Position numbers and translations under genes: made by a program | In this document: positions 1 through 64,000 of the stretch, in pieces | How positions within the stretch are numbered: position 1 is the stretch's first letter | Layout: the number at the start of each line of letters is the position of its first letter | The notes under the pieces: model-generated | Told to the model about the DNA's origin: nothing | Database searches by the model: none | The model's input: only the letters and a program-made list of their open reading frames with translations | NCBI GenBank assembly: GCA_017428055.1 | Contig: JAFRRN010000075.1 | Span: 55,501-119,500 of the forward strand | Direction: 5' to 3' | From: Prevotella sp. | Lineage (GTDB): Bacteria; Bacteroidota; Bacteroidia; Bacteroidales; Bacteroidaceae | DNA length: 64,000 nt

Positions 1-88
1 CACTCCTCCTCTCCGTACACCCTGTGAAAGATACGCATAGCGTCATCCATGCCACCATGAAAAAGGTAAGCAAGCACCTGGCTCCCAT
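1..88 (-). CDS. Lipoprotein, N-terminal end only (cut by window edge)
   Basis: Reading the minus strand from the ATG at 88 gives a clear lipoprotein signal peptide, MGARCLLTFFMVAWMTLCVS followed by FTGC, and then the frame runs off the window. An upstream in-frame ATG at 118 would add ten polar residues and makes a poorer signal, so 88 is preferred. A -7 box in the matching direction lies at 190-197. Only about 29 residues are visible, so nothing can be said about function beyond export and lipid anchoring. Divergent from the gene at 263. Confidence 0.5.
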   Translation of the reverse strand, partial: MGARCLLTFFMVAWMTLCVSFTGCTERRS

Positions 89-189
89 GCCTGCAAATTG
101 CGCCTCATACGTTCCCATAACTACATTCCCTCGTTTGTTGCAAAGACATCAAAAACGATGATAATTAACATAAATAGTGAAAACTGGTG

Positions 190-217
190 CAAAAATACGA
201 AAAAAGTTGTAAATTTG
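190..217. promoter_or_regulatory. Divergent promoter pair (-7 boxes)
   Basis: CAAAAATA at 190-197 is a perfect minus-strand TANNTTTG -7 box and would start a transcript about 65 nt before the partial lipoprotein gene. TAAATTTG at 210-217 is the plus-strand equivalent, ahead of the gene at 263. No convincing -33 TTTG was found at the expected 19-21 bp for either. The two boxes are 20 bp apart, so the promoters overlap. Confidence 0.4.
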
Positions 218-262
218 TAGCGATTTAGCAAAAATAAGACATTTGACAGATAATCATTCAAG

Positions 263-1501
263 ATGAACGTTAAATTTAAGATGCCCAAGTTAGGCCACAA
301 CATGACGGCAAGGGGGATTGCACGGGAAATCATGATGACGACCGTCGCCACGACGATTTCCATCATCCTGACTTTCGGCACGGCCTACCAAGTGGAGAAG
401 TGGCAGAAGCGAAAAGCAGGGCGTGAGACCGCCATGATGGTCATCCACGACATCGACGATAACGTGAGGCAGCTACGTGAAGTCGCCAAGGACGAGGAAA
501 AGGGCTATGACCTGATACAGTATGCGCTGGAGCACATTGACGAACTCAACGACTTCCCCAATGACACGATTGAGGCCATCTACGTCTACCTGTCAGAGGG
601 CTACGGGTATGAGTTCAACGACTCTGAGGAAAAGATTTTCCATAGCAGCCAGGACTCTTGGAAGAATATCGACAACGCGCAGGTGATAGGCATCTTCGAG
701 GAATTCTTCCAAGAGCGCCATCAATACCAGACACAATTCAATAGCGAGCTTGTCTATAAGAAACCTATCTCGCGTGAGGAGGAATACGACTTCTACCTAG
801 CATCGCCAAGCAATTCCGTATACGATAAACTCATATCCCTTTTGAGCCAAAAGCTCAAGGGAAAGAAGACACAGCTCTACTTGGCGTATTCCATCTCAAG
901 GCAAAGGACATTCATCTCCATCGCCAACGACTGGCAACGTATGAGCGACCAGTGCAAGTTTGCCATGGGTATCACCGACGAGGAGCTGGCGGCTTATATC
1001 GAGAAGAAGAACCGCACGGGACGACCCATCAAGGAGAAAGAGCTCATCGACACTTGGGAGGAGGTCGCCTCGTCGGAGGACGCATGGGAAAGCATCGAGT
1101 TCAAGAAAGACCACACCTTCACCCACTTGAAAGGAAACAAGCAGTCCCTTGCCGTCTTCAAGGGGCAAATAGAGCACGTCTTGAACATGAAGGGCACATG
1201 GGCCGTCGTGGGCGACTCGCTCATCAGGGAATATGCCAAGGGCAGCTATTACACGCTTGACACGACCCATATCACCTACGAAGAGGCGTTGGCAGACTCC
1301 GTGCGGAATCTCATCGCCCGGTTTAAGGAGAAACTATCCCGATACAACGAGAGCAATAAGGACACCTCGACCATGGGGCGCAGGGCCAACGCGGCATTCA
1401 TCGACAGGTCGGGCAACAAGATAGAGATGAGCAAGACCAAGGTCAACGAGGACGGGAAAGAGGAGAAATACTCATCCTACATGGTACGCAAACGGAAATG
1501 A
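263..1501 (+). CDS. Hypothetical single-pass membrane protein
   Basis: 412 residues. I do not recognise the family. One membrane-spanning stretch lies near residues 24-42 (MMTTVATTISIILTFG region), followed by basic residues (KWQKRK), then a charged, mainly helical remainder with no recognisable catalytic motif. The topology suggests a short cytoplasmic N-terminus and either a large periplasmic or cytoplasmic domain; the positive residues after the helix favour a cytoplasmic C-terminal part. It is followed after 21 bp by the MATE pump gene in the same direction and may be cotranscribed, but no functional link is apparent. The start at 263 keeps the whole membrane segment and follows the -7 box at 210-217. 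Confidence 0.6.
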   Translation: MNVKFKMPKLGHNMTARGIAREIMMTTVATTISIILTFGTAYQVEKWQKRKAGRETAMMVIHDIDDNVRQLREVAKDEEKGYDLIQYALEHIDELNDFPNDTIEAIYVYLSEGYGYEFNDSEEKIFHSSQDSWKNIDNAQVIGIFEEFFQERHQYQTQFNSELVYKKPISREEEYDFYLASPSNSVYDKLISLLSQKLKGKKTQLYLAYSISRQRTFISIANDWQRMSDQCKFAMGITDEELAAYIEKKNRTGRPIKEKELIDTWEEVASSEDAWESIEFKKDHTFTHLKGNKQSLAVFKGQIEHVLNMKGTWAVVGDSLIREYAKGSYYTLDTTHITYEEALADSVRNLIARFKEKLSRYNESNKDTSTMGRRANAAFIDRSGNKIEMSKTKVNEDGKEEKYSSYMVRKRK

Positions 1502-1522
1502 TAAAGGCTTGGCGGAGAGACT

Positions 1523-2908
1523 ATGGACAATAAGAAAGCGACATTGGAGTTAGGGACGAAGCCCGTGGGGCGGCTCTTGGCGCAATACGCCATGCCCGCC
1601 ATCGTGGCGATGGTCGCCAGCTCCTTGTACAACATGGTGGACTCCATCTTCATCGGGCAAGGCGTGGGACCGATGGCCATATCCGGCCTTGCCATCACCT
1701 TCCCCTTCATGAACCTGAGCGGAGCCATCGGCGCGGGCATCGGCGTGGGAGCCAGTACATACCTCTCCGTGAAGTTGGGGCAGCGCGACTATGCCACCGC
1801 CCAAAAGATATTGGGCAACTCCGTGGTGCTAAAAGTCATCACGGGCATCATCTTCGGTGCGTTGTGCCTCATCTTCCTCGACCCAATCCTCTGTTTCTTC
1901 GGCGCGACGGAGAACACCATCCCCTACGCCCGCGACTACATGGTGGTGATATTGCTGGGCAACGTGTTTACGCACCTCTATTTCGGGATGAATGCCCTGC
2001 TACGGGCAGCGTCGAAGCCACGCCACGCCATGTACGCCACTATCTTCACCGTCTTATTGAACACCGCCCTCGACCCCCTTTTCATCTACACCTTCAAGAT
2101 GGGAATACAAGGAGCAGCCATTGCCACCATCCTCTCACAAACGACAGCCCTGTGCTGGCAGGTGTGGCTCTTTAGCAACCCCAACGAATTGCTTCACTTC
2201 AAGCGTGGCATATACAAACTGGACGGCAACATCATCAAGAACATCCTCGCCATCGGCATCTCGCCCTTCTCTATGAACGCCTGCGCGTGTATCATCGTGA
2301 TCTTCATCAATACGGCACTGGTGCAATATGGCGGCGACCTCGCCGTGGGGGCTTACGGCATCGCCAACCGTATCGGCTTCCTTTTCTTCATGGTCGTCAT
2401 GGGCATCAACCAAGGGATGCAGCCCATAGCGGGATATAACTACGGTGCCTTGCAATTCGACCGTATGCTGAAGGTGTTGAAATACTCCATGGTCGCTGCT
2501 ACCGCCATCATGGTGGTGGGCTGGGCGGTGGGCGAGTTTGCCCCCTACCCTTGCGCTCGCCTGTTTACAAAAGACCAGGAACTCATCGACATCGCTATCC
2601 GAGGCATCCGTCTCAACATGCTGGCTTTTCCTTTGATAGGGTCGCAAGCGGTCATCACCAATTTTTTCCAAAGCATTGGCAAGGCGAAGATCAGCATGTT
2701 CCTGTCATTGTCGCGGCAGATGATTTTCTTGTTGCCCTTGCTCATCGCCCTCCCACCCATCTTAGGAGTAGACGGCGTGTGGGTGGCATTGCCCGCCTCT
2801 GACACCATCGCCTTTATCGTCACATGGACTATCATGATAAGATATATGAAGAAGTTTAAATTGCAACACCAAGAATTGACAGATGCAAGACAAGAAGATC
2901 ATCATTAA
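1523..2908 (+). CDS. MATE family efflux transporter
   Basis: 461 residues with about 12 hydrophobic helices arranged as two repeats, typical MATE length. Conserved features are visible: the N-terminal PVGRLLAQYAMPAIVAMVAS segment, NMVDSIFIGQGVG, and in the second half YNYGA following GINQGMQPIAG. MATE proteins exchange Na+ or H+ for cationic drugs or metabolites across the inner membrane; the substrate here cannot be inferred. The 3' end overlaps the next gene (2883) by 26 bp, so translation of the two is probably coupled. Many Bacteroidales carry several such pumps. Confidence 0.9.
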   Translation: MDNKKATLELGTKPVGRLLAQYAMPAIVAMVASSLYNMVDSIFIGQGVGPMAISGLAITFPFMNLSGAIGAGIGVGASTYLSVKLGQRDYATAQKILGNSVVLKVITGIIFGALCLIFLDPILCFFGATENTIPYARDYMVVILLGNVFTHLYFGMNALLRAASKPRHAMYATIFTVLLNTALDPLFIYTFKMGIQGAAIATILSQTTALCWQVWLFSNPNELLHFKRGIYKLDGNIIKNILAIGISPFSMNACACIIVIFINTALVQYGGDLAVGAYGIANRIGFLFFMVVMGINQGMQPIAGYNYGALQFDRMLKVLKYSMVAATAIMVVGWAVGEFAPYPCARLFTKDQELIDIAIRGIRLNMLAFPLIGSQAVITNFFQSIGKAKISMFLSLSRQMIFLLPLLIALPPILGVDGVWVALPASDTIAFIVTWTIMIRYMKKFKLQHQELTDARQEDHH

Positions 2909-3512
2909 CGTCGGACGGCAACTGGGTAGTGGCGGGCGTTATATCGCCAAAATGCTGGCAGACGACTTCAAATACCAGCTCTACGACAAGGAGATATTAA
3001 ACCTTGCCGCGAAGGAAAGTGGGTTCTCGGAGGCTTTCTTTGAGCAGAACGATGAGCAAAAGGGGTTTTTCAAGTCCTTGTTCCACCTACATGCGCCGCA
3101 TGTCTCCGACAACAACTTCTACAATAGCCGCTTCTCACAAGAGAGCCTGTTCCAGTTCCAGAGTGATGCCATACGCAAGGCGGCATCAGGCGGGGGCTGT
3201 GTGTTCATCGGCAGATGTGCCGATTACGTGTTGCGCGACTATGCCAATGTCGTCAATGTCTTCATTACGGCCAACATGGACGAGCGCATCAAGGCTGTAC
3301 GTGAGCGGCACCAATGCGACGAGGAGACGGCCCGCAAGATCATCAACAACAAGGAGAACGCCCGCTCCTCCTATTATAATTATTATACGGGAAAGAAATG
3401 GGGGAATGCCGAGAGCTATGACATCTGCGTCAACACCTCCCTCCTGGGGCTGGAAGAGACGGCGAGATTCCTCAAGACGTTTATCATCAAACGTTTCAAG
3501 ATGGATGAGTGA
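2883..3512 (+). CDS. Cytidylate kinase-like protein
   Basis: 209 residues of the P-loop cytidylate-kinase-like family (the Cytidylate_kin2 group, shorter and more divergent than Cmk). The P-loop region reads GRQLGSGG at residues 11-18. An AMP/CMP-binding-like segment FIGRCADYVL lies near the middle, and a lid-like RERHQCDEETARKI follows. Family members are presumed small-molecule kinases, but a substrate has rarely been shown, so nucleotide specificity is unproved. The ATG at 2883 lies inside the MATE gene in another frame. The overlap suggests translational coupling rather than a shared pathway. Confidence 0.82.
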   Translation: MQDKKIIINVGRQLGSGGRYIAKMLADDFKYQLYDKEILNLAAKESGFSEAFFEQNDEQKGFFKSLFHLHAPHVSDNNFYNSRFSQESLFQFQSDAIRKAASGGGCVFIGRCADYVLRDYANVVNVFITANMDERIKAVRERHQCDEETARKIINNKENARSSYYNYYTGKKWGNAESYDICVNTSLLGLEETARFLKTFIIKRFKMDE

Positions 3513-3559
3513 GGGTCTCGTCTCGCCCCATGGATCATGAAGAATAGTCATCGTGGATT

Positions 3560-4066
3560 ATGAGAAAAATAGGAATCATCAGCGACACCCATTCATTTTG
3601 GGACGACAAATATTACGAATACTTCGAGCCATGCGACGAAATATGGCACGCGGGAGACATCGGAAGCATGGAGGTAGCTAACAAGTTGGCAACGTTCAGG
3701 ACATTGAGAGCCGTATGTGGCAATTGCGACGGTGGCGACCTACGCCTGCTCTTCCCTGGGAAGTTGCGATGGAAATGCGAGGATGTAGACGTACTGATGA
3801 CACACATCGGCGGCTATCCGGGCAATTACGACCCGCGTATCAGGGGGCAAATCTATGCCAATCCCCCACAATTGTTCGTATGCGGGCATTCCCACATCCT
3901 CAAAGTACAATTCGACAAGACGCTCAACATCCTACATATCAACCCCGGGGCGGCAGGCCTACAAGGCTGGCACCAAGAGCGCACGCTGGTAAGGTTGACG
4001 ATTGAGGGCAATAAATTCACCGATTGTGAAGTTATTACATTAGGAACATCAACAAATAAAATTTAA
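3560..4066 (+). CDS. YfcE/MJ0936-type metallophosphoesterase
   Basis: 168 residues, the usual size of small calcineurin-like phosphodiesterases. All metal-binding motifs are present: DTH (D9, H11), GD (residues 32-33), GNCD (54-57), H82 in THIGG, and GHSH (109-112). Members hydrolyse phosphodiesters in vitro with Mn2+ or Ni2+; the physiological substrate is unknown. It lies 47 bp after the cytidylate-kinase-like gene and 4 bp before rfbB, so it is part of a same-strand run extending to 9613. Confidence 0.9.
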   Translation: MRKIGIISDTHSFWDDKYYEYFEPCDEIWHAGDIGSMEVANKLATFRTLRAVCGNCDGGDLRLLFPGKLRWKCEDVDVLMTHIGGYPGNYDPRIRGQIYANPPQLFVCGHSHILKVQFDKTLNILHINPGAAGLQGWHQERTLVRLTIEGNKFTDCEVITLGTSTNKI

Positions 4067-4070
4067 TAAA

Positions 4071-5231
4071 ATGAAATCAATCATGAAAACGTATTTAGTA
4101 ACAGGTGCCGCAGGATTCATCGGCGCAAATTTCATCAAGTATCTGCTTGACAAGAAATACAAAGACGAAGACATCAAAGTCATCATACTCGACGCATTGA
4201 CATACGCTGGCAACCTCGGCACCATCAAGGACGACATCGACGGGAAACGTTGTGTCTTTGTCAAAGGAGACATCCGCGACCGTGAGTTGGCTGACAAGCT
4301 CTTTTCTGAGAATGACATCGACTATGTGGTAAACTTTGCCGCAGAGAGCCATGTAGACCGTTCGATTGAAGACCCGCAATTGTTCCTTTCCGTGAATATC
4401 CTCGGCACACAAAACTTGTTAGATGCTGCTCGCAATGCATGGGTAACAGGCAAAGGCGAAGACGGTTACCCTACATGGAAAGAGGGAAAACGTTTCCATC
4501 AAGTGGCAACCGATGAAGTTTATGGTTCGTTAGGTGCAGAAGGATTCTTTACGGAGGAAACTCCACTTTGTCCTCATAGTCCTTATAGTGCTTCTAAAAC
4601 GGCAGCTGATATGATCGTGATGGCTTACCACGACACGTATCACATGCCTGTAACCATTACTCGTTGTTCTAACAACTATGGCCCATATCATTTCCCGGAG
4701 AAACTAATCCCATTAATCATCAATAACATTCTCTCTGGCAAGAAGTTGCCCGTATATGGTAAAGGCGAAAATGTGCGCGATTGGCTATATGTGGAAGATC
4801 ATTGCAAAGCCATTGATTTAGTGGTAAGAGAAGGCAAAGACGGAGAGGTTTACAATGTGGGAGGCCATAACGAGATGAAGAACATCGACATCGTGAAACT
4901 CACTATCAAGACCATCCACGACATGATGGAGAATAACAAGGAGTTGCGTAAGGTGTTGAAGAAACAAGAGTTGGACGAGAACGGCGAAATACGCATTGAC
5001 TGGATCAATGATGACTTGATTACGTTTGTAACCGACCGCCTCGGCCATGACCTCCGTTATGCCATCGACCCGACGAAGATCAAGAATGAATTGGGTTGGT
5101 ATCCCGAAACCATGTTTGCCCAAGGCATCGTCAAAACCATCAAGTGGAATCTGGAAAACCAAGACTGGATAGCCGAGGTGACCAGTGGCGACTACCAGAA
5201 ATACTACGAGCAAATGTACGGCAACAGGTGA
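4071..5231 (+). CDS. rfbB: dTDP-glucose 4,6-dehydratase
   Basis: 386 residues, a short-chain dehydrogenase with the NAD-binding loop GAAGFIG at 12-18, TDEVYG at 147-152 and the catalytic pair Y172/K176 (YSASK). It converts dTDP-glucose to dTDP-4-keto-6-deoxyglucose, the committed step to dTDP-rhamnose and related sugars. Unusually, no rfbA, rfbC or rfbD neighbour is visible, and the polysaccharide operon lies 20 kb away. Two in-frame ATGs (4071 and 4083) are possible starts. The stop overlaps the next start by one base (TGATG), indicating tight coupling with the GNAT-like gene. Confidence 0.93.
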   Translation: MKSIMKTYLVTGAAGFIGANFIKYLLDKKYKDEDIKVIILDALTYAGNLGTIKDDIDGKRCVFVKGDIRDRELADKLFSENDIDYVVNFAAESHVDRSIEDPQLFLSVNILGTQNLLDAARNAWVTGKGEDGYPTWKEGKRFHQVATDEVYGSLGAEGFFTEETPLCPHSPYSASKTAADMIVMAYHDTYHMPVTITRCSNNYGPYHFPEKLIPLIINNILSGKKLPVYGKGENVRDWLYVEDHCKAIDLVVREGKDGEVYNVGGHNEMKNIDIVKLTIKTIHDMMENNKELRKVLKKQELDENGEIRIDWINDDLITFVTDRLGHDLRYAIDPTKIKNELGWYPETMFAQGIVKTIKWNLENQDWIAEVTSGDYQKYYEQMYGNR

Positions 5232-6184
5232 TGTTTGACATCAGGCGATACATACCCGACATAGCTGACGAGTGGAATCAGTTTGTGGCACGGTCGAAGA
5301 ATGGCACGTTCCTCTTCGACCGCCGCTACATGGATTACCACCAAGACAGGTTTGCCGACCACTCCATCGCCTTTTACTTAAACGGACACATCTACGCAAT
5401 CCTGCCCGCTCATCTGAAAGGGCAAACACTCTATTCACACCAAGGACTCACCTATGGCGGACTGGTCATGGATGAGCAGTGTACGGGAGGGAGGATTTGC
5501 CAGCTTTTCAAGGAACTCAACACATTCCTCTACCAACAACGCATCGAGAAGGTCGTCTATAAGGCTATTCCCTCCATCTACCACGTGATACCTTCCGAGG
5601 AAGACCTATATGCTTTGAGCGTGTGTTGCAAGGCGAGGCTCGTGTCGCGCGACCTCTCCTCGACCATCGACCTCGACCATCCCGTCAAGTTTCCCGAATC
5701 GCGAAAGGCGGGTATCAGGAAGGCGAAGGCTCATGGCTTGACCATCCGCGAGAGCGACGATGTGGGAACTTTCTGGGAGATACTCCATGCTAACCTTGCC
5801 GAGAGATATGGGGTGGCTCCCGTCCACACCAAGGAAGAAATCCAATTGCTCCATTCCCGCTTTCCCGAAAACATCAAGCTCTATATGGCATTCGACCATA
5901 AAGAGCCACTGGGAGGAACCATCCTTTACATGACGAAACAAGTAGCACACGTGCAATATATCTCTGCCAACCGACAAGGGAAGGAATGGGGGGCGATAGA
6001 CCTCTTGTTCGATGAGTTGCTTCACCGTCCAAACGAGGGCATCAGGTATTTTGACTTCGGCAAGTCTACCACTCATGACCACACCCAACTCAACCTCCAG
6101 TTGCTTTTCCAGAAAGAGGGGTTCGGTGGAAGAGGCCTCTGTTACGATACGTATGAATGGAATACAAATGACATATTAACATGA
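5231..6184 (+). CDS. FemAB/GNAT-like acyltransferase
   Basis: 317 residues. The start is the ATG at 5231, sharing a base with the rfbB stop; a longer open frame upstream only shadows rfbB. The C-terminal half (KAGIRKAKAHGLTIRE, then ISANRQGKEWGAIDLLFDE and FDFGKST) resembles the Acetyltransf_6/FemAB-like fold, which moves acyl or aminoacyl groups onto cell-envelope sugars or peptides. The acceptor here is unknown. Coupling to a sugar-nucleotide dehydratase suggests N-acylation of a deoxy-amino sugar or envelope precursor, but that is inference. A 4-bp ATGA overlap joins it to the following membrane-protein gene. Confidence 0.68.
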   Translation: MFDIRRYIPDIADEWNQFVARSKNGTFLFDRRYMDYHQDRFADHSIAFYLNGHIYAILPAHLKGQTLYSHQGLTYGGLVMDEQCTGGRICQLFKELNTFLYQQRIEKVVYKAIPSIYHVIPSEEDLYALSVCCKARLVSRDLSSTIDLDHPVKFPESRKAGIRKAKAHGLTIRESDDVGTFWEILHANLAERYGVAPVHTKEEIQLLHSRFPENIKLYMAFDHKEPLGGTILYMTKQVAHVQYISANRQGKEWGAIDLLFDELLHRPNEGIRYFDFGKSTTHDHTQLNLQLLFQKEGFGGRGLCYDTYEWNTNDILT

Positions 6185-8079
6185 AGATAAACAATAACAA
6201 AAAAAAGAAGACAAGCCCAAAAGAGCAGAAAGTGCGAGTGGCAAAGACCATCAAGGATTCTGCCCTGCTACTCCCTGCCATCCTGCTGCCCCTTGTCGCC
6301 TTGGCGGCTCTGTGGGTCGTCATGGTCACCTATGAGTCCACCCTCCTGTTTAGGGTGCAAGAGTTTAACATGTTCCTTTACACGCCATTGTTCTTCAAGC
6401 AATGTATGGTGGCATCGGGCGGGTTTCTGGTGTGGCTCGGCTCATACTTCACACAGTATTTCTACCATCCCTGGATAGGGGCGACATTCCTCTGCCTATG
6501 GTGGGCATTGCTGATGTGGCTTGCCAAAAAGGCTTTCAACATCCCCAACAGATGGGTCGTCACCTTGCTCATACCCGTCGCCTTGCTGGCAATAGCCGAT
6601 TTCCAGATTGGCTATTGGCTGTTCTACCTCAAGGCACGGGGGTACTACTTCACCGCCACCATTGGCATGACCATCGTCATGGCGTTGATATGGGCATATA
6701 GGAGTATACCTCCCAAGTTCTTCATGAACACATTATTTATTATTATATCCACCATCATCACCTATCCCCTTTTCGGTTTTTATGGGCTGCTTGCCACATT
6801 GGGCATGGCTATCATTACGTGGAGGTTGGAGGGAATGACCATCGGGCAACGTTCCATCAACACATTGGTGGCATTGTTAGCCATCGTGGCAATCCCCTTG
6901 GTATGCTACCGTATGTTGTATCATGAAACCAACATCGTGAACATCTACTGGACGGCGTTGCCCCTCTTCCGCATCGACAAGGATTATTACTCGTATTACA
7001 TCCCCTTCTACCTACTCGCGGCATTCACGGCCATAGCAGCCCTGTTATACAAGAAACACAGGCAAACAGACGTGAAGCGGGTTCATTTGTGGGTTGCCAT
7101 ACAGACATTGGCGTTGGTTGCCCTCGTTTTCGCCACTTACTATTTCTGGTATAAGGACAAAAACTTCCACACGGAGTTGGAAATCAACCGTTGCGTGGAG
7201 AATGTCGACTGGGATGGAGTGTTAGACATAGCCCGCGACTGGGAAGATCCCACCCGAATGATGTGGATGATGAAAAACCTGGCACTCTTCCGCGAGGGAA
7301 GGCAAGGCGACGAGATGTATCGTTACAAGAACGGGGACAAGCGTTGCGAGGCACCGTTCATGGTGCGCCTGACGCAAACGGGCGGCAAGTTGCTCTACCT
7401 ACACTACGGGCAGACCAACTTCTGTTACCGTTGGTGTTTAGAAGACGGCGTGGAATATGGCTGGCGCGTGGAATACTATAAGTTCATGCTCAAGTGTTCG
7501 TTGCTCAACAATGAGATGGTCGTTGCGCAAAAATACATTGACATCCTCAAGAAAACGAAGTATTACGCCAAATGGGCTGAGCAATATGAGCCATACACCA
7601 AGAACGCCGAACTCATCAAAAAAGACAAAGAACTGGGCCCGATACTTCCCATGCTGGGACAAAGAGACGTGTTGACCAGCGACAACACGCTGATAGAAAT
7701 CTACTTACTCAACCTCTTTGCCAACGACGACAGTAACGACCCTGTCTATCAGGAACAGACGCTGCTCGCCGCCTTGCAGATGAAAGACATCGGTATGTTT
7801 TGGCCGCGCTTCTTCCATTATGCCACTATACATGAAGGCAAGCCCATGCCCAAGCATTACCAAGAGGCAGCCTATCTTTATGGGCATCTCGAAAACAACA
7901 TCGACATCAGCAAGATGCCATTCGACAAGGATGTCGTTGACACATACAACGACTTCATGGCCACCGCCCAATCGTATGCAGGCATGACCGAAGAGCAGAT
8001 GAAACCCTACATGTACGACCGTTTCGGCGGCACGTTCTATTTTGAGTATTTCTTCACACGCAACCAAAAATCCTATTGA
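6181..8079 (+). CDS. DUF6057-like polytopic membrane protein
   Basis: 632 residues. After a lysine-rich N-terminus (KINNNKKKKT) there are roughly nine or ten hydrophobic helices up to about residue 320. A soluble C-terminal half follows, rich in aromatic and helical segments (WMMKNLALFREGR, CRWCLEDGVEYGW-like) that resembles TPR-like repeats. I recall Bacteroidales proteins of this layout under the name DUF6057; no activity is known to me. The ATG overlaps the upstream stop by 4 bp. The next gene, an exported propeller-like lipoprotein, starts 4 bp after the stop, so the two probably work together at the envelope. Confidence 0.7.
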   Translation: MKINNNKKKKTSPKEQKVRVAKTIKDSALLLPAILLPLVALAALWVVMVTYESTLLFRVQEFNMFLYTPLFFKQCMVASGGFLVWLGSYFTQYFYHPWIGATFLCLWWALLMWLAKKAFNIPNRWVVTLLIPVALLAIADFQIGYWLFYLKARGYYFTATIGMTIVMALIWAYRSIPPKFFMNTLFIIISTIITYPLFGFYGLLATLGMAIITWRLEGMTIGQRSINTLVALLAIVAIPLVCYRMLYHETNIVNIYWTALPLFRIDKDYYSYYIPFYLLAAFTAIAALLYKKHRQTDVKRVHLWVAIQTLALVALVFATYYFWYKDKNFHTELEINRCVENVDWDGVLDIARDWEDPTRMMWMMKNLALFREGRQGDEMYRYKNGDKRCEAPFMVRLTQTGGKLLYLHYGQTNFCYRWCLEDGVEYGWRVEYYKFMLKCSLLNNEMVVAQKYIDILKKTKYYAKWAEQYEPYTKNAELIKKDKELGPILPMLGQRDVLTSDNTLIEIYLLNLFANDDSNDPVYQEQTLLAALQMKDIGMFWPRFFHYATIHEGKPMPKHYQEAAYLYGHLENNIDISKMPFDKDVVDTYNDFMATAQSYAGMTEEQMKPYMYDRFGGTFYFEYFFTRNQKSY

Positions 8080-8083
8080 CACC

Positions 8084-9613
8084 ATGAAAAGAAAGACAAC
8101 ATATATCTACCTGACATTCCTCGCCTCCATACTCCTCACGGCATGTAGGCAGACAAGCGTGCCCGCGCAATTCACGGAGAGCCATAAGCAAGCACCCATC
8201 TACCCCAACTACCACGGGGTGACCATACCAATCAACATCGCACCGCTGACATTCGAGTTGCAACAATCAAAGATGCCTGGCACGGTGAAAGACATGGTGA
8301 CACGGTTCTCTTGCGACGGGAACGACATCGTTTGTGGCGGCATGAAGGCGCAACCCGACATCGACGAGTGGAAGGAATTGACGGCAAATGCCAAGGGCAA
8401 GGCCATCGACGTGGAGGTGTATTGGCAAGATGAAAACGACTCCTGGACACGATTCGAGCCTTTCAAGATCTTTGTGTCGCCCGATTCCATCGACCCGTAT
8501 ATCAGCTATCGACTCATTTCACCATCATACGTGACTTACGAGGAGCTGACCATCAACCAACGGTGCCTCGAAAACTATGACGAGAGTGTCATCTACGACA
8601 ACATGCTTGTGGGAGACGAGGTGAACGGACAATGCATCAACTGCCACAATTACCAGATGTACAACCCGCAACGGTTGCAATTCCACGCCCGGCAGAAAAA
8701 TGGCGGCACCATCATCACGTATGACGGGAAAGCCAAAAAGGTGAATATGGCAAACGATTCCATCCTCTCCGCCGGCGTCTATCCATCATGGCACCCTTGG
8801 CTGAAACTGATTGTGTACTCGACGAACAAGACGATGCAGAGCTTCCATACTCGTGACGTGAACAAGATAGAGGTGCTTGACTCGGAGAGTGACCTCATTG
8901 TATATGACATCGACCGCAACGAGGTGATGAACATAGAGAACAACCCCAAGGAATTTGAGATATTCCCATTCTGGGCTCCCGACGGGAAAGCACTCTATTT
9001 TTGTAGCGCACATTTTGAATATGAAAACGACACGGTGTCTACAGGAGAGGCCATCCGGCGTTCCTATGAAATCAAATACAGCATCTACCGCAAGAGTTTC
9101 GACCCCGAGACACGAGAGTTTGGTCCCAAGGAAATGGTGTTCGACGCGGCAGCGATGTCAAAGAGCGCCACGCTCCCACGCATCTCGCCCAACGGCAAAT
9201 ACCTCCTCTTCACGCTCGGAGGATGGGGATGCTTCCACATCTGGCACAGGGATGCCGACCTCTGGATGATGGACCTGACGACAATGGAGGCACGGCCGCT
9301 CAACGAATGCAACTCCACCAACGTGGAGAGTTACCACTCCTGGTCGAGCAATGGCAAGTGGATCATCTTCTCGTCACGGCGCACCGATGGCGTGTACACA
9401 CGCCCATTCATCGCGCATATCGACGCGAATGGCAAGGGAACCAAGCCCTTCGAGCTGCCCAGCGCAGACCCGGACTACCATCGCCAGCTCATGAAAAGCT
9501 ACAACATTCCCGAATTTATGAAAGGCCCCGTGGCATTCAATCCCCACGATTTCGCCGACATATTGAAGACAGATGTACCTCCTGTGAAGTACGTCAACCA
9601 TCTTAGCAAGTAA
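8084..9613 (+). CDS. Lipoprotein with TolB-like propeller and a CxxCH motif
   Basis: 509 residues from the ATG at 8084; 14 extra in-frame codons upstream overlap the previous gene and precede the signal peptide. The signal ends in LLTAC (Cys21), so it is a lipoprotein. A heme-c type motif CINCH lies at 184-188. From about residue 240 there are WD40/TolB-like blade motifs (GVYPSWHPW, FPFWAPDGKALYF, PRISPNGKYLLF, YHSWSSNGKWIIFSSRR). Such proteins are known from Bacteroidales next to DUF6057-like genes, with no assigned function that I know. Whether heme is really attached is open; no cytochrome c maturation genes are near. Confidence 0.75.
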   Translation: MKRKTTYIYLTFLASILLTACRQTSVPAQFTESHKQAPIYPNYHGVTIPINIAPLTFELQQSKMPGTVKDMVTRFSCDGNDIVCGGMKAQPDIDEWKELTANAKGKAIDVEVYWQDENDSWTRFEPFKIFVSPDSIDPYISYRLISPSYVTYEELTINQRCLENYDESVIYDNMLVGDEVNGQCINCHNYQMYNPQRLQFHARQKNGGTIITYDGKAKKVNMANDSILSAGVYPSWHPWLKLIVYSTNKTMQSFHTRDVNKIEVLDSESDLIVYDIDRNEVMNIENNPKEFEIFPFWAPDGKALYFCSAHFEYENDTVSTGEAIRRSYEIKYSIYRKSFDPETREFGPKEMVFDAAAMSKSATLPRISPNGKYLLFTLGGWGCFHIWHRDADLWMMDLTTMEARPLNECNSTNVESYHSWSSNGKWIIFSSRRTDGVYTRPFIAHIDANGKGTKPFELPSADPDYHRQLMKSYNIPEFMKGPVAFNPHDFADILKTDVPPVKYVNHLSK

Positions 9614-9634
9614 CGATTACATGGATGATCGCCA

Positions 9635-9717
9635 ATACCAAAGCATGGTAGCCTCCCTACCACGCTTTGGTACGGGCAGTACCACAACGTGGTACTCCGC
9701 GTACCAAATACCAAGAA
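9635..9717. repeat. 22-bp-phased dyad array A
   Basis: Four 17-bp units with starts at 9635, 9657, 9679 and 9701, each followed by 5 bp: ATACCAAAGCATGGTAG, CTACCACGCTTTGGTAC, GTACCACAACGTGGTAC and the degenerate GTACCAAATACCAAGAA. The first three each have TACCA...TGGTA symmetry. Unit 2 is the reverse complement of unit 1 at 15 of 17 positions. The array begins 21 bp after the stop of the lipoprotein gene, between convergent genes, and could fold as a long hairpin in either transcript. Confidence 0.8.
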
Positions 9718-9744
9718 AAAACTGGTACGATGCCTTCGCCTTTG

Positions 9745-10368
9745 TCATTTCATGAAGACAAACAGCAGGGAAAAATAAAACTCCGCCGCCAATACGTATA
9801 ATAGCCAAAGGGGATAGGTGTAGGTGATGCCCACGGCAAGGACTTGGAAAATGTCTACAATGCCATGTAGCCGCCCACTCATCACCCCATATACGACGGA
9901 GGCGACACTGACAATAAAACAAACCACCGCTACGAAACTATCGGAAAAACTGCTTGGAAACAGGTCACCCGTCACACTCAACAAGACAGCATGGGGCACG
10001 GCGGTCAACAAGACCAACACAAAGACAAACACACCTACAATGATACCCGACACACGCAAGGCGAAACGCTCGCGAAAAGTCAACATCCGAGGGTGAAGAA
10101 GGGAATTTCGCAAACCGCTGTCGTTATATGTGCCATACGCAATACTGCCAAGAAGAAGCCATACCAGCATGGGTGTGGCAAGGTTTTGCGTGAAATGGCC
10201 GAAGAACCACCTTATCCCCTCGCTGCTCAACAACGAGCGTAACGGGGCATTAGGGATGGCTGCGGAGATAATCCAAGACAAGAGGACAAGCAACAGCTGC
10301 GCCACCGCAAGCGACAATGCCACAATGGCAAGTGTCCGAGAGGTCTTGATCTGGGGTGTCTTCAACAT
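9745..10368 (-). CDS. Integral membrane protein, AbgT-like N-terminal type
   Basis: 207 residues with about five or six hydrophobic helices. The segment LRSLLSSEGIRWFFGHFTQNLATPMLVWLLLGSIAYGT resembles, from memory, Bacteroidales proteins annotated as AbgT-family transporters, but full AbgT pumps are near 500 residues, so this is either a short relative or a different family sharing the motif. Transport activity is not supported by sequence alone. Its ATG lies 7 bp inside the response regulator gene, so it is the last gene of the sensor-regulator transcript and may be regulated with it. Confidence 0.55.
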   Translation of the reverse strand: MLKTPQIKTSRTLAIVALSLAVAQLLLVLLSWIISAAIPNAPLRSLLSSEGIRWFFGHFTQNLATPMLVWLLLGSIAYGTYNDSGLRNSLLHPRMLTFRERFALRVSGIIVGVFVFVLVLLTAVPHAVLLSVTGDLFPSSFSDSFVAVVCFIVSVASVVYGVMSGRLHGIVDIFQVLAVGITYTYPLWLLYVLAAEFYFSLLFVFMK

Positions 10369-11087
10369 TCGTCGGGTTGTAAGTTGTCAATATCGAGGAT
10401 GCGCAATTCAATGGCTCGCACCACCAATCGCGTAGCATTGATGCCATTACGGGAGTTGGTGTTGGGGAACAACTTTGTCACCAAGTCGTTCTGTCGTTTC
10501 TCCAAGCTCTTCACGCCAAATGGCATTCCTCGAAGGTTCGTGATTTGTTCCTTCGTGAAACCTAATGCTAAATGACGGAGAAAACGCTCGTCATACTCGT
10601 CAATCTCATAATCCACCAATGCCTCCTGGCGATACAACTGGCTATTCACGCTATGCTTGAAACGCTCCACAATCTTTTGCAAAATGGGTTGGTTGAATAC
10701 CATCCGCTTGCCATCAAGCACACTGGAGACATCTCCGCGAGTGAGTAACTCGCCACTCTTGAGGATGATGCCATCGCACCCTGCATCAAGCACATCCACC
10801 CAAAGCTTCTCATTCAGTATCTCACCCGTGAAAATGAGCACCTTGACATGTGGATAGCTGTCTTTGGTGTGGCGGCAAATCTCAACGCCCACGGTAGTGG
10901 AGCCACCAAGACCGAGGTCAAGGAGCACCATGTCGGGCAGTTCTTGTTTGATGAGTCGCCAATATGCCTGTTCATTTTCCGCCGTTCCGATAATTTGAGC
11001 CTCTGGAATCTCGTTGCGAAAAATACCTTCTGTCCCCTTCAACTCCAAGGGTACGTCTTCTACAATGATAACTTTAAACGGTTCCAT
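10362..11087 (-). CDS. Response regulator with LuxR-like output domain
   Basis: 241 residues. The receiver domain has the acidic pair E10/D11 (VIIVED), the phosphoacceptor D57 in MVLLDLGLGG, T87 and K110 (IILKSG). The C-terminal part (LRHLALGFTKEQITNLRGMPFGVKSLEKRQNDLVTKLF, here broken by a long linker) matches the LuxR/GerE helix-turn-helix pattern. I recall a Bacteroidales group of such regulators labelled DUF5932. The start overlaps the 3' end of the giant sensor kinase gene by 28 bp, so the two are a cognate pair. Targets are unknown; the downstream membrane protein and the upstream kdg genes are the obvious candidates. Confidence 0.85.
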   Translation of the reverse strand: MEPFKVIIVEDVPLELKGTEGIFRNEIPEAQIIGTAENEQAYWRLIKQELPDMVLLDLGLGGSTTVGVEICRHTKDSYPHVKVLIFTGEILNEKLWVDVLDAGCDGIILKSGELLTRGDVSSVLDGKRMVFNQPILQKIVERFKHSVNSQLYRQEALVDYEIDEYDERFLRHLALGFTKEQITNLRGMPFGVKSLEKRQNDLVTKLFPNTNSRNGINATRLVVRAIELRILDIDNLQPDEC

Positions 11088-14000
11088 ATATTCTTTGTAA
11101 TTGTTATATCTGTCACTACCTCACCTTGTTTGTCTTTATACGCCTGAATGCCACACCCTCTCGCATTGGTCGCCTCACCAATGTCGCGAATAATCTGCCT
11201 ACACAAGAGATAGGAAACATCGACGGTCGAAGGCGTGAAGAGTGCGTCACATTGCTCCTCTGTCAATGACAGGCGGGGCATGTGTACACGTATCATCATA
11301 TATTTTTCATCCTTCTCACTCATCTCGATAGATGGTTTTTCGCCACCATTTCCCTTCTTTAAAATGTCAAACAGATAGTTTAACATATCATTGTCAACTC
11401 TCACAAAACCAACGAGTTGACGCATGGCTTGCGCGCTGAGCATAGAATAGAGTTCCTTGTAGTAGACCACAAGTTCGGAGATGTCATGGAGATTGGCATC
11501 TTGGCCTTCTACCAAGTGGGCTATACGCGAGGGAAAATACATCGTTTCATGCTTTAAAGTGCTTAACGTATTATCAAGGACACTATTGCTAATATGCAGA
11601 TTGTCGTTTTCGTATCCAAGCTTTCGCAAAGTGTCAGAGGCAAGTTCAATGTTTGTTTGCTGTAGTTGTTCCGTCTCCATGCCCTTGCGCAAGGCCTGCC
11701 TTATTTGGCTTACCACGTTCTCCAACGACTCAGGGTGTAGGTTATAGTCAATAGCCTTCATGTTCCATTCTTCATCAATCATTCCCAACTTCGTCTCTGC
11801 GGCAACATTGCTCAATAAGATGTCATTAATACTGTTGACCCTCTCCACGCAAAAACGGTAATAGAGACGATGGCGGTAATAAAGAATATAATACGCAGGG
11901 AATATCATGACCAACAAGATAATCAAGATAATGACCGCAACGGTCTTATTGCTCTCCGACTGTTGCATCATCCTACAATAATTATCCAAGGTGTTGTCAG
12001 CCGACCATTCACGGAAAAGTTGTGTGTACACCTTGTTATTATAATTATACAAGTCCCATTGGTGGAGAGCCAAGGCTGCTACGGCAGTCTCGTTGCGAAT
12101 GCCAAGAATCGTCTGGTAATTGATGGGGAGTTCGCCCCTAAACCACAACAACTCTGCCGGTGTCTCCGTATCGGTAGAAAAGGCTTTCATCAATTGGTCA
12201 CCTTTGGGGGTTATCGTTTGGTAATAGTCATTCAAGCAAAGACGGCAACTATCAGCAAACTTGAGCGTTGCATCGTATTTCCTACTGATATTGGATAGGT
12301 AGGCACTATCGACATACCGCTCCGCCTGAACGAGAAGGGGTACGTCGTGATATTCCTTGGTCTCATTCGCTACCTGGTTAGAGGGTGTCGGTTGACAAGA
12401 AAAGAACGTCATCATCACCAATCCCATAATGGTACGCACCATCCCCTTCGGTAGTCGGAAAGAGAGTCGACTACCCTCTCCTACCTTACTTTCAGCGGTG
12501 ATGGTACAGACATGGAATATTTGGCTGATCCGACGATATTTCTCGATGATGCCCTTGCAATTCACCAAGCCAAACCCATGAGACGGATGCGACTCAAGAA
12601 CACCCATGTTGTCTACAATAGGCTTGTTGTCAAACAGATGCGAAAGGTGTTCCTCGTCCATCCCTATGCCCGTATCGGCAATGGAAACCTCCACATATTT
12701 ATCCGTTGAGTGGGAAGAAACGGTGACACGCCCTCCTGCCTCGGTGTATTTCCGCGCATTGTCGGCTATGGTATTAATCATGAACAATGTGAGCGTCTTG
12801 TCAGCTTTCACCACATCGGAAGTATCCCTTACATCCAGTTCGATACCTTTCATCTGGAATGCCATGCGCCCTTTCTTGAGGATGTCGAACAAAGGTTGGA
12901 GGGCAAAACTCTCAATATGGAGTCTCAATTCGCCTTGTCGCATTTGGATCCATTGTGTCAACACATCATTATATGCATTGATCTGCCCTGTCAATTCCGT
13001 AATATAAGCATATCTCTCTGTGCGTTGTGTCGCATTTTCATTCTTTTCACCAAGTTTGCGAATCTCATGGATGATTCGGTCGATGAAAGGTGTAACTGAA
13101 TTGACAAGCGACACTTTCGCACGTTGTTCAAGGTTCATCTTCTTGTTGTCCAACAAGTGCATTTGGGCAATCTGTATGTTTTCGTTGATCTCCTCGTAGT
13201 GTTCAGCAACCTCTTCCATGTGGACTTCGTTCGCCTGTTTCCATTCTTCCAACGGAGCAAGCATCTTTGCCAATGAGAAATCATTGTCATTACGTCTGCG
13301 CATACGGTCGAAGACAAGTATCAGGAATATCATTAGCGCAATGGCAACAATCACTATGGCAATCATCACGTTCAACTGCCGAGACGACTTTTCCAACTGC
13401 TCGGCACGGGCTTCCAGCTGCCGATCTTGCCTTGTCTGCTCTTGTAAATCAAGGTAAATGTTGCGGTTGAAGTCACTATTCGCCTTGTCATCAACCGCCG
13501 AATATACCAAGCTCATCTGTTCGCGTATGGATGCCACGAGGTCTGGGGCGCGATTGATGGCAGTATCGTTTGACAATGCGTGTTGGAGGCACGTCCCAGC
13601 CGACTTGTAGTCATGAATCGCCCAATAACATTCAGCCAGAGTACGGTAAGCACCTGCCGTTTGATATACGTCACCATATTCAGAAAAGATGTCAAGGGCA
13701 CGTAATGCCAGGTTGCCTGCAAGTAAGGAATCATCCATCTCATCGACATTGATAAAACGGATGGAGGGCAGGTTGTCACGTATCAGAGCCTCGCGGGCTA
13801 CGGGCTTTTGCAGATGCTCGCTCATCGCTTGCAGTGCTTGCGCCTCGAAAAAAGGCATGTCCACGGCGATAGCTATCTGGTAGCAGCGCATGAGATAATC
13901 AAATTCGCTTTGGTTGATTTCCTCTTGTGTGCCAGCAGTAATAATACCACCTGCACCGATGTTGTACAAATAGTTAATCCATTGAGCCGTATCTTGCTCC

Positions 14001-14617
14001 AAATCAGTATCTTGCGGCAAATTGACAATGGCATCAATAGATTGGTCTTTTAGTCCTAAATAGTAAAAGTAAGTTGACGAAACGATGGCAAATTCACTCT
14101 GCGCATACACCAACCTCAACTGTTGGTGAGGCGTTAAACGCCCTCGCTCCTCGTTGATTCTATTCAATCTTCGCAACGCTTTCTCACGGTCATCATAGAA
14201 ATTCTTGTTTCGTGATTGTCGCTGGCATAGACGCATATACTGGATGTCGGCAATCAACAACTCCAATTGGTTGTCTGTAGAGATCTCATCCAACAACTTA
14301 TAAGCCTTGTCATAGTCCATCTTCGCAATGCTAACGAAAGCTAAGTTGTTGTATGCCTCAGCCTTGCCATCCTCGTAATTTCCGGAAAGGCTCAATGCAC
14401 GTTCCGCATAGACACGCGTGGAGTCAAGATTACGGTAGTGAAAAGAATAGGATAACTCATTAAGCTTATCCACCTCGTCCTTGTGCTGGGATGAACAAGC
14501 TGAAAAAAAGAAAAAGCCCAATAGGACAAACGGTCCTATTGAGCATTTCTTAAAGAGGTGATTATGCGCGAGCCTTGGCAACGTACCCCAATGCCTCCTT
14601 ACATTTGTCGGTGACAT
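11060..14617 (-). CDS. Giant two-module sensor histidine kinase lipoprotein
   Basis: About 1185 residues from the ATG at 14617. Module 1: signal peptide ending FFFFSAC (Cys41), a long helical TPR-like sensor region, a membrane helix near 416-436, a degenerate H-box near 517 ([11 protein letters not shown]), N-box [13 protein letters not shown] near 615 and G-boxes DTGIGM and GFGLVNCKG. Module 2: a second signal-like stretch [15 protein letters not shown] ending at Cys741, a short sensor, a membrane helix near 892-913 and an H-box-like [15 protein letters not shown] near 1023, but no clear ATP-binding boxes. I recall these sensor regions as DUF5112 and DUF5113. All starts overlap kdgA: ATG 14617, or TTG 14581 which follows AAGGAGG by 12 bp and gives a tidier 29-residue signal. 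Confidence 0.8.
14500..14541 (-). terminator. Intrinsic terminator of kdgA, inside the kinase signal-peptide codons
   Basis: On the minus strand, 21 bp after the kdgA stop, CAATAGGAC and GTCCTATTG form a perfect 9-bp stem with a CGTTT loop, followed by GGCTTTTTCTTTTTTT. This is a textbook Rho-independent terminator. The same bases encode the hydrophobic core [16 protein letters not shown] of the sensor kinase signal peptide. Confidence 0.75.
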
Positions 14618-15230
14618 ACTGCCAGTCGCCAGCAGCCACTTTGTCTTTCGGGAACAGCTTGGAACCCATGCCGACGCAATAGACACCAGCCTTAAACCAT
14701 CCCTTGAGATTCTCTTCCTCGGGAGCGACCCCGCCTGTCACCATGATTTTCGACCAAGGCATAGGTGCCTTCAGACCCTTCACCATATTGGGACCATACA
14801 CGTCGCCGGGGAAGAGCTTGGTCAAGTCGCAACCTAACTCTTGCGCCTTGCCTATCTCACTCACCGTACCACATCCAGGGCAATATGGTACGAGGCGACG
14901 ATTGCAAACGGGTGCGATGTCTGGATTGAACAATGGACCAACGACGAAGCAAGCTCCCAATTGGATGTACATAGCGGCAGTTGGGGCGTCAACCACAGAG
15001 CCAATACCCAAAGCCAACTCAGGACATTCCTTGTCAGCCCACTTCACCAACTCGCCAAATACCTCCTGGGCGAAGTCGCCACGGTTGGTGAACTCAAACG
15101 CACGTACACCTCCCTCATAGCAAGCCTTCACTACATTCTTACAAATCTCAAGGTCTTTATTATAAAATACGGGAACCATCCCCGTGTCACCGATTTTCTT
15201 CAATACGGCTATCTTATCAAACTTTGCCAT
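14562..15230 (-). CDS. kdgA: KDPG/KHG aldolase
   Basis: 222 residues, the class I 2-keto-3-deoxy-6-phosphogluconate/4-hydroxy-2-oxoglutarate aldolase family. Visible landmarks are FEFTNRGD with the catalytic Glu, [26 protein letters not shown], the Schiff-base region [12 protein letters not shown] and the phosphate-binding MVTGGVAP. It splits KDPG into pyruvate and glyceraldehyde 3-phosphate, the last step of hexuronate breakdown. It follows kdgK and a small DUF4177-like gene on the same strand, and a strong terminator lies just after its stop. Often named eda. Confidence 0.93.
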
Positions 15231-15232
15231 AA

Positions 15233-15370
15233 TTATACTTTATATTCACGTTTCATAATATACTGCCCGCAATCGACTGCAACCAGTTCCCATCCTTCAA
15301 AGCCTAACTTATTCAGATGTTTCTCTATTCCTATAATGCGGGAAAAGACTTTATATTCAAATTGTTTCAT
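15233..15370 (-). CDS. DUF4177-like small protein
   Basis: 45 residues from the ATG at 15370 ([12 protein letters not shown]...). The pattern of an N-terminal FEYKV strand, then [14 protein letters not shown] and a C-terminal YIMKREYKV strand matches the small DUF4177 family, whose function is unknown. It sits 4 bp after the kdgK stop and 2 bp before the kdgA start, so it is translated from the same mRNA. A longer reading frame upstream only shadows kdgK. Its fixed place between two enzymes suggests a role tied to them, but that is inference. Confidence 0.75.
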
Positions 15371-15374
15371 GCCT

Positions 15375-16397
15375 TTATCGTTGAACACGTCCATTTGCAT
15401 TACCACCTGCCAAACTCTCAACCTCATCCACAGACACCAAGTTGAAGTCACCATTGATGGTATGTTTCAGCGCAGAGGCCGCCACGGCGAACTCCAAAGC
15501 CTCGCCCTGTGTCTCCTTGGTGAGCAAGCCATGGATCAACCCACCCGAGAAAGAGTCGCCTCCACCTACACGGTCAATGATAGGATTGATTTCATAACGC
15601 TTCGATTGATAGAACTCCTTGCCGTCGTAAATCAAGGCTTTCCATCCATTGAATGTAGCAGAGAAACTCTCGCGAAGGGTGGAAACCACATACTTGAACC
15701 CAAACTCCTCGCGCATTTGCTTGAAGATTCCCTCATAGCCAGCGGCATCTGTCTGACCTCCCTCCACGTCTGCATCGGGCTTGAAGCCAAGGCACAACTC
15801 GGCATCCTCCTCGTTTCCTATGCACACATCTACATATTGCATCAAGGGACGCATGATGGAAATAGCCTTCTCTGATGTCCAAAGCTTCTTGCGGAAGTTC
15901 AAATCGACTGACACAGTCACGCCATGGCGCTTGGCGGCTTCGCAAGCCAATTTCGTCAATTCAGCAGCCTTGTCGCTAATAGCGGGTGTGATACCACTCC
16001 AATGGAACCAAGCTGCTCCTTGCATAATGGCATCGAAGTCGAAGTCTTCGGGCGATGCCTCAGCAATGGAAGAATGGGCGCGGTCGTAAATCACCTTGGA
16101 AGGACGCATTGATGCTCCCGTTTCCGCATAATAGAGTCCCACACGGTCGCCACCACGTGCCACAAACTGCGTGTTGACACCATAACGCCTAAGGGCATTG
16201 ACGGCGATTTGGCCGATTTCATGTTTTGGCAATTTGGAAACGAAATATGCCTCATGTCCATAATTTGCCACTGAGATGGCCACATTTGCCTCACCACCAC
16301 CGGGGATGATGCGGAATGATTCACTCTGAATAAAACGGTCGTTGCCTTGGGGCGAAAGACGAAGCATGATTTCGCCTAATGTTACAATTTTAGCCAT
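15375..16397 (-). CDS. kdgK: 2-keto-3-deoxygluconate kinase (PfkB family)
   Basis: 340 residues of the ribokinase/PfkB family. The N-terminus is MAKIVTLGEIMLRLSP, a GGGEANVA sugar-binding loop follows, and the C-terminal signature DRVGGGDSFSGGLIHG contains the catalytic Asp. It phosphorylates KDG made by UxaA (divergent neighbour) to KDPG for KdgA. Start choice: an in-frame ATG at 16442 lies only about 8 bp from the -7 box at 16450-16457, so it would be at or before the transcription start; 16397 leaves a leader of about 45 nt and begins exactly at the conserved N-terminus. Confidence 0.92.
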   Translation of the reverse strand: MAKIVTLGEIMLRLSPQGNDRFIQSESFRIIPGGGEANVAISVANYGHEAYFVSKLPKHEIGQIAVNALRRYGVNTQFVARGGDRVGLYYAETGASMRPSKVIYDRAHSSIAEASPEDFDFDAIMQGAAWFHWSGITPAISDKAAELTKLACEAAKRHGVTVSVDLNFRKKLWTSEKAISIMRPLMQYVDVCIGNEEDAELCLGFKPDADVEGGQTDAAGYEGIFKQMREEFGFKYVVSTLRESFSATFNGWKALIYDGKEFYQSKRYEINPIIDRVGGGDSFSGGLIHGLLTKETQGEALEFAVAASALKHTINGDFNLVSVDEVESLAGGNANGRVQR

Positions 16398-16449
16398 TTT
16401 TAATTTGTTGTTATTAGAAGATTTGTTAGTAAAATTATTCATTCATTCG

Positions 16450-16562
16450 CAAAAATACGCATTATTTCCCTAATTGGAAAATAAAAAGGGAAAAAATTGT
16501 ACATTTACGGAAATAAAAAGACATCCATTCCCACATTATTTCATTTTTTATTACTAATTTTG
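16450..16562. promoter_or_regulatory. Divergent kdgK / lacI-type regulator promoter region
   Basis: CAAAAATA at 16450-16457 is a minus-strand -7 box for kdgK, and TAATTTTG at 16555-16562 is the plus-strand -7 box for the regulator gene. Between them, TTTCCC at 16465-16470 and GGGAAA at 16488-16493 form an inverted repeat with a 17-bp gap, next to the kdgK -33 region. This is a candidate operator for the LacI-type protein, not a proved one. Confidence 0.45.
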
Positions 16563-16582
16563 CACAACAAAGGTAAGCATTG

Positions 16583-17647
16583 ATGAACGAAAGGATAAGG
16601 ATTAAAGACATTGCGATTCGTGCCGGCGTGTCAGCCGGGACTGTTGACAGGGTGCTGCATGAACGCCCAAACGTCTCTCCATCAGCGAGGGAAAGGGTGG
16701 AAAAAGCGTTGAAGGAATTAGACTATAAACCCAACATGTATGCAAGTGCACTTGCCTACAACCGTTCTTATACATTTTATATTCTCTTGCCCATCCACGA
16801 TTCAGAAGCTTATTGGGAAGAAATCGAAGAAGGCGCGAAAAAAGCCATGGAGGCTCGACGTGACTTCCATATCGACGTGAAATTCAGCTATTATGAGCGC
16901 TTTGACAAGGATAGTTTCACCGAGCGCCATGAAGAAATCCTTAACGGCAACCCCGACGGCGTGGTTATCGTCCCGTCAACGTTGGAACAGACACGGCTAT
17001 TCACAGATAAGCTACATGAGTTGGACATCCCTTTTGTGCTGCTCGACTCGTATATGCCAGACCTCAAGCCCCTCTCGTTCTATGGCCAAGACTCCTTCGC
17101 CAGTGGCTACTTTGCCGCAAAAACGCTGATGATGATTGCTTACAACGAGAAGGAAATCATGCTCATGAAGCAAACCATGGAGGGAAAGGTGACCAGCAAA
17201 CAGCAAGCCAACCGCGAGGTGGGCTTTCGTCATTATATGCTTGACCACTTTCCCGATGTTACCATCCATGAACTCGACTTACCCCTCAAATCAACAAAGA
17301 AACGCTACGAGCAACTATTAGAGAAATTCTTTAACGCCCATCCACATGTCCATCATTGTATCACCCTCAACTCCAAGGCCCACATTGTGGGTGAATTTAT
17401 CCTGAAAACCAATAGGAGGAATGTTCAGATCATGGGTTACGACATGGTTGCGAAGAATGCCGAGTGCATTCGTCAGGGCAGTATTTCGTTCTTGATAGCG
17501 CAACATGCCTACCAACAAGGATTTTCCTGCATAGACACCTTATTTAATGCGATTGTCCTCAAAAAGGAGGTAACCCCTATCAATTATATGCCTATCGAAC
17601 TCTTGATGAAAGAAAACGTGGACTTTTACCGCAGGACCCAACTATAA
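16583..17647 (+). CDS. LacI family transcriptional regulator
   Basis: 354 residues from the ATG at 16583 (a TTG lies just before it). The N-terminal helix-turn-helix reads IKDIAIRAGVSAGTVDRVLH at about 8-27, followed by the hinge-helix-like ALAYNR region. A periplasmic-binding-protein-like sugar-sensing domain fills the rest (ILLPIHDSEAYWEEIEEGAKKA, GVVIVPSTL, NSKAHIVGEFI). Divergent from kdgK and upstream of uxaA, it most likely senses a hexuronate intermediate such as KDG or altronate and controls both transcripts. The effector is inferred from context only. Confidence 0.88.
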   Translation: MNERIRIKDIAIRAGVSAGTVDRVLHERPNVSPSARERVEKALKELDYKPNMYASALAYNRSYTFYILLPIHDSEAYWEEIEEGAKKAMEARRDFHIDVKFSYYERFDKDSFTERHEEILNGNPDGVVIVPSTLEQTRLFTDKLHELDIPFVLLDSYMPDLKPLSFYGQDSFASGYFAAKTLMMIAYNEKEIMLMKQTMEGKVTSKQQANREVGFRHYMLDHFPDVTIHELDLPLKSTKKRYEQLLEKFFNAHPHVHHCITLNSKAHIVGEFILKTNRRNVQIMGYDMVAKNAECIRQGSISFLIAQHAYQQGFSCIDTLFNAIVLKKEVTPINYMPIELLMKENVDFYRRTQL

Positions 17648-17678
17648 CAACAACAATAACCAATATACTTAAACATTC

Positions 17679-19175
17679 ATGAAACAATCATCTTTCCTCA
17701 AAATCAACCCCGCTGACTCCGTGATTGTGTGCTTGCGCCCATTTAAGAAGGGTGAGAGCATCGTAGTAGACGGACAAACAATAGCCATCCAACAAGACAC
17801 CCCAGCCGGGCATAAGGTGTTAATCAAAGACGCTCCGATGGGAACGGACATCATCAAATACGGTTATCCCATCGGACATACAACCCAAGACATGACACCT
17901 GGACAGTGGATTAACGAGAACAACTTGAAGACCAATCTGTCTGGCTCTCTCACATACGAGTATTCTCCTGTCAATGAGAAACTTAGCACCGAAAACGAGA
18001 ACCTTACGTTTAAAGGCTATCAAAGGAAGAATGGCGAAGTGGGAATCCGTAATGAAATATGGGTTGTCCCTACTGTCGGATGCGTGAATGGCATAGCGGA
18101 AAAGTTGGTGGAGTTATTAAAAGCCGAAACTCAATGCGAAGGAATCGATGCCATCCATGCGTGGCATCACAACTATGGATGCTCACAACTTTCTGGCGAC
18201 CATGAGAATACACGCAAGGTATTACGTGACATTGTCCTCCATCCCAATGCCGGTGCGGTGTTAATCCTATCGTTGGGATGCGAGAACAACCAACCCGATC
18301 AGTTCATGGAACTATTGGGCGACTATGATCAGGAGCGAATTAAGGTTCTTATTACACAAAAGGTCGAAGGCGACGAACTTGAAGAGGGAATGAAGATTCT
18401 TCGCAATCTTTACGCCATAGCCAAGCAGGATAAACGCGAGGATGTACCTATCAGCCACTTGAGAGTTGGCTTGAAGTGTGGAGGCTCCGATGGTTTCTCT
18501 GGCATCACGGCCAATCCCCTTGTGGGTGAGTTTAGTGATTGGCTCGTGGCACAGGGCGGAACGTCCATCTTGACGGAGGTTCCTGAGATGTTCGGTGCCG
18601 AGACCATCTTGATGAATCGTTGCGAAAATGTCCAGCTTTTTGAGCAGACTGTGGAAATGATCAATGACTTCAAGGAATATTTCCTTTCCCACGGAGAGCC
18701 AGTTGGCGAGAATCCCTCCCCAGGGAACAAGGCCGGTGGCATTTCCACCCTTGAGGATAAAGCCCTTGGATGTACGCAGAAATGTGGTCGCGCTCCCGTA
18801 AGTGGCGTGTTGAAATACGGCGATAGGCTACAGGTGAACGGCCTCAACCTCCTCTCCGCCCCTGGCAACGACTTGGTGGCAGCGACAGCCTTGGCATCTG
18901 CGGGCTGCCAGATTGTCCTCTTCACAACAGGCAGGGGAACGCCCTTTGGCACGTTTGTACCGACAATGAAGATTTCCACCAATTCCAACTTATACCACAA
19001 CAAGCCCAATTGGATTGACTTCAATGCTGGCGAATTATTGGAGGGTGTTGACATGAAAGATGTCCTTCGCAAGTTTATCAAGCTAATTGTAAAGGTGGCA
19101 AGTGGTGAATTGGTAAGGAATGAAGTAAACGGCTATAGGGAAATATCCATATTCAAAAATGGAGTGACCCTATAA
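17679..19175 (+). CDS. uxaA: Altronate dehydratase
   Basis: 498 residues, the UxaA family. The short N-terminal SAF-like domain (about 1-95, ending near YPIGHTTQDMTPGQWI) is followed by the large catalytic domain with GYQRKNGEVGIRNEIWVVPTVGCVN, HNYGCSQL, LKCGGSDGFSGITANPL and GRGTPFGTFVPTMKISTN, motifs typical of iron-dependent altronate/galactarate dehydratases. It converts D-altronate to 2-keto-3-deoxygluconate, feeding KdgK. The upstream enzymes UxaC and UxaB are not in the window. It is 31 bp after the regulator gene and 18 bp before the antiporter gene, so the three are likely one operon. Confidence 0.93.
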   Translation: MKQSSFLKINPADSVIVCLRPFKKGESIVVDGQTIAIQQDTPAGHKVLIKDAPMGTDIIKYGYPIGHTTQDMTPGQWINENNLKTNLSGSLTYEYSPVNEKLSTENENLTFKGYQRKNGEVGIRNEIWVVPTVGCVNGIAEKLVELLKAETQCEGIDAIHAWHHNYGCSQLSGDHENTRKVLRDIVLHPNAGAVLILSLGCENNQPDQFMELLGDYDQERIKVLITQKVEGDELEEGMKILRNLYAIAKQDKREDVPISHLRVGLKCGGSDGFSGITANPLVGEFSDWLVAQGGTSILTEVPEMFGAETILMNRCENVQLFEQTVEMINDFKEYFLSHGEPVGENPSPGNKAGGISTLEDKALGCTQKCGRAPVSGVLKYGDRLQVNGLNLLSAPGNDLVAATALASAGCQIVLFTTGRGTPFGTFVPTMKISTNSNLYHNKPNWIDFNAGELLEGVDMKDVLRKFIKLIVKVASGELVRNEVNGYREISIFKNGVTL

Positions 19176-19193
19176 TATAATAATGTGTAACGA

Positions 19194-20483
19194 TTGAAAC
19201 GGATCAGTAACAAGAAAGGTCTTTTCGCCTTATCACCCCTCCTGGTATTTATCACGCTCTATTTAGTCACCTCGCTCATCGCAGGTGACTTTTATAAAGT
19301 ACCTATCGTAGTGGCGTTTATGGTGGCAAGCATCTATGCCATAGCTGTTTCTGGCGGCTTCCCCCTTACCAAGCGCATCACCACGTACAGCCGTGGTGCC
19401 AGCACGGAAAACATGATGTTGATGCTATGGATATTCGTCTTGGCGGGGGCTTTCGCACAGTCTGCCAAACAGATGGGATGTATTGACGCCACGGTCAACC
19501 TGACATTGAGCGTCTTGCCTGGCAACATGCTATTGGCGGGGCTGTTTCTTGCTTCCTGTTTCATCTCTTTATCCATTGGCACAAGCGTAGGAACCATCGT
19601 TGCCCTTGTCCCCATTGCCGCAGGTTTAGCCCAATCCACCGGCGCAAGCGTTCCCATGATGACAGCAGTGGTGGTGGGTGGTGCCTTTTTTGGCGACAAC
19701 CTCTCCTTCATTTCCGACACCACCGTCGCCGCCACATCTTCACAAGGATGCAAGATGAGTGACAAGTTTCGCGCCAATTCCTACATCGTCATGCCCGCCG
19801 CCTTATTGATTCTCCTCATTTACATCTTCATGGGGATGGGCATCCATTCACCTCAAAACATCGCCGAAGTCAATGTTCTCAAGGTGTTGCCATACATCAT
19901 CGTGTTGGTTATGGCAGTTTTTGGCATGAACGTGATGGCAGTTCTGACCCTTGGCATCGTCTTGACGGGATTAATTGGCATCGTCGATGGTTCTTACGAC
20001 CTATATGGATGGTTTGGCAGTATGAGTGATGGCATTCTCGGTATGGGCGAACTCATCATCATCACGATGATGGCAGGGGGGCTTTTAGAAATCATCCGCG
20101 AGAATGGAGGCATAGACTATATTGTAGAGAAGATGACCGCTAAAGTACGTGGCAAGCGTGGTGCGGAACTATCAATAGGAACGGCAGTTGTGTTAGTAGA
20201 CATCTGCACTGCGAACAACACGGTTGCCATCATTACCGTTGGGGGAATCGCAAAACAAATAGGAGACCGCTATGGCGTTGACAATCGCAAGTGTGCATCT
20301 ATCCTCGACACCTTTTCTTGCTTTGCCCAAGGTATCATTCCATACGGTGCACAGATGCTGATGGCGGCAGGACTTTCACAGCTGAACCCCATGGAAATCC
20401 TCCCCTACCTCTATTATCCATTCGCCTTGGGCTTTGCCGCCTTGTTGTCAATCCTTTTCCGTTACCCCAGAAAATACAGTTGA
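19194..20483 (+). CDS. NhaC-type Na+/H+ antiporter family protein
   Basis: 429 residues with about 11-12 hydrophobic helices. The stretch SLSIGTSVGTIVALVPIAAG, then GGAFFGDNLSFISDTTVAATSSQGC, is the ion-binding signature of the NhaC superfamily. The frame opens with TTG at 19194; the nearest ATG (19183) is out of frame and stops at once, and the first internal ATG would remove the first helices. Members exchange Na+ for H+ or take up organic acids. Placed after uxaA, a role in hexuronate or keto-acid movement is possible but unproved. Confidence 0.82.
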   Translation: MKRISNKKGLFALSPLLVFITLYLVTSLIAGDFYKVPIVVAFMVASIYAIAVSGGFPLTKRITTYSRGASTENMMLMLWIFVLAGAFAQSAKQMGCIDATVNLTLSVLPGNMLLAGLFLASCFISLSIGTSVGTIVALVPIAAGLAQSTGASVPMMTAVVVGGAFFGDNLSFISDTTVAATSSQGCKMSDKFRANSYIVMPAALLILLIYIFMGMGIHSPQNIAEVNVLKVLPYIIVLVMAVFGMNVMAVLTLGIVLTGLIGIVDGSYDLYGWFGSMSDGILGMGELIIITMMAGGLLEIIRENGGIDYIVEKMTAKVRGKRGAELSIGTAVVLVDICTANNTVAIITVGGIAKQIGDRYGVDNRKCASILDTFSCFAQGIIPYGAQMLMAAGLSQLNPMEILPYLYYPFALGFAALLSILFRYPRKYS

Positions 20484-20484
20484 C

Positions 20485-21285
20485 ATGAACATCATCCAAA
20501 GAAACTTTTTCCGTTTGCTACGCTCTGGCGTTCTCAATGAGTATGAGTCGTTAGAGCCCATGTCTGCCTTTAAGTGGAACCGTCTCGTCCAAATGATAGA
20601 AGTACAAGGCGTGTCGCCTATTGCTCTGAAGGGTATCAAGAACCATACATACGATGAGAATGCCAACATCCCCAAAGACCTTGTTGACATTCTGTCAACC
20701 CAAGCCAAACCAACGGACGACAAGCCATTGCCTCGTTTGAGCAATCCCGTCCTCAACAAAAGACTTCACAAAATCCAAACCGAGGAGCGACACCACATCG
20801 ATGCCTCGATGACCACGCTCGACCTGTTGAACATCATCGTCGACAATGCCGTCCATATCTTCAACAAAGGCATCCCGCTGAGTGGCATCACCGAGTTGGG
20901 ACGATTCTTGCGCACAAGGGGAGACAAGGTGGACTTCGTGAAACTGGAGAAATGGCTGTCATCGCTTCACCTCCAACGCATGGCACAACTGGAGGGAAGC
21001 ATCCTCATTGCCGTCTTTGGATTTGAACAAGCAGAAATTCCCTTTGTGAGAAAGGAAGAGCCGGCAGCCTATAATCTTACCATCCGCACACTGAATCACA
21101 CAGAGAAAGACACCAGCGAAGACTGGAACTTCCGCCAGAACTCCATTGGCTTTGTCAGCAACAACTCCACCACCATGCGTAGAAACCTCCGCCGCGGCAT
21201 CCGGTACTTCGGGTATGCACCCATAGAAACCACGAGCAATTATTTTTACAATTTTGTCAAGAGTTTATCCGAAATCGAAGAATAA
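20485..21285 (+). CDS. Hypothetical protein, possibly related to nucleotidyltransferase N-domains
   Basis: 266 residues from the ATG at 20485, 1 bp after the antiporter stop. I do not recognise a named family. The opening (NFFRLLRSGVLNEYESLEP, then FKWNRLVQMIEVQGVSPIAL) has the same rhythm as the start of the nucleotidyltransferase-family protein at 28035-29150 (LIGLVKAGIWG, WDKLISLCDQQTVVG), but the catalytic GDVDL-type motif is absent. The protein is soluble, with no signal peptide. Likeness to the transferase family is a weak observation by eye. Confidence 0.5.
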   Translation: MNIIQRNFFRLLRSGVLNEYESLEPMSAFKWNRLVQMIEVQGVSPIALKGIKNHTYDENANIPKDLVDILSTQAKPTDDKPLPRLSNPVLNKRLHKIQTEERHHIDASMTTLDLLNIIVDNAVHIFNKGIPLSGITELGRFLRTRGDKVDFVKLEKWLSSLHLQRMAQLEGSILIAVFGFEQAEIPFVRKEEPAAYNLTIRTLNHTEKDTSEDWNFRQNSIGFVSNNSTTMRRNLRRGIRYFGYAPIETTSNYFYNFVKSLSEIEE

Positions 21286-21299
21286 TTCAACTTCTTTTC

Positions 21300-21331
21300 T
21301 TTGGTAATGACGTAAAAAATCTTTATCTTTG
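21300..21331 (+). promoter_or_regulatory. Consensus Bacteroidetes promoter for the GH25 gene
   Basis: TTTG at 21300-21303 (-33) and TATCTTTG at 21324-21331 (-7, TANNTTTG) are separated by exactly 20 bp. This is the best match in the window to the sigma-ABfr consensus and lies 26 bp before the lysozyme ATG. Confidence 0.75.
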
Positions 21332-21357
21332 CATTCAGAACGCAGCAAATAGTCATC

Positions 21358-22056
21358 ATGAAAAGGATTCTTGTCATCTTCATCACCATATTTCCTTTCC
21401 TTTTATCACAAGCGCAAAGTTACCATACACTTTGCGAAGACACTTGCCAACATGTCCACGGCATAGACATTAGCCATTACCAAGGCAATGTTTTCTGGGA
21501 AACGGTGGGCAATAACTCCAAGATGTATTATGTCTATCTCAAGGCAACGGAAGGCGGCGACTTGATAGATGCCAAGTATGAGCAAAACATCCAACTGGCG
21601 CATCGGTATGGGTTGAAAGTAGGTTCATACCACTTCTATCGCGCCAAGACACCCCAAGAGACACAGCTCCGCAACTTCATGGCCCAATGTAGGCCTGGCG
21701 AACAAGACCTGTTGCCTATGATTGACGTGGAGACCAAGAGCGGTCTTTCCAACGAAGCGTTCCGCGACTCGCTCACCAAGTTCCTCTTGCTCGTCGAGGA
21801 GAAATACAAGCAGAAGCCCCTCATCTACACGGGAGCAAACTTTTATGACCATATCCTCTCGGGCGGAATGCTCGACGACTATAAAATCATGATTGCCCAA
21901 TATACTGAGAAAGAGCCCGTGTTGGTCGATGGCCGTGACATCACGATGTGGCAATACACGGGCAAAGGCCGTCTCAATGGCGTCAACGGCTATATCGACA
22001 AGAGCCGTTTCATGGGCAAACACAAGTTGAGAGAGATCAGATTCAGACATCATTAA
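21358..22056 (+). CDS. Secreted GH25 lysozyme-like muramidase
   Basis: 232 residues. A signal peptide covers about 1-20 (MKRILVIFITIFPFLLSQAQ). The mature part is a glycoside hydrolase family 25 barrel: HGIDISHYQG with the conserved Asp near 37, VYLKATEGG, YHFYRA and the catalytic DVE pair (D122, E124) in PMIDVETKSG, ending with WQYTGKGRLNGVNGYIDKSRF. The family cleaves beta-1,4 bonds between MurNAc and GlcNAc in peptidoglycan. It has its own consensus promoter, so it is transcribed apart from the upstream genes. It may act in wall turnover or on competitors. Confidence 0.92.
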   Translation: MKRILVIFITIFPFLLSQAQSYHTLCEDTCQHVHGIDISHYQGNVFWETVGNNSKMYYVYLKATEGGDLIDAKYEQNIQLAHRYGLKVGSYHFYRAKTPQETQLRNFMAQCRPGEQDLLPMIDVETKSGLSNEAFRDSLTKFLLLVEEKYKQKPLIYTGANFYDHILSGGMLDDYKIMIAQYTEKEPVLVDGRDITMWQYTGKGRLNGVNGYIDKSRFMGKHKLREIRFRHH

Positions 22057-22072
22057 TAAAAAAAGAGATTAT

Positions 22073-23317
22073 ATGGCTATCATTAAATGTCCAGAGTGCG
22101 GCCACCAAATAAGTGACAAAGCACCAACATGCCCCTCATGTGGAGTAGAAATCAAGGGGAAAATCATTAAGTGTCCCGTCTGCGGGGAGGTGTATCTCTA
22201 TGACCAGGAGATGTGTCCGAATTGCCATCACGCCAATTTCGCACCCATCCCCGTGGAGTCATCCAGCAGCTATGTGAGAGAAGAGCCCAATCCACGTCCC
22301 ATAGAAGACGAGGATATGGAGAGCGAGATTCCCTTTGAGGACGACGACGAGGCAACCTCTCCCTCCGAGGAGCGTCCCAAACAGCCGAAGCGCAAGAAGG
22401 AAACGACGAAAAAGAAGAAGAACTATTCGGCTTTAATCGTCGCCTTCGTCCTTGCCTTGATCATTTTGGCGGTGTCGGGGTATTTCTACAACAAAACCAA
22501 GACGGAGCAAGAAACCAATTCGTACGAGTATGCGATGAGCAGCAAGGAGCCCATGGTGCTGCAAAGCTACCTCGACCAGAACCCCGATGCCCCCAAGGCG
22601 CACCGCGACTCCATCCTTGCACGAATCAAGTTCCTACAAGAAATCGACAAAGACTGGACAGATGTCGTGGCAAGTGGGTCGAAAGCCGTGCTGCTCGACT
22701 ACTTGGAGAAAAACCCCAAGTCATCCCATCGCGACTTGGCATTCAAGATGATCGACTCCATCGACTGGGAGGTTGCCGCCAAGGAAAACACGGTCGAGGC
22801 ATACGACACCTACATGAAAGAGCATCCACAGGGCCAGCATTACGACGCTGCCGTTGACGCTTCCAAGCTCTTGCAGTCCAACACGTTGCTGCCAGGGGAG
22901 AAGGAAATGGTCAACAACATCATCCGTCGCTTCTTCCAGAGCATCAACGACAAGGACGAGAAGAAGATCCACAGCACGATGGGCAACAGCATGACCAACT
23001 TCCTCGGCAAGCCCAACCAGACCAGGGGCGACCTGTCAGCCTTCATCCAACGCCAATGGAAAGCCGACTTCGCAAAGGTCACATGGCACGTTCTGGGTGA
23101 TTACAAGATCAACAAGAAGCCGTCGGGCGACAACAAGTTCCTTTACGACGTGCAGGCGACAGCCACCAAAAGGATAGAGCGCAAGGACAAGAAAGCCGTT
23201 CCCGAAGCCAAATATCGCCTGAATGCCACCGTCAACTCTGACACGACCATCGTTGCACTCGACCTCACCAAGGTCGTCGAGGAGAAAAAAGTCGAGCAGC
23301 CAGCCAAGAAGAACTAA
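22073..23317 (+). CDS. Double zinc-ribbon membrane protein
   Basis: 414 residues. Two N-terminal zinc ribbons are plain: C6/C9 with C20/C23 and C34/C37 with C48/C51. A long acidic and then lysine-rich linker (about 60-117) leads to one membrane helix near 118-138. The extracytoplasmic part is helical (GQHYDAAVDASKLL region) and ends in a possible NTF2-like fold (FFQSINDKDEKKIHSTMG). The combination suggests a membrane-anchored scaffold or sensor; the role is unknown. It starts 17 bp after the GH25 gene and probably shares its promoter. Confidence 0.72.
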   Translation: MAIIKCPECGHQISDKAPTCPSCGVEIKGKIIKCPVCGEVYLYDQEMCPNCHHANFAPIPVESSSSYVREEPNPRPIEDEDMESEIPFEDDDEATSPSEERPKQPKRKKETTKKKKNYSALIVAFVLALIILAVSGYFYNKTKTEQETNSYEYAMSSKEPMVLQSYLDQNPDAPKAHRDSILARIKFLQEIDKDWTDVVASGSKAVLLDYLEKNPKSSHRDLAFKMIDSIDWEVAAKENTVEAYDTYMKEHPQGQHYDAAVDASKLLQSNTLLPGEKEMVNNIIRRFFQSINDKDEKKIHSTMGNSMTNFLGKPNQTRGDLSAFIQRQWKADFAKVTWHVLGDYKINKKPSGDNKFLYDVQATATKRIERKDKKAVPEAKYRLNATVNSDTTIVALDLTKVVEEKKVEQPAKKN

Positions 23318-23352
23318 TCATCTACGGGGAAGCACCCATTATTCCATAACGA

Positions 23353-23457
23353 TTACAAGCCGCACGTAAAAGGATTACATGCGGCTTGTAATGTGTTTAT
23401 AGGTATCATATAAAGAGATTATATGTATCATATAATGAGATTATATGTATCATATAA
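23353..23457. repeat. 22-bp-phased dyad array B
   Basis: Five 17-bp units with starts at 23353, 23375, 23397, 23419 and 23441: TTACAAGCCGCACGTAA, TTACATGCGGCTTGTAA, TTATAGGTATCATATAA, then TTATATGTATCATATAA twice. All fit TTA-N11-TAA with 5-bp gaps. Unit 2 is the reverse complement of unit 1 at 16 of 17 positions, and units 4-5 have perfect 7-bp arms. Read as direct repeats, the last 66 bp (23403-23468) are three 22-bp copies that run into the stop codon of the J-protein gene. The region separates convergent genes. Confidence 0.85.
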
Positions 23458-23464
23458 AGTGATT

Positions 23465-24142
23465 TCATGCCTCCCTCATCTCTCTCAACAGCGACTTCTG
23501 CCGCTCAGAAAGGTTAGTGGGAAGATTCACCTGGTAGGTGATAATCAAGTCTCCAAACGTGCCATTGCCCTTGTCGTAGCCTTTCCCACGAATACGCACC
23601 TTGGTACCGGGCTGCGTCTCGGGCTTGACTTTCAACCGCAACTTCGTGCCATTGCTCAATTGGACAATGACCTCCCCGCCGAGCATGGCGGTGTAAAGGT
23701 CAATGTTGATGGTAGCGTTCATCTCCCCTACTCCCTTTTGCGAAGATGCCTGACGCGACGACTGCCGACCACCCATGCTGCCAAACAAGTTCTCGAAGAA
23801 GCTGGAGAAAGAGCCTCCGCCCCTTATCGACGAGAAGTCAAAGCCCTCAAATGGCGACCCGCCGCCGCTGCCGCCCCAGTGGAAGCCGCCAAAGCCGGCA
23901 TCTTCTGCCTTCCCCGCCTCTTTCCACTGCTCACCATACTGGTCGTACTTTTTCCTTTTCTCCGGGTCGTTGATGACCTCGTACGCCTCGTTCAGTGCCT
24001 GGAATTTCGCCTTTGCCTTCGGGTCATTGGGATGCAAGTCGGGATGGAATTGCTTTGCCCGTTTCCGATAGGCTTCCCTGACATCCTTTTGGGGGATGTT
24101 CTTGTCAACCCCCAAGATCTTGTAATAATCAACAAATGCCAT
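23465..24142 (-). CDS. CbpA-like J-domain co-chaperone
   Basis: 225 residues. The J domain occupies about 3-70 with HPD at 33-35. A Gly/Phe-rich linker (FGGFHWGGSGGGSPFEGFDF) follows, then a single beta-sandwich client/HSP70-binding domain (ATINIDLYTAMLGGEVIVQL, GTKVRIRGKGYD, GDLIITYQVNLP). There is no cysteine-rich zinc domain, so it is a CbpA/DnaJ class B type, but short because one C-terminal repeat is missing or merged. It would stimulate DnaK ATPase. The full DnaJ is encoded separately at 43352. Its stop codon lies inside the last copy of the 22-bp repeats. Confidence 0.88.
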   Translation of the reverse strand: MAFVDYYKILGVDKNIPQKDVREAYRKRAKQFHPDLHPNDPKAKAKFQALNEAYEVINDPEKRKKYDQYGEQWKEAGKAEDAGFGGFHWGGSGGGSPFEGFDFSSIRGGGSFSSFFENLFGSMGGRQSSRQASSQKGVGEMNATINIDLYTAMLGGEVIVQLSNGTKLRLKVKPETQPGTKVRIRGKGYDKGNGTFGDLIITYQVNLPTNLSERQKSLLREMREA

Positions 24143-24216
24143 AATTGTTTCCTCCTTTTTTTATTTTATTTGCAGCAAAATCCATGCCTACATGCCACTT
24201 TCTCGTTTTTTTTACT

Positions 24217-24224
24217 TAATTTTG
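24217..24224 (+). promoter_or_regulatory. -7 box ahead of the 5'-nucleotidase gene
   Basis: TAATTTTG matches TANNTTTG and lies 20 bp before the ATG at 24245. No clear TTTG is seen at -33. The divergent J-protein gene starts at 24142. Confidence 0.45.
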
Positions 24225-24244
24225 CGATAGAAAACAACACTATC

Positions 24245-25987
24245 ATGAAAAGGATTCTCATTATTTGGCTACTGGCTCTCACTATTATCCCGGCAGCCCA
24301 GAGCAAACAAAAGACCGTCAGCCTACGTGTCATCGAGACAAGCGACGTGCATGGGTCGTTCTTCCCTTACGATTTCATCAACCGACAGCCCAAGGTCGGC
24401 ACCCTCGCACGGGTAAGTACATACGTCAATAGGTTGCGCGAGGAATATGGCGAAAACCTCATCCTTGTAGACAATGGCGATATTCTCCAAGGACAGCCCA
24501 CATGCTATTTCTACAATTTCATCAACACCGAGGAACCCAACGTCGCCGCAGAAATCATCAATTACATGAAATATGATGCGGAGACCATGGGCAACCATGA
24601 CGTCGAAACGGGGCATCCCGTCTACGATAAGTGGATTAAGGAAGTCCATTGCCCCATGCTCGGAGCCAATATTATCGATGTCACAACCAACGAACCCTAC
24701 GTGAAACCCTATACCATCCTTAACAGGCAGGGAGTGAAAATCGCCATCATCGGGATGCTGACGCCCGCCATTCCCAACTGGCTTACGGAGGATTTGTGGA
24801 AAGGATTGCGCTTTGACGAGATGGTGAAGACCGCCCGTTATTGGGTCAAGCATGTCAAGGAGGCAGAACGGGCAGACATTGTCATCGGCCTTTTCCATAG
24901 CGGGAAGAAGGGCGGCATCAAGACCGTCGAATACGAAGAGGACGCTTCCTTGAGGGTGGCGGAGGAGGTGCCGGGCTTCGACCTCGTGTTATTCGGCCAC
25001 GACCACACGACCCACAACAGCACGGTGGTCAATGTCAACGGCGACGAGGTGGTCTGTCTCAATCCCTCCAACAATGCCATTTATGTATGCGATGCCACCA
25101 TTGACGTGACCCTCAAGGGAAAGAAAGTCACCGGAAAGCAAGTGAGCGGACAAGTCGTGAACATCACCAAGGAAGAAATCGACCCACAATATATGGAACA
25201 TTTCCAACCCCATATCGACAAGATCAATGAGTTTGTGAATCGAAAGATTGGTTACGTGACCCACTCCCTGTACACCCGCGACTCCTATTTTGGCAATTCG
25301 GCATTCAACGACTACATTCTTAACCAAGAATTGACCATTACGGGAGCCGACATCGCCTTCAACGCCCCACTCTCTTTCGATGCCGTCATCAAGGAAGGAG
25401 ACCTATGCGTAAGCGACATGTTCAACCTCTATCGTTTTGAGAACCAACTCTATGTGATGCGATTGACGGGCGAGGAAATCCGCAAGCATTTAGAGATGAG
25501 TTACGACTTGTGGGTAAATACGATGGCATCTCCCGATGACCATCTACTCCTATTGAGCGAAAGCATGTACAATAATCAGCCTCGCATTTCATTCGCGAAT
25601 TACTCTTTCAACTTCGACAGTGCCGCTGGGATCGACTATGAGGTAGACGTGACCAAGCCCAATGGCGAGAAAGTGCGCATCTTACAGATGAGCAACGGTG
25701 AGCCATTCGATGAGTCAAGATGGTACAAGGTGGCCGTCAACAGTTACCGGGGTAATGGTGGTGGCGAACTACTCACCCAAGGGGCAGGCATTCCCAAGGA
25801 CAGCCTCGCGAGCCGCATTGTGTGGCGCAGCGAAAAGGACTTGCGTTTTTACCTGATGAAAGAGATTGAGAAAGCGGGCGTTGTCGATGCCAAGCCCAAC
25901 AATAACTGGCGGTTTATCCCAGAGGAGTGGGCCCAAGTCGCTGCCGAGCGTGACCGTGCCATCCTGTTTAAGAAGCCCAAAGAGTAG
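24245..25987 (+). CDS. 5'-nucleotidase / 2',3'-cyclic phosphodiesterase family protein
   Basis: 580 residues from the ATG at 24245; a much longer open frame upstream is only the shadow of the J-protein gene. A signal peptide spans about 1-19. The metallophosphatase domain shows D34/H36 (ETSDVHG), D76 and D79 (LVDNGD), GNHD at 116-119, a GLFHSG loop and FGHDHTTHN. The C-terminal 5'-nucleotidase domain contains MRLTGEEIRKHLEMS and VNSYRGNGGGEL. The enzyme probably removes phosphate from nucleotides in the periplasm. Its exact preference (UshA or CpdB type) cannot be told. NudC follows 4 bp later. Confidence 0.9.
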   Translation: MKRILIIWLLALTIIPAAQSKQKTVSLRVIETSDVHGSFFPYDFINRQPKVGTLARVSTYVNRLREEYGENLILVDNGDILQGQPTCYFYNFINTEEPNVAAEIINYMKYDAETMGNHDVETGHPVYDKWIKEVHCPMLGANIIDVTTNEPYVKPYTILNRQGVKIAIIGMLTPAIPNWLTEDLWKGLRFDEMVKTARYWVKHVKEAERADIVIGLFHSGKKGGIKTVEYEEDASLRVAEEVPGFDLVLFGHDHTTHNSTVVNVNGDEVVCLNPSNNAIYVCDATIDVTLKGKKVTGKQVSGQVVNITKEEIDPQYMEHFQPHIDKINEFVNRKIGYVTHSLYTRDSYFGNSAFNDYILNQELTITGADIAFNAPLSFDAVIKEGDLCVSDMFNLYRFENQLYVMRLTGEEIRKHLEMSYDLWVNTMASPDDHLLLLSESMYNNQPRISFANYSFNFDSAAGIDYEVDVTKPNGEKVRILQMSNGEPFDESRWYKVAVNSYRGNGGGELLTQGAGIPKDSLASRIVWRSEKDLRFYLMKEIEKAGVVDAKPNNNWRFIPEEWAQVAAERDRAILFKKPKE

Positions 25988-25991
25988 ACAG

Positions 25992-26777
25992 ATGGCAGCA
26001 TACTGGTTTATATTCTGCAAGACAGACTTGCTATTGGAAAGAAAGGAGGACGGCACTTACGCCATCCCCTTCGGCGAAGAGCCGCCTATCGATGCGAAAC
26101 CGTGGATGACCATCCACAATATCACCCCATTCGACGACGGAATGGAGGTGAAGTCGTTTCGCATAGACGTTCCTTTCACGGGAGAAAGGCATGAGATGTG
26201 CGGATTGCGGGCATCCTATTACAAAATCCCAAACGAGTACTATCTCAAAGCGGGCAAATGCCAGGAAATCCTCTATTGGGACTTCAACACCAAGTATTGT
26301 GGCGTTTGCGGCGCACCCATGAAACTCCATACCGACATTTCCAAGCGATGCACCCAATGCGGAAAGGAGGTGTGGCCACAATTGGCGACCGCCGTCATCG
26401 TGCTGATCCAACGTGGAGAGGAGGTATTGCTCGTCCATGCCAAGAACTTCCGTGGCGACTTCTACGGTTTGGTGGCGGGTTTCGTGGAGACGGGAGAGAC
26501 GTTGGAGGAGGCAGTGGTGCGCGAGGTGCGCGAGGAGACGGGCATCGAAATCACCAACATCCGCTATTTCGGTTCCCAGCCGTGGCCCTATCCGTGCGGC
26601 CTGATGGTGGGATTCAATGCCGACTACGTGAGTGGCGAAGTCCATCTTCAGCGCAGCGAACTGTCTGCGGGGCGTTGGTATCGGAAAGACAACCTACCCC
26701 ATATCCCCGAGAAAATGAGCATCGCAAGGAAGTTGATTGATGCCTGGCTCATGCAAGAGGACACGAAAAAGGGGTGA
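25992..26777 (+). CDS. nudC: NADH pyrophosphatase / NAD-cap hydrolase
   Basis: 261 residues from the ATG at 25992. The zinc ribbon is C103/C106 and C120/C123. The Nudix box is complete, GFVETGETLEEAVVREVREE near 163-182, and is followed by the NudC-specific SQPWPYP motif near 194-200. The enzyme cleaves NAD(H) to NMN(H) and AMP and, in other bacteria, removes NAD caps from RNA. The stop codon lies within the left arm of the downstream terminator. The 4-bp spacing from the nucleotidase gene suggests a joint role in nucleotide salvage. Confidence 0.93.
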   Translation: MAAYWFIFCKTDLLLERKEDGTYAIPFGEEPPIDAKPWMTIHNITPFDDGMEVKSFRIDVPFTGERHEMCGLRASYYKIPNEYYLKAGKCQEILYWDFNTKYCGVCGAPMKLHTDISKRCTQCGKEVWPQLATAVIVLIQRGEEVLLVHAKNFRGDFYGLVAGFVETGETLEEAVVREVREETGIEITNIRYFGSQPWPYPCGLMVGFNADYVSGEVHLQRSELSAGRWYRKDNLPHIPEKMSIARKLIDAWLMQEDTKKG

Positions 26778-26803
26778 CATCGCCATTGGATGCCACCCCT
26801 TTT
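26767..26803. terminator. Bidirectional terminator between nudC and the polysaccharide operon
   Basis: AAAAGGGGTG at 26767-26776 pairs perfectly with CACCCCTTTT at 26794-26803. The A-run and T-run at the two ends let it act in both directions, which fits the convergent genes on either side. The left arm overlaps the nudC stop codon. Confidence 0.8.
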
Positions 26804-26826
26804 ATGGGCTAATCAAGGATATGTCC

Positions 26827-28026
26827 TTATACCCTATCTACAATGCCCCTGACAAATAGCCACCATTTCCATGTCTCTTGGTGACTCCATTTAGCTATTT
26901 TCTTGAGGATTCGATAAGGCAAATGCTCGTGGTTCATCCTTCTTACGATAAGATAGAAGCCACAGGTGTTGAAGAGTCCCACCAACACGACCACTATAAA
27001 CTGCACCGTGGGACCATACTCAAGACCATAGTAAACAAACAGCCATGCCAACACATTGAGGAAGTCGAGCGTGATGACGGACACCGCTGCACCGATATGC
27101 GAGAAGCCAATCTCGATGAATAGATGGTGCAAGTGAGACTTGTCAGGCTTGAAAGGCGACTTACCTTTCATAATCCTTCCCATCATGACACGCAGAGTGT
27201 CAAACACCGGAACGGACAATACCGACAGGCAAAACGCCACGACTCCCATATTGGTGAAACTATTAGCAACCTTAGAGTCGTTGTCGATGATATGGAGACA
27301 GAAGATGACCATGAGCATTCCCATCATCGTAGACCCACCATCGCCGATGAACATCTTTGACTTGATGCCGAACACGTTATGGACGAAGAAAGGTATCAAT
27401 GCCCCCGCTGCCAAGGCACACATCACTGCCATCGTGCCGTCGTGCGCCAGCGTGAAGAAGATGCCAAAAACCAGACATGCCATCACGCACATCCCCGATG
27501 ACAAGCCATCCACCCCGTCGATCATGTTGATAGCATTGATAATGCCACAACCCGCCACCGCACTCAACGGCAAGGATAGGTAAACGGGCAATTTCCCTAT
27601 GCCAAAGAGACCGTGAAAATCATTCATGTTGGTCTGGTCCATCTTGATGATGAACGCGATGATGCACAATTCCAAAAAAATCCTCATGGCGGGCTTAATC
27701 TCAATCATGTCATCCGCAGTGCCGACAAAGAGTGTCACCGTCATGGCAACGATACATGTGAACAGGGCAAAGCTATTATAGAAGAGGCTTGTCACACCTG
27801 CTCCCACGACAATACCCCAAAACACGGCGATGCCACCGAGTACGGGAATGGGATGTTTTTGCAACTTCCGTGCGTCAGGATTATCCACCAAGTCTCTCTT
27901 AGTGGCAATCTTGACAATCGACGGATGAACAAAAAAAGTCATCAGCAGAGCACAGAAGAATGGCAGCAAGATGCCATTGAAAAACATTTCCCACGTAATG
28001 TAGTGGTTTGAAGAAAATACTATCAT
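26827..28026 (-). CDS. WecA-type polyprenyl-phosphate sugar-1-phosphate transferase
   Basis: 399 residues from the ATG at 28026; an upstream ATG at 28068 would overlap the previous gene by 34 bp. About 11 helices with the MraY/WecA signatures: LVDNPDARKLQKHPIPVLGG, GTADDMIEIKP (metal site), NAINMIDGVDGLSSG, FIGDGGSTMMG and the HLHH-type DKSHLHHLF loop. It transfers a UDP-sugar, probably GlcNAc-1-P, to undecaprenyl phosphate at the inner membrane, starting glycan assembly. It is the last gene of the ten-gene operon, although its step is the first in the pathway. Confidence 0.9.
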   Translation of the reverse strand: MIVFSSNHYITWEMFFNGILLPFFCALLMTFFVHPSIVKIATKRDLVDNPDARKLQKHPIPVLGGIAVFWGIVVGAGVTSLFYNSFALFTCIVAMTVTLFVGTADDMIEIKPAMRIFLELCIIAFIIKMDQTNMNDFHGLFGIGKLPVYLSLPLSAVAGCGIINAINMIDGVDGLSSGMCVMACLVFGIFFTLAHDGTMAVMCALAAGALIPFFVHNVFGIKSKMFIGDGGSTMMGMLMVIFCLHIIDNDSKVANSFTNMGVVAFCLSVLSVPVFDTLRVMMGRIMKGKSPFKPDKSHLHHLFIEIGFSHIGAAVSVITLDFLNVLAWLFVYYGLEYGPTVQFIVVVLVGLFNTCGFYLIVRRMNHEHLPYRILKKIAKWSHQETWKWWLFVRGIVDRV

Positions 28027-28034
28027 AGTCGTAA

Positions 28035-29150
28035 TTATATATTTCTTATTCCTTTTGTCACAAAACATTTAAAACAATAAAGGGTCTCCAAAGGAAACAC
28101 CCACAAGTTATCCCAATAAACATATAGCTGACCATAAAAGGTCTTGAGCTTCTTCAATATCCGATTGCCACCGACCAGTTGCTTCTGTCGTTGCAAATAA
28201 CCAAAGTTGCCCGTGGTGAAAATATGGTGCAACAGCCGCTCATCCTGCCCTTGGAACGTGTCATCATACAAGGGCATCAGCTCCTTTTTCATCCCAAGAC
28301 GATGCACGGCCATCGAGGCAAACATCTTCCAAAACTTCGTCAAGCCCAACTCATCGAGGTCTTTCTCCAATTGCGGAACGTCGATCTTATCATGATTCTT
28401 GGCAAGGTAGCACATCCAGTCGCAGATTTGGCGAATCCCCACCCCACTCGTCATATAATGGTTCATGGCATGGGCGAAGATGAAAACGGCATCAAAGCGA
28501 TAAGGGGGCATATATATCATACGTGTACCGCCCGCCTTCTTCCTCACACTCTCCTCTTGTTCCATGCACCTTTGCATCCATTGGGGGAATTGTTCATCGA
28601 ACTGCTTGCATATCTTCATGCGGATGATGCCGTGCAATTCCACGATGATGTCATGCCATGAGTATTCAGCATGTTGGCGATGGTCCTCAATATCCGTTGC
28701 ATTCGCCCCCAATCCCACAAGGGTTTCCTTGGCATGGCTGTAATCAGAAGGAGTGAATCCCACGAACAAATCCACGTCTCCCGATGTGCGACGGTAGGGA
28801 TTACGGTAACAGAGGCCTACGCCCTGCCCTTTTAAGAGCCAAGTCTTGATGCCCTCTTTCCCTATCTCCTCAATGAGAGTGGGAACCATATCGTACATCT
28901 TGACATTCTCTTTCTCAATCTCCCCCGCCTGTTTGACGAGCAGGAAATACTTGCTTTTCGGTGGCTGCATCGATGTAGGCAACATCGTTAGGGCATCCGT
29001 TACCACACCTACTACTGTCTGTTGGTCGCAAAGGGAAATGAGCTTGTCCCAATCAACCGTTTGCCCATCAAACAATTGACGGTCAATTTCCGTTCCCCAA
29101 ATGCCTGCTTTTACCAGCCCGATGAGTTGTCTCTCGGATAAACTCAACAT
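28035..29150 (-). CDS. Nucleotidyltransferase-family protein of polysaccharide loci
   Basis: 371 residues from the ATG at 29150 (an upstream ATG at 29189 overlaps the previous gene). The core LLKGQGVGLCYRNPYRR, then TSGDVDLFVG, is the nucleotidyltransferase-like motif of the NTP_transf_5 group, whose members are common in capsule and O-antigen loci but whose substrates are not established. No signal peptide or membrane segment. It lies 8 bp before the wecA-type gene and 16 bp after the propeller gene, hence cotranscribed. Confidence 0.78.
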   Translation of the reverse strand: MLSLSERQLIGLVKAGIWGTEIDRQLFDGQTVDWDKLISLCDQQTVVGVVTDALTMLPTSMQPPKSKYFLLVKQAGEIEKENVKMYDMVPTLIEEIGKEGIKTWLLKGQGVGLCYRNPYRRTSGDVDLFVGFTPSDYSHAKETLVGLGANATDIEDHRQHAEYSWHDIIVELHGIIRMKICKQFDEQFPQWMQRCMEQEESVRKKAGGTRMIYMPPYRFDAVFIFAHAMNHYMTSGVGIRQICDWMCYLAKNHDKIDVPQLEKDLDELGLTKFWKMFASMAVHRLGMKKELMPLYDDTFQGQDERLLHHIFTTGNFGYLQRQKQLVGGNRILKKLKTFYGQLYVYWDNLWVFPLETLYCFKCFVTKGIRNI

Positions 29151-29166
29151 ATAGATGCCTGTCTGT

Positions 29167-30432
29167 TTACCCCACGATGGCAGAGACATCCACGTAATAC
29201 TGCTGCCGTCTACCTGTCATGATGCTATCAAAGGTGATATGTTTTCCATCGGCAGAGAACCGCGGATGCAAGTCGCATCGTCCCTCGCCTTGGAATTTCA
29301 AGCCATGCTTCACCTCCAACAACTGCCTCAATTGTCGGGTCTTCCTATTATATAAATATAGGTGTTGCATCCTGCCCTTGTCGGGATAGGAGTCGAAAGT
29401 GATCCAATTGCCGTGGCACGAAGGATGTCCGTCGCCGTTCTGCAAGGCAGTCATCTCCTCGCAACAAGTCACTTCTCCCGTCACAACATTGCAGAAATAA
29501 AAGCCGTCTTTCCCTTGATAGCGGAAATACCCGATGATATTCTCATTGTCAATCCAATGGCAATGGCTCACCATGTTGTCATCCACAAGCACCTTCATAT
29601 CCTTGAAGTCGGACACCATCAAGCGGTCGTGCCTGACATTGCCCTCATAAAACCTGTGGATGAAGATAAAACGCGAGCCTTCCTTATTGATCATCAGATG
29701 GTTGGCGACGTGCATACACTTGCCAAACAACTCTTTCGGTTTCACCCTGGCTATCTCTTTCAACGAATGGAGCATACGAGCCTCGCCCGTCTGGTAGTCA
29801 ACGATGCGGATGCCGTCATGCTCCGTATCAAGCATCTCATCCTTTGTCGGCAAGGGAAGGTTGCGATAGCCATAGTCGGGGCGCAAAGCCATGATTCGCC
29901 GATAATCTATTGACAGGAAGAAGCGGTCTTTATAGGAGTCTTGGTTGGGCCAATCAAACTTCTTCACCACACGATTCTCCTTTAAGGAGAACACGTGCGC
30001 TTGATAACGACCGTCTTCAAAAACATTGAAAAAAATCCTGTCCTCATCGAGCCATTGTGTCTTACAGCCCTGTTGCCAAGTATATGAATGCGACGCACTC
30101 ATTTTCTGCATCTTTTGTTGTGTCATGTCATAAACGCAGATGTGCACGGGGGCATCCTTTTGGGGCTTCTTGCTCGTGTCACAAATGGTCGTATGGGTGA
30201 ATATCGCATTACCCATCATGGTGGGTCGGTCATAATAACCGCCAAACGAAGACATATCATCACCCAACTCACCTACTGGCAAGATGGGAAAATCCGAACG
30301 ATATTCGGGGTTCTTCGTGCCATACCTCAGATAGCAAACCGCCTGGTATAGATACTTGACTTTATTCTTCAATGCGGGCATCGAACTCAATATCCGTGCC
30401 ACGTAACGCTCTTTTGCGGAAAAACTTGCCAT
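29167..30432 (-). CDS. Beta-propeller protein in the polysaccharide operon
   Basis: 421 residues with repeated blade motifs (RIFFNVFEDGRYQAHVFSL, SRFIFIHRFYEGN, NIIGYFRYQGKDGFYF, ITFDSYPDKGRMQHLYLYN, HPRFSADGKHITFDS) resembling TolB or oligogalacturonate-lyase-type propellers. No signal peptide is visible, so it is likely cytoplasmic. I cannot assign a reaction. Its place between a glycosyltransferase and a nucleotidyltransferase suggests a role in handling the glycan or its precursors. The spacing of 8 bp after the glycosyltransferase gene supports cotranscription. Confidence 0.65.
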   Translation of the reverse strand: MASFSAKERYVARILSSMPALKNKVKYLYQAVCYLRYGTKNPEYRSDFPILPVGELGDDMSSFGGYYDRPTMMGNAIFTHTTICDTSKKPQKDAPVHICVYDMTQQKMQKMSASHSYTWQQGCKTQWLDEDRIFFNVFEDGRYQAHVFSLKENRVVKKFDWPNQDSYKDRFFLSIDYRRIMALRPDYGYRNLPLPTKDEMLDTEHDGIRIVDYQTGEARMLHSLKEIARVKPKELFGKCMHVANHLMINKEGSRFIFIHRFYEGNVRHDRLMVSDFKDMKVLVDDNMVSHCHWIDNENIIGYFRYQGKDGFYFCNVVTGEVTCCEEMTALQNGDGHPSCHGNWITFDSYPDKGRMQHLYLYNRKTRQLRQLLEVKHGLKFQGEGRCDLHPRFSADGKHITFDSIMTGRRQQYYVDVSAIVG

Positions 30433-30440
30433 AGACTATT

Positions 30441-31412
30441 TTACTTTAGGAATTGCTTCAGCTTAAAACCCGACCTACAGTATGCTTTCAATAGAGATGG
30501 GTTATGGGCAATCCGTAAGATGATTCTGCGAGACAAAGGAACACCATCGAATGTCGTCCTAAAATGATCATTCACCAAATCAAGGTATTCCATTTCATTG
30601 TCATACAACGCCCATTTCAACAGAGCTGTACTCTTAAACATGCTCTCACCACAATCTATAGCTGTCATATAGTCATCATCTTGTTTTTCCGAGAAAAAGT
30701 CCCTTAACATGGGAAATATCTTCATGTGACTATATACACCACTAACAGAAAAACCATTTGTATATGAATTCTCGTTTAAATGGATATAATTGTATAAAGG
30801 GATAGGCAGTTCAACTATCTTGTTGGCATAATACATGAGTCTCGGCATAACAGAATAATCCTCTCCCATGTTAACTCCTTCAATGGCTGAGATATTAAAT
30901 TTTTTATAGAGGTCTGTCTTGAACATACATCCCCAAATATTAAATCTTACCTTTCTAGACAATAATAGTTCTACATACTCAGACTTTGACCCAGGAATTT
31001 TGAGAGGAGGTGTTACGGTCTTATTAGTGAAAACATGATTTACCCCAAAGACAACAACATCTGCCCCATTACATTCTTCTATCCTATCAACACAACGGGA
31101 AATAGTATCAATATCTATATAATCGTCTGAATCCACATGTATCAAATAATCCCCCTTGGCTTCCCAGACTGCCGTATTACGAGCTGCAGCAAGTCCTCGA
31201 TTTTTTTCATGTTTTAGAATCCTTACTTGGTCTTTCCTATTAGGATAACGTTCCAAAGTCTCCCTGACAACTTGTATGCTATTATCTGGTGAGCAGTCAT
31301 CCACGAAAACTATATCCAACTGCTCGTATGTCTGTCCAAAGATTGACTCCACACATCTTTGGATGAACTTTTCAACATTATATACAGGAACTAATATAGA
31401 TACCGTCTTCAT
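30441..31412 (-). CDS. Family 2 glycosyltransferase
   Basis: 323 residues, GT-A fold. SILVPVYNVEKFIQRCVESI opens the protein, IVFVDDCSPDNS binds the nucleotide, and the metal-binding DxD-type site is HVDSDDYID. RNTAVWEAKGDYLIHVD links them. A C-terminal region around 210-320 is less conserved and sets the acceptor. It adds one sugar to the lipid-linked repeat unit on the cytoplasmic face; donor unknown. One base separates it from the polymerase-like gene upstream. The gene is AT-rich compared with the flanking window. Confidence 0.88.
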   Translation of the reverse strand: MKTVSILVPVYNVEKFIQRCVESIFGQTYEQLDIVFVDDCSPDNSIQVVRETLERYPNRKDQVRILKHEKNRGLAAARNTAVWEAKGDYLIHVDSDDYIDIDTISRCVDRIEECNGADVVVFGVNHVFTNKTVTPPLKIPGSKSEYVELLLSRKVRFNIWGCMFKTDLYKKFNISAIEGVNMGEDYSVMPRLMYYANKIVELPIPLYNYIHLNENSYTNGFSVSGVYSHMKIFPMLRDFFSEKQDDDYMTAIDCGESMFKSTALLKWALYDNEMEYLDLVNDHFRTTFDGVPLSRRIILRIAHNPSLLKAYCRSGFKLKQFLK

Positions 31413-31413
31413 T

Positions 31414-32685
31414 CTAATTGTTGGATTTTCTAATTAATTCATTTTTGATGAGTTCATTTTCTTTATCACGGTTCATCGCTCCCCATGCGAGGAATAATCC
31501 CCAATAAGGACTAAGCGACATCAATGCTTTAAAATTTAAAGTTAATTCAAACAAAAATAATATCCAAATAAAGGTCTTAATAGCATGATTATGATATTGC
31601 CGTGCACATGTCTTATAAACGAAAAGCAATACAATCAAAAACGGAATCAATCCAATTAAACCATAAAAAAAGATATGTCGTGAATAACCAACATCAGTAT
31701 ACATATAGTAAGTGCCATCATCATTCTTGAATTTTCCATCTCCAATAATCCATGTTTTAGTCTCACTCGGAAGTATATCATACATGTTTTTTAACTTGTT
31801 TGTCGATGAACTTTCGAACTCACCAGATTCTTCATAATTATTGAACAATTCATAAGTAAAAGCTTCTACTTTCTCAAATTTTGTTCCTAATTGTACCCTC
31901 AAGAAGTGATATAAGAACAGGAATATGGGGATAATAAGAATATATTTGTAAGAATGAACAATTGTGACAAAGATGTTTTTTTTCATAAGAACAAAGTATA
32001 ACGCTATGAATATAAACGATATAAAGAAAGTTCGAGCGCTAAAAATACCTGCCAAAAGAAGAATTGCAGTAATTGACCAATATAGAATTTTATATTTACA
32101 AATTATAGACCCTTTTACATCTGGCAAAACTGATAGTATTAAAATATCAATACCATAATTGACACCAGCTCCCCAGAATGCCTGACCAACACCCATCAAA
32201 CGATGTGTTAATGTTTCAAGTTTTTCCTCCGTTCCTTCATTGTATTCTATCATTGAATGAATTGTATTTGTCAGCTCCGGAGATAAGAACATTGCAAACG
32301 AAATAAATGCCTGAATGACAGCCACAAATAATATCGAGTCACATAATCTACCAAAACTGCGATCCTCTTTGTCAACCATAGAATATAGAACATAACCTGC
32401 AAACAAATTTAATATAGGCAGTATCAAAACATGTTTGAGATACTCTATATCCATTGAGTTATTTACAGTTGATTGAAAAAAAGCAATGAAGATTAATAAT
32501 ACATAACCAAAAACAATCTCTCTAAACACTTTCGCAACATAAGCACTCCTTAATGTAAATAGGGCAAGAACTATTCCTGCAGCACCGAGAAGTCTTGAGA
32601 ATGCAACGGGAAAGAACTGCCATATAACAGGGTAAATGACAGCAAAAAGGAAAAAAAGAAATATGAAATATCTTACTATTGGCAT
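31414..32685 (-). CDS. Wzy-like O-antigen/capsule polymerase
   Basis: 423 residues with about 11 hydrophobic helices and one longer hydrophilic loop (around 250-320: FEKVEAFTYELFNNYEESGE, then a DGKFKNDDGTYYMY stretch). This is the layout of O-antigen polymerases and ligases, which share little sequence. Between two glycosyltransferases and close to a flippase, polymerase is the natural assignment. The sequence is strongly AT-rich, a usual sign of exchange of the variable part of such loci. Confidence 0.75.
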   Translation of the reverse strand: MPIVRYFIFLFFLFAVIYPVIWQFFPVAFSRLLGAAGIVLALFTLRSAYVAKVFREIVFGYVLLIFIAFFQSTVNNSMDIEYLKHVLILPILNLFAGYVLYSMVDKEDRSFGRLCDSILFVAVIQAFISFAMFLSPELTNTIHSMIEYNEGTEEKLETLTHRLMGVGQAFWGAGVNYGIDILILSVLPDVKGSIICKYKILYWSITAILLLAGIFSARTFFISFIFIALYFVLMKKNIFVTIVHSYKYILIIPIFLFLYHFLRVQLGTKFEKVEAFTYELFNNYEESGEFESSSTNKLKNMYDILPSETKTWIIGDGKFKNDDGTYYMYTDVGYSRHIFFYGLIGLIPFLIVLLFVYKTCARQYHNHAIKTFIWILFLFELTLNFKALMSLSPYWGLFLAWGAMNRDKENELIKNELIRKSNN

Positions 32686-32702
32686 TCTTATTCTATAGAT
32701 AT

Positions 32703-33689
32703 CTAAAGGGGAATTGGCATTACTCGTCCTATGACAATACCCACGTATGAAATTTTATCTTTTTTATTCATTCGAAAGAAATCGCCATTCAAAAGAGAAC
32801 AAAGAAATAAACCCATCTTGTTAGTTGTATTTGTGTAATACATCGTTTTCATGAATGTATTAAAATAAACATCTTTATTTTTTAATATGTTTATTATGTC
32901 TTTCCTTATCTTTAGCCTATCAATATTTCTGAAATCGTCCAATTCATGATATCCTATTTTTACCAACCATTTATTAATCATCCGTCTACGTATCATTTGC
33001 ATCAAATTACCCTGACGACCGTGTAAACGAGTGGAAATCTGCTTTTCTGATATACGATAATCAAGTAAAACCTCTGAAAGATTAGCAAAATCTCCCATGT
33101 CATACAACGTTTCATATAACCTGAAGTCTTGAGTCTGCCGATACTCTTCATCATAAGAAATGCCATTTTCTACTAATGTCTGCCGCTTGATCATGATAGT
33201 TGGATGAGAAAAACCAGAATTAAATAACATTTCAGCTTTAATATCGTAGTCATTTGAAGGGTATAATTGGCATCTATTTCCTTTCCCCCCAATATATTTG
33301 ATTGATGTCCCACATAAAATTACTTTAGGATGACTTTCCATGAAAGTGTATTGCTTGGCAAATCGTTCTGGATATGACCTATCATCAGCATCCATACGCG
33401 CAACATACTTTCCTTTTGCAATTCTTAATCCTTTATTAAGTGATTTGGTAAGACCAATATTTTCTTCATTAATCAATAGAATTATTCTATCATCCTCTTC
33501 TTTCTTCTGTTTTAAATAATTAATTACATCTTGGTTTTCAGGGTTGTCAACTACAATAATAAATTCAAAATCAGAAAAAGATTGATTTAGTATAGAACCC
33601 AAAGAACACTTCAACCATTCCAAAGGTTCTTTGTAAACGCTCATCAAAACAGAAATAGCAGGAATCCTTATGTTATTTGCACAATTCAT
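32703..33689 (-). CDS. Family 2 glycosyltransferase (SLNKGL type)
   Basis: 328 residues. The motifs ISVLMSVYKEPLEWL, GLTKSLNKGLRIAKGKYVAR and MDADDRSYPERFAKQ identify a GT2 enzyme. It resembles the product of 36159-37010, which has GLTKSLNKGLQYVTCTYIAR and ADSDDISLPLRFERQ, so the two are probably diverged paralogues adding different sugars. Its start overlaps the flippase stop by 4 bp (ATGA type). AT-rich. Confidence 0.87.
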   Translation of the reverse strand: MNCANNIRIPAISVLMSVYKEPLEWLKCSLGSILNQSFSDFEFIIVVDNPENQDVINYLKQKKEEDDRIILLINEENIGLTKSLNKGLRIAKGKYVARMDADDRSYPERFAKQYTFMESHPKVILCGTSIKYIGGKGNRCQLYPSNDYDIKAEMLFNSGFSHPTIMIKRQTLVENGISYDEEYRQTQDFRLYETLYDMGDFANLSEVLLDYRISEKQISTRLHGRQGNLMQMIRRRMINKWLVKIGYHELDDFRNIDRLKIRKDIINILKNKDVYFNTFMKTMYYTNTTNKMGLFLCSLLNGDFFRMNKKDKISYVGIVIGRVMPIPL

Positions 33690-35230
33690 TTTTTATGTAA
33701 TTTCAAAATGTAACTTACAACAACGTTTCTTTCTGTTTTATTCAATCCAACGTAAAAAGTAAAAACTACTGTTGACAATACAGATAATACAGTAACAACG
33801 CATAACCGTATGAAACTCGATTCCATATTTAGGTGAGCATATAATGGCAATAATAATGAAAGTAATGTTATAATGCATAATGGAAAGATAACTTTCCATA
33901 TATATTGCATTGTTGAAAACTTATCAACCAAAGATTGAAGAATATTCCAACAAATAATCTGTATTACAATATTTATAATAATATATAGAGTGAAAACAGA
34001 CTCTGGACTATATCCTAATTTACAAAATAAATATGCAATTGGGACAACAGATAAATCAATCACACCATTAACAATTTGAAAAGACTTAATTTTGCCCGTT
34101 GCATGAACAATATGAGAAGTCATTGGATGGAAAGTCTTAATTAGAGAAGCTACAATAACTAATATTATAAAATTTCCTGTATGCTGTGGAACTAAATCCC
34201 CCAACCATATCTTTAAAACATAATCCACTTCTAACATTACTGGCAATGCAATACATAGCATAGCTAAATAGACCAACTTACTAATGCTAAACATAATATT
34301 TATAGTCCTATCTACATTTCCTTCGGCATAAGATTGTACCATTTGTGGACGAGATGCAGATGTTATATTATGGACGAGTCCTTTAATCGCTCCCGATACT
34401 TGATAAGCAATTCCTCGAGCCGCATTGACAATAGGACCGAAAAAAAGATTAAGTACCATATTCACTCCTTGTTCCCTCATCACAAAAGCAAAAGAGCCAA
34501 AAAAATTCCATGCAGAGAAACTTAACATGTTTTTAAATAAATCTTTATGTATTCCTCTATGAAATTTTAATTCTACGAAATGCTTTCTTCCATAAAAAAA
34601 ATAAAGTCCCCAATGAACAACGCTTGTTAAAAGTATGAGAGAACCATAAATGATTAGTTGGTCAGCATTAACGTAGGGAAGGGTAATGGCAATAAGTAAC
34701 TTAAGAATAGCATCTATAATACCCGCTAAAGCAACGAAGTCCATTTTCTCATGAGCTACGACACAAGCACTATAAGGAATTTGGAATAATAAAAAAATCA
34801 TGGAAAAGACAGAAAACTGAAAAACCCAAAATGCAGCATTTAATCTATCTGGGGGTATAACCATCTTCTCGTATAGATACCATAAACCAAATGTTTCAGT
34901 TAAAACAACTATAATTACTGCAAGACATAATTGTATAGCCAAAGAAGTATTATAAACTCTATTTGCCCCATCCGTACCGCTTTTTCCTAATTCAAAACTA
35001 TAAAATCGTTGATTTGCGTTTGTCATAGAAGTATTTAAAAAAGCAAACATGGATACAAATCCAGCAATAACATTGTAAATACCAAAGTCTTCAACGCCCA
35101 ATACCTGCAATAAGACTCTAGATGTATATAATGAAATACATAGAACAAACAACATCCTTACAGTTAAAAAGATGGTGTTTCTAACTATTATCTTATTTTT
35201 CGATGATTTATTAGTGAGATTGTCTGGCAT
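33686..35230 (-). CDS. Wzx-like polysaccharide flippase
   Basis: 514 residues from the ATG at 35230 (an upstream ATG at 35260 overlaps the previous stop). About 14 hydrophobic helices; the N-terminal RMLFVLCISLYTSRVLLQVLGVEDFGIYN and the VAGFVSMFAFLNTSMTNANQRF segment are typical of the polysaccharide transporter (PST) branch of the MOP superfamily, distant kin of the MATE pump at 1523. It turns the lipid-linked repeat unit to the periplasmic face for the Wzy-like protein. AT-rich. Confidence 0.88.
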   Translation of the reverse strand: MPDNLTNKSSKNKIIVRNTIFLTVRMLFVLCISLYTSRVLLQVLGVEDFGIYNVIAGFVSMFAFLNTSMTNANQRFYSFELGKSGTDGANRVYNTSLAIQLCLAVIIVVLTETFGLWYLYEKMVIPPDRLNAAFWVFQFSVFSMIFLLFQIPYSACVVAHEKMDFVALAGIIDAILKLLIAITLPYVNADQLIIYGSLILLTSVVHWGLYFFYGRKHFVELKFHRGIHKDLFKNMLSFSAWNFFGSFAFVMREQGVNMVLNLFFGPIVNAARGIAYQVSGAIKGLVHNITSASRPQMVQSYAEGNVDRTINIMFSISKLVYLAMLCIALPVMLEVDYVLKIWLGDLVPQHTGNFIILVIVASLIKTFHPMTSHIVHATGKIKSFQIVNGVIDLSVVPIAYLFCKLGYSPESVFTLYIIINIVIQIICWNILQSLVDKFSTMQYIWKVIFPLCIITLLSLLLPLYAHLNMESSFIRLCVVTVLSVLSTVVFTFYVGLNKTERNVVVSYILKLHKK

Positions 35231-35235
35231 ATAAT

Positions 35236-36147
35236 TCAAGCTATAGGAAGTTTTATCCATTCGCCCATTATTCTATCCCATTTTTCCGGTTCGAAAGGAA
35301 CGAGGCCTGCTGCTGGAAATAAAGTTAATTCTCCAAACAAAACTTTCCCATTCGCTTCATAGAAATCAACCCGCAATTCAGGGAATCCTTTAGACAATAC
35401 CTTTGCTAATTCTTTCATTAGCTCAAAATTGTCTGGTTTCTGAGGAGGAACAGGGGCATTGGGATGTCCTCGTCTCATATCAAGATGATTAAAGTTCATG
35501 TCAAAAAAATCCACATAGGGTTCATTTCTATTTTGTCGGTCTTTTGATATAAACATTATTTTTGGCTCTCCATTAAAACAAAAAAACTTATAATCTCTCA
35601 ATTCTTTTGTTTTTGCATCCTCAACATATTCCTCAGCAATAATTCTCTTTTTTACATTCTTATATGGCCATTCTCTTGCCGACGAATAAAAGTTTCTTTT
35701 CAATGATTTCTCAATTATTTGTTTTGCAATAGGAATATTGAATTTAGACTTATCCTTGCATATAACCAACCCACCACTATCATGTGTACATTTCAAAACA
35801 AATTGATTTGGCAAAGTGCCAAAATCTATATCATCAAAACGATCCCATACACCCAATGTCTTGATTATATATTCATTACCAATCAAAGAAGCAACGTAAT
35901 CTTTCGCCTCATATTTGTCAACCATTTTGGTGTATAATGGATTATGGTCGTAAAGTTTTATCCATTGTAATTTCTCATTGAAAGTCTGAGGATTATCCAA
36001 ATTCAATGGATAGTTCATCTTCTTCTTCCAAATAAACTCAATAAACTTCCTATCATCTCTCATGAGCCAAGGACATCTATACAATATTATCATCTTGGCA
36101 TCTTTGGGATTGGCGATTATCCTTTTTATAATATTAACAACACTCAT
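35236..36147 (-). CDS. TupA-like ATP-grasp protein
   Basis: 303 residues from the ATG at 36147; TTG at 36153 is also in frame. Motifs of the TupA-like ATP-grasp family are visible: the N-terminal NPQTFNEKLQWIKLYDHNP, FVLKCTHDSGGLVICKDKS, AEEYVEDAKTKELRDYKFF and the C-terminal LRVDFYEANGKVLFGELTLFPAAG. Family members are found in capsule and teichuronopeptide loci and are thought to form amide bonds on the polymer, for example adding an amino acid. The substrate is unknown. AT-rich. Confidence 0.85.
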   Translation of the reverse strand: MSVVNIIKRIIANPKDAKMIILYRCPWLMRDDRKFIEFIWKKKMNYPLNLDNPQTFNEKLQWIKLYDHNPLYTKMVDKYEAKDYVASLIGNEYIIKTLGVWDRFDDIDFGTLPNQFVLKCTHDSGGLVICKDKSKFNIPIAKQIIEKSLKRNFYSSAREWPYKNVKKRIIAEEYVEDAKTKELRDYKFFCFNGEPKIMFISKDRQNRNEPYVDFFDMNFNHLDMRRGHPNAPVPPQKPDNFELMKELAKVLSKGFPELRVDFYEANGKVLFGELTLFPAAGLVPFEPEKWDRIMGEWIKLPIA

Positions 36148-36158
36148 TATCAAAAAAA

Positions 36159-37010
36159 TTAGTCCTGCAACATCCTATTCCTCATGTTACTCTGATAGAC
36201 GAACCGAATAATGCCATCGGGCATCATTCTAAAGACCAGTCGAGAGATGGGATAGATATAGTTCCACGTGAAAAATCCCTTCAAGCGATAGATTCCCTTC
36301 ATGTAGATCTTAAACTCATTCCATGCCTTGGCGTGTCCTCTCCGCTTATACACATCACTACTATGCCTAAACCACAAGATGATTTCATCAAGATTGGATA
36401 TGCGATATCCAGCCATCATCGCATCGAACCAGAGGGCTACGTCTTGGCTCGTGCGGTATTTCTCGTTGTATCTCAACCCCTCATCAAAGATTTTCTTTCG
36501 CATCATCACGCTCGGATGAGCCAATGGAGAGGCTTTCAGGATGTATTTACAGGCTTGTTCGTGTGTCAAGGGATAGTGGCGGATATTTAGGCATTCATTC
36601 TTTTCATTAAACTCCTGAATCGAACCACCCAATATATCTAAATCAGGATGACGCTCTAAATAATCGAGTTGACGTTCAAATCGCAAGGGCAAAGAAATGT
36701 CGTCGCTGTCTGCCCTAGCTATATACGTACAAGTGACATATTGAAGTCCTTTGTTCAAGGATTTGGTCAATCCAATATTTTTCTCATTTTTAATAACACA
36801 CAAGACATTCACAAGTTTTTCTTTCCAATGTTTAATCACTTGCCATAAATCCTCTCCAACGGGACCATCAACGATTAAAACCACTTGGTCGGGCTTCAGA
36901 GTCTGGTCATCCCATACACTTCTTAATGAGCGATCAAGGTATTCAGCTTTCTCGGAATGATATACAGACATCAATACCGATATAGTTGCGTTTGTGTTCG
37001 TATTCGCCAT
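36159..37010 (-). CDS. Family 2 glycosyltransferase
   Basis: 283 residues with ISVLMSVYHSEKAEYLDRSL, VVLIVDGPVGEDLW, GLTKSLNKGLQYVTCTYIAR and the metal-binding ADSDDISLPLRFERQ. See 32703-33689 for its likely paralogue. GC content is higher than in the next six genes, so the change to AT-rich DNA occurs about here. Its start directly follows the stop of the GT4 gene (37011), with no gap. Confidence 0.87.
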   Translation of the reverse strand: MANTNTNATISVLMSVYHSEKAEYLDRSLRSVWDDQTLKPDQVVLIVDGPVGEDLWQVIKHWKEKLVNVLCVIKNEKNIGLTKSLNKGLQYVTCTYIARADSDDISLPLRFERQLDYLERHPDLDILGGSIQEFNEKNECLNIRHYPLTHEQACKYILKASPLAHPSVMMRKKIFDEGLRYNEKYRTSQDVALWFDAMMAGYRISNLDEIILWFRHSSDVYKRRGHAKAWNEFKIYMKGIYRLKGFFTWNYIYPISRLVFRMMPDGIIRFVYQSNMRNRMLQD

Positions 37011-38054
37011 TTACTTCTCGGAATAAAGTTTGATGTGATTGTTATAAAAATGCGTAGGTGAATAACAATTGTTGAACTTCTCTCGCACATTGTTTTCAAA
37101 AGTATCATCTTTTTCTATTCTCAATATGGAGTCGGCAAGTGCCTTTTCGTCAGGAAGTGAAAACATCTTGACCTCGTTATCGTCAAAGGTCTCTTGTAAA
37201 ATGGGTAAATTGGAGCAGACGATCTTCCTACCCATGCAAGCCGCCTCCAATAAAGCCAACGGAAAGCCCTCACTCCTGCTCGGCAGGGCATAAATGTCAT
37301 AATAAGGAAGGTATCTATAGGCATCCTTCCTATTACCTGCAAAGAACACTCGATTACTCAAATTCAAATCTGTCGCCATTCCACGCATTTTTTCCATGTC
37401 ATCCCCATCTCCAGCAAGGAACAACTTGAACCTATCAGGAAGGTATGTCATCGCCTTTAAGATAATGTCTATCCCTTTTCGATATAAAATAGAGCCATTC
37501 ATCCCTATCAAGATACTTTCACCCTTAAAGCCCATCAGTTCTTTCAACTCGTTCTCTTTCAATGGAGCTTGAGTATCAATCATGCGGGTATTGTAGATAT
37601 AAGTCACCTTTTTCTTGCCAAACCATTTTTGGTAATAGTGTTGTGCATCCTTGCTCAATGAGACAATCTTATCATGGCGCATAGCGGTTAAGAGAAAAAC
37701 AACACCTCCAATCGTTCCCTTCAATTTCCCATATTTCATGCAGAAGTCTTGAAAGACGTAATTGTGGAATGTCGTAATGAATTTCGTACCCTTAATTCTG
37801 AAGGGCTTTTGACGGAACACATAGATGTTGGGACGCAAGCCATGGGAATGCACAATGTCGTATTTCCCGAAGTCAATCTTTGTATTCAATGCGATACGAT
37901 TAGCAGGACAAGGGAAATAATTGTCTATATCGAAGTCATCGAAATAATAGACATCACAAGTATGACCATGTTCCAACATCAGTCGTACAAGATCATACAC
38001 TACGTTGATAGGTCCCATCGGTTTAAGCGAGGGGATAATGTAAGCAATGTTCAT
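37011..38054 (-). CDS. Family 4 glycosyltransferase
   Basis: 347 residues, GT-B fold. The N-terminal domain starts MNIAYIIPSLKPMGPINVVYDL; the C-terminal domain has ILIGMNGSILYRKGIDIILKA, LFLAGDGDDMEKM and the donor-binding SRSEGFPLALLEAACMGRKI (E-x7-E). It is the first gene of the polysaccharide operon. A -7 box at 38216-38223 would give a leader of about 155 nt. No UpxY/UpxZ-type antiterminator gene, common at the head of Bacteroides capsule operons, is present. Confidence 0.9.
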   Translation of the reverse strand: MNIAYIIPSLKPMGPINVVYDLVRLMLEHGHTCDVYYFDDFDIDNYFPCPANRIALNTKIDFGKYDIVHSHGLRPNIYVFRQKPFRIKGTKFITTFHNYVFQDFCMKYGKLKGTIGGVVFLLTAMRHDKIVSLSKDAQHYYQKWFGKKKVTYIYNTRMIDTQAPLKENELKELMGFKGESILIGMNGSILYRKGIDIILKAMTYLPDRFKLFLAGDGDDMEKMRGMATDLNLSNRVFFAGNRKDAYRYLPYYDIYALPSRSEGFPLALLEAACMGRKIVCSNLPILQETFDDNEVKMFSLPDEKALADSILRIEKDDTFENNVREKFNNCYSPTHFYNNHIKLYSEK

Positions 38055-38215
38055 CTAATGATTATTGGTTTAGTAAAAAGACAAAAAGACACACAATTTC
38101 CACTCTCCACCCCATACGAGATTGGATGGAATCATGAAGATTCGCATTGTTTTTTGCCCGCCTTGGGGCTTTCGCCCGCAGTAAAAAAGAATGTTTATAT
38201 TTATAAATATGGGTG

Positions 38216-38223
38216 CAAAAGTA
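38216..38223 (-). promoter_or_regulatory. -7 box of the polysaccharide operon
   Basis: CAAAAGTA on the plus strand is TACTTTTG on the minus strand, a perfect TANNTTTG. No good -33 element at 19-21 bp. The leader downstream contains a GC-rich stretch with GGGC-GAAA-GCCC, a small stable hairpin near 38160-38178. Confidence 0.4.
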
Positions 38224-38379
38224 CATAAAAAATCTGACATATCGTTGGCAATGTGGCAAAAATCGAATAGCGAAACGTATTATTGACATAAAATAAGTCA
38301 ACCCTCAAACTTCTTATTCAGCCCATGAGGTCTTCATGGTTACCCATTTGTCAATCTTCAATCTTCCTTTTTCCGTCTA

Positions 38380-38445
38380 TTTTGGCTATAGCCGCACACC
38401 CTTTTGCCCAAGGCCGCACGGTCTTTTGGCTATAGCCGCACGGTT
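38380..38445. repeat. 22-bp direct repeats, block C1
   Basis: Three adjacent 22-bp copies with starts at 38380, 38402 and 38424. Copies 1 and 3 share TTTTGGCTATAGCCGCAC, containing the palindrome GGCTATAGCC; copy 2 reads TTTTGCCCAAGGCCGCAC. The last four bases of each copy vary. Confidence 0.8.
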
Positions 38446-38472
38446 GCGGATGTGGCATTTGTTCCCATCATC

Positions 38473-38532
38473 TGCCATGTTTAATCCCGGCAAATGCCAT
38501 GTTTAATCCCAACAGATGCCATATTTTGTCGT
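38473..38532. repeat. 22-bp direct repeats, block C2
   Basis: Copies start at 38473, 38495 and 38517. The first two share TGCCATGTTTAATCCC exactly; the third keeps TGCCAT and then diverges. The block is unlike C1 in sequence but has the same 22-bp period. A weak fourth copy may begin at 38451 (TGTGGCATTTGTTCCC). Confidence 0.7.
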
Positions 38533-38570
38533 GGAGAATGATACATTAGTAAGTAACGAATCATTAATAG

Positions 38571-38599
38571 TACCTGTTGACGGAATTAATATAGTGCGT
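38571..38599. repeat. 29-bp dispersed repeat, copy 1
   Basis: The element TACCTGTTGACGG followed by AATTAATATAGTGCGT matches 40882-40910 at 26 of 29 positions, including 17 identical bases (GAATTAATATAGTGCGT). Right after it, 38602-38618 is an inverted partial copy, so the whole has imperfect dyad symmetry about TATAGTGCGTAC. Confidence 0.65.
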
Positions 38600-38637
38600 A
38601 CTTAATTCTGCCAATTGGTTTACCTATTGTTTTACGT

Positions 38638-39663
38638 TTACTCAAATCGCAATAATGACACGAATAATCGGGCGGCTGCGGTCATGGCTTTCGTCCCAAA
38701 CGAGTGCCAATGCTCATCTGGGTGTGAGGCGGCAGCCTCAATGGTGAGTGAACGCTTTATGCCGCGTTTATCCGCATAATTCTTCGAGAGCCCTTTGTAA
38801 GAACTTGATACCTCCAAGGTGATATAATCATTGCCTACAAGTTTACAGTACTCCATGATTATTGCACATTGTTCCTCTAATATATGGTTTTTCATCGGCA
38901 GAAGTTGCTCCATGTCCCTATTCCAAGTCATGTTGCCAATAGGCTCTGGATGCGAATGGAAATCCACAAACATCCATGCGTCTTTATTGTCGTCTATCAC
39001 GGCTTGTATGTTCTGCGTTTCTGCCTCACTCGCTGCGTTGTTCCCACTCAATGCGCTGCCACTACCGGTGCTGTTTGGCACAAAGCCAGCGTCGAAATTC
39101 CTGTTCAGGTTGATGTTGTTTGAGTTACCGTAAGTCTCGTTATCAAATCCCCATGGGTTGCCGATGGGAATGATGACGAAGTAGAAGTTCGACAAAATAT
39201 ATTGCGCAAGTTCGCTCGTTTCCTTGTTGGTCAAAATGTAGTTAGCGAGCCAATACATCAAGTATGCAGGGATGTGGCTGTCTCCTTCTCGCCCATGTAT
39301 GTTTGCGACCACGATGACCTTCTTTTTATCAAAGTCTGTGGTGCCGAGACAGATCTTCCTCATCATGTACGTGTATGACTCGTCATATCCAATGTCAGTA
39401 CTTGTGAGGTAATATGGGTATTGTGCCACCAACTCGTCCCAAAGACTGTACATCTCAGCCACCTTGAGTCCAGGGATTATGTCTGAGCAATCGGGGACAT
39501 CGAGTGTAAATGACTTAAAGGTGTTCGATGGTCTTTCTATGTGAGTAGTATCGACAGGCAGATCCCCCATCGGCACTTCCACATCCCCCACATAGAGCGA
39601 TTTCTCGCACGCCGCCAACCCCAGCGCCACTAAGAATGAGGCAAACAATGTCTTTATTCTCAT
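38638..39663 (-). CDS. M14-family metallocarboxypeptidase lipoprotein
   Basis: 341 residues. The signal peptide ends in LGLAAC (Cys19), so it is lipid anchored. The zinc site of the M14 fold is present: HGRE in VVANIHGREGDSHIP, and the third ligand His in MFVDFHSHPEPIGN. A catalytic Glu fits in LTIEAASHP near the C-terminus. The NPWGFDNETYGNSNNINLNRNFD segment is the usual substrate-binding asparagine/arginine region. The enzyme trims C-terminal residues of peptides, possibly peptidoglycan stems, at the cell surface. A -7 box is at 39708-39715. Confidence 0.88.
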   Translation of the reverse strand: MRIKTLFASFLVALGLAACEKSLYVGDVEVPMGDLPVDTTHIERPSNTFKSFTLDVPDCSDIIPGLKVAEMYSLWDELVAQYPYYLTSTDIGYDESYTYMMRKICLGTTDFDKKKVIVVANIHGREGDSHIPAYLMYWLANYILTNKETSELAQYILSNFYFVIIPIGNPWGFDNETYGNSNNINLNRNFDAGFVPNSTGSGSALSGNNAASEAETQNIQAVIDDNKDAWMFVDFHSHPEPIGNMTWNRDMEQLLPMKNHILEEQCAIIMEYCKLVGNDYITLEVSSSYKGLSKNYADKRGIKRSLTIEAAASHPDEHWHSFGTKAMTAAARLFVSLLRFE

Positions 39664-39707
39664 TGTATATTCCTTGAACGTTTCATGTTTGAAACTTTGT
39701 TTGGCTA

Positions 39708-39715
39708 CAAAAATA
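39708..39715 (-). promoter_or_regulatory. -7 box of the M14 peptidase gene
   Basis: CAAAAATA, a perfect minus-strand TANNTTTG, 45 bp before the start at 39663. No clear -33 partner. Confidence 0.45.
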
Positions 39716-39767
39716 GCAAATTAAAAGCAATAATCCCTTAATCAAGGCAAAATACTTGATTATTTAG

Positions 39768-42674
<2,907 letters not shown>

Positions 42675-42761
42675 TATAATAATGTGTTATCGGGATGACA
42701 TGCCTCCACAAATGGCACGGTATTTGCTATGAGGATATTCAGAACCAAAAAACGCAAAGAC

Positions 42762-43349
42762 ATGAGCGAAGAGGAAAAAAACATCGACATCCAAGAGGAT
42801 GAGTTGAAAGAAGAAGAGACTCCCCAAGAGGAGAATGCTACGGAAGAGAAAAGCGCCGAGGGCGAAAGCAACGACGAAGCAACTGCCGAAGTCAAGGAAA
42901 TAGACCCCGTCGAGGCACTTGCCGACGAGAACGCCAAGTTGAAAGACCAACTGTTGCGCACCATCGCAGAGTTTGAGAATTACAAGAAACGCACGTTGAA
43001 AGAGAAGGCGGAGCTCATCCTGAACGGCGGAGAGAAGACCATCATCGCCTTCCTGCCCGTTCTCGACGACTTCGAGCGCGCCCTTGCCGACACCCATACC
43101 GACGACCCCGCCGCCATCAAGGAGGGCATGGACCTGATCTTCAAGAAGTTCATCAAGACCCTTGAGGGCATGGGCGTGAAGAAGATCGAGACCGACGACC
43201 AAGACTTTGACGTGGACTTCCACGAGGCGATTGCCATGGTCCCGGGCATGGGCGACGACAAGAAGGGCAAGGTGATTGACTGTGTGCAGACGGGCTACAT
43301 GCTCAACAACAAGGTAATCCGCCACGCTAAGGTGGCAGTAGGACAATAG
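42762..43349 (+). CDS. grpE: Nucleotide exchange factor GrpE
   Basis: 195 residues from the ATG at 42762 ([15 protein letters not shown]); an in-frame ATG at 42729 would add 11 basic residues. A long acidic N-terminal tail leads to the dimerising coiled coil ([20 protein letters not shown]) and the four-helix bundle/beta-wing domain ([26 protein letters not shown]). It releases ADP from DnaK. dnaJ begins 2 bp after its stop. dnaK is not in the window. Confidence 0.95.
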
Positions 43350-43351
43350 TA

Positions 43352-44515
43352 ATGGCAGCGAAAAGAGACTATTACGAGGTGCTTGGCGTGAGCAAGGACG
43401 CCGCGGAAGACGAGATCAAGAAAGCCTATCGCAAGATAGCCATCAAATATCATCCCGACCGCAACCCCGGAGACAAGGAGGCGGAGGAGAAGTTCAAGGA
43501 GGCAGCCGAGGCGTATAGCGTGTTGAGCGACCGGCAGAAACGTCAGCAATACGACCAGTTCGGCTTCGACGGGCCCAACATGGGCGGCGGCTTCGGCGGC
43601 TTTGGCGCAGGCGGTTTCTCCATGGACGACATCTTCTCCATGTTTGGCGACGTGTTCGGCGGGCATGGAGGATTCAGTGGGTTCAGCGGGTTTGGCGGCA
43701 GAGGCCAGCACACGCAATACCGTGGTGCTGACCTACGCCTTAAAATGCGCCTCTCCCTGCAAGAGATAGCGACGGGTGTTACCAAGAAGTTCAAGGTCAA
43801 GAAAGACATCGCCTGCCCCCATTGCCACGGTAGTGGCGCAGAGGCGGGCAGTGGCTCGGAGACATGCCCCACGTGCCACGGCCAGGGCGTGGTGGTGAAG
43901 ACCGTCCGCACAATGCTTGGCATGATGCAGACACAGAGCGAATGCCCCACGTGCCACGGCGAGGGTACCGTCATCAAGAACAAATGCCGCGAGTGTGGCG
44001 GCACGGGCGTGGTGAAAGGCGAGGAGGTCGTCGAGATTAAAGTCCCCGCCGGCGTGGCAGAGGGAATGGTGGTGAACGTTCCTGGCAAGGGAAACGCCGG
44101 TCCCCACAATGGCATCAACGGCAACATCCAGGTATATGTCGAGGAGGAGCAGAATGACACGTTTGTCCGCGACGGGCAGGATGTCATCTACAACCTGTTG
44201 CTCGACTTCCCCACGGCAGCCCTCGGCGACGAGGTGGAGATACCCACCATCGAGGGAACCAAGGTGAAAATCCGCATCGAGCCTGGCACCCAGCCTGGCA
44301 AGACGTTGCGACTGCGGGGTAAGGGCTTGCCCGCTGTGCAGGGGTACGGGTCGGGTATGGGCGACTTGGTGGTCAACATCAGCGTCTATGTACCCAAGGA
44401 ACTGTCACGTTCTGAGAAGGAAATGTTGCAGAAGTTGCGCGAGAGCGACAATTTCAAGGGCGACACATCGACCAAGCAGTCCATCTTCGACAAGTTCAAG
44501 AATTACTTTAGTTGA
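43352..44515 (+). CDS. dnaJ: Chaperone protein DnaJ
   Basis: 387 residues, class A. J domain about 4-70 with HPD at 34-36, Gly/Phe-rich linker ([16 protein letters not shown]), four CxxCxGxG zinc repeats ([32 protein letters not shown]) and two beta-sandwich client domains. Works with GrpE and DnaK in protein folding and the heat response. Its TGA shares one base with the folC ATG, so the three genes are one operon. Confidence 0.96.
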
Positions 44516-45756
44516 TGAATTACCAAGAAACAGTCAACTATCTTTTCAACAGCACCCCGGTTTTTGAGCATGTGGGTGCTTCTGCTTATAAGGAAGGACT
44601 GGCGAACACGTTGGCATTGGACGAGCATTTCTGCCATCCCCACCGCCATTACCAGACCATCCACGTGGCAGGGACCAATGGCAAGGGGTCATGTTCGCAT
44701 ACCCTCGCCGCCATCCTGCAAGCGGAAGGGTATCGCGTGGGGCTTTTCACGTCACCTCACCTGGTGGACTTCCGCGAGCGCATCCGCATCAATGGCGAGT
44801 GCATCCCCGAGCAATACGTGGTGGACTTTGTGCAACAGGAGCGGCATTTCTTCGAACCCTTGCACCCCTCCTTCTTCGAGTTGACCACGGCGATGGCATT
44901 CAAATACTTCCGTGACATGGGCGTGGAGGTTGCCGTCATCGAGGTGGGATTGGGCGGAAGGCTCGACTGCACCAACATCATCTCCCCTACCCTGTCCGTC
45001 ATTACCAACATCAGCTTCGACCACACACAATTTTTAGGCAACACCCTGGCACAGATAGCCCGTGAGAAAGCGGGCATCATCAAGCCCCACACGCCTGTTG
45101 TCGTTGGAGAAAGCACCATAGAGACCCGCACCGTCTTTGAGGCTGTTGCCCAAGAAAAGAATGCCCCACTCTTTTTTGCCGAGGAGTTTGCCATTCCCGA
45201 GGATATGGATTTCGATTTTGAGCTTAAAGGCTCTTACCAGCAAAAGAACAGGCGAACCATCCTTTGCGCCGCCTCCCATATTCCCCTCATCCATTCCCAT
45301 GAGTCCATTTGCTATGGAATGGCGCATGTAGTAGAACTGACGAGCCTCATGGGGCGATGGCAAAAGTTGCACGAACACCCCACCGTGGTATGCGACACAG
45401 GGCATAATGTGGGAGGGTGGGAATACCTCTCCCGCCAAATCAAGGCACAGCCATGCCGCCACTTACATATCATCTTCGGCATGGTAGACGACAAGGACAT
45501 CGATGCTGTGATGGACATGTTGCCCGCAGACGCCACCTATTACTTCACACAGGCGCAATCGAAAAGGGCCATACCCGCCGAGAGAGTTGCAGCCAAGGGG
45601 AGGGAACGGCATCTTATGGGGACTTCCTACCCCCATGTCCGTGATGCTTACGAGGCGGCATTGCATCACTCTCATGCCGATGACTTCATTTTCGTGGGCG
45701 GCAGTAGTTATGTCGTTGCCGACTTGTTAAGTACCTACGACAAGATGACAGGCTGA
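44515..45756 (+). CDS. folC: Folylpolyglutamate synthase / dihydrofolate synthase
   Basis: 413 residues from the ATG at 44515, which overlaps the dnaJ stop by a base. The Mur-ligase-type P-loop is HVAGTNGKGSCSHTLAAILQ, followed by GLFTSPHLVDFRERIRING, EVGLGGRLDCTN (Mg site) and SFDHTQFLGNTLAQIAREKAGI. It ligates glutamate to dihydropteroate and to folates. The link with grpE-dnaJ is positional rather than functional. Confidence 0.94.
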   Translation: MNYQETVNYLFNSTPVFEHVGASAYKEGLANTLALDEHFCHPHRHYQTIHVAGTNGKGSCSHTLAAILQAEGYRVGLFTSPHLVDFRERIRINGECIPEQYVVDFVQQERHFFEPLHPSFFELTTAMAFKYFRDMGVEVAVIEVGLGGRLDCTNIISPTLSVITNISFDHTQFLGNTLAQIAREKAGIIKPHTPVVVGESTIETRTVFEAVAQEKNAPLFFAEEFAIPEDMDFDFELKGSYQQKNRRTILCAASHIPLIHSHESICYGMAHVVELTSLMGRWQKLHEHPTVVCDTGHNVGGWEYLSRQIKAQPCRHLHIIFGMVDDKDIDAVMDMLPADATYYFTQAQSKRAIPAERVAAKGRERHLMGTSYPHVRDAYEAALHHSHADDFIFVGGSSYVVADLLSTYDKMTG

Positions 45757-45776
45757 CCGAATGGCATCCTGTCATC
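45744..45776 (+). terminator. Hairpin at the folC stop
   Basis: GATGACAGG (45744-45752) pairs perfectly with CCTGTCATC (45768-45776), straddling the folC stop codon. No T-run follows at once, so it may act as a 3'-end stabiliser or a weak terminator of the grpE-dnaJ-folC mRNA. Confidence 0.5.
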
Positions 45777-45860
45777 CAACAAACACCAACAATTTAATTG
45801 TTTTTAACGCAAGGGCGACCGCTTTTTTCGGGTTTTCGCTTGTTTTTGTCGTTTTTTTTG

Positions 45861-45883
45861 AGTTACTTTGCAAATTAGTAACT
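45861..45883 (+). promoter_or_regulatory. Candidate operator/promoter of the galactose operon
   Basis: AGTTAC (45861-45866) and GTAACT (45878-45883) form a perfect inverted repeat with an 11-bp gap. It overlaps TTACTTTG, a one-mismatch -7 box, 36 bp before galM. The layout fits a repressor site, but which regulator binds is unknown. Confidence 0.4.
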
Positions 45884-45903
45884 AACTCATAACTTATTTG
45901 ACA

Positions 45904-46992
45904 ATGATTACTACCGAAACAGAAAACATCTGTGGTTTGAAACGAGAGGACTTTCAAACTACCATTAACGGAAAGAAAACAGACCTTTACATCCTGAAGA
46001 ACAGCCTCGGAAACGAGGTGGCAATCACCAATTACGGAGGAGCCATCGTCGCCATCATGGTGCCTGACAGAGACGGCAACTATGCCAACGTCATCCAAGG
46101 CCATGACAACATCAAGGATGTGGTGGAAAGCCCGGAACCCTATCTGTCAACGTTGATTGGCCGATATGGCAACCGTATCTGCAAGGGCCATTTCCAACTG
46201 AACGGGAAAGAGTATGACCTGCCCATCAACAACGGTCCCAACTCCTTGCACGGAGGCCTCAAAGGCTTCAACGCGAAAGTGTGGGAGGCATTGCAGATGA
46301 ACGACAAGTCGCTCGTCTTGCACTATGTCAGCCCATACGGAGAAGAGGGTTACACCGGCGAGGTGAAGGTGACAGTTGTCTATACCTTCACCGACGAGAA
46401 CGAGTTGGTGATTGAGTATATGGCGACAACCAACAAGAAGACCATCATCAACCTGACAAGCCACGGGTTCTTCTCACTGCAAGGCATTGCCAACCCAACG
46501 CCTACCATCGACAACCAGATTTGCGAAATCAATGCCGACTTCTATATCCCCATCGATGAGACTTCCATCCCCACGGGAGAAATCCGCTTTGTCAAGGGCA
46601 CACCTTTCGACTTCCGCCTGCCCAAGCCCGTCGGTCAGGACATCGATGCCGACGACGAACAAATCAAGAATGGCGCGGGTTATGACCATTGCTATGTGCT
46701 GAACAAGAAGGAAGAGGGCGAATTGAGCTTTGCCGCACGACTGGTAGACCCCGTCAGCGGACGCACGATGGATGTCTACACCACCGAGCCGGGTGTGCAG
46801 CTCTATACCGATAACTGGGCTGACGGATATGCCGGGCAACATGGGGCAACATTCCCCCGCCGCAGCGGCATTTGCTTCGAGTGCCAGCACTTCCCCGACA
46901 GTCCCAACCGTCCCTATTTCCCGTCCGTGGTATTGCGCCCCGACCAAAAATACAAACAAAAGACCATCTATAAGTTTGGCGTAGAGAAATGA
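45904..46992 (+). CDS. galM: Aldose 1-epimerase (cytoplasmic)
   Basis: 362 residues from the ATG at 45904 (a TTG lies 6 bp before). Motifs are GRYGNRICKGHFQLNGKEY, NNGPNSLHGGLKGFN with the catalytic His region, GAGYDHCYVLN with the second His and the C-terminal CFECQHFPDSPNRPYFP containing the catalytic Glu. No signal peptide, unlike the related lipoprotein at 49815. It interconverts alpha and beta galactose ahead of GalK. First gene of galM-galK-permease. Confidence 0.92.
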   Translation: MITTETENICGLKREDFQTTINGKKTDLYILKNSLGNEVAITNYGGAIVAIMVPDRDGNYANVIQGHDNIKDVVESPEPYLSTLIGRYGNRICKGHFQLNGKEYDLPINNGPNSLHGGLKGFNAKVWEALQMNDKSLVLHYVSPYGEEGYTGEVKVTVVYTFTDENELVIEYMATTNKKTIINLTSHGFFSLQGIANPTPTIDNQICEINADFYIPIDETSIPTGEIRFVKGTPFDFRLPKPVGQDIDADDEQIKNGAGYDHCYVLNKKEEGELSFAARLVDPVSGRTMDVYTTEPGVQLYTDNWADGYAGQHGATFPRRSGICFECQHFPDSPNRPYFPSVVLRPDQKYKQKTIYKFGVEK

Positions 46993-47034
46993 CAAATAAC
47001 TAACGAACATATTATTAACAAAAACCAAAAGAAA

Positions 47035-48198
47035 ATGGATATTGAATTTGTAAGAAGTCGCTTTATCAAGCATTTCGACGGTAAGACAGGAAACATCTAC
47101 GCTTCTCCTGGACGTATTAACCTCATTGGCGAGCATACCGACTACAACGGCGGTTTCGTATTCCCCGGGGCTGTTGACAAGGGTATCATGGCAGAGATGC
47201 GACCCAACGGGACAGAAAGCACCATCCGCGCCTACTCCATTGACCTGAAGGACCGCGTGGACTTTGACTTCCACGACGGGCAGGGGCCACGTGCCAGCTG
47301 GGCTCGTTACATTTATGGCATCACGCTTGAGATGGAGAAGTTGGGCGTTCCCGTGAAAGGATATAACATCGCCTTCGCTGGCGACGTGCCACTTGGCGCA
47401 GGTATGTCCTCATCCGCCGCTATGGAAAGCTGCTTCGCTTGTGGCTTGAACGACCTGTTCGGAGAGAACAAGGTGTCAAAATGGGACATCGTTCTCGCTG
47501 GCCAAGCCACGGAGCATAACTATTGTGGCGTGAACTGCGGTATCATGGACCAATTCGCCAGCGTGTTCGGACAGGCTGGTAAGCTGATGCGCCTCGACTG
47601 TCGCAGCCGCGAGTTTGAGTATTTCCCATTCGACCCGAAAGGATATAAACTCGTGTTGCTCAACTCATGCGTGAAGCACGAATTGGCTGGCTCGCCCTAC
47701 AACGACCGCCGCAACTCTTGCGAGAATGTGGTGAAGCACATTGCCGCCAAGCACCCAGAGGGAACATTCGAGACGCTCCGCGACTGCACATGGGAGCAAC
47801 TGGAGGAAGTCCGCGCCGAGGTTGGCGAGGAAGACTACACCCGCGCACACTTCGTCCTCGGCGAGAAAGACCGTGTGCTGGCAGTCTGCGATGCGTTGGT
47901 GGCTGGCGACTATGAGACAGTAGGCAAGAAAATGTATGAGACCCACTACGGTTTGTCGAAGGAATACGAGGTGTCTTGCGAGGAGCTTGACTTCCTGAAC
48001 GACATTGCCAAGGAGTGTGGCGTGACAGGCTCACGTATCATGGGCGGTGGCTTTGGCGGCTGCACCATCAACCTCGTGAAGGACGAACTCTATGATGACT
48101 TCATCAAGACCGCTTCCCAGAAATATTATGAGAAATATGGGAAAGCCCCGAAAGTTTACGATGTCATCATCAGCGACGGCTCGCGCAAGATTTGCTAA
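47035..48198 (+). CDS. galK: Galactokinase
   Basis: 387 residues, GHMP kinase family. The galactokinase signature SPGRINLIGEHTDYNGG is near residues 25-41, the ATP loop reads PLGAGMSSSAAMESC, and motif 3 GSRIMGGGFGGCTI lies near the C-terminus. It makes galactose 1-phosphate. galT and galE are not in the window, so the Leloir pathway must be completed elsewhere. It is 42 bp after galM. Confidence 0.95.
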   Translation: MDIEFVRSRFIKHFDGKTGNIYASPGRINLIGEHTDYNGGFVFPGAVDKGIMAEMRPNGTESTIRAYSIDLKDRVDFDFHDGQGPRASWARYIYGITLEMEKLGVPVKGYNIAFAGDVPLGAGMSSSAAMESCFACGLNDLFGENKVSKWDIVLAGQATEHNYCGVNCGIMDQFASVFGQAGKLMRLDCRSREFEYFPFDPKGYKLVLLNSCVKHELAGSPYNDRRNSCENVVKHIAAKHPEGTFETLRDCTWEQLEEVRAEVGEEDYTRAHFVLGEKDRVLAVCDALVAGDYETVGKKMYETHYGLSKEYEVSCEELDFLNDIAKECGVTGSRIMGGGFGGCTINLVKDELYDDFIKTASQKYYEKYGKAPKVYDVIISDGSRKIC

Positions 48199-48208
48199 AT
48201 CAATTATC

Positions 48209-48245
48209 GTGTGAAAGAAACGCTATATAGCCGTTTCTTTCACAC
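48209..48245 (+). terminator. Hairpin between galK and the permease gene
   Basis: GTGTGAAAGAAACG (48209-48222) and CGTTTCTTTCACAC (48232-48245) form a perfect 14-bp stem with a 9-nt loop. There is no T-run, so it may be an attenuating or mRNA-processing hairpin that lowers permease expression relative to galMK, rather than a full terminator. Confidence 0.6.
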
Positions 48246-48275
48246 ATTATTCATATAAAGTCATAACACAAAACA

Positions 48276-49556
48276 ATGAGTACAAATAAAAATACGAATA
48301 TCGTTGCGATTATCACCATGTGTTTCATCTTCGCAATGATTAGTTTCGTAACGAACATGGGAGCGCCATTTGGAAACATTTGGGGGTTCAAGTACGAGTT
48401 TGCAGCCTCATGGGGTAACCTGATGAACTTTGTGGCTTATCTCTTCATGGGTATTCCCTCGGGTATGTTGCTTAAGAAGATTGGCTACAAGAAGACCGCC
48501 CTCGCTGCCTTAATCGTGGGTATAATCGGCCTTGCCCTGCAATATCTCTCCAGCATCTACGGCGACGACATCAAGGTGAATGAGGTCGGTGGAACAGTCG
48601 TTGCCCTGAACCTTTACATCTATTTGCTCGGCGCCCTCGTCTGCGGTTTCTGTGTATGTATGTTGAATACCGTCGTCAACCCGATGTTGAACATCCTCGG
48701 CGGCGGTGGAAACAAGGGCAACCAATACATCCAGATCGGCGGTACGCTGAACTCGCTCACCGCAACGCTCACCCCGCTCCTCGCCGGTGTACTTGTGGGA
48801 ACGGTCACAGAGAAGACATCGATGAGTGATGTGTCACCATTGCTGTTTATCGGTATGGCTGTGTTTGCCATCTCGTTCTTCATCATCAGCCGTGTGAACA
48901 TCCCAGAGCCAAATCTTGGTAAGAACGAGGCATTGATGGACTCCATGAAGGGTGCCCTCCGCTTCCGTCACCTTGTGTTGGGTGTCATCGCCATATTCTT
49001 CTATGTCGGTGTCGAGATTGGCATTCCCATGGAGTTGAACTTCTATGTGACTAATATGGGATTTGAGGGGTCTGCCGCCCTGGGTGGCACACTCGCTGCC
49101 AGCTATTGGTTTATGATGCTGATTGGTAGATTCTCGTCAACATTGATTTCTGGAAAGATTAGCACCAAGACGCAGATGACCGTCGTGGCATCTGTCGCCA
49201 TCTGTTTACTGCTGATTGCCATACTTCTCCCAGAAAGCGTTACGGCTACCATCGGAGGACATGCCGTTCCACTGAAGGTGTTCTTCATCGCAGCCTGCGG
49301 TCTTTGCACCTCCATCATGTGGGGTGGTATCTTCAACCTCTCTGTTGAGGGGCTTGGCAAATATACCGAGGCAGCCTCTGGTATCTTCATGATGATGGTG
49401 GTAGGCGGTGGTCTCATGCCTTGGCTCCAAGACATCATCGCCAAGTCTTCTGGTGCCATCACCAGCTACTGGCTCCAAGTGGCAATGGTTGCTTACATCT
49501 TATTCTATGCACTTATCGGCTGCAAGAACGTAAACAAGGACATTCCCGTAGATTGA
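48276..49556 (+). CDS. MFS sugar permease
   Basis: 426 residues with 12 hydrophobic helices. It belongs with the FHS-like sugar:H+ symporters of Bacteroidales (IITMCFIFAMISFVTNMGAP, then YLFMGIPSGMLLKKIGYKKTAL as the loop 2-3 signature). Position directly after galM and galK points to galactose or glucose uptake; this is inferred from context. Array E follows its stop by 54 bp. Confidence 0.82.
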   Translation: MSTNKNTNIVAIITMCFIFAMISFVTNMGAPFGNIWGFKYEFAASWGNLMNFVAYLFMGIPSGMLLKKIGYKKTALAALIVGIIGLALQYLSSIYGDDIKVNEVGGTVVALNLYIYLLGALVCGFCVCMLNTVVNPMLNILGGGGNKGNQYIQIGGTLNSLTATLTPLLAGVLVGTVTEKTSMSDVSPLLFIGMAVFAISFFIISRVNIPEPNLGKNEALMDSMKGALRFRHLVLGVIAIFFYVGVEIGIPMELNFYVTNMGFEGSAALGGTLAASYWFMMLIGRFSSTLISGKISTKTQMTVVASVAICLLLIAILLPESVTATIGGHAVPLKVFFIAACGLCTSIMWGGIFNLSVEGLGKYTEAASGIFMMMVVGGGLMPWLQDIIAKSSGAITSYWLQVAMVAYILFYALIGCKNVNKDIPVD

Positions 49557-49609
49557 TTCCCCACAGTGGGAGCATCGAAAGGCGGTATGCCTCTAAGTAA
49601 CGACTCTCA

Positions 49610-49670
49610 TTACCGCTATGTGGTAAACCAACTACCACATAGCGGTTAATTGGTTATCATGGCATGGTGA
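49610..49670. repeat. 22-bp-phased dyad array E
   Basis: Three 17-bp units with starts at 49610, 49632 and 49654: TTACCGCTATGTGGTAA, CTACCACATAGCGGTTA and TTATCATGGCATGGTGA. Unit 2 is the reverse complement of unit 1 at 15 of 17 positions, giving a 14-bp perfect hairpin (49612-49625 with 49633-49646). Unit 1 also has internal TTACC...GGTAA symmetry. It may end the galactose operon transcript. Confidence 0.8.
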
Positions 49671-49814
49671 AGATAGGGGCAAATAGGAGCCTTTACTATG
49701 ATAAAGCAAGAAAAAATCATATAATGACAAAAAAAGTGGGAACGAAATGATATATAAATGGAAAAAAAGTTGTATTTTTACACCCAACAATTCATAACCT
49801 AAATAAACATTTAT

Positions 49815-50987
49815 ATGCGACAAGTTAAATCTTTATTGTTTGGAGCAGGAATGGCTGCCATTCTGCTCTCATCTTGCAATTGTGACAAGTGTCAGACCAC
49901 AGCATCAGGATTAGACCCCGCAGCGTTTGACACCACCATCAACGACAAGCCTGTCAAGTTGTACACCCTGAAAAATGCCAATGGCATGGAGGTATGTATC
50001 ACCAACTATGGTGGACGTGTCGTGTCGTTGGTCGTACCCGACCGTGACAAGAAGCCTACCGATGTGGTGCTGGGCTTTGACAACATCCGCCAATATGCCG
50101 ACACCCTCAACTCACCAACCGACTATGGGTCAAGCGTGGGGCGCTATGCCAACCGTATCAAGAACGCCAAGTTTAGTTTAGGTGACACAGAGTATCAATT
50201 GAAAGTGAATGACGGACCTAACTGTCTGCATGGTGGTGGCACGACCGGTTGGATGAACTGTGTCTATGACGCAGAGCAAATTGATGACCAAACACTGAAA
50301 TTGACGATCGTGGCACCCGATGGTGAGAATGGATTCCCTGGTACCATCACTGCAACCACGACCTATAAGGTGACTGCCGACAATACCCTTGACATCACAT
50401 GGGAAGCTACAACTGACAAAGAGACCATCATCAACCAGACCAACCACAACTACTACAACTTGTCTGGCGACTTCACACAGCCTGGCTACGACATGGTGCT
50501 CTATGTCAATGCCGACAACTTCACTCCATCAGACAAGCTCTATATCCCAACAGGCGAGATTAAGTCTGTTGAAGGTACACCGATGGACTTCCGTACACCC
50601 CATGCCATTGGAGACAGCATCAAGTCGCAGTTTGACCAGATCCAGAATGCCGGTGGCTACGACCACAACTGGTGCCTGAACACCTATAAAGACGGCAAGG
50701 GCGACGACACGCAAGTATGTGCATCTCTCTATTCTCCCAAGACGGGCATCTTCATGGAAATGTTCACCAACGAGCCGGGTGTGCAGGTATATAGCGGAAA
50801 TTTCCAAGGCGTGGGCAACGAGGTGAACATCCAGCACAAGCACGGTCCCTATCCACAGCATGTCAGCGTCTGTTTAGAGAGCCAGAAGTTCCCCGACAGC
50901 CCCAACAAGAAGGATTGGGTACAACCTACATTAAAGCCAGGTGAAAAGTATTTCAGCCACGCAGCTTATAAGTTCTCAGTGAAGTAA
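49815..50987 (+). CDS. Exported aldose 1-epimerase lipoprotein
   Basis: 390 residues. The signal peptide ends in LLSSC (Cys21), so the enzyme is lipid anchored. The mutarotase fold is complete: GRYANRIKNAKFSL, NDGPNCLHGGG, NQTNHNYYNLSG, GGYDHNWCLN and CLESQKFPDSPNKKDW. In Bacteroides the arabinose cluster carries such a gene beside the symporter, so arabinose rather than galactose is the probable substrate. It would supply the anomer taken up by the SSS transporter. A TATTTTTA near-match to the -7 box lies at 49773-49780. Confidence 0.9.
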   Translation: MRQVKSLLFGAGMAAILLSSCNCDKCQTTASGLDPAAFDTTINDKPVKLYTLKNANGMEVCITNYGGRVVSLVVPDRDKKPTDVVLGFDNIRQYADTLNSPTDYGSSVGRYANRIKNAKFSLGDTEYQLKVNDGPNCLHGGGTTGWMNCVYDAEQIDDQTLKLTIVAPDGENGFPGTITATTTYKVTADNTLDITWEATTDKETIINQTNHNYYNLSGDFTQPGYDMVLYVNADNFTPSDKLYIPTGEIKSVEGTPMDFRTPHAIGDSIKSQFDQIQNAGGYDHNWCLNTYKDGKGDDTQVCASLYSPKTGIFMEMFTNEPGVQVYSGNFQGVGNEVNIQHKHGPYPQHVSVCLESQKFPDSPNKKDWVQPTLKPGEKYFSHAAYKFSVK

Positions 50988-50998
50988 GATGTCAGGTT

Positions 50999-51032
50999 TT
51001 GTAGGGGAAGATTTGCTTATCCGCCCCTACAA
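50999..51032 (+). terminator. Hairpin between mutarotase and symporter genes
   Basis: TTGTAGGGG (50999-51007) pairs with CCCCTACAA (51024-51032). No T-run follows. It sits in the 102-bp gap before the symporter and may separate expression of the two genes. Confidence 0.5.
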
Positions 51033-51089
51033 CAACTATATAACCTACAAAAACATATAGTAACAAACAATTATAAAAAAGAAAAAACA

Positions 51090-52853
51090 ATGGATTGGAA
51101 CGCAAAAGAATTTATTTGGATTGACTGGCTTGTGATGGCCATTGGCATCTTGGCGGTGGTTTGGCTGGTTTATCGAGCCATCAAGAAAGACAAGGAAAAG
51201 ATGGCGGGGGCTGACTCCCAAGACTATTTGTTCGGCAAGGGCGAACCCTGGTATGTGATTGGTATGGCAATCTTTGCCGCCAATATCGGTTCGGAACACC
51301 TCGTCGGCCTCGCCGGAACCGGCGCAAAAGACGGTGTGGGAATGGCACACTGGGAGATGCAAGGCTGGATGATCTTGATTCTCGGTTGGCTGTTCGTACC
51401 TTTCTATCAGTTGCTGAACAACAAGATGGGCAAAATCATTACCATGCCTGATTTCTTGAAATTCCGTTACACGCCTCGCACAGGCTCCTGGTTGAGCATC
51501 ATCACGCTGGTTGCATACATATTGACAAAGGTCAGCGTGACGGCATTCACCGGCGGTATCTTCTTCAAGTATTTGCTCGGCCTGCCATTCTGGTGGGGTG
51601 CCCTCGGCCTGATTGCCATCACTGCCATCTTCACCGTCATCGGTGGAATGAAGGGAGTCATGACCATGTCCACCATCCAGACACCTATTCTTATTATAGG
51701 TTCATTCCTCGTGCTGTTCCTTGGTCTCAACACATTGGGACATGGCAGCATCACAGAGGGATGGAGTACCATGATGGAGTATTGTCGTAGTCTGCATGAC
51801 GGTTATGGAACAACCCACATGTTCCACTGGCCTGACATCAATGCCTCTGGCAACCCCGACCCACTTTATCACGAATATCCTGGGTTTGTGGTGTTCCTCG
51901 GCGCATCGATTATCGGTTTCTGGTATTGGTGTACAGACCAGCACATCGTGCAACGTGTACTCGGACAGACCAAAGGCGAGGATAATACTGCCGTGATGAA
52001 ACGCGCACGCCGTGGTTCTATCGCTGCCGGTTACTTCAAACTGCTGCCCGTATTTATGTTCCTCATCCCAGGTATGGTGGCTATCGCCCTTTCCAACGAC
52101 CCCACAAGCGGCATCCAGATGGACATCACCAACCACGACCAGACCGACGGTGCCTTCGCCATGATGGTGAAGAACATCCTGCCTGCCGGTATCAAGGGCT
52201 TTGTGACCATTGGTTTCATCTGTGCCCTTGTCACATCCCTCGCCGCTTTCTTCAATAGTTGCGCAACATTGTTCACTGAGGACTTCTACAAGCCGATGAA
52301 GAAAGGCATGAGCGAAGCCCATTACGTGCTTGTCGGCCGTATCGCCACGGTAGTCGTCGTGGTACTCGGTTTGCTCTGGCTCCCCGTGATGATGAACATG
52401 GGTAACCTTTACAGCTACTTGCAAGGCATCCAGTCATTGCTGGCACCCGCCATGGTGGCCGTGTTCACATTGGGTATCTTCTCCAAGAAGATTACGCCGA
52501 AGGCTGGTGAATGGGGACTTATCGGCGGTTTCGTCATCGGTATGCTTCGTTTGCTGACCAACATTTTCACAGAAACTGGCAGCAAGGCAATGGAAGGCGC
52601 ATTCTGGGAGAACACCGCTTGGTTCTGGCAAACCAACTGGCTCGTATTTGAATGCTGGCTATTGGTATTCATCGTCGTACTGATGATTGTGGTATCATGC
52701 TTCACTCCCGCTCCATCCAAGCAACAAGTGGAGGCCATCACCTTTACAAGTGAGTATCGTGAGCAAATCCGCAACAGCTGGGGTTTCTGGGACATCGTGG
52801 CAACACTCGGTGTCATCTTCCTCTGCGGTTGTTTCTACGCTTACTTCTGGTAA
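51090..52853 (+). CDS. Sodium/solute symporter, probable L-arabinose importer
   Basis: 587 residues with about 14 hydrophobic helices, SSS (SGLT-like) family. The core reads GKGEPWYVIGMAIFAANIGSEHLVGLAGTG, then FTVIGGMKGVMTMSTIQTPI and the later GFICALVTSLAAFFNSCATLFTEDFY, the sodium-site helix. Its neighbours are the exported mutarotase and the AraR regulator, as in the Bacteroides arabinose cluster, so Na+-coupled L-arabinose uptake is the best assignment. Array F lies between it and araR. Confidence 0.88.
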   Translation: MDWNAKEFIWIDWLVMAIGILAVVWLVYRAIKKDKEKMAGADSQDYLFGKGEPWYVIGMAIFAANIGSEHLVGLAGTGAKDGVGMAHWEMQGWMILILGWLFVPFYQLLNNKMGKIITMPDFLKFRYTPRTGSWLSIITLVAYILTKVSVTAFTGGIFFKYLLGLPFWWGALGLIAITAIFTVIGGMKGVMTMSTIQTPILIIGSFLVLFLGLNTLGHGSITEGWSTMMEYCRSLHDGYGTTHMFHWPDINASGNPDPLYHEYPGFVVFLGASIIGFWYWCTDQHIVQRVLGQTKGEDNTAVMKRARRGSIAAGYFKLLPVFMFLIPGMVAIALSNDPTSGIQMDITNHDQTDGAFAMMVKNILPAGIKGFVTIGFICALVTSLAAFFNSCATLFTEDFYKPMKKGMSEAHYVLVGRIATVVVVVLGLLWLPVMMNMGNLYSYLQGIQSLLAPAMVAVFTLGIFSKKITPKAGEWGLIGGFVIGMLRLLTNIFTETGSKAMEGAFWENTAWFWQTNWLVFECWLLVFIVVLMIVVSCFTPAPSKQQVEAITFTSEYREQIRNSWGFWDIVATLGVIFLCGCFYAYFW

Positions 52854-52866
52854 TAACCATTTCATA

Positions 52867-52927
52867 GTTCACAGTTCATCGTTGGTTGAACGATGAGCTG
52901 TGAGCTATGAACTATTAACTATCAACC
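52867..52927. repeat. 22-bp-phased array F with 23-bp hairpin
   Basis: Three 17-bp units at 52867, 52889 and 52911: GTTCACAGTTCATCGTT, AACGATGAGCTGTGAGC and AACTATTAACTATCAAC. Unit 2 is the reverse complement of unit 1 at 15 of 17, the two changes being G-U pairs in RNA; with flanking bases the stem is 23 bp (52861-52883 with 52889-52911, loop GGTTG). Unit 3 is a looser copy (13 of 17 to inverted unit 1). It lies between the symporter stop and the araR start. Confidence 0.7.
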
Positions 52928-53602
52928 ATGAACTATTATAGCGAACACTCTAAAGTCTGGGTTTCTGTTGACTGCATCGTCTTTGGTTTTGAGGAAGGCA
53001 AACTCAAGCTGCTCATCGGCAAGCGTCAAATGGACCCAGGTCGTGGGGAATGGTCACTATATGGAGGCTTTGTCCGTGATGACGAGAGCTTAAAGGATGC
53101 CGCAAACCGCGTCCTCTACGAACTCACGGGAATGAAAAAAGTATACATGAAACAAGTGGGTGCATTCGGGGCCATCGACCGCGACCCTGGTGAGCGCGTC
53201 ATCTCCGTGGCTTATTGTGCCTTGATCAACGTGACAGATTATGACGACCTGCTGCGCCAGCAACATGGTTTGGAATGGGTGAACATTGACGAGTTGCCAA
53301 AGCTATACTCCGACCACAACGAAATGGTACGCAAGGCCATCTCGCTTTTGCGCAGACGCATCAAGACGGAGCCATTGAGCTTCAACCTGTTGCCAAGCCT
53401 GTTTACGTTGACCCAATTGCAGAATGTCTATGAGGCAATCTTGGGAGATGAAATCGACAAGCGAAACTTCCGCAAGCGCATCAAGACATACGATTTCATT
53501 GAAAAAACCGAGCTGATCGACAAATACCACTCCAAGCGTGGTGCCGCACTCTACCGTTTCAATAAAAGGAATTACAACGAAGAATCATCATTCAAATTAT
53601 AA
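52928..53602 (+). CDS. araR: NUDIX-type arabinose regulator
   Basis: 224 residues. The N-terminal NUDIX fold (VSVDCIVFGFEEGKLKLLIGKR) carries a damaged box, GGFVRDDESLKDAANRVLYE then LTG, where the catalytic REUXEE glutamates are lost, as expected for a sensor rather than a hydrolase. A C-terminal winged-helix domain (FTLTQLQNVYEAILGDEIDKRNFRKRI) binds DNA. This architecture is that of the AraR repressor described for Bacteroides thetaiotaomicron, where L-arabinose releases it from DNA. araD starts 9 bp after the stop. Confidence 0.9.
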   Translation: MNYYSEHSKVWVSVDCIVFGFEEGKLKLLIGKRQMDPGRGEWSLYGGFVRDDESLKDAANRVLYELTGMKKVYMKQVGAFGAIDRDPGERVISVAYCALINVTDYDDLLRQQHGLEWVNIDELPKLYSDHNEMVRKAISLLRRRIKTEPLSFNLLPSLFTLTQLQNVYEAILGDEIDKRNFRKRIKTYDFIEKTELIDKYHSKRGAALYRFNKRNYNEESSFKL

Positions 53603-53611
53603 CTACCCATT

Positions 53612-54313
53612 ATGTTAGAAGAACTAAAAGAAAAAGTATTCCGCGCCAATCTTGACTTGGTGAAACACAACCTCGTAATCTTCACTTGGGGCAACGTATC
53701 GGGCATCGACCGTGAAAAAGGACTGGTGGTTATCAAACCCTCTGGCGTGAGCTATGATGCCATGAAAGCATCCGACATGGTCGTTGTGGACTTAGAGACA
53801 GGAAAGGTCGTGGAAGGTGACTTGAATCCATCGTCTGACACGCCAACCCATCTCGTGTTATACCGTGCATTCCCCGAGATTGGCGGTATCGTACACACTC
53901 ACTCCACTTATGCCACAGCATGGTCGCAAGCAGGCAAGGACATCCCCAATATCGGCACGACACATGCCGACTATTTCCATGATGCCATCCCCTGCACCGA
54001 TGACATGACTGAATCGGAAGTGAAAGGCGAATATGAATTGGAGACAGGCAATGTCATCGTGAAGCGTATCAAGGCGGGCAACATCAATCCCGTCCATACA
54101 CCCGGCGTGTTGGTGAAGAACCACGGACCATTCTCGTGGGGCAAAGACGCAGATAACGCCGTCTATAATGCCGTGGTGATGGAACAGGTGGCAAAAATGG
54201 CTTTCATCTCTTACGTCGTCAATCCCGAAACGACCATGAATCCCTTGCTCATCGAAAAGCATTTCAGCCGCAAGCACGGACCTAATGCCTATTATGGCCA
54301 AAAAAAGAAATAA
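53612..54313 (+). CDS. araD: L-ribulose-5-phosphate 4-epimerase
   Basis: 233 residues, class II aldolase/epimerase family. The N-terminal [23 protein letters not shown], zinc ligands in [14 protein letters not shown] and [12 protein letters not shown], and [20 protein letters not shown] match AraD closely. It converts L-ribulose 5-phosphate to D-xylulose 5-phosphate for the pentose phosphate pathway. Between araR and araA, 36 bp before the latter. Confidence 0.95.
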
Positions 54314-54349
54314 CTTATATACTTAATAACTTATAAACATTTTATTATT

Positions 54350-55891
54350 ATGATCAAAGCATTTGAGAATTACGAGATTTGGTGGGTGACTGGCGCACAG
54401 TTGCTCTATGGAGGTGACGCAGTTGTACAAGTGGACGGTCACTCAAAGGAAATGGTTGCCGGCTTGAACGAAAGCGGCATCATCCCTATCAAGGTAGTTT
54501 ACAAGGGAACAGCCAATAGTTCTAAGGAAGTGGAAGATGTAATGAAAGCTGCCAACAACGAGGACAAATGTGTGGGTATCATTACATGGATGCACACCTT
54601 CTCACCCGCAAAGATGTGGATCAAGGGTTTGCAAGCCTTGCAGAAGCCATTGCTCCATTTCCACACACAGTACAATGCTGAGATTCCTTGGGACACCATG
54701 GATATGGACTTCATGAACCTGAACCAGAGTGCTCATGGTGACATTGAGTTCGGACATATCTGCACCCGTATGCGTGTTCCCCGCAAGGTGGTTTGCGGTT
54801 ATTGGAAGAACGAGGAAGCGCAGAAGAAGATTGCCGTTTGGGCACGTGTAGCTGTCGGTGTTGCTGATGCACACAATGTCCGCTGCTTGATGTTCGGTAT
54901 GAACATGAACAACGTTGCCGTTACCGATGGTGACCGTGTTGAGTTTGAACAGCGCCTCGGCTATCATGTTGACTACTATCCCGTTAGCTCATTGATGGAA
55001 TATTTCAAGAAAGTGACTGATGCTGAGGCAGATGCCCTGGTTGAAGAGTACAAGAAAGAATACACCATCAAGATTGACGAGAGCGGCGAGGAAGTTTATT
55101 GGGAGAAGGTAAAGAACTCCGCTAAGGCTGAGATCGCATTGCGTCGAGTATTGAAAGATGAAGGCGCAACCGCATTCACAACCAACTTCGATGACCTCGG
55201 CGATGCAGACATCGACGACCCGAACTTTGTGGGATTTGACCAAATTCCTGGTCTCGCCTCACAACGCTTGATGGCTGAAGGTATCGGATTTGGTGCCGAA
55301 GGCGACTGGAAGACCGCTTGCCTCTATCGTACATTGTGGGTTATCCAGCAGGGAATGCCCACAGGCTGTTCGTTCCTCGAAGACTACACCCTTAACTTCG
55401 CTGGCGACCGTAGTTCATGCTTGCAAAGCCACATGCTCGAAGTTTGTCCGCTCATCGCAGTTGACAAACCTAAACTCGAAGTTCATTTCCTCGGCATCGG
55501 CATCCGCAAGCAGCAGACTGCCCGCCTCGTATTCACATCCAAGGTAGGTCGTGGAATCAAGGCTACCGTCGTTGACCTCGGTAATCGTTTCCGTCTCATC
55601 TCACAAGAGGTGGAATGCATCGAGCCAAAGCCCATGCCAAACCTCCCCGTGGCATCTGCCCTTTGGGTTCCACAACCCACATTCGAGATTGGTGCTGGTG
55701 CATGGATCTTGGCTGGCGGTACACACCACAGTGCCTTCTCATACGACATCACCGAGGAGTATTGGGAAGACTTTGCAGAAATGCTTGGTATTGAGTATGT
55801 TAAGATTAACAAGGACACCAAGACCAGCGAGTTTAAGCAGATCCTTCGCAACAACGAAGTGTACTATATGTTGAACAAAGCTTTGCGATAA
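54350..55891 (+). CDS. araA: L-arabinose isomerase
   Basis: 513 residues, close to the usual 500. Motifs include EIWWVTGAQLLYGGDAV, ITWMHTFSPAKMWI, FHTQYNAEIPW, RMRVPRKVVCGYW, the metal-binding Glu/His region EGIGFGAEGDWKTACLYR with MPTGCSFLEDYTLNF, and HHSAFSYD near the C-terminus. It converts L-arabinose to L-ribulose. A 12-bp hairpin follows its stop, ahead of an unrelated small lipoprotein gene that separates it from araB. Confidence 0.96.
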   Translation: MIKAFENYEIWWVTGAQLLYGGDAVVQVDGHSKEMVAGLNESGIIPIKVVYKGTANSSKEVEDVMKAANNEDKCVGIITWMHTFSPAKMWIKGLQALQKPLLHFHTQYNAEIPWDTMDMDFMNLNQSAHGDIEFGHICTRMRVPRKVVCGYWKNEEAQKKIAVWARVAVGVADAHNVRCLMFGMNMNNVAVTDGDRVEFEQRLGYHVDYYPVSSLMEYFKKVTDAEADALVEEYKKEYTIKIDESGEEVYWEKVKNSAKAEIALRRVLKDEGATAFTTNFDDLGDADIDDPNFVGFDQIPGLASQRLMAEGIGFGAEGDWKTACLYRTLWVIQQGMPTGCSFLEDYTLNFAGDRSSCLQSHMLEVCPLIAVDKPKLEVHFLGIGIRKQQTARLVFTSKVGRGIKATVVDLGNRFRLISQEVECIEPKPMPNLPVASALWVPQPTFEIGAGAWILAGGTHHSAFSYDITEEYWEDFAEMLGIEYVKINKDTKTSEFKQILRNNEVYYMLNKALR

Positions 55892-55904
55892 ATTTTTATT
55901 CTTA

Positions 55905-55940
55905 AATAAGGTTGTTTCTGGTTTTAGGAACAACCTTATT
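55905..55940 (+). terminator. Hairpin after araA
   Basis: AATAAGGTTGTT (55905-55916) pairs perfectly with AACAACCTTATT (55929-55940), loop of 12 nt. AATTTTTATT precedes it, but no T-run follows. It is likely to reduce read-through into the lipoprotein and araB. Confidence 0.6.
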
Positions 55941-55969
55941 CAATAAAACCTTCTACATAGTTTTTAATA

Positions 55970-56431
55970 ATGAACAGAAAAAAAGTCTTTCTCATAGCAT
56001 TTATTTCGCTTTTCATAATTATCGGTTGCGGGAGCGTCAAAGCAAAAACTCCAATAAAGCAAGCCTTTGACAAAATTTCACAACTGGATGGTTTCCAAAA
56101 TGTACCTACTGACTTAATTAAAGAGAGGTTTCCCATGTTTGATGGGGAGATAGTTGGAGTCATATATGGTAACGCTGAACCTCGCGATAAAGTTCTTGAC
56201 ATCTTAAGAATCATTCCCCAATGTCAGCTTTACTACGAAATCCTACGTGGTAAGAACAATATGAAAATTGAACGCTATTATATTGCTGAAGACAGTAAGG
56301 GAAACGACCAAATGCTCTATTCTTTTACGGGAATCAATGGCAATGATTTGGTAGTATTTATGTTTACAGATGCTCCTAAAGGACAATACAAGAGAGAAAT
56401 AGACAAAATCAAACAATCAAATAACTATTAA
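55970..56431 (+). CDS. Unknown small lipoprotein between araA and araB
   Basis: 153 residues. The signal peptide [14 protein letters not shown] gives a lipid-anchored Cys20. The mature part is about 130 residues of mixed alpha/beta character ([61 protein letters not shown]-like end) with no catalytic motif I know; it may be a DUF4252-like domain, at low confidence. Codon use is more AT-rich than that of araA and araB, which suggests later insertion. araB begins 4 bp after it. Confidence 0.7.
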
Positions 56432-56435
56432 AGAA

Positions 56436-58028
56436 ATGACCGCAAAACAAACCATCGAAGCCGGTAAAGCCATCTTGGGAATCGAGTTTGGCTCTACCCG
56501 TATCAAGGCCGTCCTCATCGATGAGGAGAACAAACCCATCGCCCAAGGTTCCCATGAATGGGAAAACCAATTGGTTGACGGACTATGGACCTACTCCACC
56601 GAAGCCGTTTGGTATGGGCTGCAAGACTGCTATGCTGACCTTCGCGCCGATGTGAGGAAGCAATACGACATCGAGATTGAAGCCCTCGCCGCCATAGGTT
56701 TTAGTGCGATGATGCACGGATATATGGCATTCAACGAGAAGCAGGACATCCTTGTTCCCTTCCGCACATGGCGCAACACCAATACAGGACAGGCAGCGGC
56801 AGAGCTCTCTGAACTGTTCAATTACAACATCCCCCTTCGTTGGAGCATCAGCCACCTCTACCAGTGCATCCTCGACAATGAGGAGCATGTCAGCGACATC
56901 AAGTATCTGACCACTTTGGCAGGATATGTGCATTGGCAGGTGACAGGACAGTTTGTCCTTGGTGTCGGCGACGCATCGGGAATGATTCCCGTTGACCCGA
57001 AGACCAAGACCTACGATGCCACGATGGTGGAGAAGTTCGACAACCTCATTGCCGCCAAGGGATTCCCATGGAAACTCCTCGACATACTGCCCAAGTCTTT
57101 GAATGCGGGAGAGAACGCCGGATTCCTCACACCCGAAGGAGCCAAGAGGCTTGACGTATCAGGCCACTTGAAGGCTGGCATTCCCGTTTGTCCTCCCGAA
57201 GGCGACGCTGGCACGGGTATGGTGGCTACCAATGCCGTGAAACAACGCACGGGTAACGTCTCCGCAGGCACATCTTCCTTCTCCATGATTGTCTTGGAGA
57301 AAGAGCTGTCGAAGCCCTACGAGATGATTGACATGGTGACGACACCCGACGGAAGCCTCGTGGCAATGGTTCACTGCAACAACTGCACCAGCGACATCAA
57401 CGCTTGGGTAGGCCTGTTCAAGGAGTACCAGCAACTCCTTGGCATCAAGGTTGACATGAACGAGCTTTACGGAAAGTTATTCAACAAGGCACTTGAAGGT
57501 GATACCGATTGTGGAGGTTTGATGGCTTACAACTATGTATCAGGTGAACCTGTAACGGGTCTCGCCGAAGGTCGCCCATTGTTCGTGCGTTCCGCAAACG
57601 ACAAGTTCAACCTCGCCAATTTCATGCGCGCCCACCTCTACGGTGCCATTGGCGTACTGAAAATTGGTAACGACATCCTGTTCAACGAGGAGAAAATCAA
57701 GGTTGACCGCATCACCGGGCATGGTGGTTACTTCAAAACACCTGGCGTAGGCCAGCGTATGTTGGCAGCCGCCCTCAACTCGCCCATCTCCGTGATGGAA
57801 ACGGCTGGCGAAGGCGGAGCGTGGGGCATTGCCCTATTGGCAGCCTATCTCGTGAAGAACGAGAAGAAATTGTCACTCGCCGACTATCTCGACAAGGTGG
57901 TATTCGCTGGCGATGCAGGTGTAGAAATCGCTCCTACACCCGAGGATGTGGAGGGCTTCAATAAGTACATCAAGCTCTACAAAGCATGTCTGCCCATTGA
58001 AGAATGTGCCGTTCAGGCGAAGAAATAA
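56436..58028 (+). CDS. araB: Ribulokinase (FGGY family)
   Basis: 530 residues. The phosphate-1 loop is [48 protein letters not shown] and [15 protein letters not shown] follow, and the ATP-binding C-terminal domain has [22 protein letters not shown]. In the L-arabinose pathway it phosphorylates L-ribulose. Family members in Bacteroidales are often labelled xylulokinase, but the ara context fixes the role. A strong terminator follows. Confidence 0.9.
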
Positions 58029-58042
58029 AACACATACACTTG

Positions 58043-58080
58043 AAGGAGGTAAACATGTTTGGCGTTTACCTCCTTTTTTA
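58043..58080 (+). terminator. Intrinsic terminator of the arabinose cluster
   Basis: AAGGAGGTAAAC (58043-58054) pairs perfectly with GTTTACCTCCTT (58064-58075), loop of 9 nt, followed by a T-run. Clear Rho-independent terminator after araB. Confidence 0.88.
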
Positions 58081-58174
58081 TCTCCTTTTACATACATAAA
58101 CTATTAATAAAACTTAAATGAACGGGTGGTTATGCAAGGTTATGTAGTGTATATCGTTTCACAAAAAAACGCTT

Positions 58175-59278
58175 ATGATAGACCATAAGAACAACCGCAT
58201 CATATTGTCTATAATCTGCTGTATCATCATCGTGTACTTGTCGTCTTGTGCTACCATGATTTCTGGAAGTACGGCAAAAGTAGAGTTAGATGGAGAGGTC
58301 AATGAGCCAGTGTCAATCATTACCTCCCAAACGGAATACAACGACGTGAAACTACCCATTACCGTTGAGGTGAAACGTCGCCATTTGGGAGAGCAACATA
58401 TACGATTCACCTCCCCTTCTTACGCCTATCATGACATCATATTGCATCGGACGTTCAACCCTTGGGCTTTGGGCAATATTTATTTAGGTGTTCTTCCTAT
58501 AAGTGTTGATTTGTTGACAAATGGAATTAGTGAACCGATGCAAAAACATTTCATCATCCGACCTGTTGCACCTCGCCGTCTGGCAGACTCATTATGGGTG
58601 GCAGACTCCCTCGATGCTATTGCCACAAAAGAAGCTTACAGTCTGTCAAGAAAACCAGTTCGGTTTCCTCGCCATGAATTGAATATAGGCATAGGGAGCG
58701 GTGCCAACCAAGCCGACCATGATTTACACGCCATCATCAACGGTTATCCCTCTCTTAACGATTATGATGTAGAGGGAGAATGCTTTGACCTTATCGGCGA
58801 TTCCTATTTATTCATCAATTTTGAATATCATTATCGATTGAATCGTAAATGGGATATTGGTTCCATGGCTGCATGGGGTTTATCAAGAGATGGCAATACA
58901 TATTACTCCCCACAAAACCAATACGCATACGCTGGACAAACCAAATGGATATACGACCATGAGACCAGCCGATATTTCGTGCTTGCGCCATCGGTAAGAT
59001 ACACCTTGTATGAAACGACATCCACCCGTCTCTATTCACGTTTATGTCTGGGAGTCATGCGCCACCACTTAAATTATAAAAGATCATTCTACGATGGTAA
59101 CGACGCTTTAATAGATGAACCCACAGAATCTGTCCTTACCGATATGGTGAAATGGCGCATGGGTTACCACATCACCGCAATTGGAGGCAATATTGGAACG
59201 GAAAACATCCACTTTTTTGGAGAAATTGGCTACGGTTGCTTGGGAGTTGTACGAATAGGAGCCAGTTTTTCCTTTTAA
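58175..59278 (+). CDS. Hypothetical lipoprotein with outer-membrane-like C-terminus
   Basis: 367 residues. The signal peptide ends in YLSSC (Cys25), followed by ATMISGSTAKVELDGEV, a start shared by many Bacteroidales lipoproteins with a small beta-sandwich. From about residue 165 the sequence alternates polar and hydrophobic residues with many aromatics and ends in Phe (GASFSF), as in outer-membrane beta-barrels. So it may be a lipoprotein domain joined to a barrel. Function unknown. Array D starts 27 bp after the stop. Confidence 0.65.
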   Translation: MIDHKNNRIILSIICCIIIVYLSSCATMISGSTAKVELDGEVNEPVSIITSQTEYNDVKLPITVEVKRRHLGEQHIRFTSPSYAYHDIILHRTFNPWALGNIYLGVLPISVDLLTNGISEPMQKHFIIRPVAPRRLADSLWVADSLDAIATKEAYSLSRKPVRFPRHELNIGIGSGANQADHDLHAIINGYPSLNDYDVEGECFDLIGDSYLFINFEYHYRLNRKWDIGSMAAWGLSRDGNTYYSPQNQYAYAGQTKWIYDHETSRYFVLAPSVRYTLYETTSTRLYSRLCLGVMRHHLNYKRSFYDGNDALIDEPTESVLTDMVKWRMGYHITAIGGNIGTENIHFFGEIGYGCLGVVRIGASFSF

Positions 59279-59305
59279 AATGCCTAAAGACATTTCTTTA
59301 TAGCA

Positions 59306-59437
59306 TAAGAATCATTCGTTTATATGGTACAGAACTATGGTTTACGTCATACAAATCAATGGTTTTTAGCACACGGAGCTATGGTTTGCATTGTACAGAG
59401 CATTGACATGTAGCATACAAACCAATGGTTTATACTC
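59306..59437. repeat. 22-bp-phased array D
   Basis: Six degenerate 22-bp units with starts at 59306, 59328, 59350, 59372, 59394 and 59416. The common core is AAACC-AAT-GGTTT, best in the last unit (TACAAACCAATGGTTTATA); unit 3 is TACAAATCAATGGTTTTTA. Units 2 and 4 resemble one another (AGAACTATGGTTT, GGAGCTATGGTTT). Four units have TA at both ends of a 19-bp block. Confidence 0.7.
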
Positions 59438-59664
59438 ACTAAAACAACAGTCAATCGTCTACGGCGAGAAATTGAACAAAATCCGTTTCTAAATCTCACA
59501 AAATCATTTTGAATCATTTTGTTCCCATTTTGTACTATTTCTGCACGAAGTGCATCTTTCATGTTGAATCTTTCATCTTTTTGCCCTTGTCGTGAAACGA
59601 AAATCGGAAAGGAGGAATGTAGACATTAGAGTTTTCGTAACACAGAGAACGAGGCACTTTAGTA

Positions 59665-59961
59665 GACATAAAGAATTTATACCCCATATTCAAGATAGAG
59701 ATACGTCTCATGTTTCACTTCACGCGTCGCAGGATAGAGGCACACATCTGCATCTGCTTCGAAGCACTGAAAGTCTACAAGGAGCGGGAGCGGCTGCTCA
59801 AGCTATCCGACATACGCATGAGTGTCGACAAAGTGCTGGGCATGGCCAAGACAGTGACTACTATCAGCGTCTATATGCCCCAGAACAAGACACATTTCAT
59901 CAAAACCATGCCCATGAAACGGCACAAGCCTATCGCCAAACTCTTCGAAGAAGATTTTTGG
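59665..59961 (+). pseudogene. C-terminal relic of an IS4/IS1634-like DDE transposase
   Basis: The frame from about 59665 through the ATG at 59710 encodes MFHFTRRRIEAHICICFEAL, then KVYKERERLLKL, MSVDKVLGMAKTVTTISVYM and KRHKPIAKLFEEDFW, the C-terminal end of DDE transposases of this type as I remember them from Prevotella. The catalytic N-terminal two thirds are missing, and no inverted repeats or target duplication were found. The natural stop is lost: the frame runs on to 60111 through the 3' end of the epimerase gene on the other strand. The 227 bp between array D and the relic show nothing I can assign. Confidence 0.72.
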
Positions 59962-60006
59962 GAGGCGCAATGTCGAAGGAAGGAAAAGGAAGGCTTATGT
60001 TGTCGT

Positions 60007-61284
60007 CTATGGGACGCGTTCCATCACCTCAAGGCACATACGACTGTTGTGATAAGGACACTTCCAAAAGCCAGCCTTATCGTCTTCAAGGTTGACAACA
60101 CCCTCTGGTGATACGCTCCAAAACCATTCCCCATTCTCATGGTCAACGAGATGGTCCTTGATATACTGCCAGCAAGCGATGGCTTTCTGCAATGCTGATT
60201 CATCGCCGAAATACTGGTAGATGTTGACCCATCCAACAATGTTCTCTGCCTGCACCCACCAATGGCGTTCAGTATCTATGTAGCCGGTATCGAGATTGGC
60301 TTCATGAACCATCGAGCCATCGGCATTCAAGCCTTTCTCGGATGCCTTGGCGACTGTGCGGACGACGCTCTCAACCTTCCTTAACACTTTATCGTCGCCC
60401 AGCACCAAAGCTGCTTCGTGCATCAACCATGAACATTCGATATCGTGGCCATAACTTTCAAGCCGCCCTGCCCGTCGTGTCCAATCCATGTCGAAGAAGA
60501 GGTCAAGGTGATGAGTTGCGGGATTTAGAATGCGGTCTGTGAAGATTCCTATGAGATTGCGTAGCGATGCCTCAACACGATTGATGGTCTCTTGTGGCAC
60601 GGTGACACACACGGGCATCACGGAGCCTATGGCTGGCACGTAATTACACGATTCGGTTTCCTGCATCTCCTTCAGGCAACGATAGAGATTGGTGTAAGGC
60701 TCAATGATATGAAGGTGGGTATTTTGCGACTTGGGATAGTTTGCATCAAGTTCCGAGAGACGCATATCAGCCTGTTCGCCCCATTCACGAGTACACGCCT
60801 CGATATAGCCATTGTATTGTCTGTCTAACGAATGCTCCTCGATGCAGTCGTAGAGTTGGATGGCATAGTCAAGGGCTTCGCGGTCTGCCGTGGCACGGGC
60901 GTATTCGGAAAGTCCGTAAATCATGAACCCGATGGCATAAAATTGTTTCTTGGTATCCTTAGGATTCCCCTGGTAATCAAGGCTCCAATAAGTGCCGCCG
61001 TATTCGTAATCGATGAAATGATTGATGATATAGTCCTTGGCGCGAGTGGCTGCGGCGAGGTATTCGGGCTTGTGGAGTACTCGGTAGGCAGCGGAGAACG
61101 ACCATAGGATGCGGGCGTTGAGGATTCCTCCCTTGTCAGCAGTTTTCACCAACTCTCCCTTTCCAGTCATCTGTCCGTAGAAACCTCCGTTCTCATTGTC
61201 TTGCATATTGTCGAGCCAAAAACGCAGGATGTTGTTTTCCAACACATCCTGCATTTCGTGTTTCATCACACTGATGTCATCCAT
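60007..61284 (-). CDS. Mannobiose/cellobiose 2-epimerase (AGE family)
   Basis: 425 residues, N-acylglucosamine 2-epimerase fold with an (alpha/alpha)6 barrel. GGILNARILWSFSAAYR, GGTYWSLDYQGNPKD, NTHLHIIEPYTNLYR, YGHDIECSWLMHEAALVLG and RHWWVQAENIVGW carry the conserved His and Trp residues of cellobiose 2-epimerases. With GH130 and a symporter beside it, the likely job is converting beta-1,4-mannobiose to mannosyl-glucose in the cytoplasm. Its 3' end meets the transposase relic. It starts 2 bp after the symporter stop. Confidence 0.9.
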   Translation of the reverse strand: MDDISVMKHEMQDVLENNILRFWLDNMQDNENGGFYGQMTGKGELVKTADKGGILNARILWSFSAAYRVLHKPEYLAAATRAKDYIINHFIDYEYGGTYWSLDYQGNPKDTKKQFYAIGFMIYGLSEYARATADREALDYAIQLYDCIEEHSLDRQYNGYIEACTREWGEQADMRLSELDANYPKSQNTHLHIIEPYTNLYRCLKEMQETESCNYVPAIGSVMPVCVTVPQETINRVEASLRNLIGIFTDRILNPATHHLDLFFDMDWTRRAGRLESYGHDIECSWLMHEAALVLGDDKVLRKVESVVRTVAKASEKGLNADGSMVHEANLDTGYIDTERHWWVQAENIVGWVNIYQYFGDESALQKAIACWQYIKDHLVDHENGEWFWSVSPEGVVNLEDDKAGFWKCPYHNSRMCLEVMERVP

Positions 61285-61285
61285 A

Positions 61286-62629
61286 TTATTTCTTGATGGG
61301 ATATTTCTTGATGAGGAAAATCATAACCAGCACAATGGCAGCAGGGAAGAGCGAGAAGAGCGACCACACCATCAGGCGCACCGACTCCTCATTGGTGATG
61401 GTGACAATGGTCTGCCCTGTGGCAGGATCTGTGCCGGAAATAAATCCCGAAAGACCAAGGAACAATGCCACCAGCGAGCCCGAGATGGCAGTTCCAAACT
61501 TTTGCGCCATCGTTCCCGAGGAGAAGATAAGTCCTGTCGACGACGTTCCGTTCTTTTCCGTGGCATAGTCAGCCACATCAGCATACATTGACCACAACAG
61601 TGGCGAATACAGACCTACACCCACAGAGGTGAGAATCACCACGGCTATCATCAGCCAAATATACTTAGGATCCATGGGGATGAAGAAGAATGCGACCGAG
61701 AATACAAGACAAATCAGCGCGGCAACGGTAAAAGCCTTGGCCTTAGACCCAATCCATTCTGTGAACTTGGGTGATAAACCTCCAAAAATCATGCATGTCA
61801 CCTCGCCAAATGTCATGAACACGGTGTAGTTGATGATGAGTCCACTCACCGTGACATCTCCATGGAGACAGTATTCAAGCAAATATCCTGCCACGGCATA
61901 GCGGAAGCCATTGAAGAAATTGGTGCAAATACCGATAAGCGTTAGATAAATCCATGGTTTGTTTTTAAACAAGTCGGCAAAAGGCCGGAATGAGAATTTC
62001 TCAGCACGGATAGGCTTAAGCCGTTCCTTGGTGAGGAATCCACATGCCAAGGTCATCACCGTAGCGAGCAGTCCAAATCCCGCTCCGAGGACGGCATATT
62101 GGTGTGCCTCTGTGCCACCCACCATCTTTTGCAGATAGGGGAACGACAGCAAGGTGATGAAACCCATGGCGTAGGCTCCCACCATGCGGAAAGAGGAGAA
62201 CTGGTTTTTCTCATTATCGTCGTCTGTCATCACACCAAGAAGCGACCCGTAAGGTACATTGACAGCGGTATAGACAGCCATCATGAGGAGGTAAAGCGAG
62301 TAAGCATAGATACGCTTGCCCACAGGGCCGAAGTCGGGGGTATAGAGCAACAAGGCGAAAATCAACCCTAAGGGTACGGCACCGAAGATGAGCCATGGGC
62401 GATAGGTACCCCATCGTGACTGCGTACGGTCAGCCAAGCTACCCATAAGGGGGTCTGTCACCACGTCGAACATACGCGCGATAAGCATCAGTGTTGCCGT
62501 ATCAGCGACAGTGAGCCCAAACACGTTAGTAAAGAATAGCGGGAACGCTATCGACATTATCTTCCATGTGATGCCTCCTGCAGCAGCGTCGCCAAGGGCA
62601 TATCCGATTTTTTCTTTTAAGCTTGCCAT
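61286..62629 (-). CDS. GPH-family (MelB-like) disaccharide symporter
   Basis: 447 residues, 12 hydrophobic helices. The glycoside-pentoside-hexuronide family traits are visible: KIGYALGDAAAGGITWKIMS at the start, then FDVVTDPLMGSLADRTQSRWG and RPWLIFGAVPLG. It imports a glycoside with Na+ or H+. Between GH130 and the epimerase, beta-1,4-mannobiose is the expected cargo. In Bacteroides fragilis the same three-gene set is known for mannobiose use. Confidence 0.88.
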   Translation of the reverse strand: MASLKEKIGYALGDAAAGGITWKIMSIAFPLFFTNVFGLTVADTATLMLIARMFDVVTDPLMGSLADRTQSRWGTYRPWLIFGAVPLGLIFALLLYTPDFGPVGKRIYAYSLYLLMMAVYTAVNVPYGSLLGVMTDDDNEKNQFSSFRMVGAYAMGFITLLSFPYLQKMVGGTEAHQYAVLGAGFGLLATVMTLACGFLTKERLKPIRAEKFSFRPFADLFKNKPWIYLTLIGICTNFFNGFRYAVAGYLLEYCLHGDVTVSGLIINYTVFMTFGEVTCMIFGGLSPKFTEWIGSKAKAFTVAALICLVFSVAFFFIPMDPKYIWLMIAVVILTSVGVGLYSPLLWSMYADVADYATEKNGTSSTGLIFSSGTMAQKFGTAISGSLVALFLGLSGFISGTDPATGQTIVTITNEESVRLMVWSLFSLFPAAIVLVMIFLIKKYPIKK

Positions 62630-62647
62630 AAAAAAGTTTTGATGTTA

Positions 62648-62727
62648 GGAGTTAAGGAGTTTGGGAGTTTGGGAGTTTGGGAGTTTAGGAGTTTGGGAAT
62701 TTAGGAGTTTGGGAATTTAGGAGTTTA
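62648..62727. repeat. 8-bp tandem array, ten units
   Basis: Ten units of eight bases (GGAGTTTG or GGAGTTTA, with GGAATTTA and GGAGTTAA variants) run without break from 62648. After a 33-bp spacer, TAAACTCT at 62761 and TAAACTCC at 62777 are inverted copies in 8-bp register, so RNA from the region can fold back. It lies between the GH130 and symporter genes of one operon. Confidence 0.85.
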
Positions 62728-62801
62728 GACATTAGCTTTGTCTGTTTGATGACTATTGTTTAAACTCTCAGGCTTCTAAACTCCTAAGTTCCTTGACTTT
62801 T

Positions 62802-63971
62802 TTACTTTTTTATTCTTTTATTTTTTAAAATGAGTTTCTTGATGGTCTCCACGGAAGCTGAGGTGGTCAACCCATCCTCGGGCGTGTTCATGCAGTAGTC
62901 TACGAGACGGTCGATGGTGGAAGTCGCCACGTGCATACGGGTATCACTCGACGCATAATAAATAAACACCTTGCCATCGTCGTCAGCAATCCAGCCATTG
63001 GCGAAAGCCACGTTCATCACATCGCCGATGTATTCCCATCCTTCAGGTACAAGGAAGTAGCCGCCAGGCTGCGCAATGACACGTGTAGGGTCGTCAAGGG
63101 CAGTCATATACATATATAAAACATAGCGGAGGCCACTGGCACATCCCCTCACACCATGTGCAAGATGGAGCCAACCACGGTCGGTCTTGATAGGATGGGG
63201 TCCCTCGCCGTTCTTTACTTCCATGATGGTGTGGTAATGGCGGGCGTTGATAATCTTCTCCTCGGTAATCTCTGCATGGGTGATGTCATCCACTAATGCC
63301 CATCCGATGCCACCTCCACTGCCTGTGTCAATGAATCCGTCTTGTGGACGGGTATAAAAGGCATATTTCCCATTGACAAATTCAGGGTGTAGAACCACAT
63401 TGCGCTGCTGGCTCTTGGTCTTTAGGTCGGGCAGCCGTTGCCATGTCTTGAGGTCTTTGGTGCGGGCAATGGCGGCTGTTGCCGTGGCAGCGCTGAGGTC
63501 GCCGGGCTTTGTGTCATCGTGACGTTCGGCGCAGAACACGCCATAAGTCCATCCGTCTTCGTGTTGGGTGAGGCGCATGTCATAGATATTAGTGGCTGGG
63601 AGGATGTCGTCGGGCATGGTAATCGGCTCGTCCCAGAATCTGAAATTGTCAATACCATTGGGACTTTCTGCCACGGCAAAGAACGACTTGCGGTCAGCTC
63701 CTTCCACGCGTACCACCAACAGGTATTTGCCATTCCACTTGATGGCTCCCGAATTGAGCGTTGCATTCATCATGATGCGCTGCATGAGATAGGGATTGTC
63801 TTTCTCGTTGAAGTCGTAACGCCATTCCAAGGGAGTGTGCTCGGCAGTGAGAATGGGATTCTTGTACTTCTCGTATATACCATTTCCCCACTCAATTGGT
63901 TCATTCATGAGGGTCAACAGCTCCTCATGATGGGCTTTTAAAGCCGCTACTTTCTTTTCAAAAAATGTCAT
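62802..63971 (-). CDS. 4-O-beta-D-mannosyl-D-glucose phosphorylase (GH130)
   Basis: 389 residues, matching the 390-residue family size. GH130 motifs are LMQRIMMNATLNSGAIKWNG, LLVVRVEGADRKSFFAVAES, LPATNIYDMRLTQHEDGW with the catalytic Asp, RNVVLHPEFVNGKYAFYTRP and GIGWALVDDITHAEI. It phosphorolyses mannosyl-glucose from the epimerase into mannose 1-phosphate and glucose. First gene of the mannobiose operon in view; its promoter lies in or beyond the last 29 bp of the window, where nothing can be assigned. Confidence 0.92.
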   Translation of the reverse strand: MTFFEKKVAALKAHHEELLTLMNEPIEWGNGIYEKYKNPILTAEHTPLEWRYDFNEKDNPYLMQRIMMNATLNSGAIKWNGKYLLVVRVEGADRKSFFAVAESPNGIDNFRFWDEPITMPDDILPATNIYDMRLTQHEDGWTYGVFCAERHDDTKPGDLSAATATAAIARTKDLKTWQRLPDLKTKSQQRNVVLHPEFVNGKYAFYTRPQDGFIDTGSGGGIGWALVDDITHAEITEEKIINARHYHTIMEVKNGEGPHPIKTDRGWLHLAHGVRGCASGLRYVLYMYMTALDDPTRVIAQPGGYFLVPEGWEYIGDVMNVAFANGWIADDDGKVFIYYASSDTRMHVATSTIDRLVDYCMNTPEDGLTTSASVETIKKLILKNKRIKK

Positions 63972-64000
63972 TAAGCTATATTATTTGATGTCTTTCAAAA

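Follow-up and report, generated by a model that had tools for sequence, protein, structure and literature searches.

Between two convergent gene ends in a Prevotella genome, five similar dyads follow each other in exact steps of 22 bp. What keeps such a row in step, and why does the same spacing return, often in other letters, behind other genes? We addressed this question in the window, by which we mean the whole analysed stretch of 64,000 nucleotides (G000:C65:55501-119500, from a 4.2-Mb draft genome), in further stretches of the same genome and in its relatives. A sequence-only reading of the window had reported the pattern at six loci and offered three mechanisms for it: a lattice of a DNA-binding protein, a 3'-end processing or termination element, and a repeat-generating process. 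The features needed for the argument are these:

9635..9717, no strand assigned: array A, TACC-type dyads at 22-bp spacing; units 1 and 2 are reverse complements at 15/17 positions
23353..23457, no strand assigned: array B, five 17-bp dyads of the type TTAYATG-N3-CATRTAA with 5-bp linkers, read directly and by TRF
38380..38532, no strand assigned: array C, 22-bp direct repeats, first of the GGCTATAGCC dialect and directly after them of TGCCATGTTTAATCCC
49610..49670, no strand assigned: array E, three 17-bp dyads, 53 bp past the stop of an MFS transporter gene
52867..52936, no strand assigned: array F, 7-bp repeat TGAACTA, 7 copies by TRF, outside the 22-bp class
59285..59437, no strand assigned: the 59306 array, seven 22-bp units of the ACAAACC-N3-GGTTTAT dialect, unit 1 weak
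59443..59580, plus strand: dispersed repeat rich in AAAATCATTTTG, adjoining the 59306 array and not phase-locked; internal control for indels

Architecture of the arrays in the window

The units of array B start at 23353, 23375, 23397, 23419 and 23441, with 5 bp between them. Direct reading bears out the description of this array as 17-bp units with 5-bp gaps, and TRF on its own reports period 22 with 91% matches. It lies between the ends of a zinc-ribbon gene on the plus strand (stop at 23317) and of dnaJ on the minus strand (ending at 23465), and 10 further loci of its own genome are related to it in sequence at E<=0.02. At only 225 aa, the product of this dnaJ (23468-24142) is a short form, CbpA-like in our view; Pfam finds in it the J domain and a portion of the C-terminal domain.

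Arrays A, B and E are rows of dyads, as had been proposed, and these dyads have the form 7-3-7. The near reverse complementarity of the first two units was also found as described, at 15 of 17 positions in A, 16 in B, 15 in E and 15 in F, and so were the distances from the preceding stop codon: 21 bp for A, 35 for B, 53 for E, 13 for F and 27 for the 59306 array. Array C lies, by its coordinates, about 105 bp beyond the M14 stop, also as described. Its dyads are weak (p=0.13 and 0.21), and the 59306 array is a 22-bp direct repeat with weak dyads as well (mean 3.5 of 7 pairs). Five of the six loci belong to the common pattern; F is better described as a 7-bp TGAACTA repeat and was therefore dropped from the 22-bp class.

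Some other repeats were also seen. F (52867-52936) follows a stop codon, and other heptamers, AGAAGCA, stand near dnaJ in two loci of relatives (L053 and L159). Positions 62645-62728 of the window hold an 8/16-bp tandem repeat, TTAGGAGT, in 10.5 copies. The AAAATCATTTTG-rich repeat (59443-59580) has 34 more matches listed in its own genome and many in G315; it is joined to the 59306 array in the window and elsewhere is mostly matched without an array. Rfam, at gathering thresholds, gave no match within the window.

A 22-bp period across the genome

The own-genome sample consisted of the window and 40 stretches, 787 kb in all with 70 kb of intergenic DNA, genes being called by a simple longest-ORF rule. 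At an autocorrelation threshold of 25/34 matches, lag 22 gave 20 intergenic loci, a count in which array C and the L136 array are each entered twice and which includes L132, an A-rich repeat that we judged to lie outside the class. Lags 19, 20, 23 and 25 gave none and lag 21 gave 3; the maximum elsewhere between lags 8 and 59 was 6 (lag 9). A genome-wide scan for 22-bp autocorrelation had been suggested as a check of the pattern, and the excess is there: none of 40 dinucleotide shuffles of the intergenic DNA produced a lag-22 locus. Rows of three consecutive 7-3-7 dyads gave a similar picture in this genome, with 18 at period 22 against 0-6 at each other period between 17 and 30; in the loci from the genus there were 12 at period 22, yet also 8 at 18 and 8 at 21. 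The 22-bp array pattern is confirmed as real and genome-wide. By extrapolation from 20 loci per 787 kb, the whole genome would hold of the order of 100 arrays.

Conservation within the unit

A typical unit is a 17-bp 7-3-7 dyad followed by a 5-bp linker; the unit-register profile was drawn from 24 hand-chosen arrays. When arrays were collected by lag 22, blind to dyads, column shuffling marked 17/23 in the own genome and 11/22 in the genus loci as dyadic (p<=0.05), the latter figure still including near-copies. Among arrays at control lags the same held for 1/9 in the own genome and 8/34 in relatives, and because of these 8 the dyad control for the relatives is not clean.

The half-sites are the conserved part. 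With the axis set from the dyad alone, neighbouring units were most alike in their halves: in 22 arrays of the own genome the identity there was 0.77, against 0.65 for the centre and 0.48 for the linker, and in 17 arrays of other species it was 0.78 against 0.62 and 0.54. None of 3000 random-axis trials reached this contrast of halves against the rest in either set (p=0.0003). The own set comprises 22 of the 23 lag-22 arrays (A-rich L132 out), and the other set 14 of the 22 genus arrays together with three of the four lag-22 arrays of the complete genome G016 (L329 out). The eight genus arrays removed are L053, L159, the two of L151, the second row each of L069 and of L077, and two duplicates: L156 repeats L044, and L082 nearly repeats L077. 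The one array of G061 did not enter the set either. Both lag-22 rows of L151 are GGAGTTAAA repeats. These and the repeats of F, L053 and L159 were considered and set aside as other periodic repeats, not of the 22-bp class.

Several sequence dialects coexist in the own genome with a common geometry, and units of different dialects share one register in L029:15020-15172, in L136:645-815 and, by eye, in L021:7796-7965. Most dialects have neither fixed ends nor a fixed unit number. The GGCTATAGCC dialect has an even 10-bp palindrome and fits the 7-3-7 scheme poorly, with about 3.7 of 7 pairs.

Position relative to genes

Placement was analysed in 23 arrays with a score of at least 7.6, leaving out L132 and the TTTAAC elements described below, and with dnaJ in place of a spurious antisense ORF. 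Sixteen arrays lie in co-directional gaps, 4 in convergent gaps and 1 in a divergent gap, and 2 are at stretch ends. In co-directional gaps, 13/16 are nearer to the stop codon (one-sided binomial p ~0.01, hand calculation; median 43.5 bp). One of the 21 placed arrays lies in a divergent gap; among gaps of at least 100 bp, 45 of 169 are divergent. The claim that arrays are placed non-randomly relative to gene ends is borne out by the 13/16, in what is a small sample, and the preference for gene 3' ends is supported. The TTTAAC family has no such preference, being nearer the stop in 1/4 co-directional cases.

Terminator-like sites were found at 2/20 array ends and 22/127 other ends, with no clear difference. 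Loss of intrinsic terminators at array ends was considered and set aside, there being no clear difference and the E and B loci, with hairpins in the sisters, being two anecdotes.

Turnover of the arrays

Among 80 loci compared by DnaJ, the nearest named relatives are the rumen-type Prevotella MAGs RGIG7572 (G315, 93%) and RUG036 (G316, 84%), to which we refer as sisters. The dialect of the 59306 array is scattered through its own genome and occurs in both of them.

Matches to this array keep their length. Among matches of at least 40 bp a net indel was present in 1/23 for the array part and in 34/54 for the neighbouring AAAATCATTTTG-rich repeat (Fisher p=8e-7). At a minimum of 20 bp the figures were 3/29 and 35/64, making up all 93 rows, that is, all matches listed for the 59306 region minus the self match and two matches spanning both parts. 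In a smaller set, drawn from part of the rows, the array matches are more diverged than those of the neighbouring repeat (76% vs 82%).

The arrays themselves come and go between sisters. Array B is missing from G315 and G316, whose dnaJ ends differ, that of G316 having a 22-bp array of another dialect. At the same locus some 300 bp of G315 (L225) contain a long but imperfect dyad, CACGAAATGCGCC ... GGCGCATTTCGT; they may be a further dispersed element, which replaced array B or was replaced by it. Array E is missing from both sisters and, by eye, a hairpin followed by a T-run stands in its place. In G315 the AbgT gene of the A locus stands next to an array of the GGCTATAGCC dialect, the opposite neighbour being unmatched. 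The array at L027:12632 is missing in both sisters: the flanking matches are 204 bp apart here and 9 bp apart in G315, and in the comparison with G316 the two distances are 247 and 48 bp. The array at L029:15020 is common to the own genome and G315. At L029:7388 there are five units in G316 and three here; the right flank is 91% identical and the left flank is not shared, and the array therefore stands at a break in gene order. Around it (L029:7309-7390) the order breaks at the left edge of the array, the left gene lying on C13 of G316 and the array with its right flank on C22. In G316, GGGAGGTCTTA repeats occur near 22-bp arrays (L231, L235).

At the loci examined, arrays thus change by presence, dialect or whole units, plus base changes. 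A comparison of copy number at orthologous loci had been proposed, and where copy number changes it does so in 22-bp steps, as in the five against three units just mentioned and in elements 22 bp shorter than their relatives.

A family of fixed length

One dialect, the TTTAAC...GTTAAA family, is bounded by TTTAACATT...AATGTTAAA; the end pattern occurs 58 times in the own genome and its reversed control 0 times. The paired copies comprise 37 distinct sequences. In 34 of them the ends stand at a common distance, two fall short of it by exactly 22 bp, and one, whose partner end is poor, is odd; 4 further distinct ends have no partner. These counts refer to distinct sequences, L305 being identical to another and adding a place. 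After removal of five elements more than 90% identical to another, the 34 of common spacing leave 29 non-redundant elements, which have a mean interior identity of 0.57 and no net length difference. Their half-site reads RYRRATG: over 174 half-sites, position 1 is a purine in 94%, position 2 a pyrimidine in 98%, and positions 3 and 4 are purines in 95% and 99%. Across the 29 elements the arms of the dyads showed no significant covariation (p=0.17 and 0.10), nor did the halves on either side of the linker (p 0.55 to 0.70). Mismatches of the G.U kind number 57 and of the A.C kind 41.

Inverted ends at a fixed distance, as in MITEs, were seen in this family and in no other dialect. By eye, no target-site duplication is visible in the flanks, and the flank on one side often continues the 22-bp lattice. 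No autonomous element with TTTAAC ends was seen in the short loci around the 58 end matches. The exact TTTAACATTTTTTGGG occurs 45 times in the own genome and once each in 3/397 other genomes of the genus; for its reversed control the figure is 2 of these 397, again once each. Sister G315 carries close relatives of the element, and the dialect is confined to the own species and this sister. Two TTTAAC ends (L269 and L278, on G000:C16 and C32, near contig ends) run into a common sequence with the inverted repeat GAGGGTGTGTCAAAATAGGCACATCCTC; this may be an IS or MITE whose insertion into TTTAAC elements breaks the assembly.

Occurrence in related genomes

The 80 dnaJ loci from named Prevotella-group records (511 kb) gave 11 loci at lag 22, 7 at lag 21, 5 at lag 14 and 2 at lag 23, some of the loci, L053 among them, being 7-bp repeats. 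Lag 22 gave 4 loci in 200 kb of the complete genome G016 and one in the same length of G061; stretches of ten genomes that belong to other families of the order yielded 1 in 613 kb. A clear array is also present in a cultured relative, Segatella maculosa DSM 19339 (L075:4016-4213). The arrays belong to the genus in a wide sense, unevenly by species, and are rare outside it in our sample.

Units of other species are mostly unrelated in sequence, for example AGAAACA-CTT-TGTTTCT (L081) and TTGAAGC-ACT-GCTTTGA (L166), and for the sequence of array B a single weak match was obtained in 39 relatives. Some dialects are shared, however: those of the 59306 array and of GGCTATAGCC are also present in sister species. 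That relatives keep the spacing, often with different letters, suggests that the spacing is the preserved trait.

Comparison with described repeats

Porphyromonas gingivalis and Prevotella belong to the same phylum. The BrickBuilt MITE minisatellite of P. gingivalis resembles the arrays in its dispersed tandem units of about two helical turns, and is described as one family of 19 copies with 23-nt units without spacers, a leader and a tail, and small inverted ends (PMC4596501). Here the period is 22, lag 23 gave 0 loci in the own genome, spacers are present and there are several dialects, so that BrickBuilt was rejected as an identification.

REP families are marked by a GTAG or CGTC tag and by a single family sequence, and we know of no 22-bp lattice in them. 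REP and BIME elements with their RAYT, as described, share with the arrays short intergenic palindromes of alternating orientation, both dispersed and clustered (PMC2817692, PMC3733652). The scarcity in divergent gaps that goes with REP/BIME is seen here too (1/21 vs 45/169). One palindromic sequence in many copies would be expected of REP/BIME and several dialects were found, and a RAYT source was also rejected: the draft genome has one Y1_Tnp gene (PF01797), and by eye the repeats adjoining it look unrelated. This single Y1 (RAYT-like) gene, at L242:1-360, 835-1150 (G000:C28), has REP-like GATGCCGTAGGCATC repeats in a long tandem on its left, which are a separate REP system. Because defining features fail, the arrays are not plain REP/BIME or BrickBuilt elements; those of a MITE are found in part, in one dialect.

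The geometry recalls that of BvgA~P at Bordetella promoters, where dimers are described on inverted heptads 22 bp apart on centre and on the same face, and where weak sites, several of them of weak predicted affinity, can suffice (PMC7250471). The arrays share the inverted heptad half-sites with centres 22 bp, or two helical turns, apart, a likeness that is weak in the GGCTATAGCC dialect. Unlike the promoter elements of one regulator, however, they are dispersed and near gene ends, and they have 3 bp between halves where the primary BvgA~P site is printed as 14 bp, two adjoining heptads (PMC7250471). Plasmid iterons also form rows of 17-22 bp binding sites, whose cooperativity is reported to be abolished when two sites are separated by half a helical turn; as described, they are directly repeated sites at plasmid origins to which Rep binds as a monomer, whereas the arrays are dyads at many chromosomal loci (PMC4980987). 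With most units dyadic, many gene ends occupied and no replication initiator among ten neighbour proteins of A, B, C and E (Pfam), we rejected the iteron as a model. The TAACTGA heptamer direct repeats described in Beggiatoaceae and some Bacteroidetes resemble F and the AGAAGCA repeats (L053, L159) and, with period 7, are a class apart from the 22-bp arrays (PMC4679880). A phage origin was set aside as well, the exact patterns of the B dialect and a GTCCAAG dialect having 0 matches in IMG/VR.

Among the top-ranked results of a search of the openly licensed PubMed Central literature, we found no described family of 22-bp dyad arrays, in Prevotella or elsewhere, in agreement with the first impression that none fits. 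We place the arrays among the interspersed palindromic repeats, though they may be a geometry-defined kind of their own.

Discussion

The arrays show a fixed geometry, which recurs in other species with unrelated sequences, phase-locking, conserved half-sites, dispersal and a preference for gene 3' ends. We give a probability of about 0.5 to the reading that they are dispersed MITE- or REP-like repeats selected for the docking of predicted protein dimers, placed every two helical turns on one face of the DNA. Rows of docked dimers are proposed because the half-sites are conserved, the centre and linker are freer and the spacing is two helical turns. Against this reading count the unclean dyad control in the relatives and the poor fit of the GGCTATAGCC dialect; conserved half-sites would also fit the stems of DNA hairpins. 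Each site would consist of a 7-bp half-site, 3 free bases and an inverted half-site, with 5 free bases before the next site, and the 22-bp repeat would bring equivalent half-sites to a common side of the helix. A dimeric protein of helix-turn-helix type, or a set of paralogues with one per dialect, would bind cooperatively, one dimer per 22 bp; one protein could hardly read so many dialects, and we therefore assume several paralogues or an unusual mode of recognition. At gene ends the short nucleoprotein row could then keep transcription units apart, perhaps as a road-block or an insulator, which we regard, with low confidence, as its most likely use. Copies would spread and turn over as MITEs or REPs do, selection retaining those with an intact phase.

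The main rival to these dimer rows is that the arrays are non-autonomous mobile repeats, MITE or REPIN-like, whose dyads are binding sites of a transposase; the geometry would then be that of the transposase complex, and the elements would have no role for the host. We hold this to be unlikely, though it draws on dispersed families, on 37 distinct fixed-length TTTAAC...GTTAAA sequences here against one end match each in 3/397 other genomes of the genus, and on the empty sites for L027:12632 in G315 and G316. However, no target-site duplication was seen by eye and the lattice often runs on into one flank, no autonomous element with TTTAAC ends was seen in the short loci around the 58 end matches, the lone Y1 transposase adjoins other repeats, and most dialects are without fixed ends or unit number. 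Neutral minisatellites made by replication slippage, with 22 bp as a favoured slippage length, would explain the five units in G316 against three here beside a 91%-identical right flank, the left being unshared. Yet slippage alone leaves unexplained why half-sites are spared as centre and linker diverge, why one register runs across dialects and why one length is kept across diverged copies, and no other period is similarly enriched; we consider it very improbable as the whole explanation. The repeat-generating mechanism of the sequence-only reading is thus upheld as far as the 22-bp steps are real, and fails on half-site conservation.

An RNA function is also improbable, in our opinion. Strings of 3'-UTR hairpins blocking exonucleases or terminating transcription, like some REP sequences, would agree with the dyads, with inverted unit pairs that could fold into 17-bp stems and with the position after stop codons; array E, moreover, stands where both sisters have, by eye, a hairpin and T-run. 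But on the strand that is probably transcribed, G.U mismatches (20) are about as frequent as A.C mismatches (17), in the TTTAAC family they number 57 and 41, and arm covariation there is not significant (p=0.17, 0.10; 29 elements). As no covariation was detected and G.T is not clearly more frequent than A.C, RNA hairpins are unlikely. Nothing evident in RNA calls for an exact 22-bp period, Rfam is empty in the window and terminator-like sites are not enriched at array ends. The 3'-end or termination mechanism offered for the window keeps its preference for stops (13/16), but we saw no sign of a general rule by which arrays contain terminators or stand in for them. Of the three mechanisms offered, the protein lattice is thus the best supported, by the half-sites, the phase and the lack of detected covariation.

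It is tempting to go one step further, and we do so tentatively, in proposing a class of elements defined by geometry, in which many 7-bp words serve as inverted pairs 10 bp apart, every 22 bp. If true, a nucleoprotein structure would exist at gene ends throughout the genus, formed by dimers that are paralogous or read sequence weakly, on sites that diversify into lineage-specific dialects with their phase kept. Phase-locking with little sequence conservation is the trace expected of protein occupancy, here in mostly uncultured gut bacteria. Repeats are usually catalogued by sequence, so that a class held together by spacing would be missed by ordinary repeat searches. Should the rows insulate gene ends, bacteria would have in them a boundary element; should they be landing strips of a transposase, an undescribed mobile family would come to light, one that alters its recognition sequence between lineages.
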